This document shows positions 1 through 57,937 of a DNA stretch of 57,937 nucleotides, piece after piece (within the stretch, counting starts at the first letter, position 1; every line of letters starts with the position of its first letter). Location: positions 1 to 57,937 of the forward strand of contig WHTJ01000017.1 of assembly GCA_009377795.1 (NCBI GenBank), in the 5' to 3' direction. The notes beneath the pieces are model-generated. The model was not told the DNA's origin, did no database searches, and was given only the letters and a program-made list of their open reading frames with translations. The stretch is from Propionibacteriales bacterium. GTDB taxonomy: Bacteria; Actinomycetota; Actinomycetes; Propionibacteriales; Nocardioidaceae. The translations under genes were made by a program, and so were the position numbers.

Positions 1-1
1 C

Positions 2-847
2 GCCGACGTGTTCGTCGGCGACGAGCGCTGGCAGTCGCTTGATGCGGCATCGGCTGACGAGTCTCCGTGGGATCCGGACTCGACGTACGTACAGAAGGCG
101 CCGTACTTCGCGGGCATGTCGGCCGACGCCGGCTCGCTGAGCGACATTCGCGGGGCGCGCGCACTCGCGGTGCTCGGCGACAGCGTGACGACCGACCACA
201 TCTCACCGGCCGGAGCGATCCAGCCGGACGGCCCGGCAGGTAGGTACCTGATCGAACGGGGCGTGGAGCCTCGGGATTTCAACTCGTACGGCACCCGCCG
301 GGGCAACCACGAGGTGATGGTCCGGGGTGGGTTCGCCAATATCCGGCTCCGGAACACGTTGGTTCCCGGCGTCGAGGGTGGTTACACGCTCAAGCTCCCG
401 GAGGATGACCAGACCTCGATTTTCGATGCGGCCATGCGCTACCAGGCCGAGGGAACCCCGCTCGTCGTGCTCGGCGGCAAGGAGTACGGTTCCGGATCAT
501 CCCGCGACTGGGCGGCCAAGGCACCCGCGTTGCTCGGAGTCAAGGCCGTCCTCGTCGAAAGCTTCGAGCGCATCCATCGCTCCAACCTGATCGGCATGGG
601 CATTCTCCCGCTCGAGTTCGCCGACGGTCAGTCCGTCGACTCCCTGGGCCTGACCGGTCGCGAGACGTTCGACATTGTCGGCCTTGACGGGGCAGACACC
701 ATTCCGCAGTGGGTGACGGTCCGCGCCGACGGCGTCGAGTTCCGCGCCACCGTGCGGATCGATACTGCGCTCGAGGCGGCCTATTACCGCCACGGTGGCA
801 TCCTCCACTACGTGCTCCGCCAACTCCGAGGTCGGCGGAACACGTAG
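2..847 (+). CDS. acnA: Aconitate hydratase, C-terminal part (5' end outside window)
   Basis: This is the C-terminal third of an AcnA-type [4Fe-4S] aconitase (citrate/isocitrate interconversion in the TCA cycle, cytoplasm). The visible part holds the swivel domain, with the family motifs [14 protein letters not shown] near the start and [17 protein letters not shown] in the middle; the Ser-Arg of the latter belongs to the substrate-binding loop. The reading frame is open to the window edge, so the GTG at position 8 is not a true start and the Fe-S cysteines lie outside. It converges on the enolase-superfamily gene with only 6 bases between stops. Identification is firm; the full length is unknown. 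Confidence 0.95.
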
Positions 848-853
848 CCGGGC

Positions 854-2017
854 CTAGCGCACGTGCGTCGCGAGCTGGCTGAGCGCGGACTCGTCCAGGA
901 CGAAGCCGAGCCCCGGCGTCTCACCCAGCACGAGCTCTCCCTGGTCGACGACGGGTCGCTCCGCGAACATGCGCTCCCACAGCGGGTCGCGTACCGGGTC
1001 CGGGTGGAGCTCCACGTTCATGCCGTTGGGCACGCCCGCGACCAGGTGCGCGTGGATGTGTGCCGCATGGTGCGGTGCGAACCGCACGTTGTGCGTCTCG
1101 GCGAGCGCTGCGATCTTGCGACCTTCGGTGAAGCCGCCGGCTTTGGTGCAGTCGAAGTTGGTGATCGCGATGTGGCCGTTCAGAATGAGGTCCCGCACGC
1201 CCTGTTTGGTGAACTCGCTCTCGCCGGACGTCAACGGAATCTGTACCTGCCGGGCGACCTGAGCTAGCCCGGAGATGTCGTCATACCAGTGGACCGGTTC
1301 CTCGTACCACGCCACATCGAGGCTTTCGTAGAGCCGGCCGGCGCGGACCGCGTCCCAGACGTTCCATCCCTGGCTGACATCCACATACAGCGCGACGTCG
1401 GGCCCAATCGCCTCGCGGACCACGGCGGCTCGTTGGTAGTCGTGCTCCGGAGAGAACCTGCCTGCCTTGAGCTTGACCTCGCGGAAGCCCTGCTCGACGT
1501 AGCCCGCGAACTCGTCCGCCAAACCGGTGTCGTCGCCATCCTCGGTGTAGTACCCACCGGTGGCGTAGGTGGGGATGCGGGTACGGATTCCCCCGAAGAG
1601 CCGCCAGAGCGGCTGTTCGTACAGCTGTCCGACGATGTCCCACAGAGCGATGTCGATTCCTCCGATTGCGGCCATGACCTGTGGCCGCCCCGCCCCTTTG
1701 GGGAGACTTGCACCGGTGGTCGCCGATGTCTGCGTCCGTGGCGTACAGGTCGTCCGGAACATCCCCTGCCACAGGTGCTCCACGTTCCGTGGATCCTCGC
1801 CGACGATCAGTGGTCCGAGCTCCTTCGCGATGATCTCAGCGACCTGCCCCAGCGGTGCGCCGTGCGCACTGCCCACGCCCGTGACTCCCTCGTCGGTGTG
1901 GATCCGCACGATGATCTCGGTCTGGCGGGTGATTGCGCGCGAGGCCATGAGGAAGGGGCGTTCGAGCGGCAGGTCGATGACGAACGCTTCGACGTCTCGG
2001 ATCTTGACCACGGGCAT
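854..2017 (-). CDS. Mandelate racemase/muconate lactonizing enzyme family protein
   Basis: A 387-residue enolase-superfamily enzyme, which would abstract the alpha proton of a carboxylate and racemise or dehydrate it using Mg2+. Visible are the KxK pair K182/K184 (REVKLKAG), metal ligands D213 (YVDVSQGW), E239/E240 (WYEEPV) and E266 (TSGES), and a His near 316 (FAPHHAAH), all expected of the mandelate-racemase subgroup. The ATG is preceded by AAGGAGA. It is the last gene of the tctC-tctA-tctB operon (73 bases after tctB), so its substrate is probably the carboxylate imported by that transporter. The exact reaction cannot be told from sequence alone. Confidence 0.9.
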   Translation of the reverse strand: MPVVKIRDVEAFVIDLPLERPFLMASRAITRQTEIIVRIHTDEGVTGVGSAHGAPLGQVAEIIAKELGPLIVGEDPRNVEHLWQGMFRTTCTPRTQTSATTGASLPKGAGRPQVMAAIGGIDIALWDIVGQLYEQPLWRLFGGIRTRIPTYATGGYYTEDGDDTGLADEFAGYVEQGFREVKLKAGRFSPEHDYQRAAVVREAIGPDVALYVDVSQGWNVWDAVRAGRLYESLDVAWYEEPVHWYDDISGLAQVARQVQIPLTSGESEFTKQGVRDLILNGHIAITNFDCTKAGGFTEGRKIAALAETHNVRFAPHHAAHIHAHLVAGVPNGMNVELHPDPVRDPLWERMFAERPVVDQGELVLGETPGLGFVLDESALSQLATHVR

Positions 2018-2090
2018 TCTCCTTGTCGTTGGTCTTGTTATTGGTCGGTGGCGGAGGGTCCGTCGACCATGGGCCTGTTGTCATCGTCGG

Positions 2091-2651
2091 TTAGATCCCG
2101 ATGACGCCTTCCAGCAGGTACGGTGGCCACTCGATGTTGATCAGCTCGCTGAGGACGAGCATTCCGGTCACCGTCAATGCTGCGCCAATGACCGGCAACA
2201 GCCATCCGGACCGTGCCACCACGAGAAGGAAGACGACCAGGAACAGAGCGCTTGCCACAAGGATTCCGAGCACCCAGATGGCGAGCACATAGCCCACAAT
2301 CCACCCGAACATCATGATCGAGCGGCGTGCCACTTTCCGCGGATCCTCGGGGGCGTCGTCAGCAGCTTCCGGGTCGAGCGAACCATCACGGAGCGCGGCC
2401 TCGCGTTCTTCCGCGCCGTACAGGGCGGCCGTCTCGGAAACATCGTCGCCTGTTGTCAACCGGCGCCGCTTCCAGTTGAACGCGTCTGTGAGCACCATGA
2501 CGATGCCGATCGTCACACCCAGCGCGGACATGGTGACCGGCATGTAGCGAGCAAGCTCCGCGAAGTCCAGGGCCTGCCAGCCGGTCCAAGCGAAAACCAG
2601 GACGATGAGTGTTCCAAAGCTGAGCCGCATCTTGGTCTGGAGTGGCATCAC
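2091..2651 (-). CDS. tctB: Tripartite tricarboxylate transporter small membrane subunit TctB
   Basis: A 186-residue protein with four predicted membrane segments (about residues 10-28, 38-55, 110-130 and 135-175) separated by a charged cytoplasmic loop rich in Asp/Glu/Arg, the usual plan of TctB. Family members form the small permease subunit of secondary transporters for citrate-like carboxylates that work with a periplasmic or lipid-anchored binding protein. Its start overlaps the tctA stop (ATGA), so the two are translationally coupled. Sequence conservation in TctB is low, so the call rests on topology and on position next to unmistakable tctA. Confidence 0.88.
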   Translation of the reverse strand: MMPLQTKMRLSFGTLIVLVFAWTGWQALDFAELARYMPVTMSALGVTIGIVMVLTDAFNWKRRRLTTGDDVSETAALYGAEEREAALRDGSLDPEAADDAPEDPRKVARRSIMMFGWIVGYVLAIWVLGILVASALFLVVFLLVVARSGWLLPVIGAALTVTGMLVLSELINIEWPPYLLEGVIGI

Positions 2652-4153
2652 ATTCTCCCTGCCATGTCACCTAGACCGGGCCGTCTGCCTTTGCCCCTAC
2701 GCAGACGGAAGATCTGTGACCCGAAGACGATGACCAGGACGAGCAGACCCAAGACGATGACCAGGGGCCGGAGCAGCCAGTCGAATCCGTGCAGGCTCAT
2801 GGACAGGTGCAGGTAGCGCTCCGCGGAAGGGGCGAGAACATAGCCGATCAGCATCGGCGCCCTCGGCCAGCCCACCTGCTTCATGACCCAGCCGACCAGG
2901 CCGACGGCGAGGAAGGCCAGGATGTCGCCCCAATGGCGCGTCGCCTGGTACGCGGCGACGGTCATGATGACGAGGAGGAAGGGGACAAGCTTCTTGGCCG
3001 GGATCAGGCTGAGCTTCGCCACGTATCCGGCCAGCAGAAAGCATGCCGCCGTGCCGAGGATGTTGGCCAGCGCCAGGCTCCATACGATCGCCAGCGTGAC
3101 GTCCAGGCGGTCCCTGACCATGGCCGGCCCCGCTTGGACGCCCAGCAACACCAACCCACCGAGGAGCATCGCGGTCGTGCCGCTTCCCGGTATGCCGAAT
3201 AGCAATGTGGGAACCAGGGCCCCGGCTTCCTTGGCGTTGTTGGCGCTCTCCGGGCCGATGACCCCACGGATGTCGCCTTTGCCGAACTGTGAGTTGTCCT
3301 TCACGGTCTGCCGCGTCACTCCATAGGCGATCCAGTCGACGACGGAACCCCCGACTCCCGGGATAATCCCCATTGCCGTGCCGAGGACTGAGGTGCGTAC
3401 GACCAGCCATCTGTTCCGGATGGCATCCCGGATCCCGGTCAGGCGGCTTCCGGCGAGCTTGCTCACTCGGGAGATGCTGCGGTCGGCGGCCACCAGGTCG
3501 ACCATCTCGGGCAGCGCGAACAGGCCCAGGGCCATCACCGCGATCGGGATACCGTCGAACAGATACGGCTCTTCGAACGTGTACCGGTATTGGCCGACCT
3601 GAGGTGCCAGGCCGATGAGGCCGACCATGACACCAAGGAGCGTCGCGAGGACGCCTGCCGCGGCTGCACCGCGAGCGAGTACCCCCACCATGCTCAGGCC
3701 GAGAATGGCGCACATGAACAGCTCTGGTGGACCCAGCGCCAGGATGAGTGGGCGGGCGAGGCCGATGAGGGCGAACAGTGACGCGGCACCGATGATTCCG
3801 CCCACCATCGATACGAAGAACGCCGCGCCGAGAGCCCGTGCGGCATCTCCCTTTTGGGCGAGGGGATAGCCGTCCATGATGGTGGCTTGTGAGCCGGACG
3901 ATCCCGGAACGCCGAGAAGCACGGATGGAAATGTGTCAGCGGTGTGGACCACGGCGGCCATGCCGATGAGCAGCGCGATCCCGCTGTACGGGTCCATGCC
4001 GAAGACGAAGGGCAACAGGATCGCCATACCCACGGTGCCGCCGAGTCCCGGGAGGAGCCCGACGCAGAGCCCGACCAACACGCCGAGGGCCAGCCACAGT
4101 AGTCGCAGCGGGTCCAGTGCGACGAGGAGCGCTTCGTAGCCAGACTCAAACAC
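2648..4153 (-). CDS. tctA: Tripartite tricarboxylate transporter large permease TctA
   Basis: A 501-residue polytopic membrane protein of about twelve segments. The family's glycine/proline-rich blocks are present near the N-terminus (LLPGLGGTVGMAILLPFVFG) and in the middle (GIIPGVGGSVVDWIAYG, then LLFGIPGSGTTAMLLGG). It is the transport channel of a TTT-family secondary carrier. It lies between tctC and tctB; a strong hairpin in the tctC-tctA gap suggests that tctC mRNA accumulates above the permease message. The transported acid is unknown, but nearby aconitase and tricarballylate-dehydrogenase genes suggest a di- or tricarboxylate. Confidence 0.96.
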   Translation of the reverse strand: MFESGYEALLVALDPLRLLWLALGVLVGLCVGLLPGLGGTVGMAILLPFVFGMDPYSGIALLIGMAAVVHTADTFPSVLLGVPGSSGSQATIMDGYPLAQKGDAARALGAAFFVSMVGGIIGAASLFALIGLARPLILALGPPELFMCAILGLSMVGVLARGAAAAGVLATLLGVMVGLIGLAPQVGQYRYTFEEPYLFDGIPIAVMALGLFALPEMVDLVAADRSISRVSKLAGSRLTGIRDAIRNRWLVVRTSVLGTAMGIIPGVGGSVVDWIAYGVTRQTVKDNSQFGKGDIRGVIGPESANNAKEAGALVPTLLFGIPGSGTTAMLLGGLVLLGVQAGPAMVRDRLDVTLAIVWSLALANILGTAACFLLAGYVAKLSLIPAKKLVPFLLVIMTVAAYQATRHWGDILAFLAVGLVGWVMKQVGWPRAPMLIGYVLAPSAERYLHLSMSLHGFDWLLRPLVIVLGLLVLVIVFGSQIFRLRRGKGRRPGLGDMAGRM

Positions 4154-4176
4154 GAGTAGCCTCCGTGAGGACTAAG

Positions 4177-4221
4177 GGTGGTGGGTAGTAGGGGTGGATG
4201 CCACCCCTACTACCCACCACC
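4177..4221 (-). terminator. Perfect 21-bp inverted repeat between tctC and tctA
   Basis: Arms 4177-4197 and 4201-4221 are exact reverse complements around a 3-base loop. There is no long T-run, so this is likely a partial terminator or a 3'-end stabiliser of tctC mRNA, adjusting the binding protein to permease ratio. It lies 34 bases past the tctC stop and 23 bases upstream of the tctA start. Confidence 0.8.
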
Positions 4222-4255
4222 GTTCACGCCCAACCAGTGGACGTGCGCGTGCTCC

Positions 4256-5440
4256 CTATCGCGGATCCGGGTGATCGTAGTTTTCGACGAGGAAGTCCAT
4301 AATCCAGTTCCGTATATCCTCGGGGAAGTCTCTCAGGCCGTCGACCGCGGGGTCGACGTCGTCCCCCACGAGCTTTGGATGCGGGCCGAGGAGCTCTTCG
4401 GCCTGGCTCTGGAACTCCGGGTCTTCGGTCATGGCTTCGAACCCGGCTCGTAGCTGCTCGACCGCCTCGGGTGGGGCGTCCTTGTGTAGCCACATCACCT
4501 TCTGGTTGGTCCACCCGGCACGGGTCAGCGCCAGATACGCGTCCCACTCTGGGCCGGAGGGCGGCTCCCCGTGGATCTGTTCGTAGATCTCCGCGAAGGT
4601 CGGCAGGTTGTACGGCTCCTCGCTGAACATCGCGTCGGCTTCCAGCGTGTCCTCGGAAGCCTGGCCTATCGTGAAGACCGGGCAGGCGACCCCATCCTCG
4701 ATCAGCGGGTCGACGTCCGAAGGGACGCTCGGGCTGGTGTCCCAGTTGATGTTCAGCTCGCCTTGTTCGAAGGCCACTCGGGCCGGCCCGCGGCCTTCGA
4801 AGCCCATGACGGCGTTATGTTCGAGGCCCAGCATGTCGTATGCGAGCAGGAGGTGTGCACCGAGGCTGTCCGGTGTCTGCTCTCCTGCGACCCATTGCAT
4901 GTCTTGTGCTTGCTCGACGAACGCCTCGGGCCCGTCGATCCCGGTGTCGCAGCGGACGTACACGATGCCGCCGACCTGGCTGACGAAGTTACCGACCAGG
5001 TCGTCGTAGTTGAGCTCGAGCGCGGGCTCCTCGAAGATCCAAGGAAGGAACGACGACGCCGAGCTGTAGAGCACGGAGGTCGCCTCCGTGTGTTCGCGTT
5101 CCAACGCGAACTGGTTGTTCCCGATCGTGCCGGCCGCGCCAGAGATGTTGACGACACCGACGGTCGGGCTGCCAGGAATGTGCTCTTGGAGGAACGGCGC
5201 CATGAACCGTGCCTCGCTGTCCGTGCCACCACCGGCCTCGAACGGCACGATGATCTCTAGCTCTTTGTCGTAATAGAAGGCGGACTCGTCGACCTGGGAC
5301 TGCTCGCCGTCCGCCTCGGCCGCTTCGTCGTCACCGCCGCCATCCCCTGTGCCGCACGCGGTCAACGCCAGGCTTGCCGCGCAAAGGACGCCAAGGAACC
5401 AGCGCCTATGCCTGCGGGGGAAACTGTATGTTCTCATCAT
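4256..5440 (-). CDS. tctC: Tripartite tricarboxylate transporter substrate-binding lipoprotein TctC
   Basis: A 394-residue extracytoplasmic solute receptor of the TctC (Bug) family. The N-terminus has a basic stretch, a hydrophobic core and a lipobox (SLALTACGTG), followed by an acidic Asp/Glu/Gly linker, typical of lipid-anchored actinobacterial binding proteins. The mature domain starts with the family pattern EIIVPFEAGGGTDSEAR, contacting the ligand carboxylate. It is the first gene of the operon, behind a region containing a perfect palindrome at 5571-5586. At about 340 mature residues it is slightly longer than typical Bug proteins. The ligand cannot be predicted. Confidence 0.93.
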   Translation of the reverse strand: MMRTYSFPRRHRRWFLGVLCAASLALTACGTGDGGGDDEAAEADGEQSQVDESAFYYDKELEIIVPFEAGGGTDSEARFMAPFLQEHIPGSPTVGVVNISGAAGTIGNNQFALEREHTEATSVLYSSASSFLPWIFEEPALELNYDDLVGNFVSQVGGIVYVRCDTGIDGPEAFVEQAQDMQWVAGEQTPDSLGAHLLLAYDMLGLEHNAVMGFEGRGPARVAFEQGELNINWDTSPSVPSDVDPLIEDGVACPVFTIGQASEDTLEADAMFSEEPYNLPTFAEIYEQIHGEPPSGPEWDAYLALTRAGWTNQKVMWLHKDAPPEAVEQLRAGFEAMTEDPEFQSQAEELLGPHPKLVGDDVDPAVDGLRDFPEDIRNWIMDFLVENYDHPDPR

Positions 5441-5570
5441 TCACAGTGCCCTCTCGAGTGTTCCGTTTGGGTGGGTGTTCGTTCCTTTGCTGTGGCCCTG
5501 GCGCTCAGTCAAGGACCATGATCGCCCGACGGTGCATGTTGTCAGAGGACCGTACCCCCTTCGTAGCGCA

Positions 5571-5586
5571 ACAATCTATAGATTGT
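5571..5586. promoter_or_regulatory. Perfect palindromic operator candidate, with a second copy at 5619-5632
   Basis: ACAATCTATAGATTGT is a perfect 16-base palindrome. A related imperfect copy, TAACCTATAGACTA, sits about 47 bases to the right with the same CTATAG core. Both lie in the 210-base gap between the divergent tctC and the prpF remnant, where a dimeric regulator (for example the GntR protein encoded at 16709) could control both directions. The second copy may also contain the -10 element of the rightward transcript. Confidence 0.6.
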
Positions 5587-5650
5587 CGAGTCCTATTGGC
5601 CAGCAAGTCTGCAGCATGTAACCTATAGACTATTCACCTGCGGAGGTGGT

Positions 5651-5892
5651 ATGACCCAGCGATCGCTCCCGGCGGTCTGGATGCGCGGAGGAACCAGCAA
5701 GGGGCTCTTCGTTCGGGAATCGGACCTGCCGCCTGCCGCCTGCCGGCGCTCGGCGGGACGCTCTTCTCTTGGAGCTGATGGGAAGTCCCGACCCGTGCGC
5801 CCGGGTTGGTCACCCGGACCACCCGCCGCCTGATGGCAGGCGAGGTCTACTATCGTTCGGCGTTCGGCGACGCCGACCAACCGGGAGCATGA
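5651..5892 (+). pseudogene. prpF: prpF remnant (N- and C-terminal ends only, frameshifted)
   Basis: The start matches the PrpF family (isomerases/tautomerases of aconitate-like acids): good RBS, then MTQRSLPAVWMRGGTSKG and FVRESDLPP in frame 2. After about position 5750 homology continues in another frame (DALLLELMGSPDP). It then jumps, around 5790-5805, to the family's C-terminal signature in a third frame (TRTTRRLMAGEVYYRSAFG), ending at TGA 5890. PrpF proteins are about 350-400 residues, so roughly 270-300 central residues are missing. This is therefore an internal-deletion pseudogene. The short stretch 5893-5960 has no convincing gene. Confidence 0.85.
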
Positions 5893-5960
5893 CCGAGGAG
5901 AGGACGAACGCCGGTTCGTCCGGGACGTCGTCGTCGGCGACGAGGAAGGCGGGACGTGAT

Positions 5961-6773
5961 ATGGAAGTTCAGCAGGGGTATCGTCGTGACCCCCGGGACC
6001 TCATCGACCTGTCCGGACGGACCGCGCTGATCACGGGCGGCACCCGGAACATCGGGCGCGAGGTGGCCGAGCTGTTCGGATCCTGCGGCGCATCCGTGGC
6101 GGTCGTCGGCCGCTCGGACAAGGGGGAGTTGGATGACACGCTGTCCGCCCTCGAGGGCGCCGGGGTTGCCGCGTTCGGAACACTCGCCGACATCGGCGAG
6201 CCCGACGAGGTTCGGCGGGCGGTGACGGAGACCGTCGACGCGCTCGGGCCGGTTGACATCCTCATCAACGGTGCTGCGGTACGTCCGCACGGAGCGCTCG
6301 AGGAGCTGAGCCTGGCGGACTGGGATGCCGTGATGAACGTTAACCTGCGGGCCCCCTTTCTCCTCGCCCAGCAGGTCATCCCCGGGATGAGGGAACGGCG
6401 GTACGGGCGGATCGTCAACATCGGCGGTCTCTCGGCGCTGTGGGGCAAGCCGAACCGCGCGCACGTCACCACGTCGAAAGCCGGTCTCATGGGCCTCACC
6501 CTCGCTCTCGCCGCGGAAACGGCGCTCGACGCCGTCACGGTCAACTGCGTCGTCCCCGGCGTGGTCGACACTGAGCGTCACACCCCCGAGTGGTACCCGG
6601 ACCTTGAAGACTTCTACGAGCGCAGGCTCTCCCGCATTCCCATGGGCCGGCTTGGCCGGCCTGAGGAGATCGCGACGACGTGCCTCTTCCTCGTCTCCGA
6701 GATGTCGAGCTACCTGACCGGCCAGACCCTCTACGCCACCGGCGGCGGCTACCCGATGGTGCGGGGGGCCTAG
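5961..6773 (+). CDS. Atypical short-chain dehydrogenase/reductase lacking the catalytic Tyr
   Basis: A 270-residue Rossmann protein with the SDR cofactor motif TGGTRNIG and the NGAA motif (ILINGAAV). The usual active-site block is altered: YxxxK reads VTTSK (preceded by AH), and the position of the catalytic Ser is Gly (NIGGLSALWG). Related SDR-like proteins with a conserved AHV...K pattern are known, so this is probably a divergent subfamily and not damage. The C-terminal GGGYPMV block is intact. The ATG at 5961 was chosen because homology begins just after it; upstream codons belong to the prpF remnant. It is followed after 2 bases by the LLM flavoprotein, an operon. Confidence 0.85.
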   Translation: MEVQQGYRRDPRDLIDLSGRTALITGGTRNIGREVAELFGSCGASVAVVGRSDKGELDDTLSALEGAGVAAFGTLADIGEPDEVRRAVTETVDALGPVDILINGAAVRPHGALEELSLADWDAVMNVNLRAPFLLAQQVIPGMRERRYGRIVNIGGLSALWGKPNRAHVTTSKAGLMGLTLALAAETALDAVTVNCVVPGVVDTERHTPEWYPDLEDFYERRLSRIPMGRLGRPEEIATTCLFLVSEMSSYLTGQTLYATGGGYPMVRGA

Positions 6774-6775
6774 CG

Positions 6776-7783
6776 ATGAAGTTCGGGATTTCGCTCCAGG
6801 GCCACGCCCAGCAGCCTGTCGGTGACGATCTCACGCCCGCCGTGGCCGACCTGATCGCAGTGGTGCATGCGGCCCGGGATGCCGGCTTCGGTTATGTCAC
6901 CTGTGGCCAGCACTACCTGACCGATCCACTCCAAGAGATTCAACCCGTCCCTCTGCTCGCCCGGCTGATCCCGGAGTCGGGTGACATGGAGCTGTTCAGC
7001 ACGCTCATCGCCCCGCTGCACAATCCGGTCGACATCGCCGAGACCTGGGCGAGTCTCGACGTCCTGTCCAACGGCCGTATGGGCCTGTGCTTGGGTCTGG
7101 GTTATCGGGACGAGGAGTACGCCGCGTTCGGGGTGGATCGGGACACCCGGGTGCGGGACCTCCGGGACGTCGTCGAGACGGTTCGTGCGCTGTGGACCGA
7201 GGATGCCGTGACGCGTGAGGGACGTACGTTCTCGCTCGACGGCGCACGATGCACCATCCGATGCGTCCAGCGACCCCACCTCCCCATCTGGATCGCTGCG
7301 AACGCGGATGTGGGCGTGCAGCGGGCCGCCCGCTGGGGCCTGCCGTGGAACATCAATCCACACGCGCGCTTCGAGACGATCAAGCGTCAGGTTCACGTCT
7401 ACCAGGACACGGCCAGGGCCGCTGGATTCGACCCACCTGGTCTCCCGCTCTACCGGGAGGTCTTCTGTGCGCCGACGCGGGAGGAGGCGCTGCAGACCGC
7501 AGGGCCGCACATGGCTCGCAAGTACGCCGCGTACGACCAGTGGGGACAGGACACCGCATTACCGGACGGCGACGACTTCGCCGTCTCCTTTGATGAGCTT
7601 GCCGCTGACCGGTTCATCATCGGCACTCCGGACGACTGTGCAGAGGAGATCGAGCGATATCTGGCCCTTGGTGGCATCGACCGCGTACACATGCGGATGG
7701 GTTGGCCGGGTATGCCGCTTGAACCGACGTTGCGGGCCTTGCGGCTGTTCGGTGAGGCCGTAATCCCGCACTTCGGCCCGTGA
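6776..7783 (+). CDS. LLM-class flavin-dependent oxidoreductase
   Basis: A 335-residue luciferase-like monooxygenase (TIM-barrel, FMN or F420 dependent). Family features are the N-terminal MKFGISLQGH strand, the block PLHNPVDIAETWASLDVLSNGRM and the SNGRMGLCLGLGY segment around residues 95-110 that lines the flavin site. Such enzymes oxygenate or dehydrogenate varied substrates with a partner reductase. The start lies 2 bases after the SDR stop and the two are surely co-transcribed. It converges on the hydrolase gene that follows (9-base gap). The substrate is unknown. Confidence 0.9.
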   Translation: MKFGISLQGHAQQPVGDDLTPAVADLIAVVHAARDAGFGYVTCGQHYLTDPLQEIQPVPLLARLIPESGDMELFSTLIAPLHNPVDIAETWASLDVLSNGRMGLCLGLGYRDEEYAAFGVDRDTRVRDLRDVVETVRALWTEDAVTREGRTFSLDGARCTIRCVQRPHLPIWIAANADVGVQRAARWGLPWNINPHARFETIKRQVHVYQDTARAAGFDPPGLPLYREVFCAPTREEALQTAGPHMARKYAAYDQWGQDTALPDGDDFAVSFDELAADRFIIGTPDDCAEEIERYLALGGIDRVHMRMGWPGMPLEPTLRALRLFGEAVIPHFGP

Positions 7784-7792
7784 GGTGCCGGC

Positions 7793-8677
7793 TCAGGACC
7801 GAAAGAAGGGGAGAAGTTCGGCGAGAAGGTCGTCCGGAGCCTCTTCGTTGACGTAGTGGCCGCAGTCGACTCCCCGGCCGCGGACGTCCTCGATGCGCTC
7901 CTTCCAGATCCCGAGGACATCCCCGTATACGGTGCCGGTGTGGCTCCGCAGCCCCCACAGCACGAGCGTCGGGACGCTGACCTTGCGGTCGAGATCCGCG
8001 GTGTCCAACTCGAAGTCATATGTCGCGGTCGCTCGGTAGTCCTCGCAGCTGCCCCGGATGGTCTTCGGTGTGAAACAGCGGACGTACTCGGCGAAGGCGT
8101 CGGGATGGAACGGAGCCAACCCGACGCCGGGCTTGGAGAGCTTTCGCTCCATATACCACTCGGCTGGAACAGCGCCCATCATCCCCTCGGGCAGGTCCGC
8201 GGGCTGCGCCATGAAGGACCAGTGCCACGATTTCATCGCCCATGCCTTCGAGGTGTGGGTGAACACGTACTGGCTGGGGAGGATGTCCAGCAGGGCGGCC
8301 TTGCGGACGAGCTCCGGATGGTCGAGGCACATCCGATGGACGACCCGGGCACCACGGTCGTGCCCGGCGACGTAGAACTCCTGATGGCCGAGGTGTGCCA
8401 TGAGCCGAATCTGGTCCTGGGCCATAGCCCGGAATGAGTAGTTCACATGGTCCGGCCCGGGCTCGGGGGCGGAGCTGTCCCCGTAGCCGCGTAGGTCGGC
8501 TGCGACAACGTGGAAATGTTGGGCGAGCGGGGCGGCGACCTTGTGCCACGACACGTGCGTCAGCGGGTTGCCGTGGAGCAGCAGCAGCCCTGGACCTGAC
8601 CCGCCATGCCGGAATCGGATGCGGACGTCGTCGGCGGTGTCGAAGTCGTCCACCTCGAAGCCCTCGAAACCCTCCAT
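7793..8677 (-). CDS. Alpha/beta hydrolase, haloacetate (fluoroacetate) dehalogenase-like
   Basis: A 294-residue alpha/beta hydrolase closely resembling haloacetate dehalogenase H-1. It has the oxyanion block LLLHGNPLTHVSWH, the ADLRGYGDSS segment, an Asp nucleophile in GHDRGARV (with the two Arg that bind the carboxylate), a His-Trp pair (KSWHWSFMAQP) equivalent to the halide-binding site, and a catalytic His near the end (CGHYVNEE). The ATG at 8677 follows AAGGAG; an upstream GTG at 8689 would overlap the preceding gene. It lies 2 bases after the glutaredoxin-DinB gene, so the two form an operon. Other ester or epoxide substrates are possible, but the residues favour haloacids. Confidence 0.85.
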   Translation of the reverse strand: MEGFEGFEVDDFDTADDVRIRFRHGGSGPGLLLLHGNPLTHVSWHKVAAPLAQHFHVVAADLRGYGDSSAPEPGPDHVNYSFRAMAQDQIRLMAHLGHQEFYVAGHDRGARVVHRMCLDHPELVRKAALLDILPSQYVFTHTSKAWAMKSWHWSFMAQPADLPEGMMGAVPAEWYMERKLSKPGVGLAPFHPDAFAEYVRCFTPKTIRGSCEDYRATATYDFELDTADLDRKVSVPTLVLWGLRSHTGTVYGDVLGIWKERIEDVRGRGVDCGHYVNEEAPDDLLAELLPFFRS

Positions 8678-8679
8678 GC

Positions 8680-9432
8680 TCAGTACCACTCCTTGGGCAG
8701 GTCGACCAGCATCTCGACGTCTATCGCGTCCGCCGTGTCAGCGCCGTGGCGGCGCAGTGCATCGATGAGGTGGCGGAAGTGGTACGCGAGGTGCCACCGC
8801 TGCGACTCCAACAGGACGGAGTAGGGGATGTCGCCCTTGTGCGGCGACGAGACGACGGGATCCGCCCGGTCGAGCGCCTCTCCCGTCTCCAGGACGAAGT
8901 TCTGCCAACGCTGATGGTGATCGAGGGCGTAGCCGCACAGCTTCTCCATGGAGGTCAGTGGCTGCTCGCGTGCGACGTCCGCATCGCCGGTGAACCAGGG
9001 GAAGTCGCGCGTATTCCATGCCTCGCGGACGAGGTCGAAGGGGTGGAACGCGTTCACCGTGATGTTCCGAACACTGCGTCCCCGCGCAGGCGTGGGCTCC
9101 AGCGCCGCGTCCCACCCGAGTCGCGGCAGCAGATCCACATAGCTCTGCTGGATCGACGTGATGTCCCAGGCGTTCGCCTGCGAGCTCGCAGGCGACCCGG
9201 CCGACAGCTCGAGGATGGAGGCGATCTGAGAGAAGTGCAGGATGGACGTGACCCGCTCGCCGACCGCGATCGCCGGTACGTACGGGCTCCCCATCTCCTC
9301 GTACAACCGTTGCCCCTCCGCACCATCGTTGGCGTTCAGCGACTGGTGGGGGATGTTTCTCGTCCCAAGGAACTCCTTGGCTGCGGCGCAGGACGCTCAA
9401 CCAGGACGCCAGAACAGGCTGATTCCGCTCAT
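8680..9432 (-). CDS. Predicted selenoprotein: glutaredoxin-like domain fused to DinB-like domain (TGA at 9397-9399 read as Sec)
   Basis: Standard translation splits this gene, but one frame runs from ATG 9432 (behind GAGAGGTGAGG) to the TGA at 8680 if the internal TGA at codon 12 is read through. The product would be 250 residues: MSGISLFWRPG-U-ASC-AAAKEFLG, a glutaredoxin/mycoredoxin start with Sec12 and Cys15 forming UxxC where relatives have CxxC. The fold continues with the cis-Pro block SPYVPAIAVG (about residues 48-58). Residues about 85-240 resemble DinB/mycothiol-isomerase helical bundles, with LDHHQRW and a WHLAYHFRH HxxxH motif for metal. A SECIS-like hairpin follows the TGA. The alternative is a TGC-to-TGA nonsense mutation. 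Confidence 0.75.
9361..9395 (-). promoter_or_regulatory. Candidate bacterial SECIS element of the glutaredoxin-DinB gene
   Basis: On the mRNA strand, 22 bases after the TGA, CCAAGG-AGTT-CCTTGG forms a 6-bp hairpin (extendable to 7 bp with a GT loop), with a G in the second loop position. An outer CGTC/GACG helix closes it. This fits the published bacterial SECIS rule of a short apical hairpin about 16-37 bases after UGA with a G in the first two loop bases. Confidence 0.7.
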
Positions 9433-9521
9433 GGGCCTCACCTCTCCGTGCCGGCTACACGAATTCACCACGGTAGCAATAACGGATAGGATATAGAACG
9501 TTGTCTACAGGAAGGGCGAAT

Positions 9522-11009
9522 ATGGTCACGGCGAGTTACGATGTGGTTGTCGTCGGTGCTGGCAATGCCGCACTCGTTACTGCTCTCTCCGCGCATGAGG
9601 CCGGGGCTCGGGTGCTCGTGCTCGAAGCGGCTCCCCGCGAGGAACGCGGTGGCAACAGCAGGTTCTCCGGCGGGATCTTCCGCATTGCTCACGACGGACC
9701 CGATTCGCTGGAGCCGTTGCTGACTGCCGAGGCTCGCGAGTGGCTTCGCAGGATCGATTTCGATCCATACCCGGCGGAGCGGTATCTCGGCGAGGTGCAA
9801 CGGCTTGCGGCCGGGCGGAGCGATCACGTGCTGGTGAAGCGGCTCGTCGATGACTCGTACCGGACCGCTGAGTGGATGCGCGACCAGGGCGTCCGCTGGG
9901 AGCTGGCGGTCGGCAAGATCATCGACCCGGAGAATGTCGACGAGGACACGACGTACCGGTTGCCTGCCGGTGGCGCCATGCGTGCGACCGAGGAGGGCGT
10001 CGGGCTCATGGACGACCTGTTCGCGGCGGTCGAACGCGCCGGCATCGACGTGTGGTACGACTCTCCCGTCCATGAGCTCGTGCTCGATGGAACCTCGGTG
10101 ACCGGGGTGGTGGTGCGGACCCAGGACTCTTCCATCGAAGTTTCCGGTGTGGTCGTGCTCGCGGCCGGGGGGTTCGAAGCCAACCCGGAGATGCGGCTGC
10201 GCTACCTCGGACCGGGCTGGGACCTGGTCAAGGTGCGCGGGAGCCGGTTCAATATGGGCACCGTACTGAGCAAGGCGTTACAGGCAGGAGCTCAGCCGGC
10301 CGGCCACTGGGGTGGGTGCCATGCGAGTCCGCTGGACGCTGATGCGCCAGCCGTCGGGGACCTGCGACTCACCGACAGGATGAGCCGGTATTCGTACCCG
10401 TACGCTCTCCTCGTCAACAGCGCGGGTGAGCGCTTCATCGACGAGGGTGAGGACGAGGTCTGGCTCACCTACGCCAAGACCGGGGCCGCCATCCGGGAGC
10501 AACCCCATGCCGTGGCCTTCCAGATCTTCGACCAGAAGACCATTCACCTCCTCGAGCCCCGCTATGAGACCGGAGTCCCGGTGGAGGCCGACTCTCTCGC
10601 GGCGTTGGCGGAGAAGCTCGAAATTCCCGCTGACGCGCTCAGCGCCACCGTCGCGGACTTCAACGCCGCGACGACCGCCGGGGAGTTCGAGCCGTTCCGC
10701 AAGGACGGCCTGCGGGCCGACCCTGCCGGGCAGCCGGCCAAGTCGAACTGGGCACAACCCGTGGACACTCCGCCGTACGTGTGCTATCGGGTCACCTGCG
10801 GAATCACGTTCACCTACGGGGGCGTCAAGATCGACGAAGGGGCACGGGTCATCGACACGACCGGCAGGCCGATGCCCGGTCTCTACGCCACCGGAGAACT
10901 GGCCGGCGACTTCTTCTACCACAACTATCCCGGTGGGTCGGGCCTCACCCGCGGCGCGGTGTTCGGCCGGATCGCCGGGCAGGCGGCCGCCGAGCGTGCG
11001 ACCGGCTGA
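9522..11009 (+). CDS. tcuA: FAD-dependent tricarballylate dehydrogenase TcuA-like
   Basis: A 495-residue flavoprotein of the fumarate reductase/succinate dehydrogenase family, best matching TcuA, which oxidises tricarballylate to cis-aconitate. It has an N-terminal dinucleotide motif (VVVVGAGNAALVTALSA), the adenine/ribose block ERGGNSRFSGG, a GGFEANPEMR segment near residue 215 and the C-terminal FAD/active-site block FFYHNYPGGSGLTRG. The ATG at 9522 follows AGGAAGGG; the TTG at 9501 is less likely. It heads a four-gene operon with an unknown protein, the UGSC selenoprotein and a CoA transferase. A second paralogue is encoded at 13876. The real substrate may be another polycarboxylate. Confidence 0.88.
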   Translation: MVTASYDVVVVGAGNAALVTALSAHEAGARVLVLEAAPREERGGNSRFSGGIFRIAHDGPDSLEPLLTAEAREWLRRIDFDPYPAERYLGEVQRLAAGRSDHVLVKRLVDDSYRTAEWMRDQGVRWELAVGKIIDPENVDEDTTYRLPAGGAMRATEEGVGLMDDLFAAVERAGIDVWYDSPVHELVLDGTSVTGVVVRTQDSSIEVSGVVVLAAGGFEANPEMRLRYLGPGWDLVKVRGSRFNMGTVLSKALQAGAQPAGHWGGCHASPLDADAPAVGDLRLTDRMSRYSYPYALLVNSAGERFIDEGEDEVWLTYAKTGAAIREQPHAVAFQIFDQKTIHLLEPRYETGVPVEADSLAALAEKLEIPADALSATVADFNAATTAGEFEPFRKDGLRADPAGQPAKSNWAQPVDTPPYVCYRVTCGITFTYGGVKIDEGARVIDTTGRPMPGLYATGELAGDFFYHNYPGGSGLTRGAVFGRIAGQAAAERATG

Positions 11010-11023
11010 GGGAGGTGGGCCCG

Positions 11024-12130
11024 ATGGTCGACACCCAGCTGCCTGTGACCGTCGACGAATGCGAGGACGAATCCTGCGCGCTGCCGTCGTCCTACGATGA
11101 CGCCGAGGCGGCGCATGAGGCGCTCGCAGCGGCAGGCTGGACGGATGGCCTGCCGGTCCGGCTACCCACCGCGCCGGCCGTACGCCGGATGCTTGAGCCG
11201 AACCGGCTCGAACCCGAGGACGGGCTCGGTCGACTCCCCCCGGTATGGGGTGAGGCGACGTACGGGCGGGTGGCCGCGAACGCGGTCATGGCCGGCTGCC
11301 TCCCGGAGTACTTCCCGGTCGTCCTCGCGGCGCTGCGGGCCATGCAGGATGAGCGGTTCAACATGCACGGCGTGCAATGCACGACGCACGTGGTCGCTCC
11401 CCTCCTCATGGTCAACGGCCCGGTGCGGGCGAGAATCGGGATCAACAGCGGCCACAACTGCCTGGGACAGGGCGCCCGGGCGAACGCGGCGATCGGTCGA
11501 GCCGTGCGGCTGGCGATGGTGAATATCGGTGGCGCGACCCCCGGTAGCCTCGACAAGGCGACCTTCGGCCACCCCGGGAAGTTCGCGTACTGCTTTGGCG
11601 AGAACGAGGAGGAGAGCGCCTTTCCTCCATTCCACACGACCCGCGGCTACCGGGCCGAACAGAGCACCGTGACCGTCTTCCCAGGCGAGGCGCCGCACAA
11701 CATCAACAATCACTCCTCAGATCCGATGGAGCTGCTGGGAGCCGTGGCGAGCACCATGGCGACCCTGGGCAACAACAACATGTATGTCTCCGGCGAGGTG
11801 ATGGTGGTCCTGGGCATCGACCACGCCAAGCTGCTCGACGAGGCCGGGTTCCAACGCCACAACGTGCAGGAGTTTCTGCACGAGCGTGCGCGGCTGCCCG
11901 TCGGCGCCCTGCGTACCGGCGGGATGTACGGCCACGATGTCGGCCGCAATCTGTGGCCGAAATGGGTCGATCGAAGAGACAGCGCCGCGCTCGTGCCGAT
12001 CGTCCGCCGACCCGGAGATATCCACGTCGCCGTCGCCGGAGGCGTGGGTCCGCATTCGTTGTTCATCCCTGGTTGGGGCACGCGTGCCGTGACCGCCGAG
12101 ATCATGACCGATGGAGGAGCTGCCGCATGA
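11024..12130 (+). CDS. Uncharacterised protein paired with the UGSC selenoprotein
   Basis: A 368-residue soluble protein without a domain I can name. It begins with a Cys pair (DECEDESC, about residues 8-15). It contains a Gly-rich stretch typical of a cofactor- or substrate-binding site (GINSGHNCLGQGARANAAIGRA), then GGATPGSLDKATFGHPGK, CFGENEEES and TLGNNNMYVSGE. No signal peptide or membrane segment is seen. The ATG follows GGGAGGTGGGC 14 bases after the tcuA-like gene. Its stop overlaps the start of the selenoprotein (ATGA), so the two products are probably made in fixed ratio and may form one complex, perhaps a reductase or reductive lyase (inference). Confidence 0.85.
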   Translation: MVDTQLPVTVDECEDESCALPSSYDDAEAAHEALAAAGWTDGLPVRLPTAPAVRRMLEPNRLEPEDGLGRLPPVWGEATYGRVAANAVMAGCLPEYFPVVLAALRAMQDERFNMHGVQCTTHVVAPLLMVNGPVRARIGINSGHNCLGQGARANAAIGRAVRLAMVNIGGATPGSLDKATFGHPGKFAYCFGENEEESAFPPFHTTRGYRAEQSTVTVFPGEAPHNINNHSSDPMELLGAVASTMATLGNNNMYVSGEVMVVLGIDHAKLLDEAGFQRHNVQEFLHERARLPVGALRTGGMYGHDVGRNLWPKWVDRRDSAALVPIVRRPGDIHVAVAGGVGPHSLFIPGWGTRAVTAEIMTDGGAAA

Positions 12131-12702
12131 GACTTGAGGACGCTATCCGAGACTTCCAGCTGGTGCCGCCCATCGACCCGAGGGTCACCGAGCAGCGGCG
12201 GATGGCAGAGCGGCCAACCGATCTCGCCGGCCTCCGCGTGGGCCTGCTCGACAACCGAAAAGCCAACGCGAACGTGCTACTCACGTCGATCGGTGGCGGA
12301 CTGGAAGAGCGCTACGGGGCCGGTTCCACGGCGTTGTTCGAAAAGCCGGTCTTCTCGCGACCTTCACCGGAGCACTTACTCTCCGAGCTGGAGCGTTTCG
12401 ACGCGGTCGTGACCGCCCTCGGTGATTGAGGCTCGTGCACGTCGTGCAGTTTGCACGACATGTCAGTCCTCGAGGCCAAGGGCATCCCCACCGCCACGGT
12501 GTGTACCACCCGGTTCGCTTACGAGGCGGCCGAACAGTGGCGGGCGCTCGGCTACCGTGACCACGCCGTCGTGGAGGTGCGCCATCCGTTCGGGCACCTA
12601 GGCAGCGACGCGGTCATCGCAGATGGCGCTCGCGTCCTGCCGGACGTCGCCCGCCTCCTCACCACCGTCGGTGGGAAGGACGCCGCCGATGCCGCCACTT
12701 GA
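12127..12702 (+). CDS. UGSC-motif selenoprotein (TGA at 12427-12429 read as Sec)
   Basis: One open frame of 191 residues runs from ATG 12127 (overlapping the upstream stop) to TGA 12700 if codon 101 (TGA) is decoded as selenocysteine. The junction reads VVTALGD-U-GSCTSCSLHD, giving U101, C104 and C107: the UGSC motif of a selenoprotein family found in metagenome surveys, and a UxxCxxC arrangement like that of glycine/proline reductase selenoproteins. Upstream is RPTDLAGLRVGLLDNRKANA, a Rossmann-like first strand; downstream is IPTATVCTTRFAYEA and a further strand-helix pattern. Codon usage is uniform across the TGA and a hairpin follows. Conventional annotation would lose or split the gene. 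Confidence 0.9.
12441..12459 (+). promoter_or_regulatory. Candidate bacterial SECIS element of the UGSC gene
   Basis: A perfect 8-bp hairpin, GTCGTGCA-GTT-TGCACGAC, starts 11 bases after the TGA, with its loop 19 bases after it. The loop's first base is G, as SelB binding requires in known bacterial SECIS elements. The loop core (GTT) resembles that of the other candidate at 9361-9395. Confidence 0.8.
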
Positions 12703-13864
12703 GGGAGTCCGCGTCGTCGACCTGTCGCGCAACATCGCGGGTCCCCTCTGCACGATGCTCCTCGGCGACCTCGGAGCGGACGTGGTGAAAGTCGAGCGCC
12801 CGGAGGGCGGCGACGAGGCGCGCAACCATGCCGCCGATGGTGGGACTTCGTCGTACTTCGCGGCTCTGAACCGCAACAAGCGATCCGTGTGCCTGAACCT
12901 CAAGGATGCCGACGACGCCGCGGCGCTTGCCGCGCTGCTGCGCCGTTCTGACGTCCTGGTGGACAACTTCCGTCCGGGGGCGCTCGACCGCCTCGGGTTC
13001 GGCGACGAGCGGCTCTCGCGGGAGTTTCCACGCCTCGTCGTCTGTCATATCAGCGGTTTCGGTCCCACCGGCCCCTGGGCTGACGCTGCCGCCTACGACC
13101 ACATCATCCAAGGTTTCGCCGGACTGATGAGTCTCACCGGACCCGAGGGGGAGGGCGGGTACCGGACGAACACCTCGGTCGCGGACATCGTCACCGGGTT
13201 GTTCGCCGCCAATGCCGCGATCGCGTCGCTATGGGGCCGCGACCGGCGCGGGGACGGTGGACCGCAGCATGGCGGCGACATCGTGCACATTTCGCTGCTC
13301 GCGGGATTGTTGAACGCCCTGCCGTACCAGGCCGCGACCTACCTGACGACGGGTGAGGCGCCGGCACCCACGGGCAACCAGCATCCCTACATCGTTCCGT
13401 ACGGCACCTACCCGACCGCCCACGGCCTGGTCAACGTCTGTGTCGGTAACGACCGGCTGTTCGACCGCTTCTGCGGCGTGCTCGGCCTGGGAGACCTGCG
13501 GGCTGACCGGCGGTTCGCCTCCAACAGCGCCCGGATACGCAACCGCGACGCACTCAACGCGCTCGTCGTTCCCGCCTTCGCCACCCGCCCGTCGCAGGAG
13601 TGGATCAAGGCTCTCCGTGCGGCGGGCATCCCATGTGGGCCGGTCAACACGCTGCCGGAGGCGCTCACGCACCCGCAGGTCGAGGCGCTGGACCTCGTGC
13701 TGGAACTGAGCGACGGCGCCGGCGGCACGTTCCGCGTTCTTGGGTCGCCGTTCCAGTCGGAGCGGCTCGGCGATGTCGTCCGCCGGCGACCTCCCTTGCT
13801 CGGCGAGCATACCGACGAGATTCTGGCCGAGCTGCAAGACGACGCCACCGGCGAGGACAGGTGA
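12689..13864 (+). CDS. CaiB/BaiF-type (family III) CoA transferase
   Basis: A 391-residue family III CoA transferase, which moves CoA between carboxylic acids. The N-terminal block MPPLEGVRVVDLSRNIAGPL and LGDLGADVVKVERPEGGD bind CoA. The catalytic Asp is in TSVADIVTGLFAANAAI (about residue 168), and the C-terminal domain has the GIPCGPVNT segment. Its ATG at 12689 overlaps the end of the UGSC gene by 14 bases, so translation is coupled. In this operon it would activate the substrate or product of the TcuA-like dehydrogenase and the selenoprotein. A longer start at 12623 would lie deep in the upstream gene and is unlikely. Confidence 0.93.
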   Translation: MPPLEGVRVVDLSRNIAGPLCTMLLGDLGADVVKVERPEGGDEARNHAADGGTSSYFAALNRNKRSVCLNLKDADDAAALAALLRRSDVLVDNFRPGALDRLGFGDERLSREFPRLVVCHISGFGPTGPWADAAAYDHIIQGFAGLMSLTGPEGEGGYRTNTSVADIVTGLFAANAAIASLWGRDRRGDGGPQHGGDIVHISLLAGLLNALPYQAATYLTTGEAPAPTGNQHPYIVPYGTYPTAHGLVNVCVGNDRLFDRFCGVLGLGDLRADRRFASNSARIRNRDALNALVVPAFATRPSQEWIKALRAAGIPCGPVNTLPEALTHPQVEALDLVLELSDGAGGTFRVLGSPFQSERLGDVVRRRPPLLGEHTDEILAELQDDATGEDR

Positions 13865-13875
13865 CCGCCGGGCCG

Positions 13876-15354
13876 CTATGTGCCGGCAGCGGCCTCCCCG
13901 GCGATCTTGCCGAACACGGAGCCTGAGGTGAGCCCGGTACCACCCGGGTAGTTGAAGTAGAAGAGACCCCCGACGAGCTCTCCGCAGGCGTGCAGTCCCG
14001 GAATGATGGCGCCACCCGTGTCGAGCACCCGCGCACGGTTGTCGATGCGCAGCCCGCCGAACGTGAATGTGATGCCGGCCGTGACCGCGTATGCCTCGAA
14101 CGGGGGTTGGTCGACGGTGTTCGCCCAGTTCGTCTTGTCCACCGGCAGCCCGACCGTGCGCCGCCCGTCTTTCACGTTGGGATTGAACGGGATGTCGGTC
14201 CGGACCGCTTCGTTGTAGTGCTCGATCTCGGCGAGGAAGCCGGCGTCGTCGACGTCGTCCATCTTCTTCGCCAGATCCTCGAGCGTGTCCGCCTTGACCT
14301 TGGTCACCTGGCGGATCCGGTACTCGTCGCGCAGCAGGTGAGCGACCTTGGCGTCGAAGACCTGCCAGGTGAGCTGGTGCGGCTGTTCGAGGATCCTCCG
14401 CCCGTACTTTGCGTAGGTGTAGTTGCGGAAATCCGCTCCCTCGTCGACGAACCGCTGCCCGTGGGCATTGACCATGATTCCCCAGGGATAGCTGTGCTTC
14501 TGGTAGTGGTCGCCGACCTTCAGGTCGCCGAACTCGGGCGCGTTGCGGTCCCAGCCGACGGCGTGGCAGCCGGACCAGTTGCCGTAGCTGGACGCGCCGA
14601 TATCCAGTGCCATGCGAATCCCGTCGCCGGTGTTGAACCGCGTACCACGGACCTTCGCGAGATCCCATCCTGGCCCCAGGTACCGGGTGCGCCACTCCGG
14701 GTTCGCCTGGAACCCGCCTGCCGCAAGGACCACCGCATCGGCCGGCAGGTCGACGCTACGGCCGGCTTCGTGCACCTTGACGCCTTTGACACCGGCGTCG
14801 TCGTGGAGCAGCGCGAACGCCCGGGCCCCGCACCGGATCTGGATGCCCTCGCGTTCGGCTGCCGCCCACTCCGTTTCGACGAGGCCCGGCCCGCCGCCGA
14901 CGGCCTCCAGGGTGAGCCCGCCCCAGAACGTGAACCGTCCGTCGAACTGGAAGGCCTGCCGGCCGTAGATCGGAACGAACTGCACTCCCTTGGAGCGCAT
15001 CCACATCAGCGTCGGAAAGCTACGAGTGACGAGAAGCTCGACCAGCTCGGGATCGCAGCGGTACTCCGTCACGCGCGCCATGTCTTCGAGGAACGCCGCC
15101 TCGTCGTAGGAGCCGAAGTCGGTCTTGTCGACCTGCTCGTCGGTCAGGTCCGGAACGAGCTGGCGGATGTCGTCGACCCCGTGGTAGGCGAAGCGCATCG
15201 CGCCGGCGGTGAATGCGGTGTTACCTCCCCGCTCCGCCATCGGCGCCCGCTCGAGGACGGTCACCTGCGCACCAGACTCGCGGGCGGCGAGCGCGGCGCA
15301 CATGGCGGCATTGCCGCCCCCTACGACGATGACGTGTCGATCTGCTGCTGTCAC
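13876..15354 (-). CDS. tcuA: FAD-dependent tricarballylate dehydrogenase TcuA-like (second copy)
   Basis: A 492-residue paralogue of the protein encoded at 9522, with the same blocks: VIVVGGGNAAMCAALAA, AERGGNTAFTAG, GGFQANPEWRTRYLGPGWDL and FYFNYPGGTGLTSG. The GTG start follows AAGGAGG. It is downstream of, and probably co-transcribed with, the MFS permease gene (39-base gap), which would bring in its substrate in the manner of the tricarballylate transporter TcuC. It converges on the CoA-transferase gene (11 bases). Two copies divided between two operons suggest different but related polycarboxylate substrates. Confidence 0.88.
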   Translation of the reverse strand: MTAADRHVIVVGGGNAAMCAALAARESGAQVTVLERAPMAERGGNTAFTAGAMRFAYHGVDDIRQLVPDLTDEQVDKTDFGSYDEAAFLEDMARVTEYRCDPELVELLVTRSFPTLMWMRSKGVQFVPIYGRQAFQFDGRFTFWGGLTLEAVGGGPGLVETEWAAAEREGIQIRCGARAFALLHDDAGVKGVKVHEAGRSVDLPADAVVLAAGGFQANPEWRTRYLGPGWDLAKVRGTRFNTGDGIRMALDIGASSYGNWSGCHAVGWDRNAPEFGDLKVGDHYQKHSYPWGIMVNAHGQRFVDEGADFRNYTYAKYGRRILEQPHQLTWQVFDAKVAHLLRDEYRIRQVTKVKADTLEDLAKKMDDVDDAGFLAEIEHYNEAVRTDIPFNPNVKDGRRTVGLPVDKTNWANTVDQPPFEAYAVTAGITFTFGGLRIDNRARVLDTGGAIIPGLHACGELVGGLFYFNYPGGTGLTSGSVFGKIAGEAAAGT

Positions 15355-15393
15355 GGATTGCCTCCTTGGGTGGGAAATGCGGATGGCGTGCGG

Positions 15394-16614
15394 CTACGCA
15401 GCCGCTTCGAAGGTGCGAAGATCTCGCTGCAGCAGCGCTCGCCCCGCGAACATGCAGAGCCCCGCGGCGACGCTGAAGAAGGCTGCCAACAGCCACGCGA
15501 TCTGGTACGAGGATGACTCCGCGATCCAACCGAACGCGAGCGGGCCGAACAGCCCGCCGAGCATGCCTCCGGGCATCACCAGGCCGGTTGCGGCCGCAGG
15601 GGTTGCCTGATTGAGCCGTACCAGCGCATACCAGAACAGTCCGTGGTACCCCCAACTGAACGCGAAGGCGAGGATACTGCCAGGGATGATCCAGAACGGG
15701 TCATGGATGGCAAGGAGCAGGAATCCGAGCGCGCCGACGATCTGCATCCTGCCGACCGCCCGGAAGTGTGCTCCGCCCCGCCGGTCTGCCATGGCTCCTG
15801 CGATGAGCCGGCTCACGATGGACACGGCACTGCCCACGGTAAGGATGAGTCCGGCCGCAGCCGGGCTGACTCCAGCGGCGGCCGAGGACTCCACGATGAA
15901 CGTCGTCACGGTCGAGGCGGCGCCCATACCGAAGAACACGGCGATACTAAGCACGACCAGCGGACGCTTGCCGTACCGCCGATTCTGTGTACCGGTAGGC
16001 CGCGCGTAGCGGCGAGCTCGGCCGCGCGGGACGGCGACGCCGACCGCGATCGCGAGGACCGCGGCGAGCACGAAGGCCCATCGCCATCCGACGGTCAGTG
16101 CGATGAGTGGCACGCTGAGCCCAGCGAGAAGCGTCCCGAACGGCAGCGCGGACTGCTTCACACCGAACGCGGTGCCCTGCCGGCGCAGCGGAACGGTCCG
16201 CACGAGGGCGAGGTTGGCAGCGGTCTGGCCGAGCGAGTTGGCGGCTCCCGAGACCGCCAGCCAGAGCACGAGGGTGCCCCAGGTGTGCGCCTGCACCGCG
16301 ATGCCGAGGCTCGCGATCGCGGCAAGCGCGGCGGCAGTACGGAGCGCGGCCACCGGCCCGAGCCGGTCGCTCAGGCGTCCCAGCGGAATCGCCGCCAGCG
16401 CACCGGCCAGCCGAAAGATCGCCACCGCACCGCCCAGCGCCGTGATGCTGAACGCGAGCTCCTGGCGCATCTGGATGGCCAGTGCACCGACCAGCCACAG
16501 CGGAAGGGTGCAGACGACGGTGAGCATCAGAGATATCGCAAGCATCCGGTAGTCGACACCGCGTTTGGGTCGGCCGCTCGGGTCGCGGCGCCACCGTCGT
16601 CGCTTTCGTATCAC
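15394..16614 (-). CDS. MFS transporter
   Basis: A 406-residue major facilitator superfamily permease with about twelve membrane segments. After a very basic N-terminus (IRKRRRWRRDPSGRPKRG) the first segment starts near residue 24. The loop 2-3 motif A is recognisable (PLGRLSDRLGP, about residues 78-88), and its counterpart in the second half is AGAMADRRGG. It starts with GTG and is divergent from the GntR regulator, which may control it. Followed by a TcuA-like dehydrogenase, it is a candidate polycarboxylate importer, though MFS family membership alone does not define the substrate. Confidence 0.9.
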   Translation of the reverse strand: MIRKRRRWRRDPSGRPKRGVDYRMLAISLMLTVVCTLPLWLVGALAIQMRQELAFSITALGGAVAIFRLAGALAAIPLGRLSDRLGPVAALRTAAALAAIASLGIAVQAHTWGTLVLWLAVSGAANSLGQTAANLALVRTVPLRRQGTAFGVKQSALPFGTLLAGLSVPLIALTVGWRWAFVLAAVLAIAVGVAVPRGRARRYARPTGTQNRRYGKRPLVVLSIAVFFGMGAASTVTTFIVESSAAAGVSPAAAGLILTVGSAVSIVSRLIAGAMADRRGGAHFRAVGRMQIVGALGFLLLAIHDPFWIIPGSILAFAFSWGYHGLFWYALVRLNQATPAAATGLVMPGGMLGGLFGPLAFGWIAESSSYQIAWLLAAFFSVAAGLCMFAGRALLQRDLRTFEAAA

Positions 16615-16696
16615 GCAGCCCCTCGGTCTCCTTCGTGTGGCGAACAGGTCCGACTATCAGTCTGTCTGTCTCATCGGTGGCGCATTTTCTACATGA

Positions 16697-16702
16697 TATA
16701 GT
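16697..16702 (+). promoter_or_regulatory. -10 element suggesting a leaderless GntR transcript
   Basis: TATAGT ends 6 bases before the GTG start at 16709, the spacing at which transcription would begin on the start codon itself. No Shine-Dalgarno sequence precedes the GTG. It lies in the 94-base gap between the divergent MFS and gntR genes. Confidence 0.5.
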
Positions 16703-16708
16703 CCAACT

Positions 16709-17380
16709 GTGAGGGCGCCGGAGCCGGACGAGCCAGCGGCGGTGATGCCGCCGACAAGCAAGGCTACGTACGTCATCGAACGGCTTCGCCAAGAGATCAT
16801 CCAAGGCATCATCCGGCCGGGTGAGTTGTTGCGTCAGGCGGACCTGGCTCGGCGTTACGGAGTCAGCCCCACGCCCGTACGTGAGGCGTTACGCCTGCTT
16901 GAAGCGGAGGGCACGATCAGCTACGTGCCACATCGTGGCGCGAGTGTGACCGAGCTCAACCCCAACCATGTGAAGGACCTCTACCAACTTCGGGCCGCGG
17001 TCGAGGGGCTGGCGACGCGGCTGGCGGTCGAGCGCATGTCGGACGAGACACTGCAGCACATCCGGGTGCTCCACGAACGGCTCGCGACCACCAGGGAGGG
17101 TGACGATCCGCGGAAGCTGTCGGCATGGAACCAGGAGTTCCATCTCGCGATATGCCAGGCCGCGTCTCCGGTCGTCACCTCGCACGCCAGCATCCTGTGG
17201 AGGATGTTCCCAACCGAGGCGACGCTGTGGCGGCTGCCGTACCGGGACAGCCTGGTCGCGCAGCACCGCGCCGTCGTCGACGCGATGGTTGATCGCGACC
17301 CGAGTCGGGCCGAGGCGTCGATGGCCGAGCATGTGCTCGCCGCCGGCGCGTACCGGCAGCGGGATCTCGAGGCTCAGTGA
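16709..17380 (+). CDS. GntR-family (FadR/FCD) transcriptional regulator
   Basis: A 223-residue regulator. An N-terminal winged helix (about residues 18-80) holds the typical GELLRQADLARRYGVSPTPVREALRLLEAEG motif (quoted parts: LARRYGVSPTPVREALRLLE), followed by VPHRGASVTEL. The C-terminal FCD helical domain has the ligand/metal His pattern (WNQEFHLAI, AQHRAVVDAM, MAEHVLAA). FCD regulators usually respond to an organic acid. It is divergent from the MFS/TcuA operon, which it probably represses. The GTG start appears leaderless; an alternative ATG at 16745 would remove only the unstructured N-terminus. Confidence 0.92.
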   Translation: MRAPEPDEPAAVMPPTSKATYVIERLRQEIIQGIIRPGELLRQADLARRYGVSPTPVREALRLLEAEGTISYVPHRGASVTELNPNHVKDLYQLRAAVEGLATRLAVERMSDETLQHIRVLHERLATTREGDDPRKLSAWNQEFHLAICQAASPVVTSHASILWRMFPTEATLWRLPYRDSLVAQHRAVVDAMVDRDPSRAEASMAEHVLAAGAYRQRDLEAQ

Positions 17381-17601
17381 GCAACACCGACCATTGAGGT
17401 GGTTCCGGTCCGGTGGTCGGCGCGGGTCGTCAACCCCGCTGGAGCCGAACCGGCGGGACTGCCCGTCCTGACTCGGAGCGTTGACGCCGAGCCGCTTGCC
17501 CTTGCCCGAGAGGGTTGTCGGGTCCGTGCACGATCATCGAAAATTATATAGAGTATGGAATCGCTCGTGCGTACGGCAGGGCAGCCTTCCTGGAGGTCGA
17601 C

Positions 17602-17682
17602 GTGACCGCAACTGAAGAAGCGCTCGGTGAGCTCGCCGAACCGGCACCAGGCGGATGTGGGCTCGTGAGGCGGGCGCTGTGA
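17602..17682 (+). CDS. Possible 26-residue leader peptide coupled to the downstream lyase
   Basis: A small frame starts with GTG after CTGGAGG and ends with a TGA that overlaps the GTG start of the lyase gene (GTGA). It would encode MTATEEALGELAEP and a short basic C-terminus. It lies just after a TATATAGAG sequence (17545-17553) in the 298-base gap after gntR, where nothing else is seen. It may be a leader ORF that enables translation of the lyase, which has no good ribosome-binding site of its own; it could also be chance. Confidence 0.4.
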   Translation: MTATEEALGELAEPAPGGCGLVRRAL

Positions 17683-19013
17683 GCATCGCCTGGACCGGTG
17701 AGACCGAAGCGATGCGCCACGTGTTCGGGCGCGAGAACGAGGTGCAGAAATGGCTCGAGTTCGAGGCTGCCCTCGCTCGGGCTGAAGCCCGGCACGGGAT
17801 CGTACCCCCGGACGCCGCCGCGGAGATCACGACGAAGGCGCGGGTCGAGCTGTACGATCTCGATGCGCTGCGACAAGACATCGCCCATGCCGTCCATCCG
17901 ATCATGCCGCTGGTACGCCGGCTCGCCGCGGCGTGCGTGCCTCCCGCCGGCGAGTACGTGCACTGGGGTGCGACGACTCAGGATGTCCTCGATACCGCAC
18001 TTGTCCTTCGGCTGCGCGAGGCCGATGCCCTGATCGATCGTGAGCTGCGGAGCCTGACCGACGAGATCCGCGGGCTAGCCGTACGCCATCGGGACACTCT
18101 CATGCCCGGCCGCACGCACGGGCAGCACGCCGTGCCCATCACGCTCGGTTACAAGCTCGCCGTATGGGTGGACGAGTTCGAGCGCCATCGGCGCACGCTG
18201 GAGGCGATTCGGCCCACCGTCTTCGTCGGACAGTTCGGCGGCGCCACCGGGACGCTCGCATCCCTGGGCCCGGTGGGGCTGGACGTCCGGCGCGACCTGA
18301 TGGAGGACCTCGGGCTGGGGGAGCCGGCGATTACGTGGCACGTCTCGCGCGATCGATTCGCTCACTTTGCCAGCATTCTCGCGATGATCGCGTCCGCCAT
18401 CCAGCGTTCGGCTTCGGAGATCATCGCGCTGCAGCGGACCGAGATCGGCGAGGTCAGCGAGCCGTTCCACCATGGCAAGGTCGGGTCCAGCACCATGCCG
18501 CACAAGCGCAACCCGGCAATGTCGGAGGGCCTGTGGACACTGGGCGAGTTGGTCCGCAACGACGTGCGCACCGCGATGAGCAGCCTGTCGTCATTGCACG
18601 AGCGGGACAAAGCCGTCTATGCGGTTGAGGTCGACTACCTCCCACGGGTCTGTACGCACACGCACCGGATGCTCGAGGTCGCCATCACGGTGTTCCGGGG
18701 ATTGACGGTGGACGAAACCCGCATGCGGGAGAACGTCGAGGCGAGCCGCGGGCAGCTGTTCTCCGAGCGGGTCATGATGCAGCTCGCCGAGCGGCTTGGC
18801 CGGCAACGTGCGCACGACATCGTCTACAACCTCGCCATCGAGGCGTTCGAAGCCGGCGAGCACCTCCGCAGTGTCCTTGACCGCAGTGACACCGTCACGA
18901 AGGCGTTCAGCGCGGCCGAACTGGACGCCATGTTCGACCTTGACGACGCTGGCGTTACCGCCGGGATGCTGGTGGATCGCGTATGCCACGGCGGCGGGAG
19001 CGGAGGGGCGTAG
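17679..19013 (+). CDS. Adenylosuccinate lyase/argininosuccinate-type C-N lyase
   Basis: A 444-residue member of the fumarase/aspartase superfamily, which releases fumarate or a related acid by C-N or C-O elimination. The three conserved regions are present: VHWGATTQDVLDTA (about residue 90), GRTHGQHAVPITLGYK (about 145) and the signature GSSTMPHKRNP (about 270). It resembles PurB but lies in a catabolic island away from purine genes. A role in splitting an amino-dicarboxylate (aspartate-, iminodisuccinate- or muconate-like) is therefore more likely than AMP synthesis. The GTG at 17679 overlaps the stop of a small upstream frame. It converges on the hydroxyacid dehydrogenase gene. Confidence 0.88.
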   Translation: MSIAWTGETEAMRHVFGRENEVQKWLEFEAALARAEARHGIVPPDAAAEITTKARVELYDLDALRQDIAHAVHPIMPLVRRLAAACVPPAGEYVHWGATTQDVLDTALVLRLREADALIDRELRSLTDEIRGLAVRHRDTLMPGRTHGQHAVPITLGYKLAVWVDEFERHRRTLEAIRPTVFVGQFGGATGTLASLGPVGLDVRRDLMEDLGLGEPAITWHVSRDRFAHFASILAMIASAIQRSASEIIALQRTEIGEVSEPFHHGKVGSSTMPHKRNPAMSEGLWTLGELVRNDVRTAMSSLSSLHERDKAVYAVEVDYLPRVCTHTHRMLEVAITVFRGLTVDETRMRENVEASRGQLFSERVMMQLAERLGRQRAHDIVYNLAIEAFEAGEHLRSVLDRSDTVTKAFSAAELDAMFDLDDAGVTAGMLVDRVCHGGGSGGA

Positions 19014-19032
19014 ACGTACCCGCGAGTCGCCG

Positions 19033-20031
19033 CTACACCACTCGATGCAGCGGCTCTTCCCCGTTCCACACCCGGCGGACGTTCTCGAACATCGCTTGGG
19101 CCTTGATGATGTGTGCTTGCCGGGTACCAGCCGCCATGTGCGGGGTGAGGACAACGTTGGGCAGGCTGAACAGTGGATGGTCGGCCGGAGGAGGCTCGAC
19201 CGTCAGCGTGTCCAGACCTGCGCCGGCCAAGCACCGCTCCCGCAGGGCGGCGACGAGGTCGTCCTCGTTGACCAGGGCACCCCGCGCGGTGTTGACGAGG
19301 ATTGCTTCCGGCTTCATGCGTTCGAGGAGGGTGCGGTTGACGAACCCGCGGTTCTCCGGTGTGAGTGGGCAGTGCAAGGTGACGATGTCCACCGCCGCGA
19401 AGAGGTCGTTCAGCGTCGGACACGTGCGCACCCGGTCGCGCGGCCATGAGCGCTCCAGCGGGGGGCGACCGGGCGCGCGGTAGACGAGGACGTCGCTGCC
19501 GAAGGCGAGGAGTCTGCGGGCGACCTCCTGCCCGATGCGGCCGAACCCCACGATGCCGATGGTGGCACCGTCCAGGCCGAGGGTACGGCTCCGGTAATCC
19601 CACTTGGGCCAGCGTCCGTGGACGGTGATGTCTTCGTGTAGTCGCACGATGTGCCGACCCGCTGCGAGCATCAGCAAGATCGCGTGTTCTGCAACGGCCG
19701 TGGGCGTGCCGTGCGGGCAGATCGCCAGGGGAATTCCGCGCGCGCGGACGGCGTCCAGATCCACGGTGTCGTAGCCCACTCCTTGGCGCTGGATGAGCCG
19801 CAGCCGTTCCGCCACGGCCAAGTGGTCTCGGGTCAGTGGGGTCTCCGTGAGGAAGAGGGCATCAGCTCGGCGCACCTTGCGAAGCTTCTCCGCCTCGTCC
19901 GGGGCCGCGCTCAGCGCGTCCAGGCTCCACCCAGGTGGAAGGTGCGCGCGGTAGATGTCCGCGATGTCGTTGTCCGCGCTGAAGTGCAGGACGGTCGGGT
20001 TCGCGGTCGCCGATTCGTTGGCCGTGCTCAT
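19033..20031 (-). CDS. D-isomer-specific 2-hydroxyacid dehydrogenase
   Basis: A 332-residue NAD(P)-dependent dehydrogenase of the phosphoglycerate/lactate family, interconverting a 2-hydroxy and a 2-oxo acid. The nucleotide motif VGFGRIGQEVARRLLAFG (about residues 155-172), the catalytic Arg in NTARGALVNEDDL, the Glu in the TVEPPP region and the His in VVLTPHMAAGTRQAH are all present. Its length fits two-domain enzymes without a regulatory ACT domain, so it is not a full-length biosynthetic SerA. It is co-transcribed with, and immediately downstream of, the PcaB-like lyase (7-base gap). Confidence 0.92.
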   Translation of the reverse strand: MSTANESATANPTVLHFSADNDIADIYRAHLPPGWSLDALSAAPDEAEKLRKVRRADALFLTETPLTRDHLAVAERLRLIQRQGVGYDTVDLDAVRARGIPLAICPHGTPTAVAEHAILLMLAAGRHIVRLHEDITVHGRWPKWDYRSRTLGLDGATIGIVGFGRIGQEVARRLLAFGSDVLVYRAPGRPPLERSWPRDRVRTCPTLNDLFAAVDIVTLHCPLTPENRGFVNRTLLERMKPEAILVNTARGALVNEDDLVAALRERCLAGAGLDTLTVEPPPADHPLFSLPNVVLTPHMAAGTRQAHIIKAQAMFENVRRVWNGEEPLHRVV

Positions 20032-20038
20032 GGTCCTG

Positions 20039-21361
20039 TCACTCGCTCTCCTGCGCGTGTCTGGCGAGGGCCTGGTCGACGAGGGCGCCGGCGGCGCCGG
20101 TGTGACCGGAGGGATCGAGGAAGTGGAGGAGCTCCTGCTCCGGGTACGCGGCGGCTACCGCCGGCTCGGCCCGTAGGGCCTTGGCCAGCGCGGCGCCGCC
20201 TTCGGGTGCGGCCGCCAGCGCGCGCTGGACCGCCTCGTGCGCCGCGGTCCGCCCGAGCAGCGGAGCGAGCCGGCCGACGAGAGCTTCGGATAGGAGACCC
20301 GGCCCGGCACCGTCGAGGTTCCGGCGCATGGCGCCGGGGTCGACCCGCAGGCCGCTCAGTACCGTAGCCACCCGCGCCGCCGCACCGCCGGTGAGCCGCA
20401 GCAGCTCCCGCAGCGTTGCCCACTCCGCCTGCCACGACCCGGTTGCCCGCTCCTGCTCGTGCATCCCGCTGGCGAACGCCGTGGCCACCAGCCCTGGTGT
20501 GCGGCGGGCGCCCGCGACGACGAGGACCGAGCGGCTCGGGTTCTGCTTGTGCGGCATCGCCGAGGACCCGCCTGGGTCGCCTTCGGCGACTTCGCCGACC
20601 TCGTGCTGGGACATCAGCACCACGTCGGTCGCCACCTTGCCGCACGCCGCGGTGGCCGAGCCGAGACCGGCGGCCAGCGCGTGGATCCGGGAGCGCTCGG
20701 TGTGCCATGGCAACCCGGGGTCGACCAGGCCCAGCTCGTCCGCGATGTACGCCGCGACCCGCGGCCCTGCGGCACCGTAGCCGGCCTGCGTCCCGCCCGC
20801 CCCACCGATCTGGACGGCCAGGAGCGTCCGCCGTATCCGGGACAGCTCGGCCCTCGCGGTGTCGAGCCCGGCCAGCCACCCGGCCGCGCGGAGCCCGAAC
20901 GTCGTCGGCACGGCAGGCTGGCCGAGGGTGCGAGCCGTCGCCAGCGTGTCCCGGTACGCCGCCGCCAGCTCGGCCGCTGCGTGCGCGGCGTCGGTGAGAT
21001 GGATGATCACCGGGACCAACGCGCGATGCGCCAGCAGCTGTAGCGCGGTGTCGAGCACGTCCTGGGTGGTGGAGCCAGCGTGGACCGCCCCCCGTGCCGC
21101 ATCCGGCACGGCGTCGACGAGGTCGCGGACGAGCGGAATCACCGGGCTGGCCGTCCCGGAGGCACGCCGGCCGAGCCCGTCCGGATCGACCTTGAGCGTG
21201 TCGGCGACACGGCTGACCGCCTCGGCCGCCTCGGCGGTTATCAGTCCCGCACGGGCGGCCGCGCGGGCAAGCGCGGCCTCGACGTCGAGCATCGCGCGGA
21301 CGAGCGCGGCGTCGTCGACCGCCTGGTCGACGACCGGGTCACCGTCGAGTGCATCAAGCAT
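20039..21361 (-). CDS. 3-carboxy-cis,cis-muconate cycloisomerase/PurB-like lyase
   Basis: A 440-residue fumarase/aspartase superfamily protein closest in pattern to PcaB. It has VHAGSTTQDVLDTA, ARTLGQPAVPTTFGLRAAGW and the signature GSSAMPHKQNP (about residue 270). PcaB lactonises carboxymuconate in protocatechuate breakdown, but no other protocatechuate gene is visible. It could therefore act on another unsaturated polycarboxylate or as a C-N lyase. The sequence is rich in Ala (over 20 percent), typical of high-GC paralogues. It is divergent from the asparaginase-like gene, with a promoter-containing gap of 175 bases, and leads a two-gene operon with the hydroxyacid dehydrogenase. Confidence 0.85.
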   Translation of the reverse strand: MLDALDGDPVVDQAVDDAALVRAMLDVEAALARAAARAGLITAEAAEAVSRVADTLKVDPDGLGRRASGTASPVIPLVRDLVDAVPDAARGAVHAGSTTQDVLDTALQLLAHRALVPVIIHLTDAAHAAAELAAAYRDTLATARTLGQPAVPTTFGLRAAGWLAGLDTARAELSRIRRTLLAVQIGGAGGTQAGYGAAGPRVAAYIADELGLVDPGLPWHTERSRIHALAAGLGSATAACGKVATDVVLMSQHEVGEVAEGDPGGSSAMPHKQNPSRSVLVVAGARRTPGLVATAFASGMHEQERATGSWQAEWATLRELLRLTGGAAARVATVLSGLRVDPGAMRRNLDGAGPGLLSEALVGRLAPLLGRTAAHEAVQRALAAAPEGGAALAKALRAEPAVAAAYPEQELLHFLDPSGHTGAAGALVDQALARHAQESE

Positions 21362-21472
21362 TTCTGCGGGCGCTCCTCCGGCCGATGATCGGACTGTGAA
21401 ACAGCAAAGAACACCGTCTCACAGTCGCCCTGCAGACGGCGGTAGGGATTCGGGTGAGCAGTGGGACTCGGT

Positions 21473-21502
21473 TTGACACCTCGTGATGGCGCCGATTAGC
21501 CT
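21473..21502 (+). promoter_or_regulatory. Sigma-70-like promoter for the asparaginase-like/hydantoinase operon
   Basis: TTGACA (21473-21478) and TAGCCT (21497-21502) are separated by 18 bases, with predicted transcription start near 21509. This places the alternative GTG start at 21483 inside the promoter and favours the ATG at 21537. Confidence 0.55.
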
Positions 21503-21536
21503 CCTACCCTTCATAGCCTCGTTACAGGTAGGTGCG

Positions 21537-22544
21537 ATGGAGCCATCACCCAGGCCCCGTGTGGCGGTGATCGGCAGTGGGGGAACAATATCTAGCGTCG
21601 GCCGTAACAACTTGGATATCTACGAATATCTCGACCACAGCCACATTCTTGAAGTCGACGAATTGCTCGACCGGGTCCCGGAAGCGACGGATACAGCCGA
21701 CGTTGTCCCTGTGCGTTTCAGGGCGCTGTCAAGTTCGCGCCTCAATCCTTCGGACTGGTTGGAACTGAACGCGCTCATACACGACATCGTGACGAAAGAT
21801 CCTGTGGACGGGATCGTCGTTACGCATGGGACGGCGACGATCGAGGAGACCGCCTACTTCCTCAACCTCACGCTGAAGGTCGACGTGCCCGTGGTCCTCG
21901 TGGGGGCGATGCGGCCGCCCAGCGGCATCTCGACCGATGCCCACCTCAACCTGGTGAACGCGATCCGAGTCGCCGGATCCTCAGCTGCGCGCGGGCTCGG
22001 GGTGCTGGTGGCACTGAACGACGAGGTGCATGCGGCGCGGGAGGTCACCAAGACCCACACCTACAGCCTGAGGACGTTCCAGAGCCCCGATTTCGGGATG
22101 CTCGGCTATCCGGATCCGGACAGCGGATTGGACCTCTACCGCCGACCGGTGCGCAAGCACACGGTCGAGACCCCGTTCGACGTCCGCGGCATGGATTCGC
22201 TTCCGAGAGTGGACATCGCCGCCTCCTATGCCGGGAGTGACGGCACCGCCATCCGAGCCTTCGCCGCTGCGGGCGCCAACGCCATCGTGGCCGCCACCTT
22301 CGCCCCGGGCAACGCGGCACGCGACGCGGTGGATGCTCTTGCGGAGGCCCGCGAGGCCGGAATCATGGTGATCTTCAGCAGCCGCGCGGGTAGCGGGCGT
22401 GTTCTCCCCCGGGAGAAGCTCCGGGCCGAGGGCATCGTGGCCGCGGACAACCTCCCGCCCCAGAAGGCCCGCGTACTCGCGATGCTTGCCCTCACCGTCA
22501 CGCAGGACGACGGCGAGACCCAGCAGTTTTTCCTTACCTACTAG
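21537..22544 (+). CDS. Asparaginase/glutaminase-fold amidohydrolase with altered substrate motif
   Basis: A 335-residue member of the bacterial L-asparaginase family. The first nucleophile motif is intact (VAVIGSGGTISS) and the Lys of the second triad is present (VTKTHTYS). However, the hallmark THGTDT reads THGTATIEETAYFL: the Asp that binds the alpha-amino group of asparagine is Ala. The fold should still hydrolyse an amide, but probably one without an alpha-amino group, for example a half-amide such as aconitamate or succinamate (inference). The adjacent downstream hydantoinase could make such a product. ATG 21537 chosen by homology and promoter position. Confidence 0.85.
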   Translation: MEPSPRPRVAVIGSGGTISSVGRNNLDIYEYLDHSHILEVDELLDRVPEATDTADVVPVRFRALSSSRLNPSDWLELNALIHDIVTKDPVDGIVVTHGTATIEETAYFLNLTLKVDVPVVLVGAMRPPSGISTDAHLNLVNAIRVAGSSAARGLGVLVALNDEVHAAREVTKTHTYSLRTFQSPDFGMLGYPDPDSGLDLYRRPVRKHTVETPFDVRGMDSLPRVDIAASYAGSDGTAIRAFAAAGANAIVAATFAPGNAARDAVDALAEAREAGIMVIFSSRAGSGRVLPREKLRAEGIVAADNLPPQKARVLAMLALTVTQDDGETQQFFLTY

Positions 22545-22609
22545 GTCGGGTGGCCGCGCATGTTGCCCGGCGTACGGGACCGCGACGAGGACCGAAAGGC
22601 GAGCACTGG

Positions 22610-24034
22610 ATGTTGGACCTACTGATCAAGGGTGGCGCGGTCGTCACCCCCTTTGGTGTCGGGCAGTACGACGTCGGCATCAAGGACGGCTCTATCGCGT
22701 TCGTGAGCGTCCCTGGCACCATCACCGAAGAGGCGGGGCGCACCATCGACGCAACGGACAAGCTAGTGGTGCCCGGCGGTATCGACCCGCACACGCACTG
22801 CGCCTGGCCGGTGATGCAGGAGAAGGATGGCGAGCCACTGTTCAGCGGCGGCCCCGCTCAAGTCAGCCGGGCGGCGTTGTTCGGTGGGACGACGATGCTG
22901 GTCGACTTCGCCGTGTGGCAGGGGCAAGGGACGATCCAGGAGACCATCGAGCGGCACGTCAACCGCTGGACCGGCGACTGCCACACCGATTTCGCATTCC
23001 ACATCATGCTGCTGGGCGAGGTGCCCGGCGAGGTTGTGGGACAGCTGCCGGAGGCCATCGCGGACGGGCACGCCAGCGTCAAGATGTTCACGACGAATGT
23101 GACGCCTAGTAGGCGCGGGCGCAAGGTGCACTACGGGAACATCCTCGAGGTCCTGCAGACGCTCGCCGCCAACGGTGGCATCGCGGCGATCCACGCCGAA
23201 GACGACGACCTCGTCATGCATACGTACGACCGTTACATCGACGAAGGCAAGGTCGCCTTCCCCCATATGCCGGAGGTTCACAGCACCCTGTCGGAGGATC
23301 TGTCCTTCCGCCGGATCATCCGGCTGGCGGAGAGCATCGAGGGCGCCGCCCTGTACATGATGCATGTCAGTGCCGCCAGCGGTGTGCAGGCCATCCGGGA
23401 ATCCCGAGCCAGGGGTTATCCCATTTTCGGTGAAACGCTGCACCAATATGCGCTGTTCACCCTAGAGGACTACAAGCGGACCAACGGCCAGATCTATCAC
23501 ACCTATCCCTCGCTGAAGAGCGAAGAGGATCGGCTTGCCTTGTGGCGCGGAATGGAGACAGACACCATCCACACCATTGGCACAGATGAGATATGCACAC
23601 CGCTCGAAGTCAAGACCACCGGCGAGCGGATCGACGACACAACCGGCGGCAACGCCGGCGTCGAGCCGCGCATGGGCGTCATCTACTCGGAAGCCGTCGG
23701 GCGACGCAACTACTCGCTGGAGCGCTTTGTGGATCTTACGTCCGCGAACGCCGCGAAGGTGCTCGGCATGTACCCCCAGAAGGGCGCGATCGCTCCGGGC
23801 AGTGACGCGGACATCGCGATCTTCCAGACCGGCCTTGACTATTCGTTGAGCCTCGACCAACTCCACGAGACGGACTACAGCCCGTGGGAAGGCGCGCGCA
23901 TCCACGGCTGGCCTGTCACGACCATCCTTCGCGGGAAGGTCGTCGTGGACGATGGCGAGTTCTTCGGCGAGACGAGCGACGGCAAGCTCGTACCGCGCAA
24001 GCTCGCGCAGTCGGTACTGGAAGGCCGCTGCTGA
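22610..24034 (+). CDS. Dihydropyrimidinase/hydantoinase-like cyclic amidohydrolase
   Basis: A 474-residue cyclic amidase with a binuclear metal centre, which opens rings such as dihydropyrimidines, hydantoins or cyclic imides. Metal-binding residues are visible: DPHTH (about residue 60), the carboxylated Lys in ASVKMFTT (about 161), IHAED (about 195), MMHVSAASG (about 250) and IGTDE (about 325). The C-terminal beta domain ends with GRDxxx-like LVPRKLAQ. The ATG at 22610 follows GAAAGGCGAG. It is 65 bases downstream of the asparaginase-like gene and probably in its operon, suggesting ring opening followed by amide hydrolysis. Confidence 0.92.
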   Translation: MLDLLIKGGAVVTPFGVGQYDVGIKDGSIAFVSVPGTITEEAGRTIDATDKLVVPGGIDPHTHCAWPVMQEKDGEPLFSGGPAQVSRAALFGGTTMLVDFAVWQGQGTIQETIERHVNRWTGDCHTDFAFHIMLLGEVPGEVVGQLPEAIADGHASVKMFTTNVTPSRRGRKVHYGNILEVLQTLAANGGIAAIHAEDDDLVMHTYDRYIDEGKVAFPHMPEVHSTLSEDLSFRRIIRLAESIEGAALYMMHVSAASGVQAIRESRARGYPIFGETLHQYALFTLEDYKRTNGQIYHTYPSLKSEEDRLALWRGMETDTIHTIGTDEICTPLEVKTTGERIDDTTGGNAGVEPRMGVIYSEAVGRRNYSLERFVDLTSANAAKVLGMYPQKGAIAPGSDADIAIFQTGLDYSLSLDQLHETDYSPWEGARIHGWPVTTILRGKVVVDDGEFFGETSDGKLVPRKLAQSVLEGRC

Positions 24035-24035
24035 C

Positions 24036-24076
24036 CGCGGGCCTGCTCACTGGGCGCTCCAGGCCTGCGGCCCGCG
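24036..24076. terminator. Hairpin between convergent hydantoinase and aconitase genes
   Basis: CGCGGGCC (24036-24043) pairs perfectly with GGCCCGCG (24069-24076), with further pairing possible inside (GCCTG/CAGGC). The position between convergent stops suits a bidirectional terminator, although no T-run follows. Confidence 0.55.
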
Positions 24077-24080
24077 AGAG

Positions 24081-26021
24081 CTAGAGGGTCAGCGCACCCC
24101 CGGCGAGCAGGATGTCGATCTCGCGCTGCGAGTACCGGGGGACGGTCGTGATGGCCGTGCCTTTGGTGACGTTGAGCACCGTAATGGTGCCGCCTAGAGA
24201 GCTCCGCAGCTGGTTGTGCACGTCGTCGATCCGAAGCTCATCGTCAGAATCAATCCGGTCGTAGTCCGCGGGGTCGGCGAAGTCGAGGGTCAGCACACCA
24301 CAGTTGATCAGGTTCCGGCGGTGCAGGCGAGCGAAGCTGCGGGCGAGCACCGCCTGCAGCCCGAGAAACCGGGGCGCGATCGCGGCATGCTCGCGGCTGG
24401 ACCCCTGACCGTAGTTCGAGCCGCCGACGATCCAGTGGCCACCGCCATCCCGGAGCGCGGATGCGCGTGCGGCGTAGTCCGGATGGGTGTCGCAGAAGGT
24501 GAACTCGCTGATCTTGGGGATGTTGCTGCGGTACGGCAACACGCGCTGCCCCGCTGGCAGGATCTCGTCGGTGGAGACGTCGTCCCCCAGCTTCAACAAC
24601 ACCGGGCCCGCGATGTCGGATGGCAGCGGTGACTGCGGGGGGAGCGGCACGATGTTGGGCCCGGTGACGACTCCCACCTTTCTCGCCTCTTCCGGCGGCA
24701 GGGGAGCGATGAACAGGTCCGACTTGTCCGCGGGCTGGGTCGGGATCCGAACAGACGGGTACGACATGGGCAGCGTACGCGGATCGGTGATCTCCCCACG
24801 GAGCGCCGAGGCCGCGGCGGTCTCGGGGCTCACCAGGCAGACCTTGTCCTCGGCGGTCCCCGATCGCCCGACGAAGTTCCGCGGCACCGTGCGCAGGCTG
24901 TAGGTGTCGTTCGCCGGTGCTTGCCCCATCCCCGCACAGCCATTGCAGCCCGGCTGGTGGAGACGCCCGCCGGACTGGATCAGCGAGAGCAGCAGCCCCT
25001 CGCGGGTGAGCGTCTCAAGGACCTGACGGGTGCCGGGGTTGAGGTCGAGCGAGACCTGCGGCGCCACCCGGTCGCCGTCGAGCATGGCTGCCACGGTCGC
25101 AAAATCGCGAAAGGCCGGATTCGCCGAGGAACCGATGTAGGACTGCGCGATCGGGATTCCCGCGACTTCGGCAACCGGCACCACGTTCCCTGGGCTCGAC
25201 GGCATGGCGATCAACGGCTCGAGGCTCGAGAGGTCGACCTCCTCCACCACGTCGTAGGTGGCCTCCGGGTCGGCGGTCAGCTCCACCCAGTCGTGCTCTC
25301 GCCGCTGGGCGGCCATGAACTCCCGTGTCCGAGCGTCCGAGGGGAACACGGAGGTGGTCGCTCCCAGCTCGGTGCCCATGTTGGCGATGACATGTCGATC
25401 CCAGGCTGACAGCTCGGCAAGGCCGTCGCCGTGGTACTCGAGGATGCGGTTTGTTGCCCACTTGACTCCATGGCGCCGGAGCAGCTCCAAGATGACGTCC
25501 TTGGCGCTGACCCAGTCCGGCAGGCGACCGGTGAACCGGATTCCACAGACCTCGGGCATCGCAAGCCGGAACGGCTGACCGGCCGTTGCCAACGTCACAT
25601 CTGTTGCCCCCGCACCGATCGCGAGCATGCCGATCCCGCCCGCTGCCGGGGTGTGGCTGTCCGACCCGAGCAGCGTGGTCCCCGGGATTCCGAACCGTTC
25701 TTGGTGAACCGGGTGGCTGATCCCGTTCCCGGGTGGGCTGAACCAGAACCCAAGCCGCTGCGCGGCGGTGCGCAAGAACCGGTGGTCGTCGGGGTTGCGG
25801 TAATCCGTCTGCAGCAGCTGGTGATCGATGTACACCACAGAGCAGTCCGTCGCCACGCGGTCGAGCCCCATCGCCAGCAGCTGCATCATCACGACCTGTC
25901 CTTGGACGTCGTGCGTCAGCGTCTGGTCGATGCGGAGCTCGATCTCCTCACCGGCGGCTGGTGCTGGTCCGCCGGCGTGCGCCGCGATGATCTTCCTGGT
26001 GACGTTTGCTGCTCCAGTCAT
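24081..26021 (-). CDS. Aconitase-superfamily hydro-lyase (Aquifex-type aconitate hydratase)
   Basis: A 646-residue aconitase homologue of the shorter, homoaconitase-like type: three alpha/beta domains (about residues 1-410) with GSDSHTPAAGGIGML and HQPGCNGCAGMGQAP, then the swivel domain with LPAGQRVLPYRSN and GGSNYGQGSSREHAAIAPRFLG. The Cys pair of the [4Fe-4S] site is present, but the third ligand, usually in GSCTN, appears as Ser (YIGSSANPAFRDF). It may act on aconitate, methylaconitate or a related acid. It begins an operon (leftward, upstream gene 26062) in the catabolic island and is the second aconitase-type gene of the window. Confidence 0.9.
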   Translation of the reverse strand: MTGAANVTRKIIAAHAGGPAPAAGEEIELRIDQTLTHDVQGQVVMMQLLAMGLDRVATDCSVVYIDHQLLQTDYRNPDDHRFLRTAAQRLGFWFSPPGNGISHPVHQERFGIPGTTLLGSDSHTPAAGGIGMLAIGAGATDVTLATAGQPFRLAMPEVCGIRFTGRLPDWVSAKDVILELLRRHGVKWATNRILEYHGDGLAELSAWDRHVIANMGTELGATTSVFPSDARTREFMAAQRREHDWVELTADPEATYDVVEEVDLSSLEPLIAMPSSPGNVVPVAEVAGIPIAQSYIGSSANPAFRDFATVAAMLDGDRVAPQVSLDLNPGTRQVLETLTREGLLLSLIQSGGRLHQPGCNGCAGMGQAPANDTYSLRTVPRNFVGRSGTAEDKVCLVSPETAAASALRGEITDPRTLPMSYPSVRIPTQPADKSDLFIAPLPPEEARKVGVVTGPNIVPLPPQSPLPSDIAGPVLLKLGDDVSTDEILPAGQRVLPYRSNIPKISEFTFCDTHPDYAARASALRDGGGHWIVGGSNYGQGSSREHAAIAPRFLGLQAVLARSFARLHRRNLINCGVLTLDFADPADYDRIDSDDELRIDDVHNQLRSSLGGTITVLNVTKGTAITTVPRYSQREIDILLAGGALTL

Positions 26022-26061
26022 GCGATCTCGTCCTTTCCGGTTTCGCGCACGATGGATCCGT

Positions 26062-27438
26062 CTACTCGGTGGTCGCCGCCCACTGGCGTCCCAGGCTGAG
26101 CCCCGACCCCGGGGCAGCGACGACCTCGAAGTCCCGCGCCACGAACTTGCCTCGATTCAGTACCGCGACCGGCCAGCCGGTCAAGGTCATCTCGTCGTAC
26201 AGCGTGTAGTCGGAATCGAGGCCCAGTAGCTCAGGGCTGACCGACCGCGCGAGCGCGAGGTCAACGAGCACGAGGTCCGCGTCAGCACCGATGCCGATGG
26301 CCCCCTTGCGCGGGTGCAACCCAAGCACTTTGGCGGCGTTGGTGGCGGTCACCTGCGCGACTCGTTCGAGGGTCAGGCGTCTCGTGTTGACTCCCTCGCT
26401 CAGCAACAGGGGCAGTAGAACCCCGGCACCGGGCCCACCCCGGGTGAGGGACCAGACGTCGCCCGTCTTGGCCGGCGAGCACGTCGTGGTGTTGTCGGAG
26501 CCGATGCAGTTGATGGTCCCATCGGCGACCGCCTCCCAGAGCGCGGCGTTGTCCGCCGGTGAGCGCACCGGCGGACTGAACTTCACCGCGGTTGAGGAGC
26601 GGTCGACGTTGTGGAACAGGTAGTGGGGGCAGGTCTCCGCGAATGTGTGCGGCCAATCCCGCCGGACCCGCCCGACCATGTTTATCGCCGCCTTGCCCGA
26701 CAGGTGCACCAGGTACATCGGCACGCCCGCACGCTCGCATAGGATCGCAGCACGCTGAATGGCCTCGGCCTCGGCGATGTCGGGATTCGCCTCTTCCCAG
26801 GCGGCCAGCCCGTCGGCGCCGGACGCCCGCACCCGCTGCACGGTGCGGGCGATGACCTCCGCGTTCTCGGCATGCACGAACGCGACCGTGTTCTCGTATC
26901 GGCTCAGGACGTCGAGAGCCTCCATCATGAGCCCATCGGTCAACTCGTTCCAGTTGTCGCCCGGCTGGGCATTCGGCAGGTCCCGGTACGCGAGATAGAA
27001 CTTGAACGCCCGGCAACCCCACTGCTCGATGGCTTGAGGGATCATCTGCGCTGTCGCCTCGTTGAACACCGTGGGCGTGAGCAGGAAGTCGATGACCGAG
27101 TGCGCGGCCGCGGCATCGCGGAAGCGTTCGTACGCGCCGGCCGGGACACGATGCAGTACGTGGGCGGTGGTCGTGCCCCCGATGGCTGCGGCCGCGCTGT
27201 CGGTGCGCGCGTCGTTCGCGAACTCTCCGCGGTACCCCCAGTGGGTGTGGGTGTCGATCACGCCGGGAAGCACATGAAGTCCCCGGGCGTCGAACTCTTC
27301 GGGGGCGATTCCCGCCGGAAGGGTCGCACCGAGCGCGGCGATGCGCCCGTCGCTGATCGCCAGATCCCCTTCCAGGATTCCCTGGCCCTCCAGCACGATG
27401 CGCCCGCCGCGTACGACGAGGTCGTAGGTCGTGCTCAC
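26062..27438 (-). CDS. Dihydroorotase/allantoinase-family amidohydrolase
   Basis: A 458-residue cyclic amidohydrolase. Metal ligands visible are DTHTHWGY (about residue 60), the Lys of RAFKFYLAY (about 148), VHAENAE (about 192), YLVHLSGK (about 247) and the Asp of IGSDNTTT (about 316). It resembles allantoinase/hydantoinase enzymes. Its GTG start overlaps the stop of the upstream amidohydrolase by 4 bases (GTGA), so the two are coupled. The aconitase-like gene follows downstream. The substrate is unknown; with three other amidohydrolases in the window, these may serve successive or alternative ring compounds. Confidence 0.9.
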   Translation of the reverse strand: MSTTYDLVVRGGRIVLEGQGILEGDLAISDGRIAALGATLPAGIAPEEFDARGLHVLPGVIDTHTHWGYRGEFANDARTDSAAAAIGGTTTAHVLHRVPAGAYERFRDAAAAHSVIDFLLTPTVFNEATAQMIPQAIEQWGCRAFKFYLAYRDLPNAQPGDNWNELTDGLMMEALDVLSRYENTVAFVHAENAEVIARTVQRVRASGADGLAAWEEANPDIAEAEAIQRAAILCERAGVPMYLVHLSGKAAINMVGRVRRDWPHTFAETCPHYLFHNVDRSSTAVKFSPPVRSPADNAALWEAVADGTINCIGSDNTTTCSPAKTGDVWSLTRGGPGAGVLLPLLLSEGVNTRRLTLERVAQVTATNAAKVLGLHPRKGAIGIGADADLVLVDLALARSVSPELLGLDSDYTLYDEMTLTGWPVAVLNRGKFVARDFEVVAAPGSGLSLGRQWAATTE

Positions 27439-28739
27439 GCCGTTGCCGGCGCCGGCAGCTCGTCCTTAACGAACCGTCCGTCCTGCATGATGGCGTTGAT
27501 GCGGCCCTTGTCGCGGAGCACGGTCACGTCCTCGTCCGGACGACCGTCGACCACGAGCAGATCGGCGTCCTTGCCGGGCTCGAGCGACCCCCAACGGTCC
27601 TCCCGGCCGACCGCGGTGGCTGAACCGAGGGTGGCGGCTCGCAGCACGTCGATCGGCGGGACGCCCAGGCGGTGGTGGTATTCCATCTCCAAGGCGATGT
27701 CATACGGCGGGAAGACATGGGCCGCGTCCGTACCGATCCCGAGTGGTGTGCCGATCTTGTGGGCCATCACGATCGCGTCACGGGCGGCCTCGTAGGCATC
27801 GGTGCACTCGTCGACGAACCGCTTGCGGTCCTCCGGCGTGGTCTCGTAGGCCCGCAGGTACTTGTCGACGTAGTCGTCGTTGGTTCGGAAGTCCAGCCAG
27901 GCGATGGTGGCCATGAACACGCAGCCTCGCTCCTTCATGAGTTGCAGGCCTTCCTCGTCGGCGAACTCCCCGGAGTGCAGCGAGATGACCCCGGCCTCCA
28001 CTGCCTCACGGAGTCCCTGCGGGTCGTGGGCGTGGGCGTGGACCTTCTTGCCGAACTTGCCGGCCTCTTCGACCGCGGTGCTGATCTCCTCATAGTTGAG
28101 GTCCTGGGTGCGACCACCGATCCAGGAGTTCCCGGGTGTTCCGGAGGCGGTGACCTTGACCCAGTCAACGCCGGTCCGGACCTGCTTGCGCACGGCCGTG
28201 CGCACCTCCTGCCGCCCGTTCACGACCGTGCCGAGGAAGGCAGTGTCGTCGTAGTACCCCCAGGCCGCGGTATGGTCCTGGATGCCCGAGGAGCCGCACA
28301 GCATTTGCCCGGCGCTGACGATTTTCGGCCCCTTGATGACCCCTCTGGCCACGGCGTCGCGGGTGGCCACTCCGATCTGACCGCGACAGCCGCCGTCTCC
28401 TATTGCGGTACAACCGGTCTCGAGGATCGTCTTCGCGTTCTGTGCGGCTTTGATCGCGTTGAACTCGAGCGGTTCGTTCATCTGCTGCAGCAGCAGGCCG
28501 TACTCACCCCCGTGGTACGTGACATGGGTGTGCCCGTCGATCATCCCCGGCATCACGGTCTTGCCGGCGACGTCGACGACAGTGGCCTGATCCGGCAGCC
28601 GGAGCTCCCGCAAGGGACCGACCGCGGAAACCCGCCCAGCTTTGACCACCACGCCTGCCTCCTCCAGCACCGGCGAACCGGTCCCGTCGAACAGCCTCGC
28701 GTTGATCAACGCGAGGGCGTCACTCCTGTTGTCTGCCAT
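27435..28739 (-). CDS. Amidohydrolase of the imidazolonepropionase/prolidase-like group
   Basis: A 434-residue metal-dependent amidohydrolase with the motifs DGHTHVTYHGG (about residue 70), Lys in DWVKVTASGTPG (about 195), HAHAHD (about 235), LHSGEF and GTDAAHVFPPYD (about 330), and a C-terminal GSLEPGKDADLLVVDG. This pattern is that of imidazolonepropionase- and Xaa-Pro-dipeptidase-like enzymes rather than hydantoinases. It is the first gene of the leftward operon with the allantoinase-like enzyme and the aconitase, divergent from the PrpD genes across a 152-base gap. A TTGACA lies in that gap (28799-28804), but no clear -10 element was found. Confidence 0.9.
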   Translation of the reverse strand: MADNRSDALALINARLFDGTGSPVLEEAGVVVKAGRVSAVGPLRELRLPDQATVVDVAGKTVMPGMIDGHTHVTYHGGEYGLLLQQMNEPLEFNAIKAAQNAKTILETGCTAIGDGGCRGQIGVATRDAVARGVIKGPKIVSAGQMLCGSSGIQDHTAAWGYYDDTAFLGTVVNGRQEVRTAVRKQVRTGVDWVKVTASGTPGNSWIGGRTQDLNYEEISTAVEEAGKFGKKVHAHAHDPQGLREAVEAGVISLHSGEFADEEGLQLMKERGCVFMATIAWLDFRTNDDYVDKYLRAYETTPEDRKRFVDECTDAYEAARDAIVMAHKIGTPLGIGTDAAHVFPPYDIALEMEYHHRLGVPPIDVLRAATLGSATAVGREDRWGSLEPGKDADLLVVDGRPDEDVTVLRDKGRINAIMQDGRFVKDELPAPATA

Positions 28740-28891
28740 CTCGAGACGCTACCAACAACCCGAGCGGATCGAACGCACGACCTGGCTCGCGCGGCTCAAA
28801 TTGACAGGCCGAAGCCGGCCGTGCGACGCTACCGGCCACCGCGATGCAGGTCGGACTGGGGCATGTCTTTCACGCGAGCGGAGCCGGATAA

Positions 28892-30226
28892 ATGAACGAG
28901 CACGAGCTGCGGCGGACTGCCGACTGGGTCAGCACCGTCAAGCCACACGACCTTCCATCGCCGTCTGTTGATTCGGCGCGGCGGATCTTCCTCGATGACA
29001 TCGGCGCGATGATCGCCGGCCACCAGGACAGCGAGGTTCAGGACGTCCTCCAGGACTGGCCGCTGATGTCCGGTGGCTCCACGGTGATGCGACCCGGTGG
29101 GGGATCGGCACATCCGTGGAGTGCCGCTGAGGTGAACGCGCTCGCGGGGTGCTGGCTTGAGGAGGACGGCGGCTTCAGGATCAACACGGCGCACGCCGGC
29201 CTGTACACCTTGCCCACCGTGATCGCCCTGGCGGAAGACCAAGGACGGATGCTCGGTGACGCCTTCGCGGCCATGATCGTCGGGTACGAGGTTGCCGCGC
29301 GCATCGTGACGCGATGGGATGTGGCTGCGGCGAACAGTCACGCCCACGGCTCCGTCTCCGCGGCTGCCGCCGCTGCCGCCGCCGGTCGTGCGCTCGGCCT
29401 GGATGAGGGGCAGTGGATGGCCGCCGTCACCAGTGCCGCCACGATGAGCCCTGCGGCTCCATTCGGTCACGCCTTCGCGGGCGCCGTTGTACGCAATCTG
29501 TGGGCCGCGGTGGGCAACCGCACGGGACAGCTTGCCGTGCATGCGGCCCGCCACGGTGTCGGTGGGCTGCCGACCTCCATCGACGACACCTACGGGGACG
29601 TGTTCGGCAGCCCGCGTTGGCAGGGTGCCGAGCTGAGCGACGAGCTCGGCACGGCGGTGCAGTACGCGTACCAGAAGATGTACGGCTGCTGCGGGTACCT
29701 GCACAGCGCCGTCGAAGCGGTCCTGAACCTGCAACGTGCGGAGGAGTTCTCCAGCGACGACGTCGTGGAGATCACCGCGCGGATGCACAAGACCGGTATG
29801 CCGCTCAACGACGTGCACCCGCCCACGACGCTTGGCGCGCGCTTCTCGGCTCCGCACGCCGTCGCCGCGACCCTCGTCCGCGGGGCGGCGACCCCGACGT
29901 CCTTCAACGCCGACAGCCTCACGGATCCAGAGATCCGTCGCCTGCGCGAGCGGGTGAAGATGGTCGATATCGATCGGCCCGATCGGGATCCGGCACTGCG
30001 TGACGCCGAGGTGGAGCTCTCGCTCTCGGACGGTCGACGCCTGCAGCGGTACGTGGACATCGCCATCGGAGATCCGGCGCGGCCGATGACCGAGGAGCAA
30101 CTGGTCGACAAGGCGGCCGCGTTGACCGGGCGCGATGTCAGCGCCCTCGCCGACCTGCTGCTCAATGCCGACCTCGACACTCCTTTCTCGGAGGTCAGCA
30201 GGCTTATCCGGGAGCTCATCTCGTGA
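28892..30226 (+). CDS. MmgE/PrpD family protein (first copy)
   Basis: A 444-residue protein of the MmgE/PrpD superfamily, which includes 2-methylcitrate dehydratase, cis-aconitate decarboxylase and iminodisuccinate epimerase. The all-helical first domain has DDIGAMIAGHQD near residue 35, ALAGCWLEEDGGF, then AHGSVSAAAAAAAAGRALGL, and the second domain includes YQKMYGCCGYLHSAVEAVL. ATG start; its stop overlaps the start of the next prpD-like gene (GTGA). The tandem arrangement suggests a heteromer or two activities on related substrates. Which member of the superfamily it is cannot be told. Confidence 0.88.
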   Translation: MNEHELRRTADWVSTVKPHDLPSPSVDSARRIFLDDIGAMIAGHQDSEVQDVLQDWPLMSGGSTVMRPGGGSAHPWSAAEVNALAGCWLEEDGGFRINTAHAGLYTLPTVIALAEDQGRMLGDAFAAMIVGYEVAARIVTRWDVAAANSHAHGSVSAAAAAAAAGRALGLDEGQWMAAVTSAATMSPAAPFGHAFAGAVVRNLWAAVGNRTGQLAVHAARHGVGGLPTSIDDTYGDVFGSPRWQGAELSDELGTAVQYAYQKMYGCCGYLHSAVEAVLNLQRAEEFSSDDVVEITARMHKTGMPLNDVHPPTTLGARFSAPHAVAATLVRGAATPTSFNADSLTDPEIRRLRERVKMVDIDRPDRDPALRDAEVELSLSDGRRLQRYVDIAIGDPARPMTEEQLVDKAAALTGRDVSALADLLLNADLDTPFSEVSRLIRELIS

Positions 30227-31620
30227 CGTCCACCAGCACCGTCAGCACCGTCGAAACCGCGGTGCTGACGGAATGGGCCAGTTCACTGAAGTGGAGCGAG
30301 CTCCCCGAACCGGTGAAGTCGGCCGCGGCGCTGCACTTCCTCGACGCCCTGGGGGTAGGGGTAGCGGTGGCCGCAACCCCCTTCGGTTCCCGACTGATCT
30401 CCCGGGTTGCCACCGAGGACGCCGGGCCGGCACCGCTGATCGGCAGTGACCTCCGGGTGGACGAGCTTCGTGCCGCCCTCGTCAACGGCACGTTGATCCA
30501 CGGCCTCGAGTACGACGACACCCATATCTCGTCGGTGATCCACGGCTCAGCGGTCGCCCTCCCCGCGGTCCTCAGCCAAGTCCACCGCGACGGTGTGACG
30601 GTTGCCGATCTCATGGCCGGGTTTGCGGCCGGCTGGGAGGTCTTGGTTCGTCTCGGACTGCTCGCCCCGGGTGCCTACCAGGCTCGCGGCTTCCAGACGG
30701 CGGCCGTCTGCGGGCCGCCGGCCGCCGCACTGGCTGCGGGACGCCTGCGGGGGAGTGATCCGAGGGTCCTCGACGCAGCGTTCGCCGTGGCGACCAGCTT
30801 CTCGAGCGGGCTCATGGCCTACGCGCAGGACGGCGCCACTGTCAAGCGGGCCCATCTCGGCTGGGCTGCCCATGGGGGAGTCGCCGCGGTGGATTTGGCC
30901 GAGGGAGGGCTGACCGGGCCCGGCAGGCCGTTACGCGCCGAGAACGGGTTTCTCGCGGTTCTGGCCGGCGGCACGGAACATGCGCACGTGGATGGGGTGC
31001 TCAACGACATCGGGCAGCGTTGGTACCTACCGGACGTCTCCTTCAAGCTGTATCCCGTCTGCCACTACATCCATTCGTACCTGGATGCGCTGCTCGACCT
31101 TCGAGCGCGCCATGACCCCGCGACGGTCGGCGCCATTGAGTGCGAGGTTCACCCCGCCGTGGTGCCGGTGATCGCGGACAACCCCGAGCAGCGGCGCCGG
31201 CCCAGGACCTTCGAGGAGGCCCAGTACAGCCTCTTCTACTGCGCAGCACAGATGTTCGTGTATGGGCATTGCGACCTGGAGGATCTCGGAGACGCGCAGG
31301 ATGGTGAGGTGTTGGCGTTCGCGGAGCGGGTACGCGCGGTGGTCAACCCCGACATGGAGTACCCCGGGCTCTTCCCCGCGGTCGTGCGTGTGCTCGACGA
31401 CAACGGGACCGTCCTGGAAGAGCTGTCGATCAAGGGCCCGCACGGGGCCACGATGGCCCAGCAGGACCTGGCCGACGTTGTGCGGCAGAAGTTCGTGCAG
31501 AACACCGCACCGACATGGGGCGAGGAGCGTGCCCGGTCGATGTTCGATCGGCTCCGCGACGTCGATGCCCATGCGGGCGAGCCGGCGGTGCGGTGGTGGC
31601 GCGAGGCGGGACCAGCCTGA
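30223..31620 (+). CDS. MmgE/PrpD family protein (second copy)
   Basis: A 465-residue relative of the preceding protein, with the more canonical PrpD pattern: FLDALGVGVAVAATPFG (about residue 40), LVNGTLIHGLEYDDTH (about 90), the helix-rich core AYAQDGATVKRAHLGWAAHGG and the C-terminal FKLYPVCHYIHSYLDALL (about 275). It is translationally coupled to the gene before it, and 10 bases before the FAD enzyme after it. Together with the aconitase, this suggests hydration, decarboxylation or epimerisation of a tricarboxylate-like intermediate. Confidence 0.9.
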   Translation: MTSTSTVSTVETAVLTEWASSLKWSELPEPVKSAAALHFLDALGVGVAVAATPFGSRLISRVATEDAGPAPLIGSDLRVDELRAALVNGTLIHGLEYDDTHISSVIHGSAVALPAVLSQVHRDGVTVADLMAGFAAGWEVLVRLGLLAPGAYQARGFQTAAVCGPPAAALAAGRLRGSDPRVLDAAFAVATSFSSGLMAYAQDGATVKRAHLGWAAHGGVAAVDLAEGGLTGPGRPLRAENGFLAVLAGGTEHAHVDGVLNDIGQRWYLPDVSFKLYPVCHYIHSYLDALLDLRARHDPATVGAIECEVHPAVVPVIADNPEQRRRPRTFEEAQYSLFYCAAQMFVYGHCDLEDLGDAQDGEVLAFAERVRAVVNPDMEYPGLFPAVVRVLDDNGTVLEELSIKGPHGATMAQQDLADVVRQKFVQNTAPTWGEERARSMFDRLRDVDAHAGEPAVRWWREAGPA

Positions 31621-31630
31621 GGAGGCATAG

Positions 31631-33019
31631 GTGAGCACCGAGGACCTTGTCGTACCGGTTGTCGTTGTGGGCGCCGGTGGAGCCGGCATGCTCGCGGCCA
31701 TTACGGCCGCTAACAACGGCTTCCCCGTGATGCTGCTGGAGAAGAGCGTGCGCGGAGGATGCAACACCGAGTTCTCCGGTGGCCTCGTCCAGGCAGCCGG
31801 GACACGCATCCAGCGTGCGCTCGGGGTCGAGGACTCTCCGATGACGATGTTCAACGACATCATGCGCAAGAACGGCTACACGTCGGATCCGCGTATCGTC
31901 GCCACCATCGCGCAGCGCTCGGCGGACGTCATCGATGTCTTCCTCGACGAGGTCGGCCTCGATCTCCACCTGGATCAGAACGTCCTGTACTACGGGCACT
32001 CGGTGCATCGCATGCATGCCATGCCATCCGAATCCGGCGCGGAGTTGGTGGCCAGCCTGCGTGCCTACATCAACCGGAACGAGTCGATCAACTTCGTGGA
32101 CAACGCCGAGTTCATCGAGGCGAATCGCCATGCCCAGGGATGGGAGGTGACCGTCCGCCACGGCGGTGAGGTCGAGGACGTCATCGTGGCGGAGAAGCTG
32201 ATCCTGGCCTGTGACGGCTTCGGCCGGAACCGCGACATGCTCCTGGAGTACTGCCCCGAGATCGCTGACGCCGTCTACATCGGCTCGGAGAACAACACCG
32301 GCACCGGCATCTGGGTGGCACGGAAGCTCGGTGCGGCCCGCGACCTCATGACCGCGTATCAGGGCCACAGCCACGTCAACCCGAAGTACGGGACTCGGCT
32401 CGGTGGGAGCCTGCCCAACCTCGGCAGCATCATGGTGAACACCGAGGGGCGCCGGTTCGAGCGCGAAGACCAGGGGTACTCCGAATACGGGCAGTACATC
32501 CTGGCCCAGCCGGGCGGGATCGCCATCGAGGTCTTCGACGGTCTCGCCTACGATGCCGCCATTGCCACCGGTTCCTTCCGCGAGGCGGTGGAAATCGGAG
32601 CCGTCAAGACCGCTTCAACCCTGGAGGAGCTCGCCGAGCAGTTCGATCTGCCCGTCGAGACCTTCGTTGTCGAAGTCGAGCGGTACAACAGCGAGGTCGA
32701 CGGGTCCGACTGGCTCGGGCGCTCGGACGAGCGCCACGCATTGTCCCCGCCGTTCTACGGGGCCGTGGTCACCGGTGCGTTGGCGCACACCCAGGGCGGG
32801 GTGCGGATCGACCCGTCCTGCAGGGCGCTGACCGAGGACGATGGGCCCATCGAGGGCCTGTTCGCGGCCGGCGGCACGGCGGCTGGAATCTCCGGTGACG
32901 GGCCGGCCGGTTACATGTCCGGAAACGGCCTCATCCAGGCATTCACCACGGGCCTGATCGCCGGCGAAACAGCCGCCCGCGAGCTCCTCGCCGCCTCGGT
33001 GGACGCCAAGCCCGCGTGA
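31631..33019 (+). CDS. FAD-dependent dehydrogenase of the fumarate reductase flavoprotein family
   Basis: A 462-residue flavoprotein with VVVVGAGGAGMLAAITAANNG at the start (quoted part VVVGAGGAGMLAA), then GGCNTEFSGG, LACDGFGRNRDML near residue 195 and the C-terminal block MSGNGLIQAFTTGLIAGETAA. It belongs with succinate/fumarate- and ketosteroid-type dehydrogenases but is clearly distinct from the two TcuA-like proteins, lacking their YPGG motif. It starts with GTG after GAGGAGGCATAG, directly behind the PrpD pair, so the three form an operon. It may insert or remove a double bond next to a carboxylate. Confidence 0.88.
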   Translation: MSTEDLVVPVVVVGAGGAGMLAAITAANNGFPVMLLEKSVRGGCNTEFSGGLVQAAGTRIQRALGVEDSPMTMFNDIMRKNGYTSDPRIVATIAQRSADVIDVFLDEVGLDLHLDQNVLYYGHSVHRMHAMPSESGAELVASLRAYINRNESINFVDNAEFIEANRHAQGWEVTVRHGGEVEDVIVAEKLILACDGFGRNRDMLLEYCPEIADAVYIGSENNTGTGIWVARKLGAARDLMTAYQGHSHVNPKYGTRLGGSLPNLGSIMVNTEGRRFEREDQGYSEYGQYILAQPGGIAIEVFDGLAYDAAIATGSFREAVEIGAVKTASTLEELAEQFDLPVETFVVEVERYNSEVDGSDWLGRSDERHALSPPFYGAVVTGALAHTQGGVRIDPSCRALTEDDGPIEGLFAAGGTAAGISGDGPAGYMSGNGLIQAFTTGLIAGETAARELLAASVDAKPA

Positions 33020-33088
33020 CAGGCACGCCCGCAGCCCCACCGCTTGTGGTCGGGCGGGGCGCCGATCCGGGCGTGGTCCCGCAGACCG

Positions 33089-34300
33089 TCAGATGACGCC
33101 TGCTTCCCGCAGGCGGGCGATTTCTTCGTCGGCGAGGCCGAGCAGGCCCCGGTAGACGTCGTCGTTGTGGTCCCCCAGGTCCGGGCCGGGGTGCCGGACC
33201 CGTCCGGGCGTCTCGGAGAGGCGGGGGAACACGCCTTGCATGGCCAGGTCGTCGAACTGCGGGTGCGCGACCTTGACGATCGCCTGCCGGGCCGCGAAGT
33301 GCGGGTCGGCGAGCATGTCCTTGGGCCGGAAGATGCGTCCTGCGGGAACGCCGCCATCGGCCAGCAGCTCGAGCAGCTCGTCGGCCTCGTGCTGCGCGGT
33401 CCAGCGGGCGATGATCTCGTCCAGCTGTTCCGCGTCGGCTCCGCGGGCGCCGTGCGTGGCAAACCGTTCGTCGTCGGCCAGCTCCGGCCGGCCCATGAGA
33501 TCCGTGAGCCGACGGAACACGGTGTCCTGGTTGGCGGCGACGAGGATCGCCTCCCCGTCCACGGTCGGGTAGACGTTGCTCGGGGCAACGTTCGGCAGCA
33601 CGGAACCGGTGCGCTCCCGCTGGTAGCCGGCGAGCTGCCACTCCGGTATGAGCGACTCCATCAGGGCGAGCACCGACTCGTAGATCGCCGAGTCGACGAC
33701 CTGCCCGCGCCCGGTCCGCTCACGGTGATGGAGCGCCACGAGCGTGCCGACGCACGCGAACGTGGCCGCCAGCGAGTCGCCGAGCGAGATCCCGGTGCGC
33801 GAGGGCGGCCGGTCCGGTTCGCCGGTGACGTACCGGATGCCCCCCATCGCCTCGCCGATTGATCCGTACCCGGCGCGCGGGGCGTACGGCCCGGTCTGGC
33901 CGAAGCCGGTGACGCGCGTCACGACAAGCCGCGGGTTGATCTTCCACAGCTCCTCCGCCCCCAGTCCCCAGCGTTCGAGCGTGCCCGGCCGGAAGTTCTC
34001 GAGCAGCACGTCGGCGTCGGCGACGAGCCGCCGCACGAGATCCTGGCCCTCAGGCATGCGCAGGTTGCACGTCACCGACTTCTTGTTGCGGGCCACGACC
34101 GGCCACCACAGCGACATCCCGTGCGGCTTCTCGCGGCCCCAGTGCCGCATCGGGTCGCCGCGCTCCGGCTCCTCGAGCTTGATGACCTCGGCGCCGAAGT
34201 CGCCCAGAAGCTGGCCGCAGAACGGCCCGGCGAGAAGCTGGCCCAGCTCGATGACCCGGATGTCGCCGAGCGGTTGCGTGGCGGTGTCGGTCGCTTCCAT
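33089..34300 (-). CDS. CaiB/BaiF-type (family III) CoA transferase (second copy)
   Basis: A 403-residue family III CoA transferase. N-terminal CoA-binding blocks are IRVIELGQLLAGPF and LGDFGAEVIKLEEPERGDPMR. The catalytic Asp is in GISLGDSLAATFACVGTL (about residue 172). The end has RVRHPGPDLGDHNDDVYRGLLG, usual for the family. It lies 7 bases downstream of a GntR gene, so regulator and transferase are likely co-transcribed. It converges on the FAD enzyme over a 69-base gap with nothing convincing in it. It is presumably involved in activating an organic acid imported by the neighbouring TRAP system. Confidence 0.93.
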   Translation of the reverse strand: MEATDTATQPLGDIRVIELGQLLAGPFCGQLLGDFGAEVIKLEEPERGDPMRHWGREKPHGMSLWWPVVARNKKSVTCNLRMPEGQDLVRRLVADADVLLENFRPGTLERWGLGAEELWKINPRLVVTRVTGFGQTGPYAPRAGYGSIGEAMGGIRYVTGEPDRPPSRTGISLGDSLAATFACVGTLVALHHRERTGRGQVVDSAIYESVLALMESLIPEWQLAGYQRERTGSVLPNVAPSNVYPTVDGEAILVAANQDTVFRRLTDLMGRPELADDERFATHGARGADAEQLDEIIARWTAQHEADELLELLADGGVPAGRIFRPKDMLADPHFAARQAIVKVAHPQFDDLAMQGVFPRLSETPGRVRHPGPDLGDHNDDVYRGLLGLADEEIARLREAGVI

Positions 34301-34307
34301 ACGGCTC

Positions 34308-34988
34308 CTAAAGCGTGGTCGGCGTCGGCGGGGATCCGGGATGGGGTCGCGGGCCCAGCAGCGCGGCCCGTGCTGAGAGCAGATGGCCGCGCATGACGCA
34401 CTCGGCCCACTCCGGGTCGCGGCTGCGCATGGCGGCCACGATCTCGACGTGGTGGCGGGAGCTGCGCTTCATCGCCACGTCGTCGAAGGTGTGCAGCGTT
34501 CGGTGCAGGACGACGGAGTGGACGAGGCTGTTCACCACGCTGGTGAGCGACGTCCCGCCACCCGCCGCCTGGACGATGCGGCCGTGAAAGAGCGCGTTGA
34601 GCTCGTACACCCGTTCCAGGTCGTAACCCGGCCCGGCGCCGGTCGCCTCGGAGTGCTCGACCGCGAGCCGCTCCAGCTCGTCGAGTTGCTCGGGTGTGAC
34701 CCGTTCGGTGGCCCGGCGGGCGGCCAGACCTTCGACCTGCGCGCGTAGCGCGAAGATCTCCTCGAGCTCGGCCGGCGACCACGCGACCACCCGCGCGCCC
34801 TTGTTCGGGGTGATCTCGAGTAGCCCCTCGGCCGCCAGCAGCCGCAGGGCCTCCCGCACCGGCGTGCGGCTGACTCCGAGGGCGGCGGCCAGCTCGACCT
34901 CACCCAGCCGGTCGCCGGACGCGTACTGCCCGCTCAGGACCAGGCGGCGCACGCCGTCGACGACGGACTCGGTTTCGGTGCTCACCAA
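34308..34988 (-). CDS. GntR-family (FadR/FCD) transcriptional regulator (second copy)
   Basis: A 226-residue regulator with a winged-helix domain (LGEVELAAALGVSRTPVREA, about residues 28-47; ITPNKGARVVAWS) and a C-terminal FCD domain (YELNALFHGRI, SSRHHVEIVAAM, MRGHLLSAR) with the His residues that bind metal and ligand. GTG start. It is divergent from the TRAP transporter operon; two ATTGCATAC half-sites in opposite orientation flank the TRAP promoter and are the likely operators. The CoA transferase gene follows on the same transcript. Confidence 0.93.
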   Translation of the reverse strand: MVSTETESVVDGVRRLVLSGQYASGDRLGEVELAAALGVSRTPVREALRLLAAEGLLEITPNKGARVVAWSPAELEEIFALRAQVEGLAARRATERVTPEQLDELERLAVEHSEATGAGPGYDLERVYELNALFHGRIVQAAGGGTSLTSVVNSLVHSVVLHRTLHTFDDVAMKRSSRHHVEIVAAMRSRDPEWAECVMRGHLLSARAALLGPRPHPGSPPTPTTL

Positions 34989-35102
34989 CCCCCGACCTCT
35001 CGCCCGACGTTGAATGCATGCACCTTAGGGCTGAGCGTGAAGAAATCTCAAGACCTGGATGCCGCGGGACCCCATATTGCATACATTCTGCGGGTTCAGG
35101 TC

Positions 35103-35131
35103 TTGACATGTGGGCCAGGGTTCTCTAGCGT
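35103..35131 (+). promoter_or_regulatory. TRAP operon promoter flanked by ATTGCATAC sites
   Basis: TTGACA (35103-35108) and TAGCGT (35126-35131) with a 17-base spacer form a near-consensus sigma-70-type promoter. ATTGCATAC occurs at 35077-35085, and its reverse complement GTATGCAAT at 35157-35165, about 80 bases apart and on opposite sides. This suits a dimeric GntR regulator that loops or blocks the promoter. A related ATGCATGCA lies nearer the gntR start. Confidence 0.65.
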
Positions 35132-35235
35132 TTCGGCTTTGGTCGACCGGTGAGGCGTATGCAATCCGCCTCACGTTCCGCGATGAGGCGGGAGGGTCAC
35201 ACCAGGACACGGGGTCGGATCAAGGAGTGTCGTGC

Positions 35236-36363
35236 ATGCAGAAATCGCGGAACCTGCTAAAACTCGCCACGGCAGCGGCGCTCTTGACGCTGCTGCCTGC
35301 GGCATGCGGCGGTGACCCCGCCGTCACCGAGTCCGGTAGCACGGAGGAGCCTGCGGAGGAGGGCACCGGCGGAGGTGGCGACGTCGGCGAGATCGAGGGC
35401 GACGACGTCCACATCGTGTTCGGCCACTACCTCCCGAGCGGTGCCGGCACCGCTCCGGAGGAGCACTTCGCCGAGCTGATCGAGGAGTACACCGCCGGAA
35501 CCGTCACCGTGGAGATCGGCTACTCCGAGTCGCTCGGTGGGGCCGATGAGCTGATCTACCTCGTGGAGGAGGGTGCCGTCGACATGGCGGCGGTGGTGCC
35601 GGCCTTCACCCCGGATGCGTTCCCAGCGGCGAGCATCACGCAGATGATCTGGTGGTCCTCGCAGGTCGACGAGACCGACCTGCGACGGCAGCACGACCTG
35701 ATCATGGAGATGCACTCCATGGACCTCATCGAGCAGGAGCTCGCGGACTACAACGTCCGCCGGACCATGGTGCAGAACCTGCCGCCGTACTACCTGTTCA
35801 GCGACGGGGCGGACTGCACCATAGACGGGATCTCCGGTGACCGCATACGCTCGCTCGGCACCGAGTACCCGCAGATGCTCAAGGCCATTGGTGCCGCGCC
35901 GGTGGAGATGGTGACCGCCGAGATCTACGAGGCGCTGGAGCGCGGGACGCTGGACCGCGCGAGCCTCCCGCCGGACGTCTTCCTCGACTTCGACATGGCA
36001 TCGGTTGCTCCCGACGCGTGCGGGCCGATCTTCTGGCTCGGTGCCGGTCACCAGATCCTGCTGAACATGGACACCTGGGGCGAGCTGTCGTCAGACCAGC
36101 AGGAGGCCATCGACCGCGCCGCCATGGAGGCCCAGGAGTGGAGCATCGACTACTACATCGAACGCCAGGAGGACCTGCTCGCCCAGCTCGAGGAGGACGG
36201 CGTGGAGGTCCAGGCCATGGCTGAGGACGAGTTCGCCGAGTGGCAGGAGCGCTCCCCAGACTTCGCCGACCAGTGGCTCAAGCGGATGCAGGACGCCGGC
36301 AACGGTGACGCCGCCCAGGAGATCTACGACAAGCTCCGCGAGATCGAGCAGCGCGAGTACTGA
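35236..36363 (+). CDS. dctP: TRAP transporter substrate-binding lipoprotein (DctP family)
   Basis: A 375-residue extracytoplasmic receptor. The signal is MQKSRNLLKLATAAALLTLL with lipobox LLPAACGG, so it is lipid-anchored, followed by a Gly/Glu-rich linker (to about residue 55). The mature DctP domain includes the signature GDRIRSLGTEYPQMLKAIGA, whose Arg pairs with a substrate carboxylate. ATG 35236 follows AAGGAG. It is the first gene of a rightward operon and is followed by a strong hairpin. The ligand is unknown, but DctP family members nearly always bind organic acids. Confidence 0.93.
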   Translation: MQKSRNLLKLATAAALLTLLPAACGGDPAVTESGSTEEPAEEGTGGGGDVGEIEGDDVHIVFGHYLPSGAGTAPEEHFAELIEEYTAGTVTVEIGYSESLGGADELIYLVEEGAVDMAAVVPAFTPDAFPAASITQMIWWSSQVDETDLRRQHDLIMEMHSMDLIEQELADYNVRRTMVQNLPPYYLFSDGADCTIDGISGDRIRSLGTEYPQMLKAIGAAPVEMVTAEIYEALERGTLDRASLPPDVFLDFDMASVAPDACGPIFWLGAGHQILLNMDTWGELSSDQQEAIDRAAMEAQEWSIDYYIERQEDLLAQLEEDGVEVQAMAEDEFAEWQERSPDFADQWLKRMQDAGNGDAAQEIYDKLREIEQREY

Positions 36364-36376
36364 TTCTGTGACCCGA

Positions 36377-36418
36377 GGTGGGCCGACGAGTGCCAGACTG
36401 CACCGACGTCGGCCCGCC
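36377..36418 (+). terminator. Strong hairpin after the TRAP binding-protein gene
   Basis: The arms 36377-36388 and 36407-36418 form a 12-bp stem with one G-U pair, and an inner GTGC/GCAC helix fits in the loop. It starts 13 bases after the dctP stop and has no T-run. It mirrors the hairpin after tctC and probably limits read-through or protects the binding-protein mRNA. Confidence 0.65.
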
Positions 36419-36518
36419 GAGCGGGTCTGCAGATGAGGACTGGAGTCAGTGCCGGTACACGCGCCCGAGGGGAGCCCTCCTCTTGTGCGAGCCCCGCCCG
36501 AAAGGAGCATGCCCAACC

Positions 36519-37400
36519 ATGCTGGCGCAGATCTCGTCGAGCGTATACGTCGAGACGGGACATCTGGGATCGAACAACGGCATCGTCGTCGGCGATGACG
36601 GCGCGGTCGTACTGATTGACGCGCCGCACAAGCCGACGGACGCCGAACAGTGGGCCACCCGGGTCGCCGAGTTCGGCACGGTCACCTATCTCGTCCACAC
36701 CGATCACCATCCGGATCACGTCATCGGCAACGCCTGGTTGCCGGGCACCGTGGTGGCACACGAGGGGACGCGGCGGCGTCTCCTGCGGGAGCCGCTGAGC
36801 CGCGAGTACCTCGACGATCTGTATGCGGTCATCGACCCCACTGCTGTGGACGACGAGCGCTCCTTCTCTCCCCGGTTGCCCGAGATCACGTTCAACGACC
36901 GTCTGACGCTGCAGTGTGGTCACCTCACCGTCGAGTTGCACCACGTGTCAGGCCACACGGTCAACACGATCGTGGCACTGGTGCCCGAGGAGGGCGTCAT
37001 CTTCACCGGGGACAACGTCTGCCCGGCCGGCCTGCCGTCGTTTCAGGATTCCTCCGTCGCCAGATGGTTCGATGCCCTGGATAGGATCGAGCGGCTGGAC
37101 TTCGACGTGCTCGTGGGCGGGCACGGCGAACCGGCAGGGCGGGAGGCCATCGACCGCTATCGCGAGGAGGGCAGCGCACTGATCCGCGAGGTCGCCGAAG
37201 GGATGGAGCGCGGACGCAGCAAGAACGACCTCATGAATCACATCCGCTTTCCGGACCGGCTGCACGTGGGCACGGAGTCCTATGCCGGATACCCGGACCA
37301 GCTGATCGAGCTTTTCCAACGCCGGTCCGTCGACCGCATCTATGAGGACCTGAGCATGGACTGGTCGTTGGCGAACAGACTGACAGCGGCGGCGACATGA
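36519..37400 (+). CDS. Metallo-beta-lactamase-fold hydrolase
   Basis: A 293-residue MBL-fold protein. The metal motif reads TDHHPDH (about residues 59-66), a common variant in which the first His is Asp. Further ligands are the His of HHVSGHTVNT (about 146), the Asp of FTGDNV (about 166) and the His of GGHGEP (about 207). The C-terminal 85 residues form a helical extension. Start ATG 36519 follows AAAGGAG by 11 bases. It is encoded between the TRAP binding protein and permease genes, so it probably hydrolyses an ester, thioester or lactone of the imported compound. Confidence 0.88.
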   Translation: MLAQISSSVYVETGHLGSNNGIVVGDDGAVVLIDAPHKPTDAEQWATRVAEFGTVTYLVHTDHHPDHVIGNAWLPGTVVAHEGTRRRLLREPLSREYLDDLYAVIDPTAVDDERSFSPRLPEITFNDRLTLQCGHLTVELHHVSGHTVNTIVALVPEEGVIFTGDNVCPAGLPSFQDSSVARWFDALDRIERLDFDVLVGGHGEPAGREAIDRYREEGSALIREVAEGMERGRSKNDLMNHIRFPDRLHVGTESYAGYPDQLIELFQRRSVDRIYEDLSMDWSLANRLTAAAT

Positions 37401-37474
37401 CGGGCCGGCCGCCGCCCGACTCACTTGCAAGGACGCATCGTGAACCATGCACGTCGACGCGAGAGCGCTGAGTG

Positions 37475-38824
37475 ATGGAACCCACAACGGTCATCCTGCT
37501 GGTCGTGCTGCTCCTGTTCGTGCTGCTGGCGTTCGGCGTGCACATCGGCGTCGCGCTCGGCACGTCCGGGATCCTCGGACTCGTCCTGCTGCTCGGCGTT
37601 CAGGGGGCGATGGTCAACGTCCAATCGTTGCCGTACGGCACCACGGCCCTCTACACGCTGGCCATCGTGCCCATGTTCATTCTCATGGGGTCGTTCTTCA
37701 GCGAAGCGGGATTCACCAGAGACGCCTTCCAAGCAGCGGAGGCGTGGCTCGGAAGGCTCCGTGGCGGCATGGCCGCCGCCACGGTGGTGGCCTGCGCCGC
37801 GTTCGGTGCCGTCACCGGGTCCTCCGTGGCCAACGCGGCCGTGTTCAGCCGGATCGCGCTGCCGGAGATGGTCGACCGCGGCATCGACAAGCGGCTGGCG
37901 GCCGGCGTGGTGGCGGCAGCGGGAACGCTGGCCAGCCTGATCCCGCCCAGCCTGCTGCTGGTGATCTTCGCCATCATCACTGAGCAGTCCGTGCGCCTGC
38001 TGCTGATCGCCGGGTTCCTGCCAGGCATCGTGTCGGTGCTGATGTTCATCGCGAGCATCATCCTCAGGGTTACGCTGAACCCGTCGCTGATCGGCCGTGA
38101 AACCGCGAGTCTCGGTCGGGGCAAAGACCGTGAACCGAAGTTGCCGCAGTACTCCTGGGGGAACCGCTTCAAGTCGCTGCGCAACGTGTGGAGCTTCATT
38201 GCGGTCTTCGGCGTCGTGATGGGCGGGATCTACGTTGGCTGGTTCACGCCGACGCAGGCGGGTGCCGTGGGGGCGACGACTGCGCTGCTCCTGGGCTTCC
38301 TGCCCGGCCGCAACATCATCGGCCGCAAGTTGTGGGAGTCCCTCAAGTCGACCGGGGCTACGACGTGCGCGATTCTGATGATCCTCGTCGGCGGCACGTT
38401 CATGGCGAGGTTCCTGGGGCACTCGGGTGCCGTGCGGGATCTGTCGGACTTCCTGCTCGGCCTGGCGATGCCGCCGATCTTCTACTTCCTCGTCTACTGC
38501 GTACTGGTCCTCATCCTCGGCATGTTCCTCGAGGCGTTCGCCATCCTCGTGCTCGTCCTGCCGCTGATGTACCCGATCCTGACCGACGTGGGCTACCACC
38601 CGATATTCATCGGGATCATGACCATCAAGCTGATCGAGATCGGCCTGATCACACCACCCGTGGGATTGAACGTGTACGTCGTCCGCAGCGCCTCGCCCAT
38701 CCCCCTGTCCCAACGGGAGGCCTTCGGCGGGATTTATCCGTTCATCGCAGCGGAGTTGATCACCATCATCGTGCTGTACCTGTTCCCCCAGCTCATACTG
38801 TTCGTCCCCAACCTCGTGGAATGA
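37475..38824 (+). CDS. dctM: TRAP transporter large permease (DctM family)
   Basis: A 449-residue membrane protein with about twelve segments. Family blocks include GVHIGVALGTSGILGLVLL, a central FGAVTGSSVANAAVFSRIALPEM, ASLIPPSLLLVIFAIITEQS and the second-half GMFLEAFAILVLVLPLMYPI and LITPPVGLNVYVV. It forms the transport channel of a Na+-coupled TRAP system with a DctP receptor and a DctQ subunit. DctQ is not adjacent but is encoded three genes downstream (41708). ATG 37475 is preferred over the GTG 3 bases earlier. Confidence 0.95.
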   Translation: MEPTTVILLVVLLLFVLLAFGVHIGVALGTSGILGLVLLLGVQGAMVNVQSLPYGTTALYTLAIVPMFILMGSFFSEAGFTRDAFQAAEAWLGRLRGGMAAATVVACAAFGAVTGSSVANAAVFSRIALPEMVDRGIDKRLAAGVVAAAGTLASLIPPSLLLVIFAIITEQSVRLLLIAGFLPGIVSVLMFIASIILRVTLNPSLIGRETASLGRGKDREPKLPQYSWGNRFKSLRNVWSFIAVFGVVMGGIYVGWFTPTQAGAVGATTALLLGFLPGRNIIGRKLWESLKSTGATTCAILMILVGGTFMARFLGHSGAVRDLSDFLLGLAMPPIFYFLVYCVLVLILGMFLEAFAILVLVLPLMYPILTDVGYHPIFIGIMTIKLIEIGLITPPVGLNVYVVRSASPIPLSQREAFGGIYPFIAAELITIIVLYLFPQLILFVPNLVE

Positions 38825-38863
38825 GCATCGTGGAATGATCCGAAACCTTCTCCGGGAGCCGAT

Positions 38864-40231
38864 ATGGAGCTGATTGTCGAGAACGGCCTTGTGGTCACCC
38901 CCGAGGGTGTGGCCGCGTACGACCTGCTCGTCGACGAGGGCAAGATCGTGGCGCGTAGCCAGCCTGGTGCACTGCGCGACGTGGCTGTCGACCGGCGCAT
39001 CGACGCGAGCGGGCTGCATGTCTTTCCTGGGGTGATCGATCCGCACACCCACTTCGGCCTGGGCGGCGAGGACGACTGGGAGACGGAGTCCGAGTCGGCC
39101 GCGAGGGGCGGTGTGACGACCGTCCTCAACTACGTGATGACGTCAGGCTCGTATCAGGAGGCCGTAGAGAAGGAACTGGAGCTGGCGGGGTCGAAGTCCT
39201 GCGTCGACTACGGCCTGCACCTGTGCCCCTGCACGCCGCCGCACCTTGATCAGTTCGAGGACTACCTCAGCCGCTACGGTGTCACGTCGTTCAAGTACTT
39301 CATGCACTTCCGCGGTAACGAAGGCGCCTACCTCGACATCAGCGGCACCGACGACTCCTATCTGTTCCGCTATCTAAAGAAGGCGGGGGAGCACCGCGGT
39401 GTCACTGCGAACATCCACGCCGAGAACATCGAGGTGGTCTGGCACCTGCGCGAGGCCTTGCAGCAGTCCGAGGACAGCCTCGCGGCCTTCGAGCGGTCCC
39501 GACCCGACTTCGTCGAGGCGGAGGCGGCCTTCCGGGCGCTGATGCTCGGGAGCATCGCGGGCGCCCGAACCTACATCGTCCACCTGAGCTCCAAGATGGG
39601 TCTGGAGGCGATCGAGGCCGCGCGCGGCATCCATCCCGACGCTCAGTTGTTCGCCGAGACGTGCCCGCACTACCTGATGGACACGGCGAATTCAGCGGTC
39701 GGCTCGCTTGCCAAGATCAACCCGCCGTTGCGCTACGAGGACGACGTCGACGCCCTGTGGAATGGGCTTGCGTCGGGGCGCATCCAGACCGTCGGGTCCG
39801 ACCACGCCGCCAGGAGCCGGGAGCAGAAGACCGGCAACATCTGGAAGGTTCCGGCCGGATTCCCCGGTTCACAGACGATCCTCTCGGTGCTGCTCTCGGA
39901 GGGCCACCACCGCCGAGGGCTGCCGTTGGAGACGATCGCGCGGGTCTCCGCACTCAATCCGGGGAGGATCTTCGGCCTGGGTGATCGGAAAGGCCGCCTG
40001 GACCCCGGCTTCGATGCAGATCTGGTGCTGGTGGATCTCAACGCGGAGCGCGACGTCACGGCGGACACCTGGGGATCGAGAGCGGGCCGGTACAGCATCC
40101 TCGAAGGGCGGCGCCTGCGCGGTTGGCCGGTGACCACGATTTCTCGCGGATCGCTGCTGCTAGAAGACGGCACGTTCGTCGGTGATCGCGGCCGCGGAGA
40201 GTACCTGTCCAGGAATCCAGAAGGAGTGTAG
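38864..40231 (+). CDS. Hydantoinase/dihydroorotase-like cyclic amidohydrolase
   Basis: A 455-residue cyclic amidase with all metal ligands: DPHTHFGLGG (about residue 58), Lys in TSFKYFMHFRG (about 146), NIHAENIE (about 188), IVHLSSKMG (about 242) and VGSDHAA (about 309). It ends with the usual beta-domain GWPVTTISRGSLLLEDG. It belongs to the same group as the amidohydrolases encoded at 22610 and 26062. ATG with GGGAG spacing. Between TRAP permease genes and 5 bases before an isochorismatase-fold protein gene, it is very likely part of the pathway for the TRAP substrate. Confidence 0.92.
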   Translation: MELIVENGLVVTPEGVAAYDLLVDEGKIVARSQPGALRDVAVDRRIDASGLHVFPGVIDPHTHFGLGGEDDWETESESAARGGVTTVLNYVMTSGSYQEAVEKELELAGSKSCVDYGLHLCPCTPPHLDQFEDYLSRYGVTSFKYFMHFRGNEGAYLDISGTDDSYLFRYLKKAGEHRGVTANIHAENIEVVWHLREALQQSEDSLAAFERSRPDFVEAEAAFRALMLGSIAGARTYIVHLSSKMGLEAIEAARGIHPDAQLFAETCPHYLMDTANSAVGSLAKINPPLRYEDDVDALWNGLASGRIQTVGSDHAARSREQKTGNIWKVPAGFPGSQTILSVLLSEGHHRRGLPLETIARVSALNPGRIFGLGDRKGRLDPGFDADLVLVDLNAERDVTADTWGSRAGRYSILEGRRLRGWPVTTISRGSLLLEDGTFVGDRGRGEYLSRNPEGV

Positions 40232-40236
40232 GCAGC

Positions 40237-40863
40237 ATGGCGTTCGACCTTCGCCCCATCACCCCGTCGGATGTGGTCTTCCTTGCGATGGACCTGCAGA
40301 ACGACTTCGCACATAAAGATGGGACTTTCGGCCGCAACGGATTCGAGCATGTGCCGGTCGCGGCCGCGGAGACGTTGCCCAACGTCGTCCGTGCGTGGGA
40401 GGTCTGCCGCGACCTGCGTATTCCGGTGATCGGCGTGGGCCTCACGGTTCTCCAGGATCTCGACGGCAACGCCATCGGCATCGAGCAGTTCCGTCCAGGC
40501 TTGCGGGAGTTGTTCACCCGTGAAGGGTTCCGCTCGGGGACCTGGGGCGAGCAGTTCCTCGACGGGCTGCCGGAGCCGGACTACCGCATCCGCAAGTGGG
40601 GGCACTCCGCGATGTACCTCACGGAGTTGGAGAAGCTGTTGCGCTCGCTTGGACGGAACGTCCTGGTGATGGCGGGGCTCGGCACCAACGGCGTCGTGGA
40701 GGGTACCGCCCGTGACGCGGTCTCCAGGGGCTGGGACGTGGTGGCCCTGAAGGACGGCGTGTGCGCCCCCGACGCCACCCTGCACGAGGGTGGTTTGAAC
40801 AGCCTCGGGCACCTCGGCCGGCTCATGACGAGCGACGAGTTCATCGCTGCGGTCAAGGGCTGA
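40237..40863 (+). CDS. Isochorismatase-fold hydrolase without the catalytic cysteine
   Basis: A 208-residue isochorismatase/cysteine-hydrolase-fold protein. The Asp (AMDLQNDFAH) and Lys (RIRKWGHSAM) of the triad are present. The Cys position of the third motif is Gly (LGTNGVVEGTARDA), as in true isochorismatases and unlike carbamoylsarcosine- or nicotinamidases. It should therefore not use a thiol intermediate, and the reaction is uncertain. Its start is 5 bases after the amidohydrolase stop. A Cys-containing relative is encoded at 42296. Confidence 0.88.
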   Translation: MAFDLRPITPSDVVFLAMDLQNDFAHKDGTFGRNGFEHVPVAAAETLPNVVRAWEVCRDLRIPVIGVGLTVLQDLDGNAIGIEQFRPGLRELFTREGFRSGTWGEQFLDGLPEPDYRIRKWGHSAMYLTELEKLLRSLGRNVLVMAGLGTNGVVEGTARDAVSRGWDVVALKDGVCAPDATLHEGGLNSLGHLGRLMTSDEFIAAVKG

Positions 40864-40909
40864 CGGGTCGCCCGGCCGCGATCTGCAAAACCCCAGGAGG
40901 AGCCACCGG

Positions 40910-41671
40910 ATGGATCTGAAGTTAGACGGCAAGGTCGCCATTGTCACGGGTGCGAGCGCCGGTATCGGCAAGGTGATCGCGGCGCAGCTCGCGCTCGAAG
41001 GGGTGCACGTCGTCGGCGTGGCACGCCGCGAAGAGGCGCTCGCGCAAGCGCGCGATGAGATCACCGCGCAGGGAGGGCGCCCGCTGACCCCCTTCGTGGG
41101 AGACATCACCGCCAGGGAGACCCCTGCCCAGCTGCAGGACGCGGTCACCGAGTCGTTCGGAACCGTCGACATCCTGGTGAACAACGCAGGGGACTCGCGG
41201 CCGACCAAGCTGTACGCCGACGACCAGCTGTGGCACGAGTCGCTGTTCCTCAACTTCGACGCCGCCCGGCGGATCACCGAAAGCGTGCTCCCGCTGATGG
41301 TCGACCGGGGCGAGGGGCGGGTCATCAACATCACCGCAACCTCCGAGCCGCCCGACGAGCTCAACGCAGGCACCCCACCCAAGGCGGCGATGCACATCTG
41401 GGCCAAGGCCCTGTCACGGGTCGTCGGTCCCGACGGGGTGACGGTGAACTGCGTCGCCCCCGGGAAGATCATCAGCGAGCAGATGGTCACACGGCTGTTC
41501 CCGACGGAGGAGGCGCGCCGGGAGTACGCGCGCCAGAACATTCCGTTGGGGTACTTCGGTGAGCCGGAGGATCTCGCCAACCTGGTGTTGTTCCTCGCCT
41601 CGCCGCGCGGCCGGTACATCACCGGGCAGGTCATCGACGTGGATGGCGGATTGCGGCGGTTCGCCTACTAA
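40910..41671 (+). CDS. Short-chain dehydrogenase/reductase family protein with altered active site
   Basis: A 253-residue SDR with a normal cofactor motif (TGASAGIG), NNAGD and the NCVAPGKI segment, ending in TGQVIDVDGGLRRFAY. In the active-site region (INITATSEPPDELNAGTPPK) the Tyr of YxxxK is missing: the Lys is preceded by GTPP. Similar SDR proteins with a PxKAAMHxWAK pattern exist, so this is likely a subfamily trait. ATG after AGGAGGAG. It sits between the isochorismatase-fold gene and dctQ in the TRAP operon. Confidence 0.88.
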   Translation: MDLKLDGKVAIVTGASAGIGKVIAAQLALEGVHVVGVARREEALAQARDEITAQGGRPLTPFVGDITARETPAQLQDAVTESFGTVDILVNNAGDSRPTKLYADDQLWHESLFLNFDAARRITESVLPLMVDRGEGRVINITATSEPPDELNAGTPPKAAMHIWAKALSRVVGPDGVTVNCVAPGKIISEQMVTRLFPTEEARREYARQNIPLGYFGEPEDLANLVLFLASPRGRYITGQVIDVDGGLRRFAY

Positions 41672-41707
41672 CGTGGACTATCCGAGCCGGTGCGAGAGGG
41701 GTATGCA

Positions 41708-42241
41708 ATGAAGCCGGTGCGCAGGACCGTGGAGCTCACGGGCGAGGTCGTCATGGCGTTCGTCGCGGTGGCCATCATCGTGAGCATGCTCGCGAGCACC
41801 TTCGATGTCATCGGCATCAAGCTGTTCGGCCAGCCGCTCGGTGGCGCCGTGGAAGGCGCGTCCAACCTGATGCCCCTCATCGTGTTCGTCTCCCTCGCGT
41901 ACGTGCAGCGCAACCGCCAGCACATCCGGGTGGAGATCCTCTATGCCCGCCTGTCGGTACGCGCCCGCGCAGTCATGGACATCGTGACCGCGGTTGTGGT
42001 GACCGGGTTCTTCATCCTGCTGGCCTGGCAGCTGTGGGGTGCGTTCCAGACCAGCTTCGACATTCGGGAGGCGGCCGCCACGACCGTCCGCCTCCCGATC
42101 TGGCCGATCAAGGGCCTGATCGTCCTGGGATGTGTGGTCATGATCGCGCAGATGCTGGTCGACCTGGTCGAGTACATCCAAAACTTCCGGCATCCCGAGG
42201 ATGCCAAGCCGGCTGAAGACGAGTTAGAGCTCACCGAGTAA
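41708..42241 (+). CDS. dctQ: TRAP transporter small permease (DctQ family)
   Basis: A 177-residue protein with four membrane segments (about residues 12-35, 50-66, 86-110 and 133-155) and an acidic C-terminal tail, the layout of DctQ. Conserved features include the segment-2 block SLAYVQRNRQHIRVE and, late in the protein, VRLPIWPIKGLIVLG. It is encoded four genes after dctM, separated by an amidohydrolase, an isochorismatase-fold protein and an SDR, which is unusual because dctQ normally precedes or is fused to dctM. ATG 41708 follows GAGAGGGG. It ends the operon and converges on the amidase gene (54-base gap). Confidence 0.9.
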   Translation: MKPVRRTVELTGEVVMAFVAVAIIVSMLASTFDVIGIKLFGQPLGGAVEGASNLMPLIVFVSLAYVQRNRQHIRVEILYARLSVRARAVMDIVTAVVVTGFFILLAWQLWGAFQTSFDIREAAATTVRLPIWPIKGLIVLGCVVMIAQMLVDLVEYIQNFRHPEDAKPAEDELELTE

Positions 42242-42295
42242 CCTACCCGTTCTCAACGCAGGCGATTGCGTCGTGACAGGAAGCCGGGGATCTCC

Positions 42296-42964
42296 CTACA
42301 GCGCGTCCAACTCCTTCATGACCTGGTCGGAGGGCAGCACGTCCGCGTACTTGGCGTTCATCTCGAACAGGCCCACCTGGTGGCTGAGCTCGGCCCGGTC
42401 GTAGACGCAATCCTCTACCACGATGGGGCGGAAGTTGGCCGAGAAGGCATCGACGGTCGTGGCCCGGACGCACCCGCTCGTGGTGCAGCCCGCTATCAGC
42501 AGGGTGTCGATCCGGTTCCCCACCAGGTGACGCAACAGCGGGGTACCGAAGAACCCGCTGGGGCCGTGCTTCGGAACGACGGCGTCGCCGTCGCGTGGCG
42601 CGACTTCATCGACGAACTCGTAGCCGACGGCACGAATGTCCATCAGCTTGGGGTTGGTGGCGGCCTCCATGCGCGGTCCCGCATCCTTGGGCGCCACGCA
42701 GGGGAAGATGACCGGCCAGCCTGCCGCGCGGACTCGTTCGAGCAAAGGCACCAGGTTGTCGATGGCGCGCCAGGCTCGCTCCCCGCAGGCGGTGGGGTAG
42801 TCGTGCTCGATGGCCTCCAGCACCGGTCGCCGCGACCCGACAGTCCGTCGCTGGATGTCGATGATCAACAGCGCCGGCGCCTTTCCGAAGCCGATCGACT
42901 GCCCGAAACCGGAGGCCTCGTAGATCGTGCGGTCTTCGTCGCTCAGGTAGTTGCTTACATCCAT
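42296..42964 (-). CDS. N-carbamoylsarcosine amidase-like cysteine hydrolase
   Basis: A 222-residue isochorismatase-fold hydrolase with the complete triad: Asp in LLIIDIQRR, Lys in VVPKHGPSGFFGT and Cys in AGCTTSGCVRATTVDA. The CTTSGCVRAT signature is that of N-carbamoylsarcosine amidohydrolase, which cleaves the carbamoyl group of ring-opened hydantoins. It is thus a natural partner for the hydantoinase-like enzymes nearby. ATG 42964 follows GGAGGGAAGCA; a longer start at 43042 has no support. The flavoprotein gene (43058) lies upstream on the same strand and may be co-transcribed. Confidence 0.92.
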   Translation of the reverse strand: MDVSNYLSDEDRTIYEASGFGQSIGFGKAPALLIIDIQRRTVGSRRPVLEAIEHDYPTACGERAWRAIDNLVPLLERVRAAGWPVIFPCVAPKDAGPRMEAATNPKLMDIRAVGYEFVDEVAPRDGDAVVPKHGPSGFFGTPLLRHLVGNRIDTLLIAGCTTSGCVRATTVDAFSANFRPIVVEDCVYDRAELSHQVGLFEMNAKYADVLPSDQVMKELDAL

Positions 42965-43057
42965 TGCTTCCCTCCAGAGGTCGGGTGTCGTGTTGCACAT
43001 GACGATGGGGATAGAGCGTTCACTCCTCGCTGCTCCAGGCATCTATGGCCCGGGCGC

Positions 43058-44005
43058 TCACCCAGCCGTCACCATGTCCTCGATGAAGCCGATGGCGGCA
43101 TCCGGCGGCGCATTGTGGCCGAGGTCCATGAGGTACGCCTCGGTAATGCCGATCTGTTCCAGGCGTCGGAATAGCGCTGCGGCATCGGCCGGCGCCCCGG
43201 GGATGAAGTAGCGCTCCCGGAACTCGCGCACCGCGCCCGGGTCCGCAGGCAGGTCATGGTCCTCGTCCGTGTGGGCCAGATCCACGTATCCCTCGAGGGG
43301 CGGAAGTACGGGAATCCCCATCTTCTGCAGGATCTGGGGATCTCGTTGCGAGATGGCGCCGTACTTCCGCGCCATGATCTGCTCCACCACCGCCTCATCG
43401 TAGTCGGGATCGATGAACAGTGTGGACAGGATGATGCTCACCTCGGAGGGGTCCCGTCCGGCCTCCTCGGCGCCCGCTCGGATGTGGTCGACCGCTTCCT
43501 TGACGATGCCCTCCTCCACGCCGATCTGGACGATGACGCCATCGGCGTGGCCGCCCGCGTAGCGCATCAGCTTGGGGCCATTGGTTGCGATCAGCGTGGG
43601 GGTCGCGCGATGGTCTTCGCCTGCCGCGCCCACGAACTGCTCGAACGAATTGATGAACTCGGAGATGGGCTGTGGCTTCAGGCCGACATCCCGGACCGCG
43701 CTGTCCCCGCGTGCCACGCCGACCCGGAACTCGGCATTCGACGCGTCCGCAAGGATATCCGCGGAGTTCCGCACAACCGCCCAGTGGCGCATCACGAAGT
43801 TCGTCGCCGCGATCGTGAACGGGATCTCGGGGTACCGCGGAACCCATTTCGCCAGGGTCAGCAGGGTGTCATTCCAGAGCCGCGGTGAGTCCGAGATGAA
43901 CACGCCTGCCACGGCATCGTGGCCCACGACCTTGGCTACGGATTCCCCGAACACGGCGTCGTCGGCCCCCAGCGGAGGCGGCGCGACGCGAACATGGAGG
44001 CGCAT
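43058..44005 (-). CDS. LLM-class flavin-dependent oxidoreductase (second copy)
   Basis: A 315-residue luciferase-like protein resembling F420-dependent methylene-tetrahydromethanopterin reductase-type enzymes (IAATNFVMRHWAVVRNSADILA, parts near residue 70; FRVGVARGDSAVRD near 95; TPTLIATNGPKLMRYAG near 138). Such actinobacterial proteins use F420 or FMN for hydride transfer or oxygenation. ATG 44005 follows GAAAGGCAAGC; the frame extends further upstream but without homology. Upstream, 44006-44093 contains no gene. The substrate is unknown. Confidence 0.88.
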   Translation of the reverse strand: MRLHVRVAPPPLGADDAVFGESVAKVVGHDAVAGVFISDSPRLWNDTLLTLAKWVPRYPEIPFTIAATNFVMRHWAVVRNSADILADASNAEFRVGVARGDSAVRDVGLKPQPISEFINSFEQFVGAAGEDHRATPTLIATNGPKLMRYAGGHADGVIVQIGVEEGIVKEAVDHIRAGAEEAGRDPSEVSIILSTLFIDPDYDEAVVEQIMARKYGAISQRDPQILQKMGIPVLPPLEGYVDLAHTDEDHDLPADPGAVREFRERYFIPGAPADAAALFRRLEQIGITEAYLMDLGHNAPPDAAIGFIEDMVTAG

Positions 44006-44093
44006 TGCTTGCCTTTCGACGTACTCGAGGGCCCGCACGACGAATACGACCAGCCACGGCTGCACCCTCTCTTTGTGCTGAGAACCTAACAGG

Positions 44094-44786
44094 TCAGTCC
44101 ATCCGAAATCGCGGCGAGAGTGCATACCGCAGCAGCACCACGTCACCGATGGGGCATACCTCGGCGAGCGTCGCGCGCCGGTCAGGATTCCACGGAAACC
44201 GGCCGTCGCCGACGAAGCGCGGGGCCCGCGAGTCGCCGACGAAGATCGGGGCGACGACCAGGTGTAGCTCATCGGCCAGATCGGCGGTCAGGAACTGGGT
44301 GTGCACCATCCCGCCGCCCTCGACCATGAGCCGCTTCACCCCGCGGGCGTAGAGGTCTTCGCTCATTCGCTCCATGCTCACCGGCTGGCCGCCGTCGACC
44401 ACGGTCGCCGCCGACCCCAGACGGTCGCGTGCCTTGCGCACCGTCTCGCTCGCGCAGTACACCAGCTTCTGGGAGTCCCCGGTGGCGAAGAAGTTCGCGT
44501 AGGTGTCGAGATTCGTGCTGCACGTCACCGTGACCTTGATCGGCGAGGGCGGGAGCCCGCGAGCAACCCGCTCGCTGCGTCGACCTCCGGCACGGACCAG
44601 CAATCGCGGGTTGTCGTTTCGGACAGTGGCCGCGCCTACGAGGATCGCGTCGCAGGAGGCACGTACGGCGTCGACCCGGTCGAAGTCGGCATCGTTGGAG
44701 AGCAGCAACCGCTCGTCCGTCGCGCTGTCGAGGTAGCCGTCGAGCGACACGCTGCAGCTCAGCAGGGTGTAGGGACGATCAGCCAC
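44094..44786 (-). CDS. RibD C-terminal-domain (dihydrofolate-reductase-like) reductase
   Basis: A 230-residue NADPH reductase of the RibD-C/DHFR fold. Features are the N-terminal SCSVSLDGYLDS, DAILVGAATVRNDNPRLLVR (about residues 45-65) and the C-terminal KRLMVEGGGMVHTQFL, as in pyrimidine reductases acting on diaminopyrimidine-ribose phosphates. There is no deaminase domain and no complete riboflavin operon here. The GTG start overlaps the stop of the membrane-protein gene by 8 bases, so it is the last gene of the leftward cluster starting at 49234. A role in a pterin- or pyrimidine-derived metabolite is inferred from the PTPS-fold gene in the same cluster. Confidence 0.88.
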   Translation of the reverse strand: MADRPYTLLSCSVSLDGYLDSATDERLLLSNDADFDRVDAVRASCDAILVGAATVRNDNPRLLVRAGGRRSERVARGLPPSPIKVTVTCSTNLDTYANFFATGDSQKLVYCASETVRKARDRLGSAATVVDGGQPVSMERMSEDLYARGVKRLMVEGGGMVHTQFLTADLADELHLVVAPIFVGDSRAPRFVGDGRFPWNPDRRATLAEVCPIGDVVLLRYALSPRFRMD

Positions 44787-45819
44787 GCGCCGTGCCCTCC
44801 AGGACGGCGGCGGCGGGCCGTCGTCGGTGGGGGTACGGCCCGCCACGGGCACCGGCGGCGGGCCCCATCGCCTTGCTCTCCGGACGGAGCCATTGCGCCA
44901 TCAACGCGACGGCTCCGGGGAGGGTGGCGACGAGCACCATGAGGCCGTACATCACGGCGGTGGCGACGCCCTGGGCCGCGCCCAGCCCCGCCAGCGCGAA
45001 GACCCACGCGGCCCCGCCCTCACGGGGGCCCCAGCCGGCGATGTTCGTGGGCAGCGCGGTGGCCAGCAGCACGAGCATCACCAGCGGCAGGAGCTGAACC
45101 GGCGAGGCGGTCGATCCGGCGGCCCGAGCGGCGATCAGGAAGGTTGCCGCATGGCCGGTCACGACCACGGCGGAGGTCAACACGACGCCGGGCCAAACCC
45201 GCCACGCCAGCAGGCCGTACCGGACGTCGGTGACCAGCGCGCGGCCGATCCGCGCCAGCGCGGAGGGTCCGCGACGAGGCAGAGTCCGGGCAATGAGTAC
45301 GGCGGCCAGCGCGGCCGCCACGACCGACCCCGCGACGAGCGGCATGGACGAGCGCAGCGGCGATGGCAGCACGAGCAGAACGACCATCGTCAGCGCTAGT
45401 TGGACCATCTGGCCGGCGGTTCGCTCCCAGACCACGACCCGAAAAGCGTGGCCGACATCTCCCACGTCGCGACCGCGGCGCACGGCCCGGTGTGCGTCCC
45501 CCAGCACGCCACCGGGAAGGACCGTGTTGAGGAACTGGGACCGGTAGTACGCGCCGATCGCGGCGCGGAGCGGCAGTTCGGAGCCCAGACCCCGCGACAC
45601 CAGTCGCCACCGCCAGGCGCAGCACACCGTGGTCGGCACCGCGATGCCCGCGGCAGCCGCCAACGACCATGCGTCGATCCGCCGAAGGGGTTCGAGGAAC
45701 GGGCCGGTGCCCAGCCGCCAGACGAGGACGGCGAGGATCGCGGCGCCGACCACCATCTGCGTCAAAGCCCACGGGCCGCGGCTCCGTCGCAGCACGCGTT
45801 CTCCGCGCGGGTAGCGCAT
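44779..45819 (-). CDS. Lysylphosphatidylglycerol synthase-like/flippase-like membrane protein
   Basis: A 346-residue integral membrane protein of the UPF0104/LPG-synthase transmembrane family, with about eight segments. Typical are the SQFLNTVLPGGVLGDAHRA block (about residues 80-98) and LPTNIAGWGPREGGAAWVFA (about 248). It has only the membrane part, without the soluble aminoacyltransferase domain of MprF, so a flippase or glycolipid role is likelier. ATG 45819 follows GAAGGGG; an ATG at 45843 is possible. It lies between a methyltransferase gene and the RibD-like gene. Confidence 0.85.
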   Translation of the reverse strand: MRYPRGERVLRRSRGPWALTQMVVGAAILAVLVWRLGTGPFLEPLRRIDAWSLAAAAGIAVPTTVCCAWRWRLVSRGLGSELPLRAAIGAYYRSQFLNTVLPGGVLGDAHRAVRRGRDVGDVGHAFRVVVWERTAGQMVQLALTMVVLLVLPSPLRSSMPLVAGSVVAAALAAVLIARTLPRRGPSALARIGRALVTDVRYGLLAWRVWPGVVLTSAVVVTGHAATFLIAARAAGSTASPVQLLPLVMLVLLATALPTNIAGWGPREGGAAWVFALAGLGAAQGVATAVMYGLMVLVATLPGAVALMAQWLRPESKAMGPAAGARGGPYPHRRRPAAAVLEGTARG

Positions 45820-45894
45820 CCGGTGACCCCTTCGTTCGGTCATGAGGGTACATACGGGCACGGCGGCGAAATGGTTCACCCGCCTCGCAGGATG

Positions 45895-46716
45895 TCAGAC
45901 CGGCCGGGCCAGCAGATCGCGGTGGTACACGGTGACGGACAGCCGGCCGGCGGCTGCCTCGGCCAGGCGCCGCCGTCCGTACGAGACGGCCGCGGTGCCC
46001 AGCTCCGGTCGCTGCTCGCATGCCGCGGCCAGCCAGCCGGTGAACCACTCCGCAGCCAGAGCGGTCTGGCCGGGGCCGAGCCGCCACGGGCTCGGCCGGG
46101 TCTGGACGTCGGCGCCCAGCCGGGTGAAGCCGTCCACCGCGGCCCCGACCGCGTCCGGGCCGAGGAGCCGGCGAGCGCCGGTGGTGCGTCGCTGGTGGGC
46201 GTTGAACGCGTCGGTGACGGACTGGTCGAACGGATCGGACGGCGTCAGCTCGACCCGACCGGTGACGCTCAGGGTGATCAGTACGGGACAGCCCACGCCG
46301 GCACAGGTCGCGACAAGTCGTTCGAGCTCGTCCGCGGTCAGCATGTCCAGCAGCGCCGAGGCGGTGATGAGGGCTGCGCCGGCCAGTTCCCTCGGGTGGA
46401 GCCGGGTGATGTCGCGCCGGCGGGTCTCCACCGTGACCGGGGCGCCGTCGGAGGCCGCATGCGGCGGGTCGGCGGCAGCGCGGGTGAGCAGCTCGGCATC
46501 CCGGTCGTACATGACCCAGTGCTGGGGGCCGGTCAGCCGCGGCGCGAGCCAGCGGGCCATCGAGCCGGTGCCGCAACCGAGGTCGTGAACGGTCGTGACG
46601 CCGTCGGCCGGCAGGTACGTCCGCACCGCCTCGACGAGCTCCGGCGCGCGGGCCGCGGCGTCGGCAGGCTCTCGCAACGCCAGCCACTCGGAGCCGGCCC
46701 GCACCTCTTCCGTCAT
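45895..46716 (-). CDS. Class I SAM-dependent methyltransferase
   Basis: A 273-residue Rossmann methyltransferase. Motif I is VHDLGCGTGSMARWLAP (about residues 43-59), the acidic end of strand 2 is VMYDRDAEL and motif IV is around ALITASALLDML. ATG 46716 overlaps the glycosyltransferase stop (ATGA), so the two are coupled and may modify the same molecule. No metal site or membrane segment is visible. The methyl acceptor is unknown. Confidence 0.9.
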   Translation of the reverse strand: MTEEVRAGSEWLALREPADAAARAPELVEAVRTYLPADGVTTVHDLGCGTGSMARWLAPRLTGPQHWVMYDRDAELLTRAAADPPHAASDGAPVTVETRRRDITRLHPRELAGAALITASALLDMLTADELERLVATCAGVGCPVLITLSVTGRVELTPSDPFDQSVTDAFNAHQRRTTGARRLLGPDAVGAAVDGFTRLGADVQTRPSPWRLGPGQTALAAEWFTGWLAAACEQRPELGTAAVSYGRRRLAEAAAGRLSVTVYHRDLLARPV

Positions 46717-47777
46717 GCCACCTCCGCCAAGACCCGAGAGATGCGCTCCGCGGTCGAAGACCAGCCGCACAGCCCGGCGCGGCGCTGCTCGGCCGAGTGC
46801 CGCATCCGCTGCCGCAGATCGGCATCACTCAGCCAGGCGCGCAGGGCATCGGCGAGGGCCGTCGGGTCTTCGCGGGCCACCAGCAGACCCGGCGTGCCTC
46901 CCTCGGGATCACGACCAAGAGCCTCGGGGAGCCCACCGATGGCACTGGCCACGACCGGGAGCCCGTGAGCCAGTGCCTCGGTGACGACCATTCCGTAGCT
47001 CTCCCTTCGCGATGCCAGTACAAGGACGTCGGCGGCGGTGTACGCGGTGTCGAGCGCCGCGCCCGTCAGCGGGCCGGTGAAACGTACCCGGTCACTGACG
47101 CCGTCCTTCCGGGCCTGCTTGTGCAGTCGGTCGACGAAGCCTGGATCCCGGTTCAGACTGCCCACGCACGCGCAGCGCCACGGTAGATCCCCGATCGTCG
47201 CCAGGGCCGTGAGCAGCACATCGTGCCCCTTGTTCGGCGTGACCGCGGCGACGGACAGCAGCTCACCGCCGGTCGCCGTACCCGGCGCTTTGTCCGCGGG
47301 GTCGACGCCCGGCTCGGCGACGTGGACCCGGTCCGGCCGGAGCTCGTGTCGGTCGAGCAGCCGTCGCCGGGTCCACACGCTGGACGTCACGACCGCGGCG
47401 GCCGCCGACAGCACCGCGCCTTCCCGTGCGCCCGCCTCGGCGACGCCATCCTCCGACGGATCATCGGCGAGCGGCATGTGCACGAGGATGACCAGACGCA
47501 GGCGGCGCGTCTCGGGGACGAGTGCCTCTGGGGCATTCGAGGCGACCAAACCGTCGACCAGCACCATGGCGTCGTAGGGGATACCGCTGACGACATCGCC
47601 GAGGGCGGCGCGATCCGCCGGAGCGGGCGTCGGCCATGAGCCGGGTACGGCGTGCTCGTGCACCGACCATCCGAGCGCGGCGAGCTCACCGCTCACTCGG
47701 CGGTCGTAGACGTTGCCGCCGCTCGGCCGGTCCGGGTCGTCGATGCCGTCGGGCACGACGAAGTGGACCACGTTCAC
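46713..47777 (-). CDS. Glycosyltransferase family 4 protein
   Basis: A 354-residue GT-B enzyme. The N-terminal domain has SGGNVYDRRVSGELAALGW, the acceptor-side pattern. The C-terminal donor domain has LSVAAVTPNKGHDVLLTAL, RVRFTGPLTGAALDTAYTAA and the EX7E region SRRESYGMVVTEALAHGLPV (about residues 255-275) that binds the sugar nucleotide. The GTG start at 47777 follows GGAGGGG; a longer reading would enter the intergenic region. It is encoded between the PTPS-fold protein and the methyltransferase. Confidence 0.93.
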   Translation of the reverse strand: MNVVHFVVPDGIDDPDRPSGGNVYDRRVSGELAALGWSVHEHAVPGSWPTPAPADRAALGDVVSGIPYDAMVLVDGLVASNAPEALVPETRRLRLVILVHMPLADDPSEDGVAEAGAREGAVLSAAAAVVTSSVWTRRRLLDRHELRPDRVHVAEPGVDPADKAPGTATGGELLSVAAVTPNKGHDVLLTALATIGDLPWRCACVGSLNRDPGFVDRLHKQARKDGVSDRVRFTGPLTGAALDTAYTAADVLVLASRRESYGMVVTEALAHGLPVVASAIGGLPEALGRDPEGGTPGLLVAREDPTALADALRAWLSDADLRQRMRHSAEQRRAGLCGWSSTAERISRVLAEVA

Positions 47778-47814
47778 GCGCCCCCCTCCAACGTGCCTGA
47801 CACGGCAAGCTCGC

Positions 47815-48213
47815 TCACAGCGGCCGCTCGTATGTCGCCCACGCGATGTGCGACTCGTGGAGGGTGACCGCAAGGCCGGCCAGCCTCCGGCCGCCGTCAC
47901 CGAGGGCACCGGCTCGCAACCGCTCGGCGAGCCGATCGGCGACCACCTTGGCGAGTGCCTCGGTGGAGGTGTTCATGCCGGCGAACTCGGCTTCGTCGTC
48001 CAAGTTGCGGTAGCTGAGCTCGCCGACCACGGCGCGCAGCTCCTGAGTCGCTCGTCCGATGTCGACCACGATGTTGTCGTCATCGAGGGCCGTACTCCGG
48101 AAGGTCGCGTCCACGACGTACGTAGCGCCATGCAGGCGCTGCGCTGGTCCGAACACCTCGCCGCGCAGGCTGTGGGCGATCATCATGTGGTCTCGTACTG
48201 TCATGCTGAACAT
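47815..48213 (-). CDS. Divergent 6-pyruvoyl-tetrahydropterin synthase-fold protein
   Basis: A 132-residue T-fold protein like PTPS/QueD. His14 (MMIAHSL) and His28 fit zinc ligands, but the canonical HGHxY is HGATY (third ligand Ala), and the catalytic LDH is LDD (RNLDDEAEF). The late ESH motif ([12 protein letters not shown]) that anchors the pterin ring is retained. It probably binds a pterin-like compound but is unlikely to be a standard queuosine or biopterin enzyme. ATG 48213 lies 4 bases after the upstream stop behind GAAGGG; an ATG at 48231 overlaps that gene. Confidence 0.85.
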
Positions 48214-48217
48214 CGGA

Positions 48218-49234
48218 TCACCCTTCGCCATAACTGACGGTGTGGCAGAGCGCCGACTGGCTCCCGGCCGCCAGTCGCGGCATCAGGCCGGGCAGCTCGT
48301 CGAACGGGGACACGCCGGTGATCAGCGCATCGAAGGCGGGATCGCGCAGCAGGTCCAGAGCGAGGGACCGCCGGTCGGCGGGGGTACGGCCGCCTCGCCG
48401 CGCCGGGGAGACCGTCCCGACCTGGCTGGACCGGATCGCGAGGCGCCCGGAATGGAAGGCGCCGCCGAGCGTAAGGTGCACCTCGGCGTCGCCGTACCAG
48501 GACAGATCGACGACGCTGCCCTCCTTGGCCAGCAGGTCCAGCGACAGCTGGAGCCCGGCGGAGGTGGCGCTGGCGTGTACGACGAGATCGCGACCGTCCG
48601 CAGCCTCGGCAGGAGAGGCGAAGCCTGCGCCCAGGTGGGTCACGACCTCGGCCTTGGCCGGGTCCACGTCGACGACGGTGACCTCTACGCCGGGGAACCG
48701 GGTCAGGAGGCGCGCGACGCAGCAGCCGACCATGCCGGCACCGACCACGGTGATGCGGTCACCGACGAGCGGTGCGGCGTCCCACAGGGCGTTGACGGCC
48801 GTCTCCGCGGTTCCGGCCAGCACGGCCCGCTCCGGTGGCACGTCGTCGGGTACGGGGACCACGGCGTTCGCCGGCACCACGTAGGCGGTCTGGTGCGGGT
48901 ACAGGCAGAAGACCGTGCGATCGCGCAGATCGGGCGGGCCATGCTCCACGACACCGACATTGAGGTAGCCGTACTTGACCGGCCCCGGGAACTCCCCCTC
49001 CTGGAAGGGTGCGCGCATCGCGTCATACTGGCTTTCCGGGACCTGGCCGTTGAACACCAGCGTCTCGGTGCCCCGGCTGATCCCGGAACGCAATGTGCGA
49101 ACCACGACATCGTCCGCACCCGGCTCCGGCAACCGGACCGGCCGGATCTCGCCCGCACCGGGCTCGCGCACCCAGAACGCCAGGGCCTCAGTACGCACCG
49201 GCAGGCTCCTGCCTTGGATTGTTCGCTCGCTCAC
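48218..49234 (-). CDS. Medium-chain (zinc-type) alcohol dehydrogenase family protein
   Basis: A 338-residue MDR-fold protein. The cofactor domain has [17 protein letters not shown] (about residues 160-176) and the catalytic-domain elements include [15 protein letters not shown] and [13 protein letters not shown]. The structural-zinc Cys cluster is absent and the usual catalytic Cys near residue 45 is replaced in SGISRGTE, a pattern seen in actinobacterial MDRs found in similar clusters. It is the first gene of the leftward cluster (GTG start) and divergent from the CDP-alcohol phosphotransferase fusion, 65 bases away. Confidence 0.88.
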
Positions 49235-49299
49235 AGCCTCAGTGAACCGAACACTAGCAACGTCCGTACAAGTGCTGTAAGCAAAGAAAGGGAGGCGCG

Positions 49300-51654
49300 G
49301 TGCTCACGGTTCGAAGCGGCCCGGCCGTTGGTCTGACGGCACAGGTTGTACTGCTCGCCGCACTCGGGGTGACCGTCGACCTGAGCGGTTCGGGCTGGGT
49401 CGTCGGGCTCACGTGCGGTGTCGTCATGAACGCGGCGGTGGCCGGTGGCCTGGCGCGGAGTGGAGCCGATGCCCTGGGGCCGGCCGACGTGGTCACCCTC
49501 ACCCGGGCGACGCTCGCCGGTGGCGTGGCGGCGCTGACCGCGGACGCGTTCGTCCAGCCGCCGGCCACCACGGCCCTCCTGGGACTCGCGGTGGTCGCGC
49601 TCATGCTCGACACACTCGATGGCTTGGTCGCCAGGCACACGCGCACGGCATCGGTGTTCGGCGCGCGGTTCGACGGGGAGGTCGACGCGTTCCTCATCCT
49701 GGTCCTCAGCGTGTTCGTCGCCCGTGAGGTCGGCTGGTGGGTGCTCGCGATCGGCGCGGCCCGCTACGCCTTCGCCGTGGCCGGCTGGGCCACGCCGTGG
49801 ATGCGCGAGCAGCTGCCGCCGCGCTACTGGCGCAAGGTGGTGGCCGCGACCCAAGGCATCGTGTTGACCGTCGCGGCGGCCGACGTCCTGCCGCAGTCGC
49901 TCACCGAGGCTGCTCTGGCAGTCGCGTTGGCGTTGCTGACCGAGTCGTTCGGCCGGGACGTGTGGTGGTTGTGGCGTCACCGCCGCGCGGAGCTCGCCGG
50001 AGGAGGTGTGCGTCTCGGGGGTCGGGGACGACGGCGCGCGGTCCCAGCCGCCGTGACCAACGTGCTCGCCGTGCTCCTCGTGTGGTTTGCGTTCCTCGCT
50101 CCGAACGAGGCCTCTCGCTTGACGCCGAGCGCGTTCGTCCGTATCCCGGTCGAGGGTCTGGCGCTGGGCGTCCTCGCCCTCGTACTCCCGTCCCGGCCGA
50201 GACGAACGACGGCGGCCGTGGTAGGGGTGCTTCTCGGCCTGCTGACCGTGGTGAAGATCCTTGACGTCGGGTTCTTCACGGCTCTCGACCGGCCGTTCAA
50301 CGTGGTGACCGACCGGGGCTACTTCGTGCCCGCCGTCGCCCTTGTCGAGGACTCGATCGGTACCGTCGGCGCCACCCTCGCCGTGGTCGCGGTCGCCGTG
50401 CTTGTCGTCGCCGTTCTCGTCGGCATACCGCTTGCGGTGAGGCGGGTCACCGGGCTCGTTGCCCGTCATCGCCGTTGGTCCGTACGCACAGTCACCGGGC
50501 TCATGGTCGTGTGGATCGCCGGAGCGACGTCCGGCCTGGAGATCGGGTCGAGCGGGCCGTTCGCCTCGGCGGACGCAGGCCACCTTGTCGTCGACAGGAT
50601 GCGCGCGATCCCCGCCGACATACAGGATCTGCAGAGGTTCGAGGCGGCGGCCGCGATCGACCGCTACCGCGACGCAGATGATCTGCTGACCGGACTGCGC
50701 GGCAAGGACGTGCTCGTCGTCGTCGTCGAGAGCTACGGCCGCATCGCACTCGAAGGCGCGACGTCAGCGCCGCGGGTCCAGGCCGTGACCGAAGCCGGCA
50801 CCAGTCGGCTGCGAGCGTCCGGATTCTCCTCCCGGAGCGCCTATCTCACCTCGCCGGCGTTCGGCGCGGTGAGCTGGCTGGCCCACTCCACGCTGCAGTC
50901 CGGTCTGTGGGTCGACAACCAGCTGCTCTACGACCGGCTGCTCGAGGGCGACCGGATGACTCTCAGCCGAGCGTTCAGCCGGGAGGGCTGGCGGACCGTC
51001 GCCGTCAAGCCGTCGAACGATGAGGAATGGCCGGAAGGACAAGCGTTCTACCAGTTCGACAAGGTCTACGGCAGGTCGGACTTCGACTACCGTGGTCCGA
51101 AGTTCGGCTGGGCCGCCATGCCGGACCAGTATGCGCTGTCGGCATTTCAGCGCCTGGAGCTCGCGAGACGCGACCGTACTCCCGTGATGGCAGAGGTCGA
51201 CCTCGCATCGAGCCATTCGCCATGGGCGCCGCTCCCGCACCTGATCGAGTGGAACCGCCTCGGCGACGGCTCGGTCTTCCATCGCATCCGCGACCGCGCC
51301 CAGTCCACGGAGGAGCTGTGGCGAAACCCCGAGAACGTGGAAGCCGCGTACGCAAGGTCCATCGCGTACTGCCTGCGCACAGTCATCTCCTTCGTGGAGA
51401 AGTACGGCGACGACGACCTCGTGCTCATCCTCCTCGGCGACCATCAGCCCTCCCCGGTCGTGAGCGGTGACGAGGCGAGCCGCGACGTGCCGGTCACGGT
51501 CATCGCACACGATCCGGCCGTCATCGACCGGATCTCCGGGTGGGGCTGGCAGGACGGCATGCGGCCGAACTCGCAGGCCCCGGTCTGGCCGATGGACGCC
51601 TTCCGGGACCGCTTCCTCGCCGCCTACAGCCCCGTCCACGCGGAGCAGCCGTGA
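49300..51654 (+). CDS. CDP-alcohol phosphotransferase fused to a sulfatase/alkaline-phosphatase-like domain
   Basis: A 784-residue membrane protein. Residues about 1-220 form a CDP-alcohol phosphotransferase with a complete catalytic motif DxxDGxxARx8Gx3Dx3D (DTLDGLVARHTR, GARFDGEVDAF, about 107-132). Several further membrane helices follow (about 250-410). The soluble C-terminal part (about 470-784) resembles the alkaline-phosphatase/sulfatase superfamily used by lipoteichoic-acid-synthase-like enzymes (VLVVVVESYG, LILLGDHQPSPVV). Such a fusion could make a phospholipid headgroup and transfer it. GTG after GGGAGG; its stop overlaps the next start (GTGA). Confidence 0.88.
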   Translation: MLTVRSGPAVGLTAQVVLLAALGVTVDLSGSGWVVGLTCGVVMNAAVAGGLARSGADALGPADVVTLTRATLAGGVAALTADAFVQPPATTALLGLAVVALMLDTLDGLVARHTRTASVFGARFDGEVDAFLILVLSVFVAREVGWWVLAIGAARYAFAVAGWATPWMREQLPPRYWRKVVAATQGIVLTVAAADVLPQSLTEAALAVALALLTESFGRDVWWLWRHRRAELAGGGVRLGGRGRRRAVPAAVTNVLAVLLVWFAFLAPNEASRLTPSAFVRIPVEGLALGVLALVLPSRPRRTTAAVVGVLLGLLTVVKILDVGFFTALDRPFNVVTDRGYFVPAVALVEDSIGTVGATLAVVAVAVLVVAVLVGIPLAVRRVTGLVARHRRWSVRTVTGLMVVWIAGATSGLEIGSSGPFASADAGHLVVDRMRAIPADIQDLQRFEAAAAIDRYRDADDLLTGLRGKDVLVVVVESYGRIALEGATSAPRVQAVTEAGTSRLRASGFSSRSAYLTSPAFGAVSWLAHSTLQSGLWVDNQLLYDRLLEGDRMTLSRAFSREGWRTVAVKPSNDEEWPEGQAFYQFDKVYGRSDFDYRGPKFGWAAMPDQYALSAFQRLELARRDRTPVMAEVDLASSHSPWAPLPHLIEWNRLGDGSVFHRIRDRAQSTEELWRNPENVEAAYARSIAYCLRTVISFVEKYGDDDLVLILLGDHQPSPVVSGDEASRDVPVTVIAHDPAVIDRISGWGWQDGMRPNSQAPVWPMDAFRDRFLAAYSPVHAEQP

Positions 51655-52433
51655 GACAGGACGATCGGGCCACGATCGAGCAGGCCTTGCAGTCGGCCCG
51701 CGTTTCGGCGTACCCCCCTGGCGAGTTCGTCGGTCAGGAAAGCTTCATGTGCGCAAGGGAAATTCTGTCCCTGGCCGTTGAGGCCGGCATCGGGCCCGGG
51801 GTCTCCGTTCTGGACCTGTGCTGCGGAGTCGCCGGACCCGGACGACTGATCACTCGGGAATTGGGATGCACATATCGGGGAGTGGACGCCAGCTCCAGCG
51901 CGATCGACATCGCACGTCAGCGCGCCGGCGCCCTTGACTGTCGCTTCGAGGTCTCGCGCATCCCGCCGGTCACTTCCGGCCCCTTCGACGTGGTCATGCT
52001 GCTGGAGACCATGCTCGCCTTTCCCGACAAGGAGTCCCTGCTGCGCGAGGTCTCCAAGGCGCTGACGGCGGAAGGGTGCTTCGCGTTCACGATGGAGGAG
52101 GGCCAGCCGCTGACGAAGGCGGAGCGACAGAGCATGCCCGACGCCGACACCGTGTGGCCCATTCCGCTGCCGGAAATGCTCGCCCACGTGGAGCGGCTCG
52201 GGCTGCGGGTTCGGTGGCAAGACGAGGTCAGCCAATCCCACCTGGCCGTGGTCGATTCGTTGGTGAGTGCGTTCACCGCCGAAGCTCCAGAGATTGCCGC
52301 GAGCCTTGGCCGGCGCTTCCTCGATGAACTGCTGGCCGCCCATCGGCTCTGGAGCGAATGGCTCCGGGAGGGACGGGTACGAAAGTTCGCCTTCGTCGTC
52401 GAGCGGACGAGGCATCCGTGCCCCCTATCGTGA
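51651..52433 (+). CDS. Class I SAM-dependent methyltransferase (second of the cluster)
   Basis: A 260-residue methyltransferase with motif I VLDLCCGVAGPGRLI (about residues 47-61), the acidic strand-2 end YRGVDASSSAID and FDVVMLLETMLAFPDKE as motif IV/post-I region, like ubiquinone/cyclopropane-type enzymes. The GTG start overlaps the stop of the CDP-alcohol phosphotransferase fusion, so it probably acts in the same pathway. It converges on the hydrolase gene with a 16-base gap. Confidence 0.9.
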   Translation: MRQDDRATIEQALQSARVSAYPPGEFVGQESFMCAREILSLAVEAGIGPGVSVLDLCCGVAGPGRLITRELGCTYRGVDASSSAIDIARQRAGALDCRFEVSRIPPVTSGPFDVVMLLETMLAFPDKESLLREVSKALTAEGCFAFTMEEGQPLTKAERQSMPDADTVWPIPLPEMLAHVERLGLRVRWQDEVSQSHLAVVDSLVSAFTAEAPEIAASLGRRFLDELLAAHRLWSEWLREGRVRKFAFVVERTRHPCPLS

Positions 52434-52449
52434 ACCGACCGGTCTGGTC

Positions 52450-53289
52450 TCAGTCCAGGCCGTGGAGGAAGGCGAGCAGGGCTGCGGTGAGTTCGGCGGC
52501 GCCGTCCTCCTGCACGAGATGTCCGGCGGCCGGGATGGTCTCGAGCCGTGCCCCGGGGATGCGGGCGGCGAGCTCACGGCCGCGGCCCGCCGGGATCCAG
52601 GTGTCGTCGTCGCCCCAGCACACCACGACCGGGATGTCGATCGTGCCGTACCCGGGCTGCATCTCCCCGGTGTACTGCTCATCGGTGAGCCGCTGCGTGA
52701 GCTGGCGGTAGAACGCGGACTGACCATGCGCGCCCGACCAGGGTCCGACCAGCGCGTCGAGGACGGCTGGATGCAGGCCCGGGCTGCTCGCCGAACCGAC
52801 GTACTCGCGCAGCAGCGCCCGATGAATGGCCGGGGGGAGCCGGTGGAACGCCTCCGCGTGCTCGCCGACGAGACGGAAGAACGGGCTGCCCCACGGCGCC
52901 AACGCGACCGCGTCCACCAGCGCGAGCCGCTGGTATCGCGCGCCGTGGCGCAGGTGGGTGCCGAGGGCGACGGCCCCTCCGGAGTCGTGCGCCACCACCG
53001 CGGGTTCGGACAGGTCCCAATGCCGCAGCAGGTCGGCGAAGACGCTTCCCAGTGCGGCCAGGGACAGGTCCTGGTCGTGGAACTTCTCCGAGTCCCCGTA
53101 GCCGGGCATGTCCCAGACGTACACCCGATGGGTACGGGCCAGCGCGCGTGCGATGTTACGCCAGACGAAGGACGAGAAGGGCGTTCCGTGCAACAGCACG
53201 ACCGGCTCACCCCGCGGCTCGCCGAACCGGGCCCACCGGACCTCACCCGACGTGCTGCGGTAGGTGCGGTCGAGCTGCCACGCTCGCAC
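52450..53289 (-). CDS. Alpha/beta hydrolase with an Asp nucleophile (haloalkane dehalogenase-like)
   Basis: A 279-residue alpha/beta hydrolase: VVLLHGTPFSSFVWRN (oxyanion), WDMPGYGDSEK, nucleophile elbow VAHDSGGAVAL with Asp instead of Ser (about residue 101), acid around VCWGDDDTWIPAGRG, and His in AAGHLVQEDG. An Asp nucleophile is typical of dehalogenases and epoxide hydrolases. It is unrelated in sequence detail to the haloacetate-type enzyme encoded at 7793. It lies downstream of, and in the same direction as, the MarR gene (37-base gap). Confidence 0.88.
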   Translation of the reverse strand: MRAWQLDRTYRSTSGEVRWARFGEPRGEPVVLLHGTPFSSFVWRNIARALARTHRVYVWDMPGYGDSEKFHDQDLSLAALGSVFADLLRHWDLSEPAVVAHDSGGAVALGTHLRHGARYQRLALVDAVALAPWGSPFFRLVGEHAEAFHRLPPAIHRALLREYVGSASSPGLHPAVLDALVGPWSGAHGQSAFYRQLTQRLTDEQYTGEMQPGYGTIDIPVVVCWGDDDTWIPAGRGRELAARIPGARLETIPAAGHLVQEDGAAELTAALLAFLHGLD

Positions 53290-53326
53290 GGTTGCTCCTT
53301 TCGGTCGGTCGCGGGGCCGGGCCAGG

Positions 53327-53854
53327 TCAGCCCTGGCGCTCCAGCTCGGCCTGCCCGACCGGACAGGTCGACTCTGTCGTGCAAGAACCCCGATCGCACA
53401 GTCGGCACATGTATTGAGCGTTGCCCACCTTGTCGTACAGGCGGGTGAGCACCTTGGTCAGTACGTCCGCCAGCAGCCGCTGCTCGTTCTCGTCCAGTGC
53501 GTCGACGACATCGGACAGCGGACTCCCGCGGGAGGCCAGAATCCGGCGAGCGGCCTGGCGACCTGCCCGGGTCGGATGCACCGTCGTGATCCGCCGCATC
53601 AGCGGACTGGGGCGTCTCTCCACGAGCCCGTCGGCCTCCAGCGCATCCACCATGCGTGCCGCCGCGGACTGACTCAACCCGACCCGTCGTCCCAGCTCCG
53701 TCACGCTCACATCGGGATGGGCGGACAGTGACACCAGGGCCGCGGCCCCGCTCATACTGACGTCCACCGCCCTGGTCGCGCCGCCCAGCGCCACGTCGGT
53801 CAGGGCCAGCGCGGTCGCACCGAGGAGATTCGCCGTTCGCGCATTATCATGCAT
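53327..53854 (-). CDS. MarR-family transcriptional regulator with a Cys-rich tail
   Basis: A 175-residue winged-helix regulator. The DNA-binding part is VTELGRRVGLSQSAAARMVD (about residues 50-69), followed by the wing with RRITTVHPTRAGR. The last 30 residues hold five Cys (MCRLCDRGSC, STCPVG), unusual for MarR proteins and suggesting a redox- or metal-sensing site. Its start codon lies inside an inverted/direct repeat (53851-53882) likely to be its own operator. It is divergent from the MOSC gene and upstream of the hydrolase gene. Confidence 0.9.
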   Translation of the reverse strand: MHDNARTANLLGATALALTDVALGGATRAVDVSMSGAAALVSLSAHPDVSVTELGRRVGLSQSAAARMVDALEADGLVERRPSPLMRRITTVHPTRAGRQAARRILASRGSPLSDVVDALDENEQRLLADVLTKVLTRLYDKVGNAQYMCRLCDRGSCTTESTCPVGQAELERQG

Positions 53855-53882
53855 GACTCATGCCTACATGCATTACTCATGC
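53851..53882. promoter_or_regulatory. Tandem operator over the MarR start codon
   Basis: GCATGACTCATGC (53851-53863) is a perfect 13-base inverted repeat, and GCATTACTCATGC (53870-53882) is a near copy 19 bases away. Both overlap or abut the marR start and the divergent MOSC promoter region, fitting autoregulation. Confidence 0.7.
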
Positions 53883-53952
53883 ATTGTCAAGGCCGTTCTC
53901 GAGACCCGGCGTCACGTTTTTCGATGCTTGGCGCGGCGGCTAGGATCTCCGG

Positions 53953-54747
53953 GTGTCCGCCGCCGTCGCCTGGATCTCGATCGCACCCGTCAAGGGGCTG
54001 CGTATACAGTCGCGCGACGAGGTACGGCTGACCGAGCACGGCGTACCCGGAGACCGGGCGTTCTTCCTGGTCGACGACCGGGGATCCATGATCAGCGCGA
54101 CTCAGCTGGGTCCTCTGATGGGGGTCGTACCCGACCACGATGACCGGGCCGGGACGCTCGCCCTGCGGTTTCCCGACGGTCGCGAGGTGGCCGGCCCGAT
54201 CGAGCTGGGCGAGCCGGAGGTGGTGCGGTTCTCCTTCTCTGGCAGGGAAGTGCGTGCGCTTCCTGTGCTGGGTGACTACTCGGCGGCCCTGTCCGAGCTC
54301 TGCGGTACGCGACTGCGCCTGGTCGTCAGGCCGCACGACTGGCCCGCGGTCGACCGCGGGCCTGCGGGTGTCGCCACGCTGCTGTCGGTGGCGTCCTTGG
54401 AGCGGCTCCGGGTGGAGGCGGGCGTCTCCGAACCGGTCGACGGGCGACGGTTCCGCATGACGTTCGGGATCGACGGCCTCGAGCCGCACGAGGAGGACGG
54501 CTGGATCGACCGCGAAGTACGGGTCGGTGACGCCGTCCTGCGGATCGCCGGACACGTCGGCCGCTGCGCCGCGACGACCCGGAACGCCGACACCGGAGTC
54601 GTGGATTTCAAGACCCTGCACCATCTCAACGCATACCGGGGGCTCCAAGACACCACCGAGCCCTTGGCGTTCGGTGTCTACGCGCGCGTCGTACGGCCGG
54701 GCGCCGTCCGCGTCGGTGAGCCGGTCGAGCCGCCGTCGTACGGCTGA
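53953..54747 (+). CDS. MOSC domain-containing protein
   Basis: A 264-residue protein with an N-terminal beta-barrel MOSC-N part (ISIAPVKGLRIQSRDEVRLT, GVPGDRAFFLVDD) and a C-terminal MOSC domain with the conserved Cys in HVGRCAATTRNADTGVVDFKTL (about residue 204). MOSC proteins carry sulfur or molybdenum cofactor, as in mARC-type N-hydroxylamine reductases. There is no ferredoxin domain, unlike YiiM/YcbX-type longer forms. GTG start at 53953. It converges on the DUF1905 gene. Confidence 0.9.
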   Translation: MSAAVAWISIAPVKGLRIQSRDEVRLTEHGVPGDRAFFLVDDRGSMISATQLGPLMGVVPDHDDRAGTLALRFPDGREVAGPIELGEPEVVRFSFSGREVRALPVLGDYSAALSELCGTRLRLVVRPHDWPAVDRGPAGVATLLSVASLERLRVEAGVSEPVDGRRFRMTFGIDGLEPHEEDGWIDREVRVGDAVLRIAGHVGRCAATTRNADTGVVDFKTLHHLNAYRGLQDTTEPLAFGVYARVVRPGAVRVGEPVEPPSYG

Positions 54748-54759
54748 CCGCCCGCGTGG

Positions 54760-55059
54760 TCAGTCCACCCGCTCGTCGAGGTGCACCGTCACGCGGTCGC
54801 CCGCCTCCTTGCCGATAGCCCGCCGAAGGGCGGCCTTCACCGGCAGCATCTGGGTTCCGTCGCCCATCGGCATGAAGGAGCTCTGGAACGGCCGGCCGTC
54901 GATGGTGCCGCGGACCTTGACCAGGCCTCCGGTCCCGAAGAACTCCACGGAGTCGGGCATCACCACGTAGGTCCAGCCGCCCTTCTTCGGGATCTTCTGG
55001 AGGACTGCCGTGAACTCCTTCAGCGTCTTGCCCGTGCTGGATCGTGCGGTGCTGGTCAT
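54760..55059 (-). CDS. DUF1905 domain protein
   Basis: A 99-residue small beta-barrel protein. The family pattern [41 protein letters not shown] and the C-terminal [17 protein letters not shown] are recognisable. Function of the family is unknown. ATG start behind GGAAGG. It is a single gene between the convergent MOSC gene and the divergent exonuclease gene. Confidence 0.85.
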
Positions 55060-55148
55060 CGTCGGCGTCCTTCCCTGATGGGCACCATTGTCCTCCGATT
55101 CCGCCGGCTCACCCCCGTCCGTCGGGGACGGCGGCTACCGTGGGTCGG

Positions 55149-56013
55149 ATGCGGATAGCGACCTGGAATGTGAACTCGGTCCGACAGCGGGTGCCCCGGC
55201 TGCTGCCGTGGCTGGACGAGCGCCGGCCGGACGTGCTGTGCCTCCAGGAGACCAAGCTGGCCGACGACGCGTTCGTCGACCTGCTCGGTGAGGAGCTCGC
55301 CGGTCGCGGTTACGAGGCCGCCGTACACGGCCAGGGGCAGTGGAACGGCGTGGCGATCCTCTCGCGGGTCGGGCTGGACGACGTCGTGGCCGGGGTGGAC
55401 GGTGCGCCGGGATTCCCGGATCCGGAGGCGCGCGCCGTGTCCGCCACCTGCGGCGGCGTCCGCGTGCACTCGGTCTACGTTCCGAACGGGCGCGAGCCGG
55501 ACTCCGATCATTACCACTACAAGCTGACCTGGCTGGCCGCGTTGCGTGACGTGGTCGGCGCCGGTCCGGAGTCCACCATCGTGTGCGGGGACATGAACAT
55601 CGCGCCGACCGACGCCGACGTGTTCGACCCGGATGCCTATGTCGGCCAGACCCACGTCACGCCGCCGGAGCGGGCGGCGCTGGCGGAGCTGCAGGCGCTC
55701 GGGCTGCGCGACGTCGTACGCGACCGCTGGCCGACCGAGCGGGTATTCACGTACTGGGACTACCGGGCCGGCATGTTTCCACAAGGACCTCGGGATGCGG
55801 ATCGACCTCGTGCTGGCCACGGACCCGGTGGCCGATCGGACGCACGCGGCCTGGGTGGACCGGCACGCCCGCAAGGGCGCCGGGCCGAGCGACCACGCCC
55901 CGGTGATCGTCGACCTGGACGAGGCGCCGGACGGGGACATCGGGCCGGTCGTGCCGCCGCCATCGGCGCGGGCTCCGAAGCGGGGGTCGGTCAAGCTGCC
56001 CCAGTCACGATGA
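55149..56013 (+). pseudogene. xth: Exodeoxyribonuclease III with a single-base frameshift
   Basis: The sequence encodes an ExoIII/AP-endonuclease-like DNA repair enzyme from MRIATWNVNSVRQR onward, with LCLQETK, GDMNIAPTD and YWDYRAG in one frame. After 55772 homology moves to the next frame (CFHKDLGMRIDLVLA, then SDHAPVIVDLDEA). Removing the A at 55773 restores RAG-CFHKDLGMRID, the normal family sequence. As written, the product loses its last quarter, including the catalytic Asp-His (SDHAP). Either a genuine mutation or a sequencing error. All other motifs are perfect, which favours an error or a very recent event. Confidence 0.88.
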
Positions 56014-56020
56014 CGCCCGC

Positions 56021-56638
56021 CTACGGGCGGAGATGACGTACCAGTTTCGCGAGTTCCTCGGCGTAGCGCTGGTGGAACTCCGGCGACTCGGGATCCTCGT
56101 CGACGATCCCCCGCGCCAGATTCGGGAGTACGACGCTGGCGCTTGCCGCGGTGATGAGCGCGAGCAGCAGGTACGACGGATCGATGTCGGCCGGTAGCTC
56201 GCCACGCTCCTGTCGGGCGGTGACGTAGCGGACCTGGGACCGCATGAACTCTCGCTGCGCGGGGTCCACCGGGCTGCGGCCGCGGTCCTCCAGCTGCTCC
56301 CAGGCCATGAGCCGCGCCCAGTCGCGGTTGTGCAGCGTGGACCTGACGAACTCCGCCACCACGTGGTCGGCGCTCATCTCGGTCGCGGCCTGGTCCAGGG
56401 CCCCCCGGCGGAAGCGGTCGGCGAGCTCGTCGTACAGCCCCTGCTTCCCGCCGAAGTAGTAGGAGATCAGCTGCTTGTTGACGCCCGCGCGGTCGGCGAT
56501 GGCGCTGATCCGGGCGCCGGTGAACCCGTGAGCACCGAACTCGATCAGTGCTGCATCCAGGATGCGCTCGCGGGTGCGCTCCGCGTCGCGGAGCCGTTCA
56601 CCGGCCTTCGGGGCACGTCGTCCGACCACGGTGGTCAT
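56021..56638 (-). CDS. TetR-family transcriptional regulator
   Basis: A 205-residue regulator: an N-terminal HTH (RILDAALIEFGAHGFTGARI and ISAIADRAGVNKQLISYYFG, about residues 24-63) followed by a helical ligand-binding domain. It is divergent from the FAD monooxygenase gene across a 96-base gap containing a paired GATAC-NN-GTATC operator. It probably represses itself and the monooxygenase in response to the latter's substrate or a similar aromatic compound. Confidence 0.92.
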   Translation of the reverse strand: MTTVVGRRAPKAGERLRDAERTRERILDAALIEFGAHGFTGARISAIADRAGVNKQLISYYFGGKQGLYDELADRFRRGALDQAATEMSADHVVAEFVRSTLHNRDWARLMAWEQLEDRGRSPVDPAQREFMRSQVRYVTARQERGELPADIDPSYLLLALITAASASVVLPNLARGIVDEDPESPEFHQRYAEELAKLVRHLRP

Positions 56639-56645
56639 CCTATCC

Positions 56646-56683
56646 GGATACTTGTATCACATGTTTGATTGATACAAGTATCC
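56646..56683. promoter_or_regulatory. Double TetR operator
   Basis: GGATACTTGTATCA (56646-56659) and TGATACAAGTATCC (56670-56683) are perfect reverse complements. Each arm contains a palindromic GATAC-NN-GTATC site, centres 24 bases apart, which suits two regulator dimers on one DNA region between the divergent tetR and monooxygenase genes. Confidence 0.8.
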
Positions 56684-56734
56684 CAATGGTTGATAATGGT
56701 GCGAGTTCCGAGTTTTGGCGAGGGGTGGTTTCCG

Positions 56735-57811
56735 ATGACGTTCAAGGTGGTGGTGATCGGTGGGGGCACCGGCGATCTGTGCCTGGCACACGGGTTGCAC
56801 AAGTGCGGGGTCGAGGTCGAGGTGTTCGAGCGGTCCCGGACCCGCGCCGAGCGGCTGCAGGGTTATCGCGTGCACATCAACCCGACCGGTGCACGGGCCC
56901 TGCACGAATGTCTGCCGGAACCGCTGTGGGAGGCCTTTCTCGCGACTACGGGGAGGCCGGGCAACGGGTTCGGCTTTCTCACCGAGCAACTGAAGACGTT
57001 GACGGTGGTGGGTGACAACGGTGCGGCGGCGCCTGTGTCGGCGCCGGCGCCGACACAGGCGCATCATTCGGTCAGCCGGATCACGTTGCACCAGGTCCTC
57101 ACGTCGGGGCTGGAAGGCGTGGTGCACTTCGACAAGCGGTTCGAGCGCTACGAGCGAGCACCCAACGGCACCATCACCTGCTACTTCGCCGACGGCACCA
57201 CGGCGGAGGGCGATGTGCTGGTCGGCGCGGACGGCGCCGGCTCCGTGGTGCGGCAGCAGTACCTCCCGCATGCGCGCCGGGTCGACACCGACGTGGTCGC
57301 GGTGGGCGGGAAGTACCTCCTGACGCCCGAGTCCAAGAAGCCCCTGCCGCCCCGGCTGTACGACGGGCCGAACACAGTGATCCCGCCGAGGAGTTGCGGC
57401 ATGTTCATCGCGCCGCACGAGTTCGATCGCCGCGTCGTACTGGCTGACGGCATCGGCGGTAACGACCCGGGACTGGCGCCGGACGCGTTGTTCGACAACA
57501 CGAGCAGCTACCTGATGTGGGCGTACGGCGCTCGTCGGACGTCGTACCCCGCAGACGTCGCCGAGCTGGACGGCGGCGCCCTGCGTGACGTGGTGAGCGC
57601 CATGATCGCAAGCTGGCATCCTGCGCTGCGGCGTATGGTGGCCGAGATGATCGACTATGGCTCCGCCGCGGTACGTGCCTCGATGCGCAGTGCCGAGCAG
57701 TTCGTCTCCGACAACGTCCTCGCGAGGCTTGGGTTCAGGACCTTCCTTCGCACCCTTGACCGGCTACCGCCGGTGAAGCGGCGCGTCTTCGCCGACCACG
57801 GGAACGACTGA
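56735..57811 (+). CDS. FAD-dependent monooxygenase, internally truncated
   Basis: A 358-residue class A flavoprotein monooxygenase relative. The N-terminal nucleotide site VVVIGGGTGDLCLAHGLHKCG differs from GxGxxG by an Asp at the last Gly. VEVFERS, VHINPTGARALHECLP and the DG motif GDVLVGADGAGSVVRQQYLP (about residues 165-185) follow. The GD motif (normally LLGDAxHxxxP near residue 300), which binds the FAD ribityl chain, is absent: HPALRRMVAEM runs straight into DYGSAAVRASMRSAEQF, the family's C-terminal part. About 60-70 residues seem deleted in frame, so activity is doubtful. ATG 56735 after GAGGGG. Confidence 0.8.
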   Translation: MTFKVVVIGGGTGDLCLAHGLHKCGVEVEVFERSRTRAERLQGYRVHINPTGARALHECLPEPLWEAFLATTGRPGNGFGFLTEQLKTLTVVGDNGAAAPVSAPAPTQAHHSVSRITLHQVLTSGLEGVVHFDKRFERYERAPNGTITCYFADGTTAEGDVLVGADGAGSVVRQQYLPHARRVDTDVVAVGGKYLLTPESKKPLPPRLYDGPNTVIPPRSCGMFIAPHEFDRRVVLADGIGGNDPGLAPDALFDNTSSYLMWAYGARRTSYPADVAELDGGALRDVVSAMIASWHPALRRMVAEMIDYGSAAVRASMRSAEQFVSDNVLARLGFRTFLRTLDRLPPVKRRVFADHGND

Positions 57812-57822
57812 CTGGGCGACGA

Positions 57823-57937
57823 CTAGTGGTCCGTCGTTGATTTGATCTGGTGGAGGGTCTCGCGGCCTCGTTGGACCTTGGTAATGATCTCTTCAGCGCT
57901 GGCTTTCCAGATGAAGGGCTTCGGATCGGCGTTCCAG
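57823..57937 (-). mobile_element. C-terminal end of an IS630-type transposase (continues past the window)
   Basis: Read leftward from the window edge, 37 codons encode NADPKPFIWKASAEEIITKV, then a basic/polar tail ending in TAG at 57823. The NADPKPFxW pattern is typical of the C-terminus of actinobacterial IS630-family transposases. The catalytic DDE domain and the element's ends lie outside or are not visible. It sits 11 bases after the truncated monooxygenase gene. Confidence 0.8.

Follow-up and report, generated by a model that had tools for sequence, protein, structure and literature searches.

The UGA codon within a glutaredoxin-DinB fusion gene

The question raised by this locus was whether an in-frame TGA at the catalytic codon of a glutaredoxin-like gene is read as selenocysteine (Sec). 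The gene lies at positions 8680 to 9432 on the minus strand of the window, which is the whole stretch of 57,937 nucleotides that was analysed. A sequence-only reading of this DNA, which gave no strand, had placed the TGA on the first Cys of a glutaredoxin CxxC motif in an otherwise intact frame of 250 codons, and this was confirmed by re-reading the sequence. The frame starts at ATG 9432-9430, and ten further codons are followed by TGA 9399-9397 as codon 12, the predicted Sec codon, in the motif FWRPG-U-ASC. Beyond it, 238 sense codons were open until the stop TGA 8682-8680. The stretch past the UGA scored as coding by the codon usage of the window. An initiation signal and the ATG were located ahead of the UGA, where the start is predicted by the relatives. 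The gene is the second predicted selenoprotein gene of the window, as had been noted, the first being a UGSC gene with TGA 12427. We consider it highly probable (about 0.92) that the fusion gene encodes a selenoprotein in which the UGA is read as Sec. The frame, the site, the decoding genes, a second case of the UGA, the hairpin pattern and the predicted fold were all read from sequence and are given below.

Selenocysteine decoding genes in the assembly

The assembly comprised 4.58 Mb in 182 contigs, of which the window is contig C121. The tRNA-Sec gene selC (74 bits, above the cut-off), selA (439 bits) and selB (281 bits) were found side by side on contig C39, downstream of a formate dehydrogenase beta subunit-like gene, and selD was found on contig C125. 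Since selA, selB, selC and selD were all present in the genome, UGA can be read as selenocysteine. MshD was also present. A contaminating contig was considered and rejected, because the tetranucleotide pattern of the window correlated with that of the other contigs at 0.97. For the first 14 kb the correlation was 0.85, whereas the window's two parts correlated with each other at 0.90, and the catabolic cluster around the gene may itself have been acquired.

Hairpin downstream of the UGA codon

A SECIS-like hairpin with an AGTT loop 22 bases past the UGA had been proposed. The predicted hairpin (CCAAGG-AGUU-CCUUGG, 9365 to 9380, minus strand) was present with 22 bases from the UGA to the loop, but its significance did not hold for this gene alone. 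Between 30 and 82 of 200 shuffles folded equally well, and synonymous recoding with the codon usage of the window gave an equally long stem in 6% of cases in the same register and in 11% in any register. An Rfam search with the hairpin gave no match. Taken alone, the hairpin is no better than chance, and its significance comes from the comparison with other Sec genes.

The stand-alone Sec-glutaredoxins of the phylum, which were gathered because TGA occupies the same codon, had the hairpin, loop and offset in common, and the stems varied (ACGGAGA-AGUU-UCUCCGU, CUGAGA-AGUU-UCUCAG, GCUAAGA-AGUA-UCUUAGC and GAGAUGGA-GUU-UCUAUCUC). A stem of at least 6 bp in register was found in 21 of 22 Sec genes and in 2 of 80 Cys relatives, the Cys genes being drawn from another phylum than the Sec genes. 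In an alignment of eleven hairpins including that of the fusion gene, 90.9% of the cells paired and four of seven pairs changed on both sides. The covariation score of these eleven rows, which were related to one another and picked for one of two stem registers, was 0.457 compared to 0.217 in shuffles, and none of 500 shuffles scored as high. When a covariance model was made from ten genes other than this one, its best match in 58 kb was the fusion hairpin (18.7 bits). The second match of the model (17.6 bits) fell in a coding region, and weak matches also occurred on Cys relatives. This second hairpin, at 11858, was rejected as a SECIS element because no UGA was in position. AGTT was also found at the loop site in 41 of 80 Cys relatives; the loop letters are partly forced because a conserved K-E-F-L peptide is encoded there. 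Separately, a strongly covarying AGUU hairpin was seen in the stand-alone UxxC Sec-glutaredoxins L147-L164, L052 and L054, a type that was common in family f58 of the same phylum.

Cysteine relatives and a second UGA-containing fusion

Cys had been expected at the Sec site of homologues, and the alignment agreed. In an alignment of 48 rows, the site was Cys in 47 of 47 full-length two-domain relatives, and the resolving Cys15, H214 and H218 were invariant. Although a search of plasmid proteins did not require Cys, every full-length relative that it gave, from Roseomonas, Variovorax, Caballeronia and Rhizobium, had CSSC at the site. Scanning 84,980 species genomes with a profile found 201 loci with the Cys fusion, mostly from Proteobacteria among those kept, by a pattern that demanded Cys at the site and was therefore blind to Sec forms. 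These proteins are annotated as 'glutaredoxin domain-containing' or 'DinB family protein' (e.g. WP_162571355.1). The glutaredoxin-DinB fusion is thus an established and widespread protein type, of which the window holds a Sec version. No described function of the Proteobacteria family was found in a literature search. Its loci had no dominant conserved neighbour, the best being a short-chain dehydrogenase cluster at 14 of about 84 loci, so the context does not fix the function. A Cys glutaredoxin-DinB on a contig of a Candidatus Planktophila lacus MAG (L106) was filed under Actinomycetota and may be a binning error.

The window protein stood apart from these relatives on a tree branch of 7.9, with identities of 27% or less. 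Close relatives carrying TGC with no conserved hairpin had been named as evidence against Sec; the TGC and TGT relatives that were found came from other phyla and were only 20-28% identical, which does the Sec reading little damage. No close relative of the fusion protein was found among 395 genomes of the class and 392 of the order. Single-sequence scans of genome contigs and viral contigs returned no relative because the protein is so divergent that a profile is needed. TGA-bearing glutaredoxin matches in the same order were rejected, since they were ordinary CxxC proteins whose TGA was a normal stop.

When 396 genomes of the phylum were searched with a profile, one more match was full length and had a TGA inside its frame; it came from a genome of a different class (G437). 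This only other full-length relative from the phylum search kept both the TGA and a hairpin. Its motif was TYPG-U-IAC, and its DinB half and His ligand were maintained. The stem of its hairpin (GCGAAAG-AGUUG-CUUUCGC) was unlike that of the window gene, whereas the loop started 25 nt after the U of the UGA in both. The genome had its own selB and selD. Each half of both Sec proteins separately matched profiles made from the Cys fusions. The two proteins were 19% identical and joined in the tree by long branches, so the Sec form may have arisen once or twice.

Two domains and predicted fold

The glutaredoxin domain covered residues 1-78 (9199 to 9432, minus strand), as indicated by Pfam Glutaredoxin PF00462 (residues 5-60, 30.7 bits with gathering 22.9, E 3.6e-7), by structural matches and by the match to the half profile, and the UxxC sits at helix 1. 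Residues 79-250 (8683 to 9198, minus strand) were assigned to a DinB/YfiT-like four-helix domain by the fold and the profile of the relatives. A Pfam search of the window protein gave no DinB match, whereas the relatives matched PF12867. AlphaFold2 with the 48-row alignment gave a model with pLDDT 83.5 and pTM 0.79. Predicted residues 1-77 matched BC3987 (Z 13.0) and NrdH-type redoxins (Z about 10.8). Predicted residues from about 84 to 238 matched the DinB proteins YfiT (1rxq, Z 13.0, 162 aligned) and 3di5 (Z 13.1), and this half also matched a mycothiol-dependent maleylpyruvate isomerase (Z 11.6) and the M. tuberculosis mycothiol S-transferase (Z 10.8); scores of this size are close to what helical bundles give as background, although the best of the DinB matches extend over the domain. 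Matches to GST-like folds were rejected as kin, as they spanned both domains with an rmsd of about 5 or more.

Two metal-ligand histidines, H214 and H218, were kept in the window protein. The third was replaced by N127, at a position that is His in 47 of 48 rows. H130, one turn on from N127, might substitute as ligand. In the B. subtilis proteins BstA-H, all activity was metal dependent and the three His were the only invariant residues (PMC5815605). The Asn at position 127 therefore makes transferase chemistry doubtful in the window protein, and its DinB half may be no working transferase. The redoxin site was intact.

Gene neighbourhood and the UGSC selenoprotein

An alpha/beta hydrolase gene (7793 to 8689, minus strand) overlaps the downstream end of the fusion gene, and the two probably share a transcript. 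On the other side, a gap of 89 bases (9433 to 9521) separates the fusion gene from a divergent operon on the plus strand. The first gene of this operon encodes a TcuA-like FAD-dependent dehydrogenase (9522 to 11009; NCBIfam NF006130, 502 bits). It is followed by an unnamed gene without Pfam or NCBIfam match (11024 to 12130), the UGSC family selenoprotein gene (12127 to 12702; NF041046 126.3 bits, PF24696 149.8 bits) and a family III CoA-transferase (12623 to 13864). The UGSC gene, the only copy found in the genome, has its UGA at 12427-12429 and a hairpin GUCGUGC-AGUUU-GCACGAC at 12441-12459. The UGSC family was described in 2008 (PMC2398784), and no assigned function was found in a literature search. 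The wider region, 1 to 36400, is a dense carboxylic-acid catabolic region with a tripartite tricarboxylate transporter. It holds two TcuA-like flavoproteins, two CoA-transferases, two MmgE/PrpD proteins and one aconitase-like protein, together with two adenylosuccinate-lyase-like proteins and three amidohydrolases.

Homologues of the 11024 protein (43-49% identical) adjoined UGSC in Arthrobacter, Natrinema, Halorientalis, Halalkalicoccus and Roseovarius, in neighbourhoods that were read on plasmids. From this arrangement, UGSC and the 11024-type gene look like a two-gene cassette, accompanied twice by thioredoxin reductase. Because thioredoxin reductase occurs beside UGSC elsewhere, it is plausible that UGSC has a redoxin partner. 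The nearest redoxin seen to UGSC in the window was the Sec glutaredoxin-DinB protein.

Proposed function and alternative readings

We tentatively propose, at somewhat less than even odds, that the fusion protein is a Sec-dependent (myco)thiol-disulfide oxidoreductase that serves the catabolic cluster. The UGA at 9399 is in all probability decoded as Sec by the genome's own SelA, SelB, SelC and SelD, with the AGUU-loop hairpin just past it guiding the decoding. The product is then a glutaredoxin with a Sec nucleophile (UxxC), and fused to it is a DinB/S-transferase-like bundle, a type of domain to which low-molecular-weight thiols bind. In the proposed mechanism, a (myco)thiol or a conjugate of it would be held by the DinB half, the mixed disulfide or conjugate would be attacked by the Sec in the glutaredoxin half, and Cys15 would resolve the Sec intermediate. 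In this way, the enzymes of the surrounding carboxylic-acid cluster would be kept reduced. We infer the translation, the identity of the thiol, the substrate and the reaction. A mycothiol link of the putative oxidoreductase is plausible from MshD and from the mycothiol S-transferase among the structural matches. A helper role in dehalogenation, which had also been suggested, found no support in the analysis.

The fusion protein might instead serve mainly as a donor of electrons dedicated to the UGSC pair, which is encoded on the other side of the divergent promoter, in a relay of two selenoproteins. We regard this as unlikely, and equally so its extended form, in which a mycothiol-charged Sec glutaredoxin-DinB would pass electrons to the UGSC pair as a mycothiol-linked, selenium-dependent reductase system within the catabolic cluster. 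The divergent arrangement over 89 bases is in line with such a relay. UGSC pairs also adjoined thioredoxin and thioredoxin reductase in Arthrobacter and trxB in Roseovarius, and CoA-transferase, LLM or TRAP/TTT transporter neighbours were common to UGSC pairs elsewhere and to the window. However, no redoxin was annotated beside UGSC in the annotated Halobacteria loci, and no homologue of UGSC or its partner was found in the retrieved flanks of the Cys fusion loci and of L027. The proximity of the two genes was seen in one genome only.

With a similarly low probability, the protein would be a mycothiol S-transferase for electrophiles, with the glutaredoxin half merely a thiol carrier. The DinB/YfiT fold, the match to the M. 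tuberculosis enzyme and the MshD gene would suit this role, but one of the three His is Asn, and BstA-H all depend on metal, with only those three His fully conserved (PMC5815605).

Two further readings deny Sec altogether. It is very improbable that a TGC or TGT of a Cys gene was turned into TGA by a nonsense mutation or by a wrong base call, which would make the locus a pseudogene. This is a single gene in an assembly of 182 contigs, the base is not backed by any close relative, and the hairpin is not significant alone; however, the TGA falls exactly on the catalytic codon and recurs there with a hairpin in a second lineage, the downstream codons remain open with normal codon usage, and the sel machinery is complete. 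Least probable of all is an ordinary stop followed by a DinB-only protein from the in-frame TTG at 9306 or an ATG further on, since the glutaredoxin fold would be halved, all relatives have the full fusion, and the initiation signal and ATG stand ahead of the UGA.

Comparison with known systems

The Sec form of glutaredoxin-DinB was found in only two genomes, that of the window and G437. The suggestion of a new type of selenoprotein is therefore to be divided: the fusion is already known from the Cys loci, and the Sec form is new as far as checked. A partial literature search found no relevant paper linking a selenoprotein and DinB, and unpublished annotation may exist. A 2026 review of prokaryotic selenoproteins lists the Sec glutaredoxin and several fusions and never mentions DinB (PMC13188914); this fusion form would join the list of bacterial selenoproteins. 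It would connect selenium with the chemistry of low-molecular-weight thiols in an organism that makes mycothiol, offers a candidate redox partner for UGSC and points to the large Cys-form family in Proteobacteria. By standard annotation, the gene at 8680-9432 would be truncated or dropped.

The bacterial Sec-glutaredoxin (PF00462, UxxC; PMC13188914) resembles the window protein in its glutaredoxin fold, in its Sec nucleophile and in the SECIS directly downstream. However, it is listed there without DinB, whereas about 170 residues at the C-terminal end of the window protein form a DinB-type domain. The Uxx-star (NF041212) and HUGP/GUXX-star (NF045501) proteins are also glutaredoxin-like, contain Sec and are in some cases fused, but the window protein scored far below their cut-offs (21.4 bits compared to 66, and 14.6 bits compared to 325). 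YfiT/BstA bacillithiol transferase and mycothiol S-transferase share the four-helix fold and the HxxxH ligands. In contrast to the window protein, they have no glutaredoxin domain and possess three His, one of which is Asn here. The Proteobacteria Cys fusions have the same domain order and the invariant HxxxH, and both halves match by profile. They differ in that the Sec site is occupied by Cys, the hairpin is not conserved and the third His is kept.
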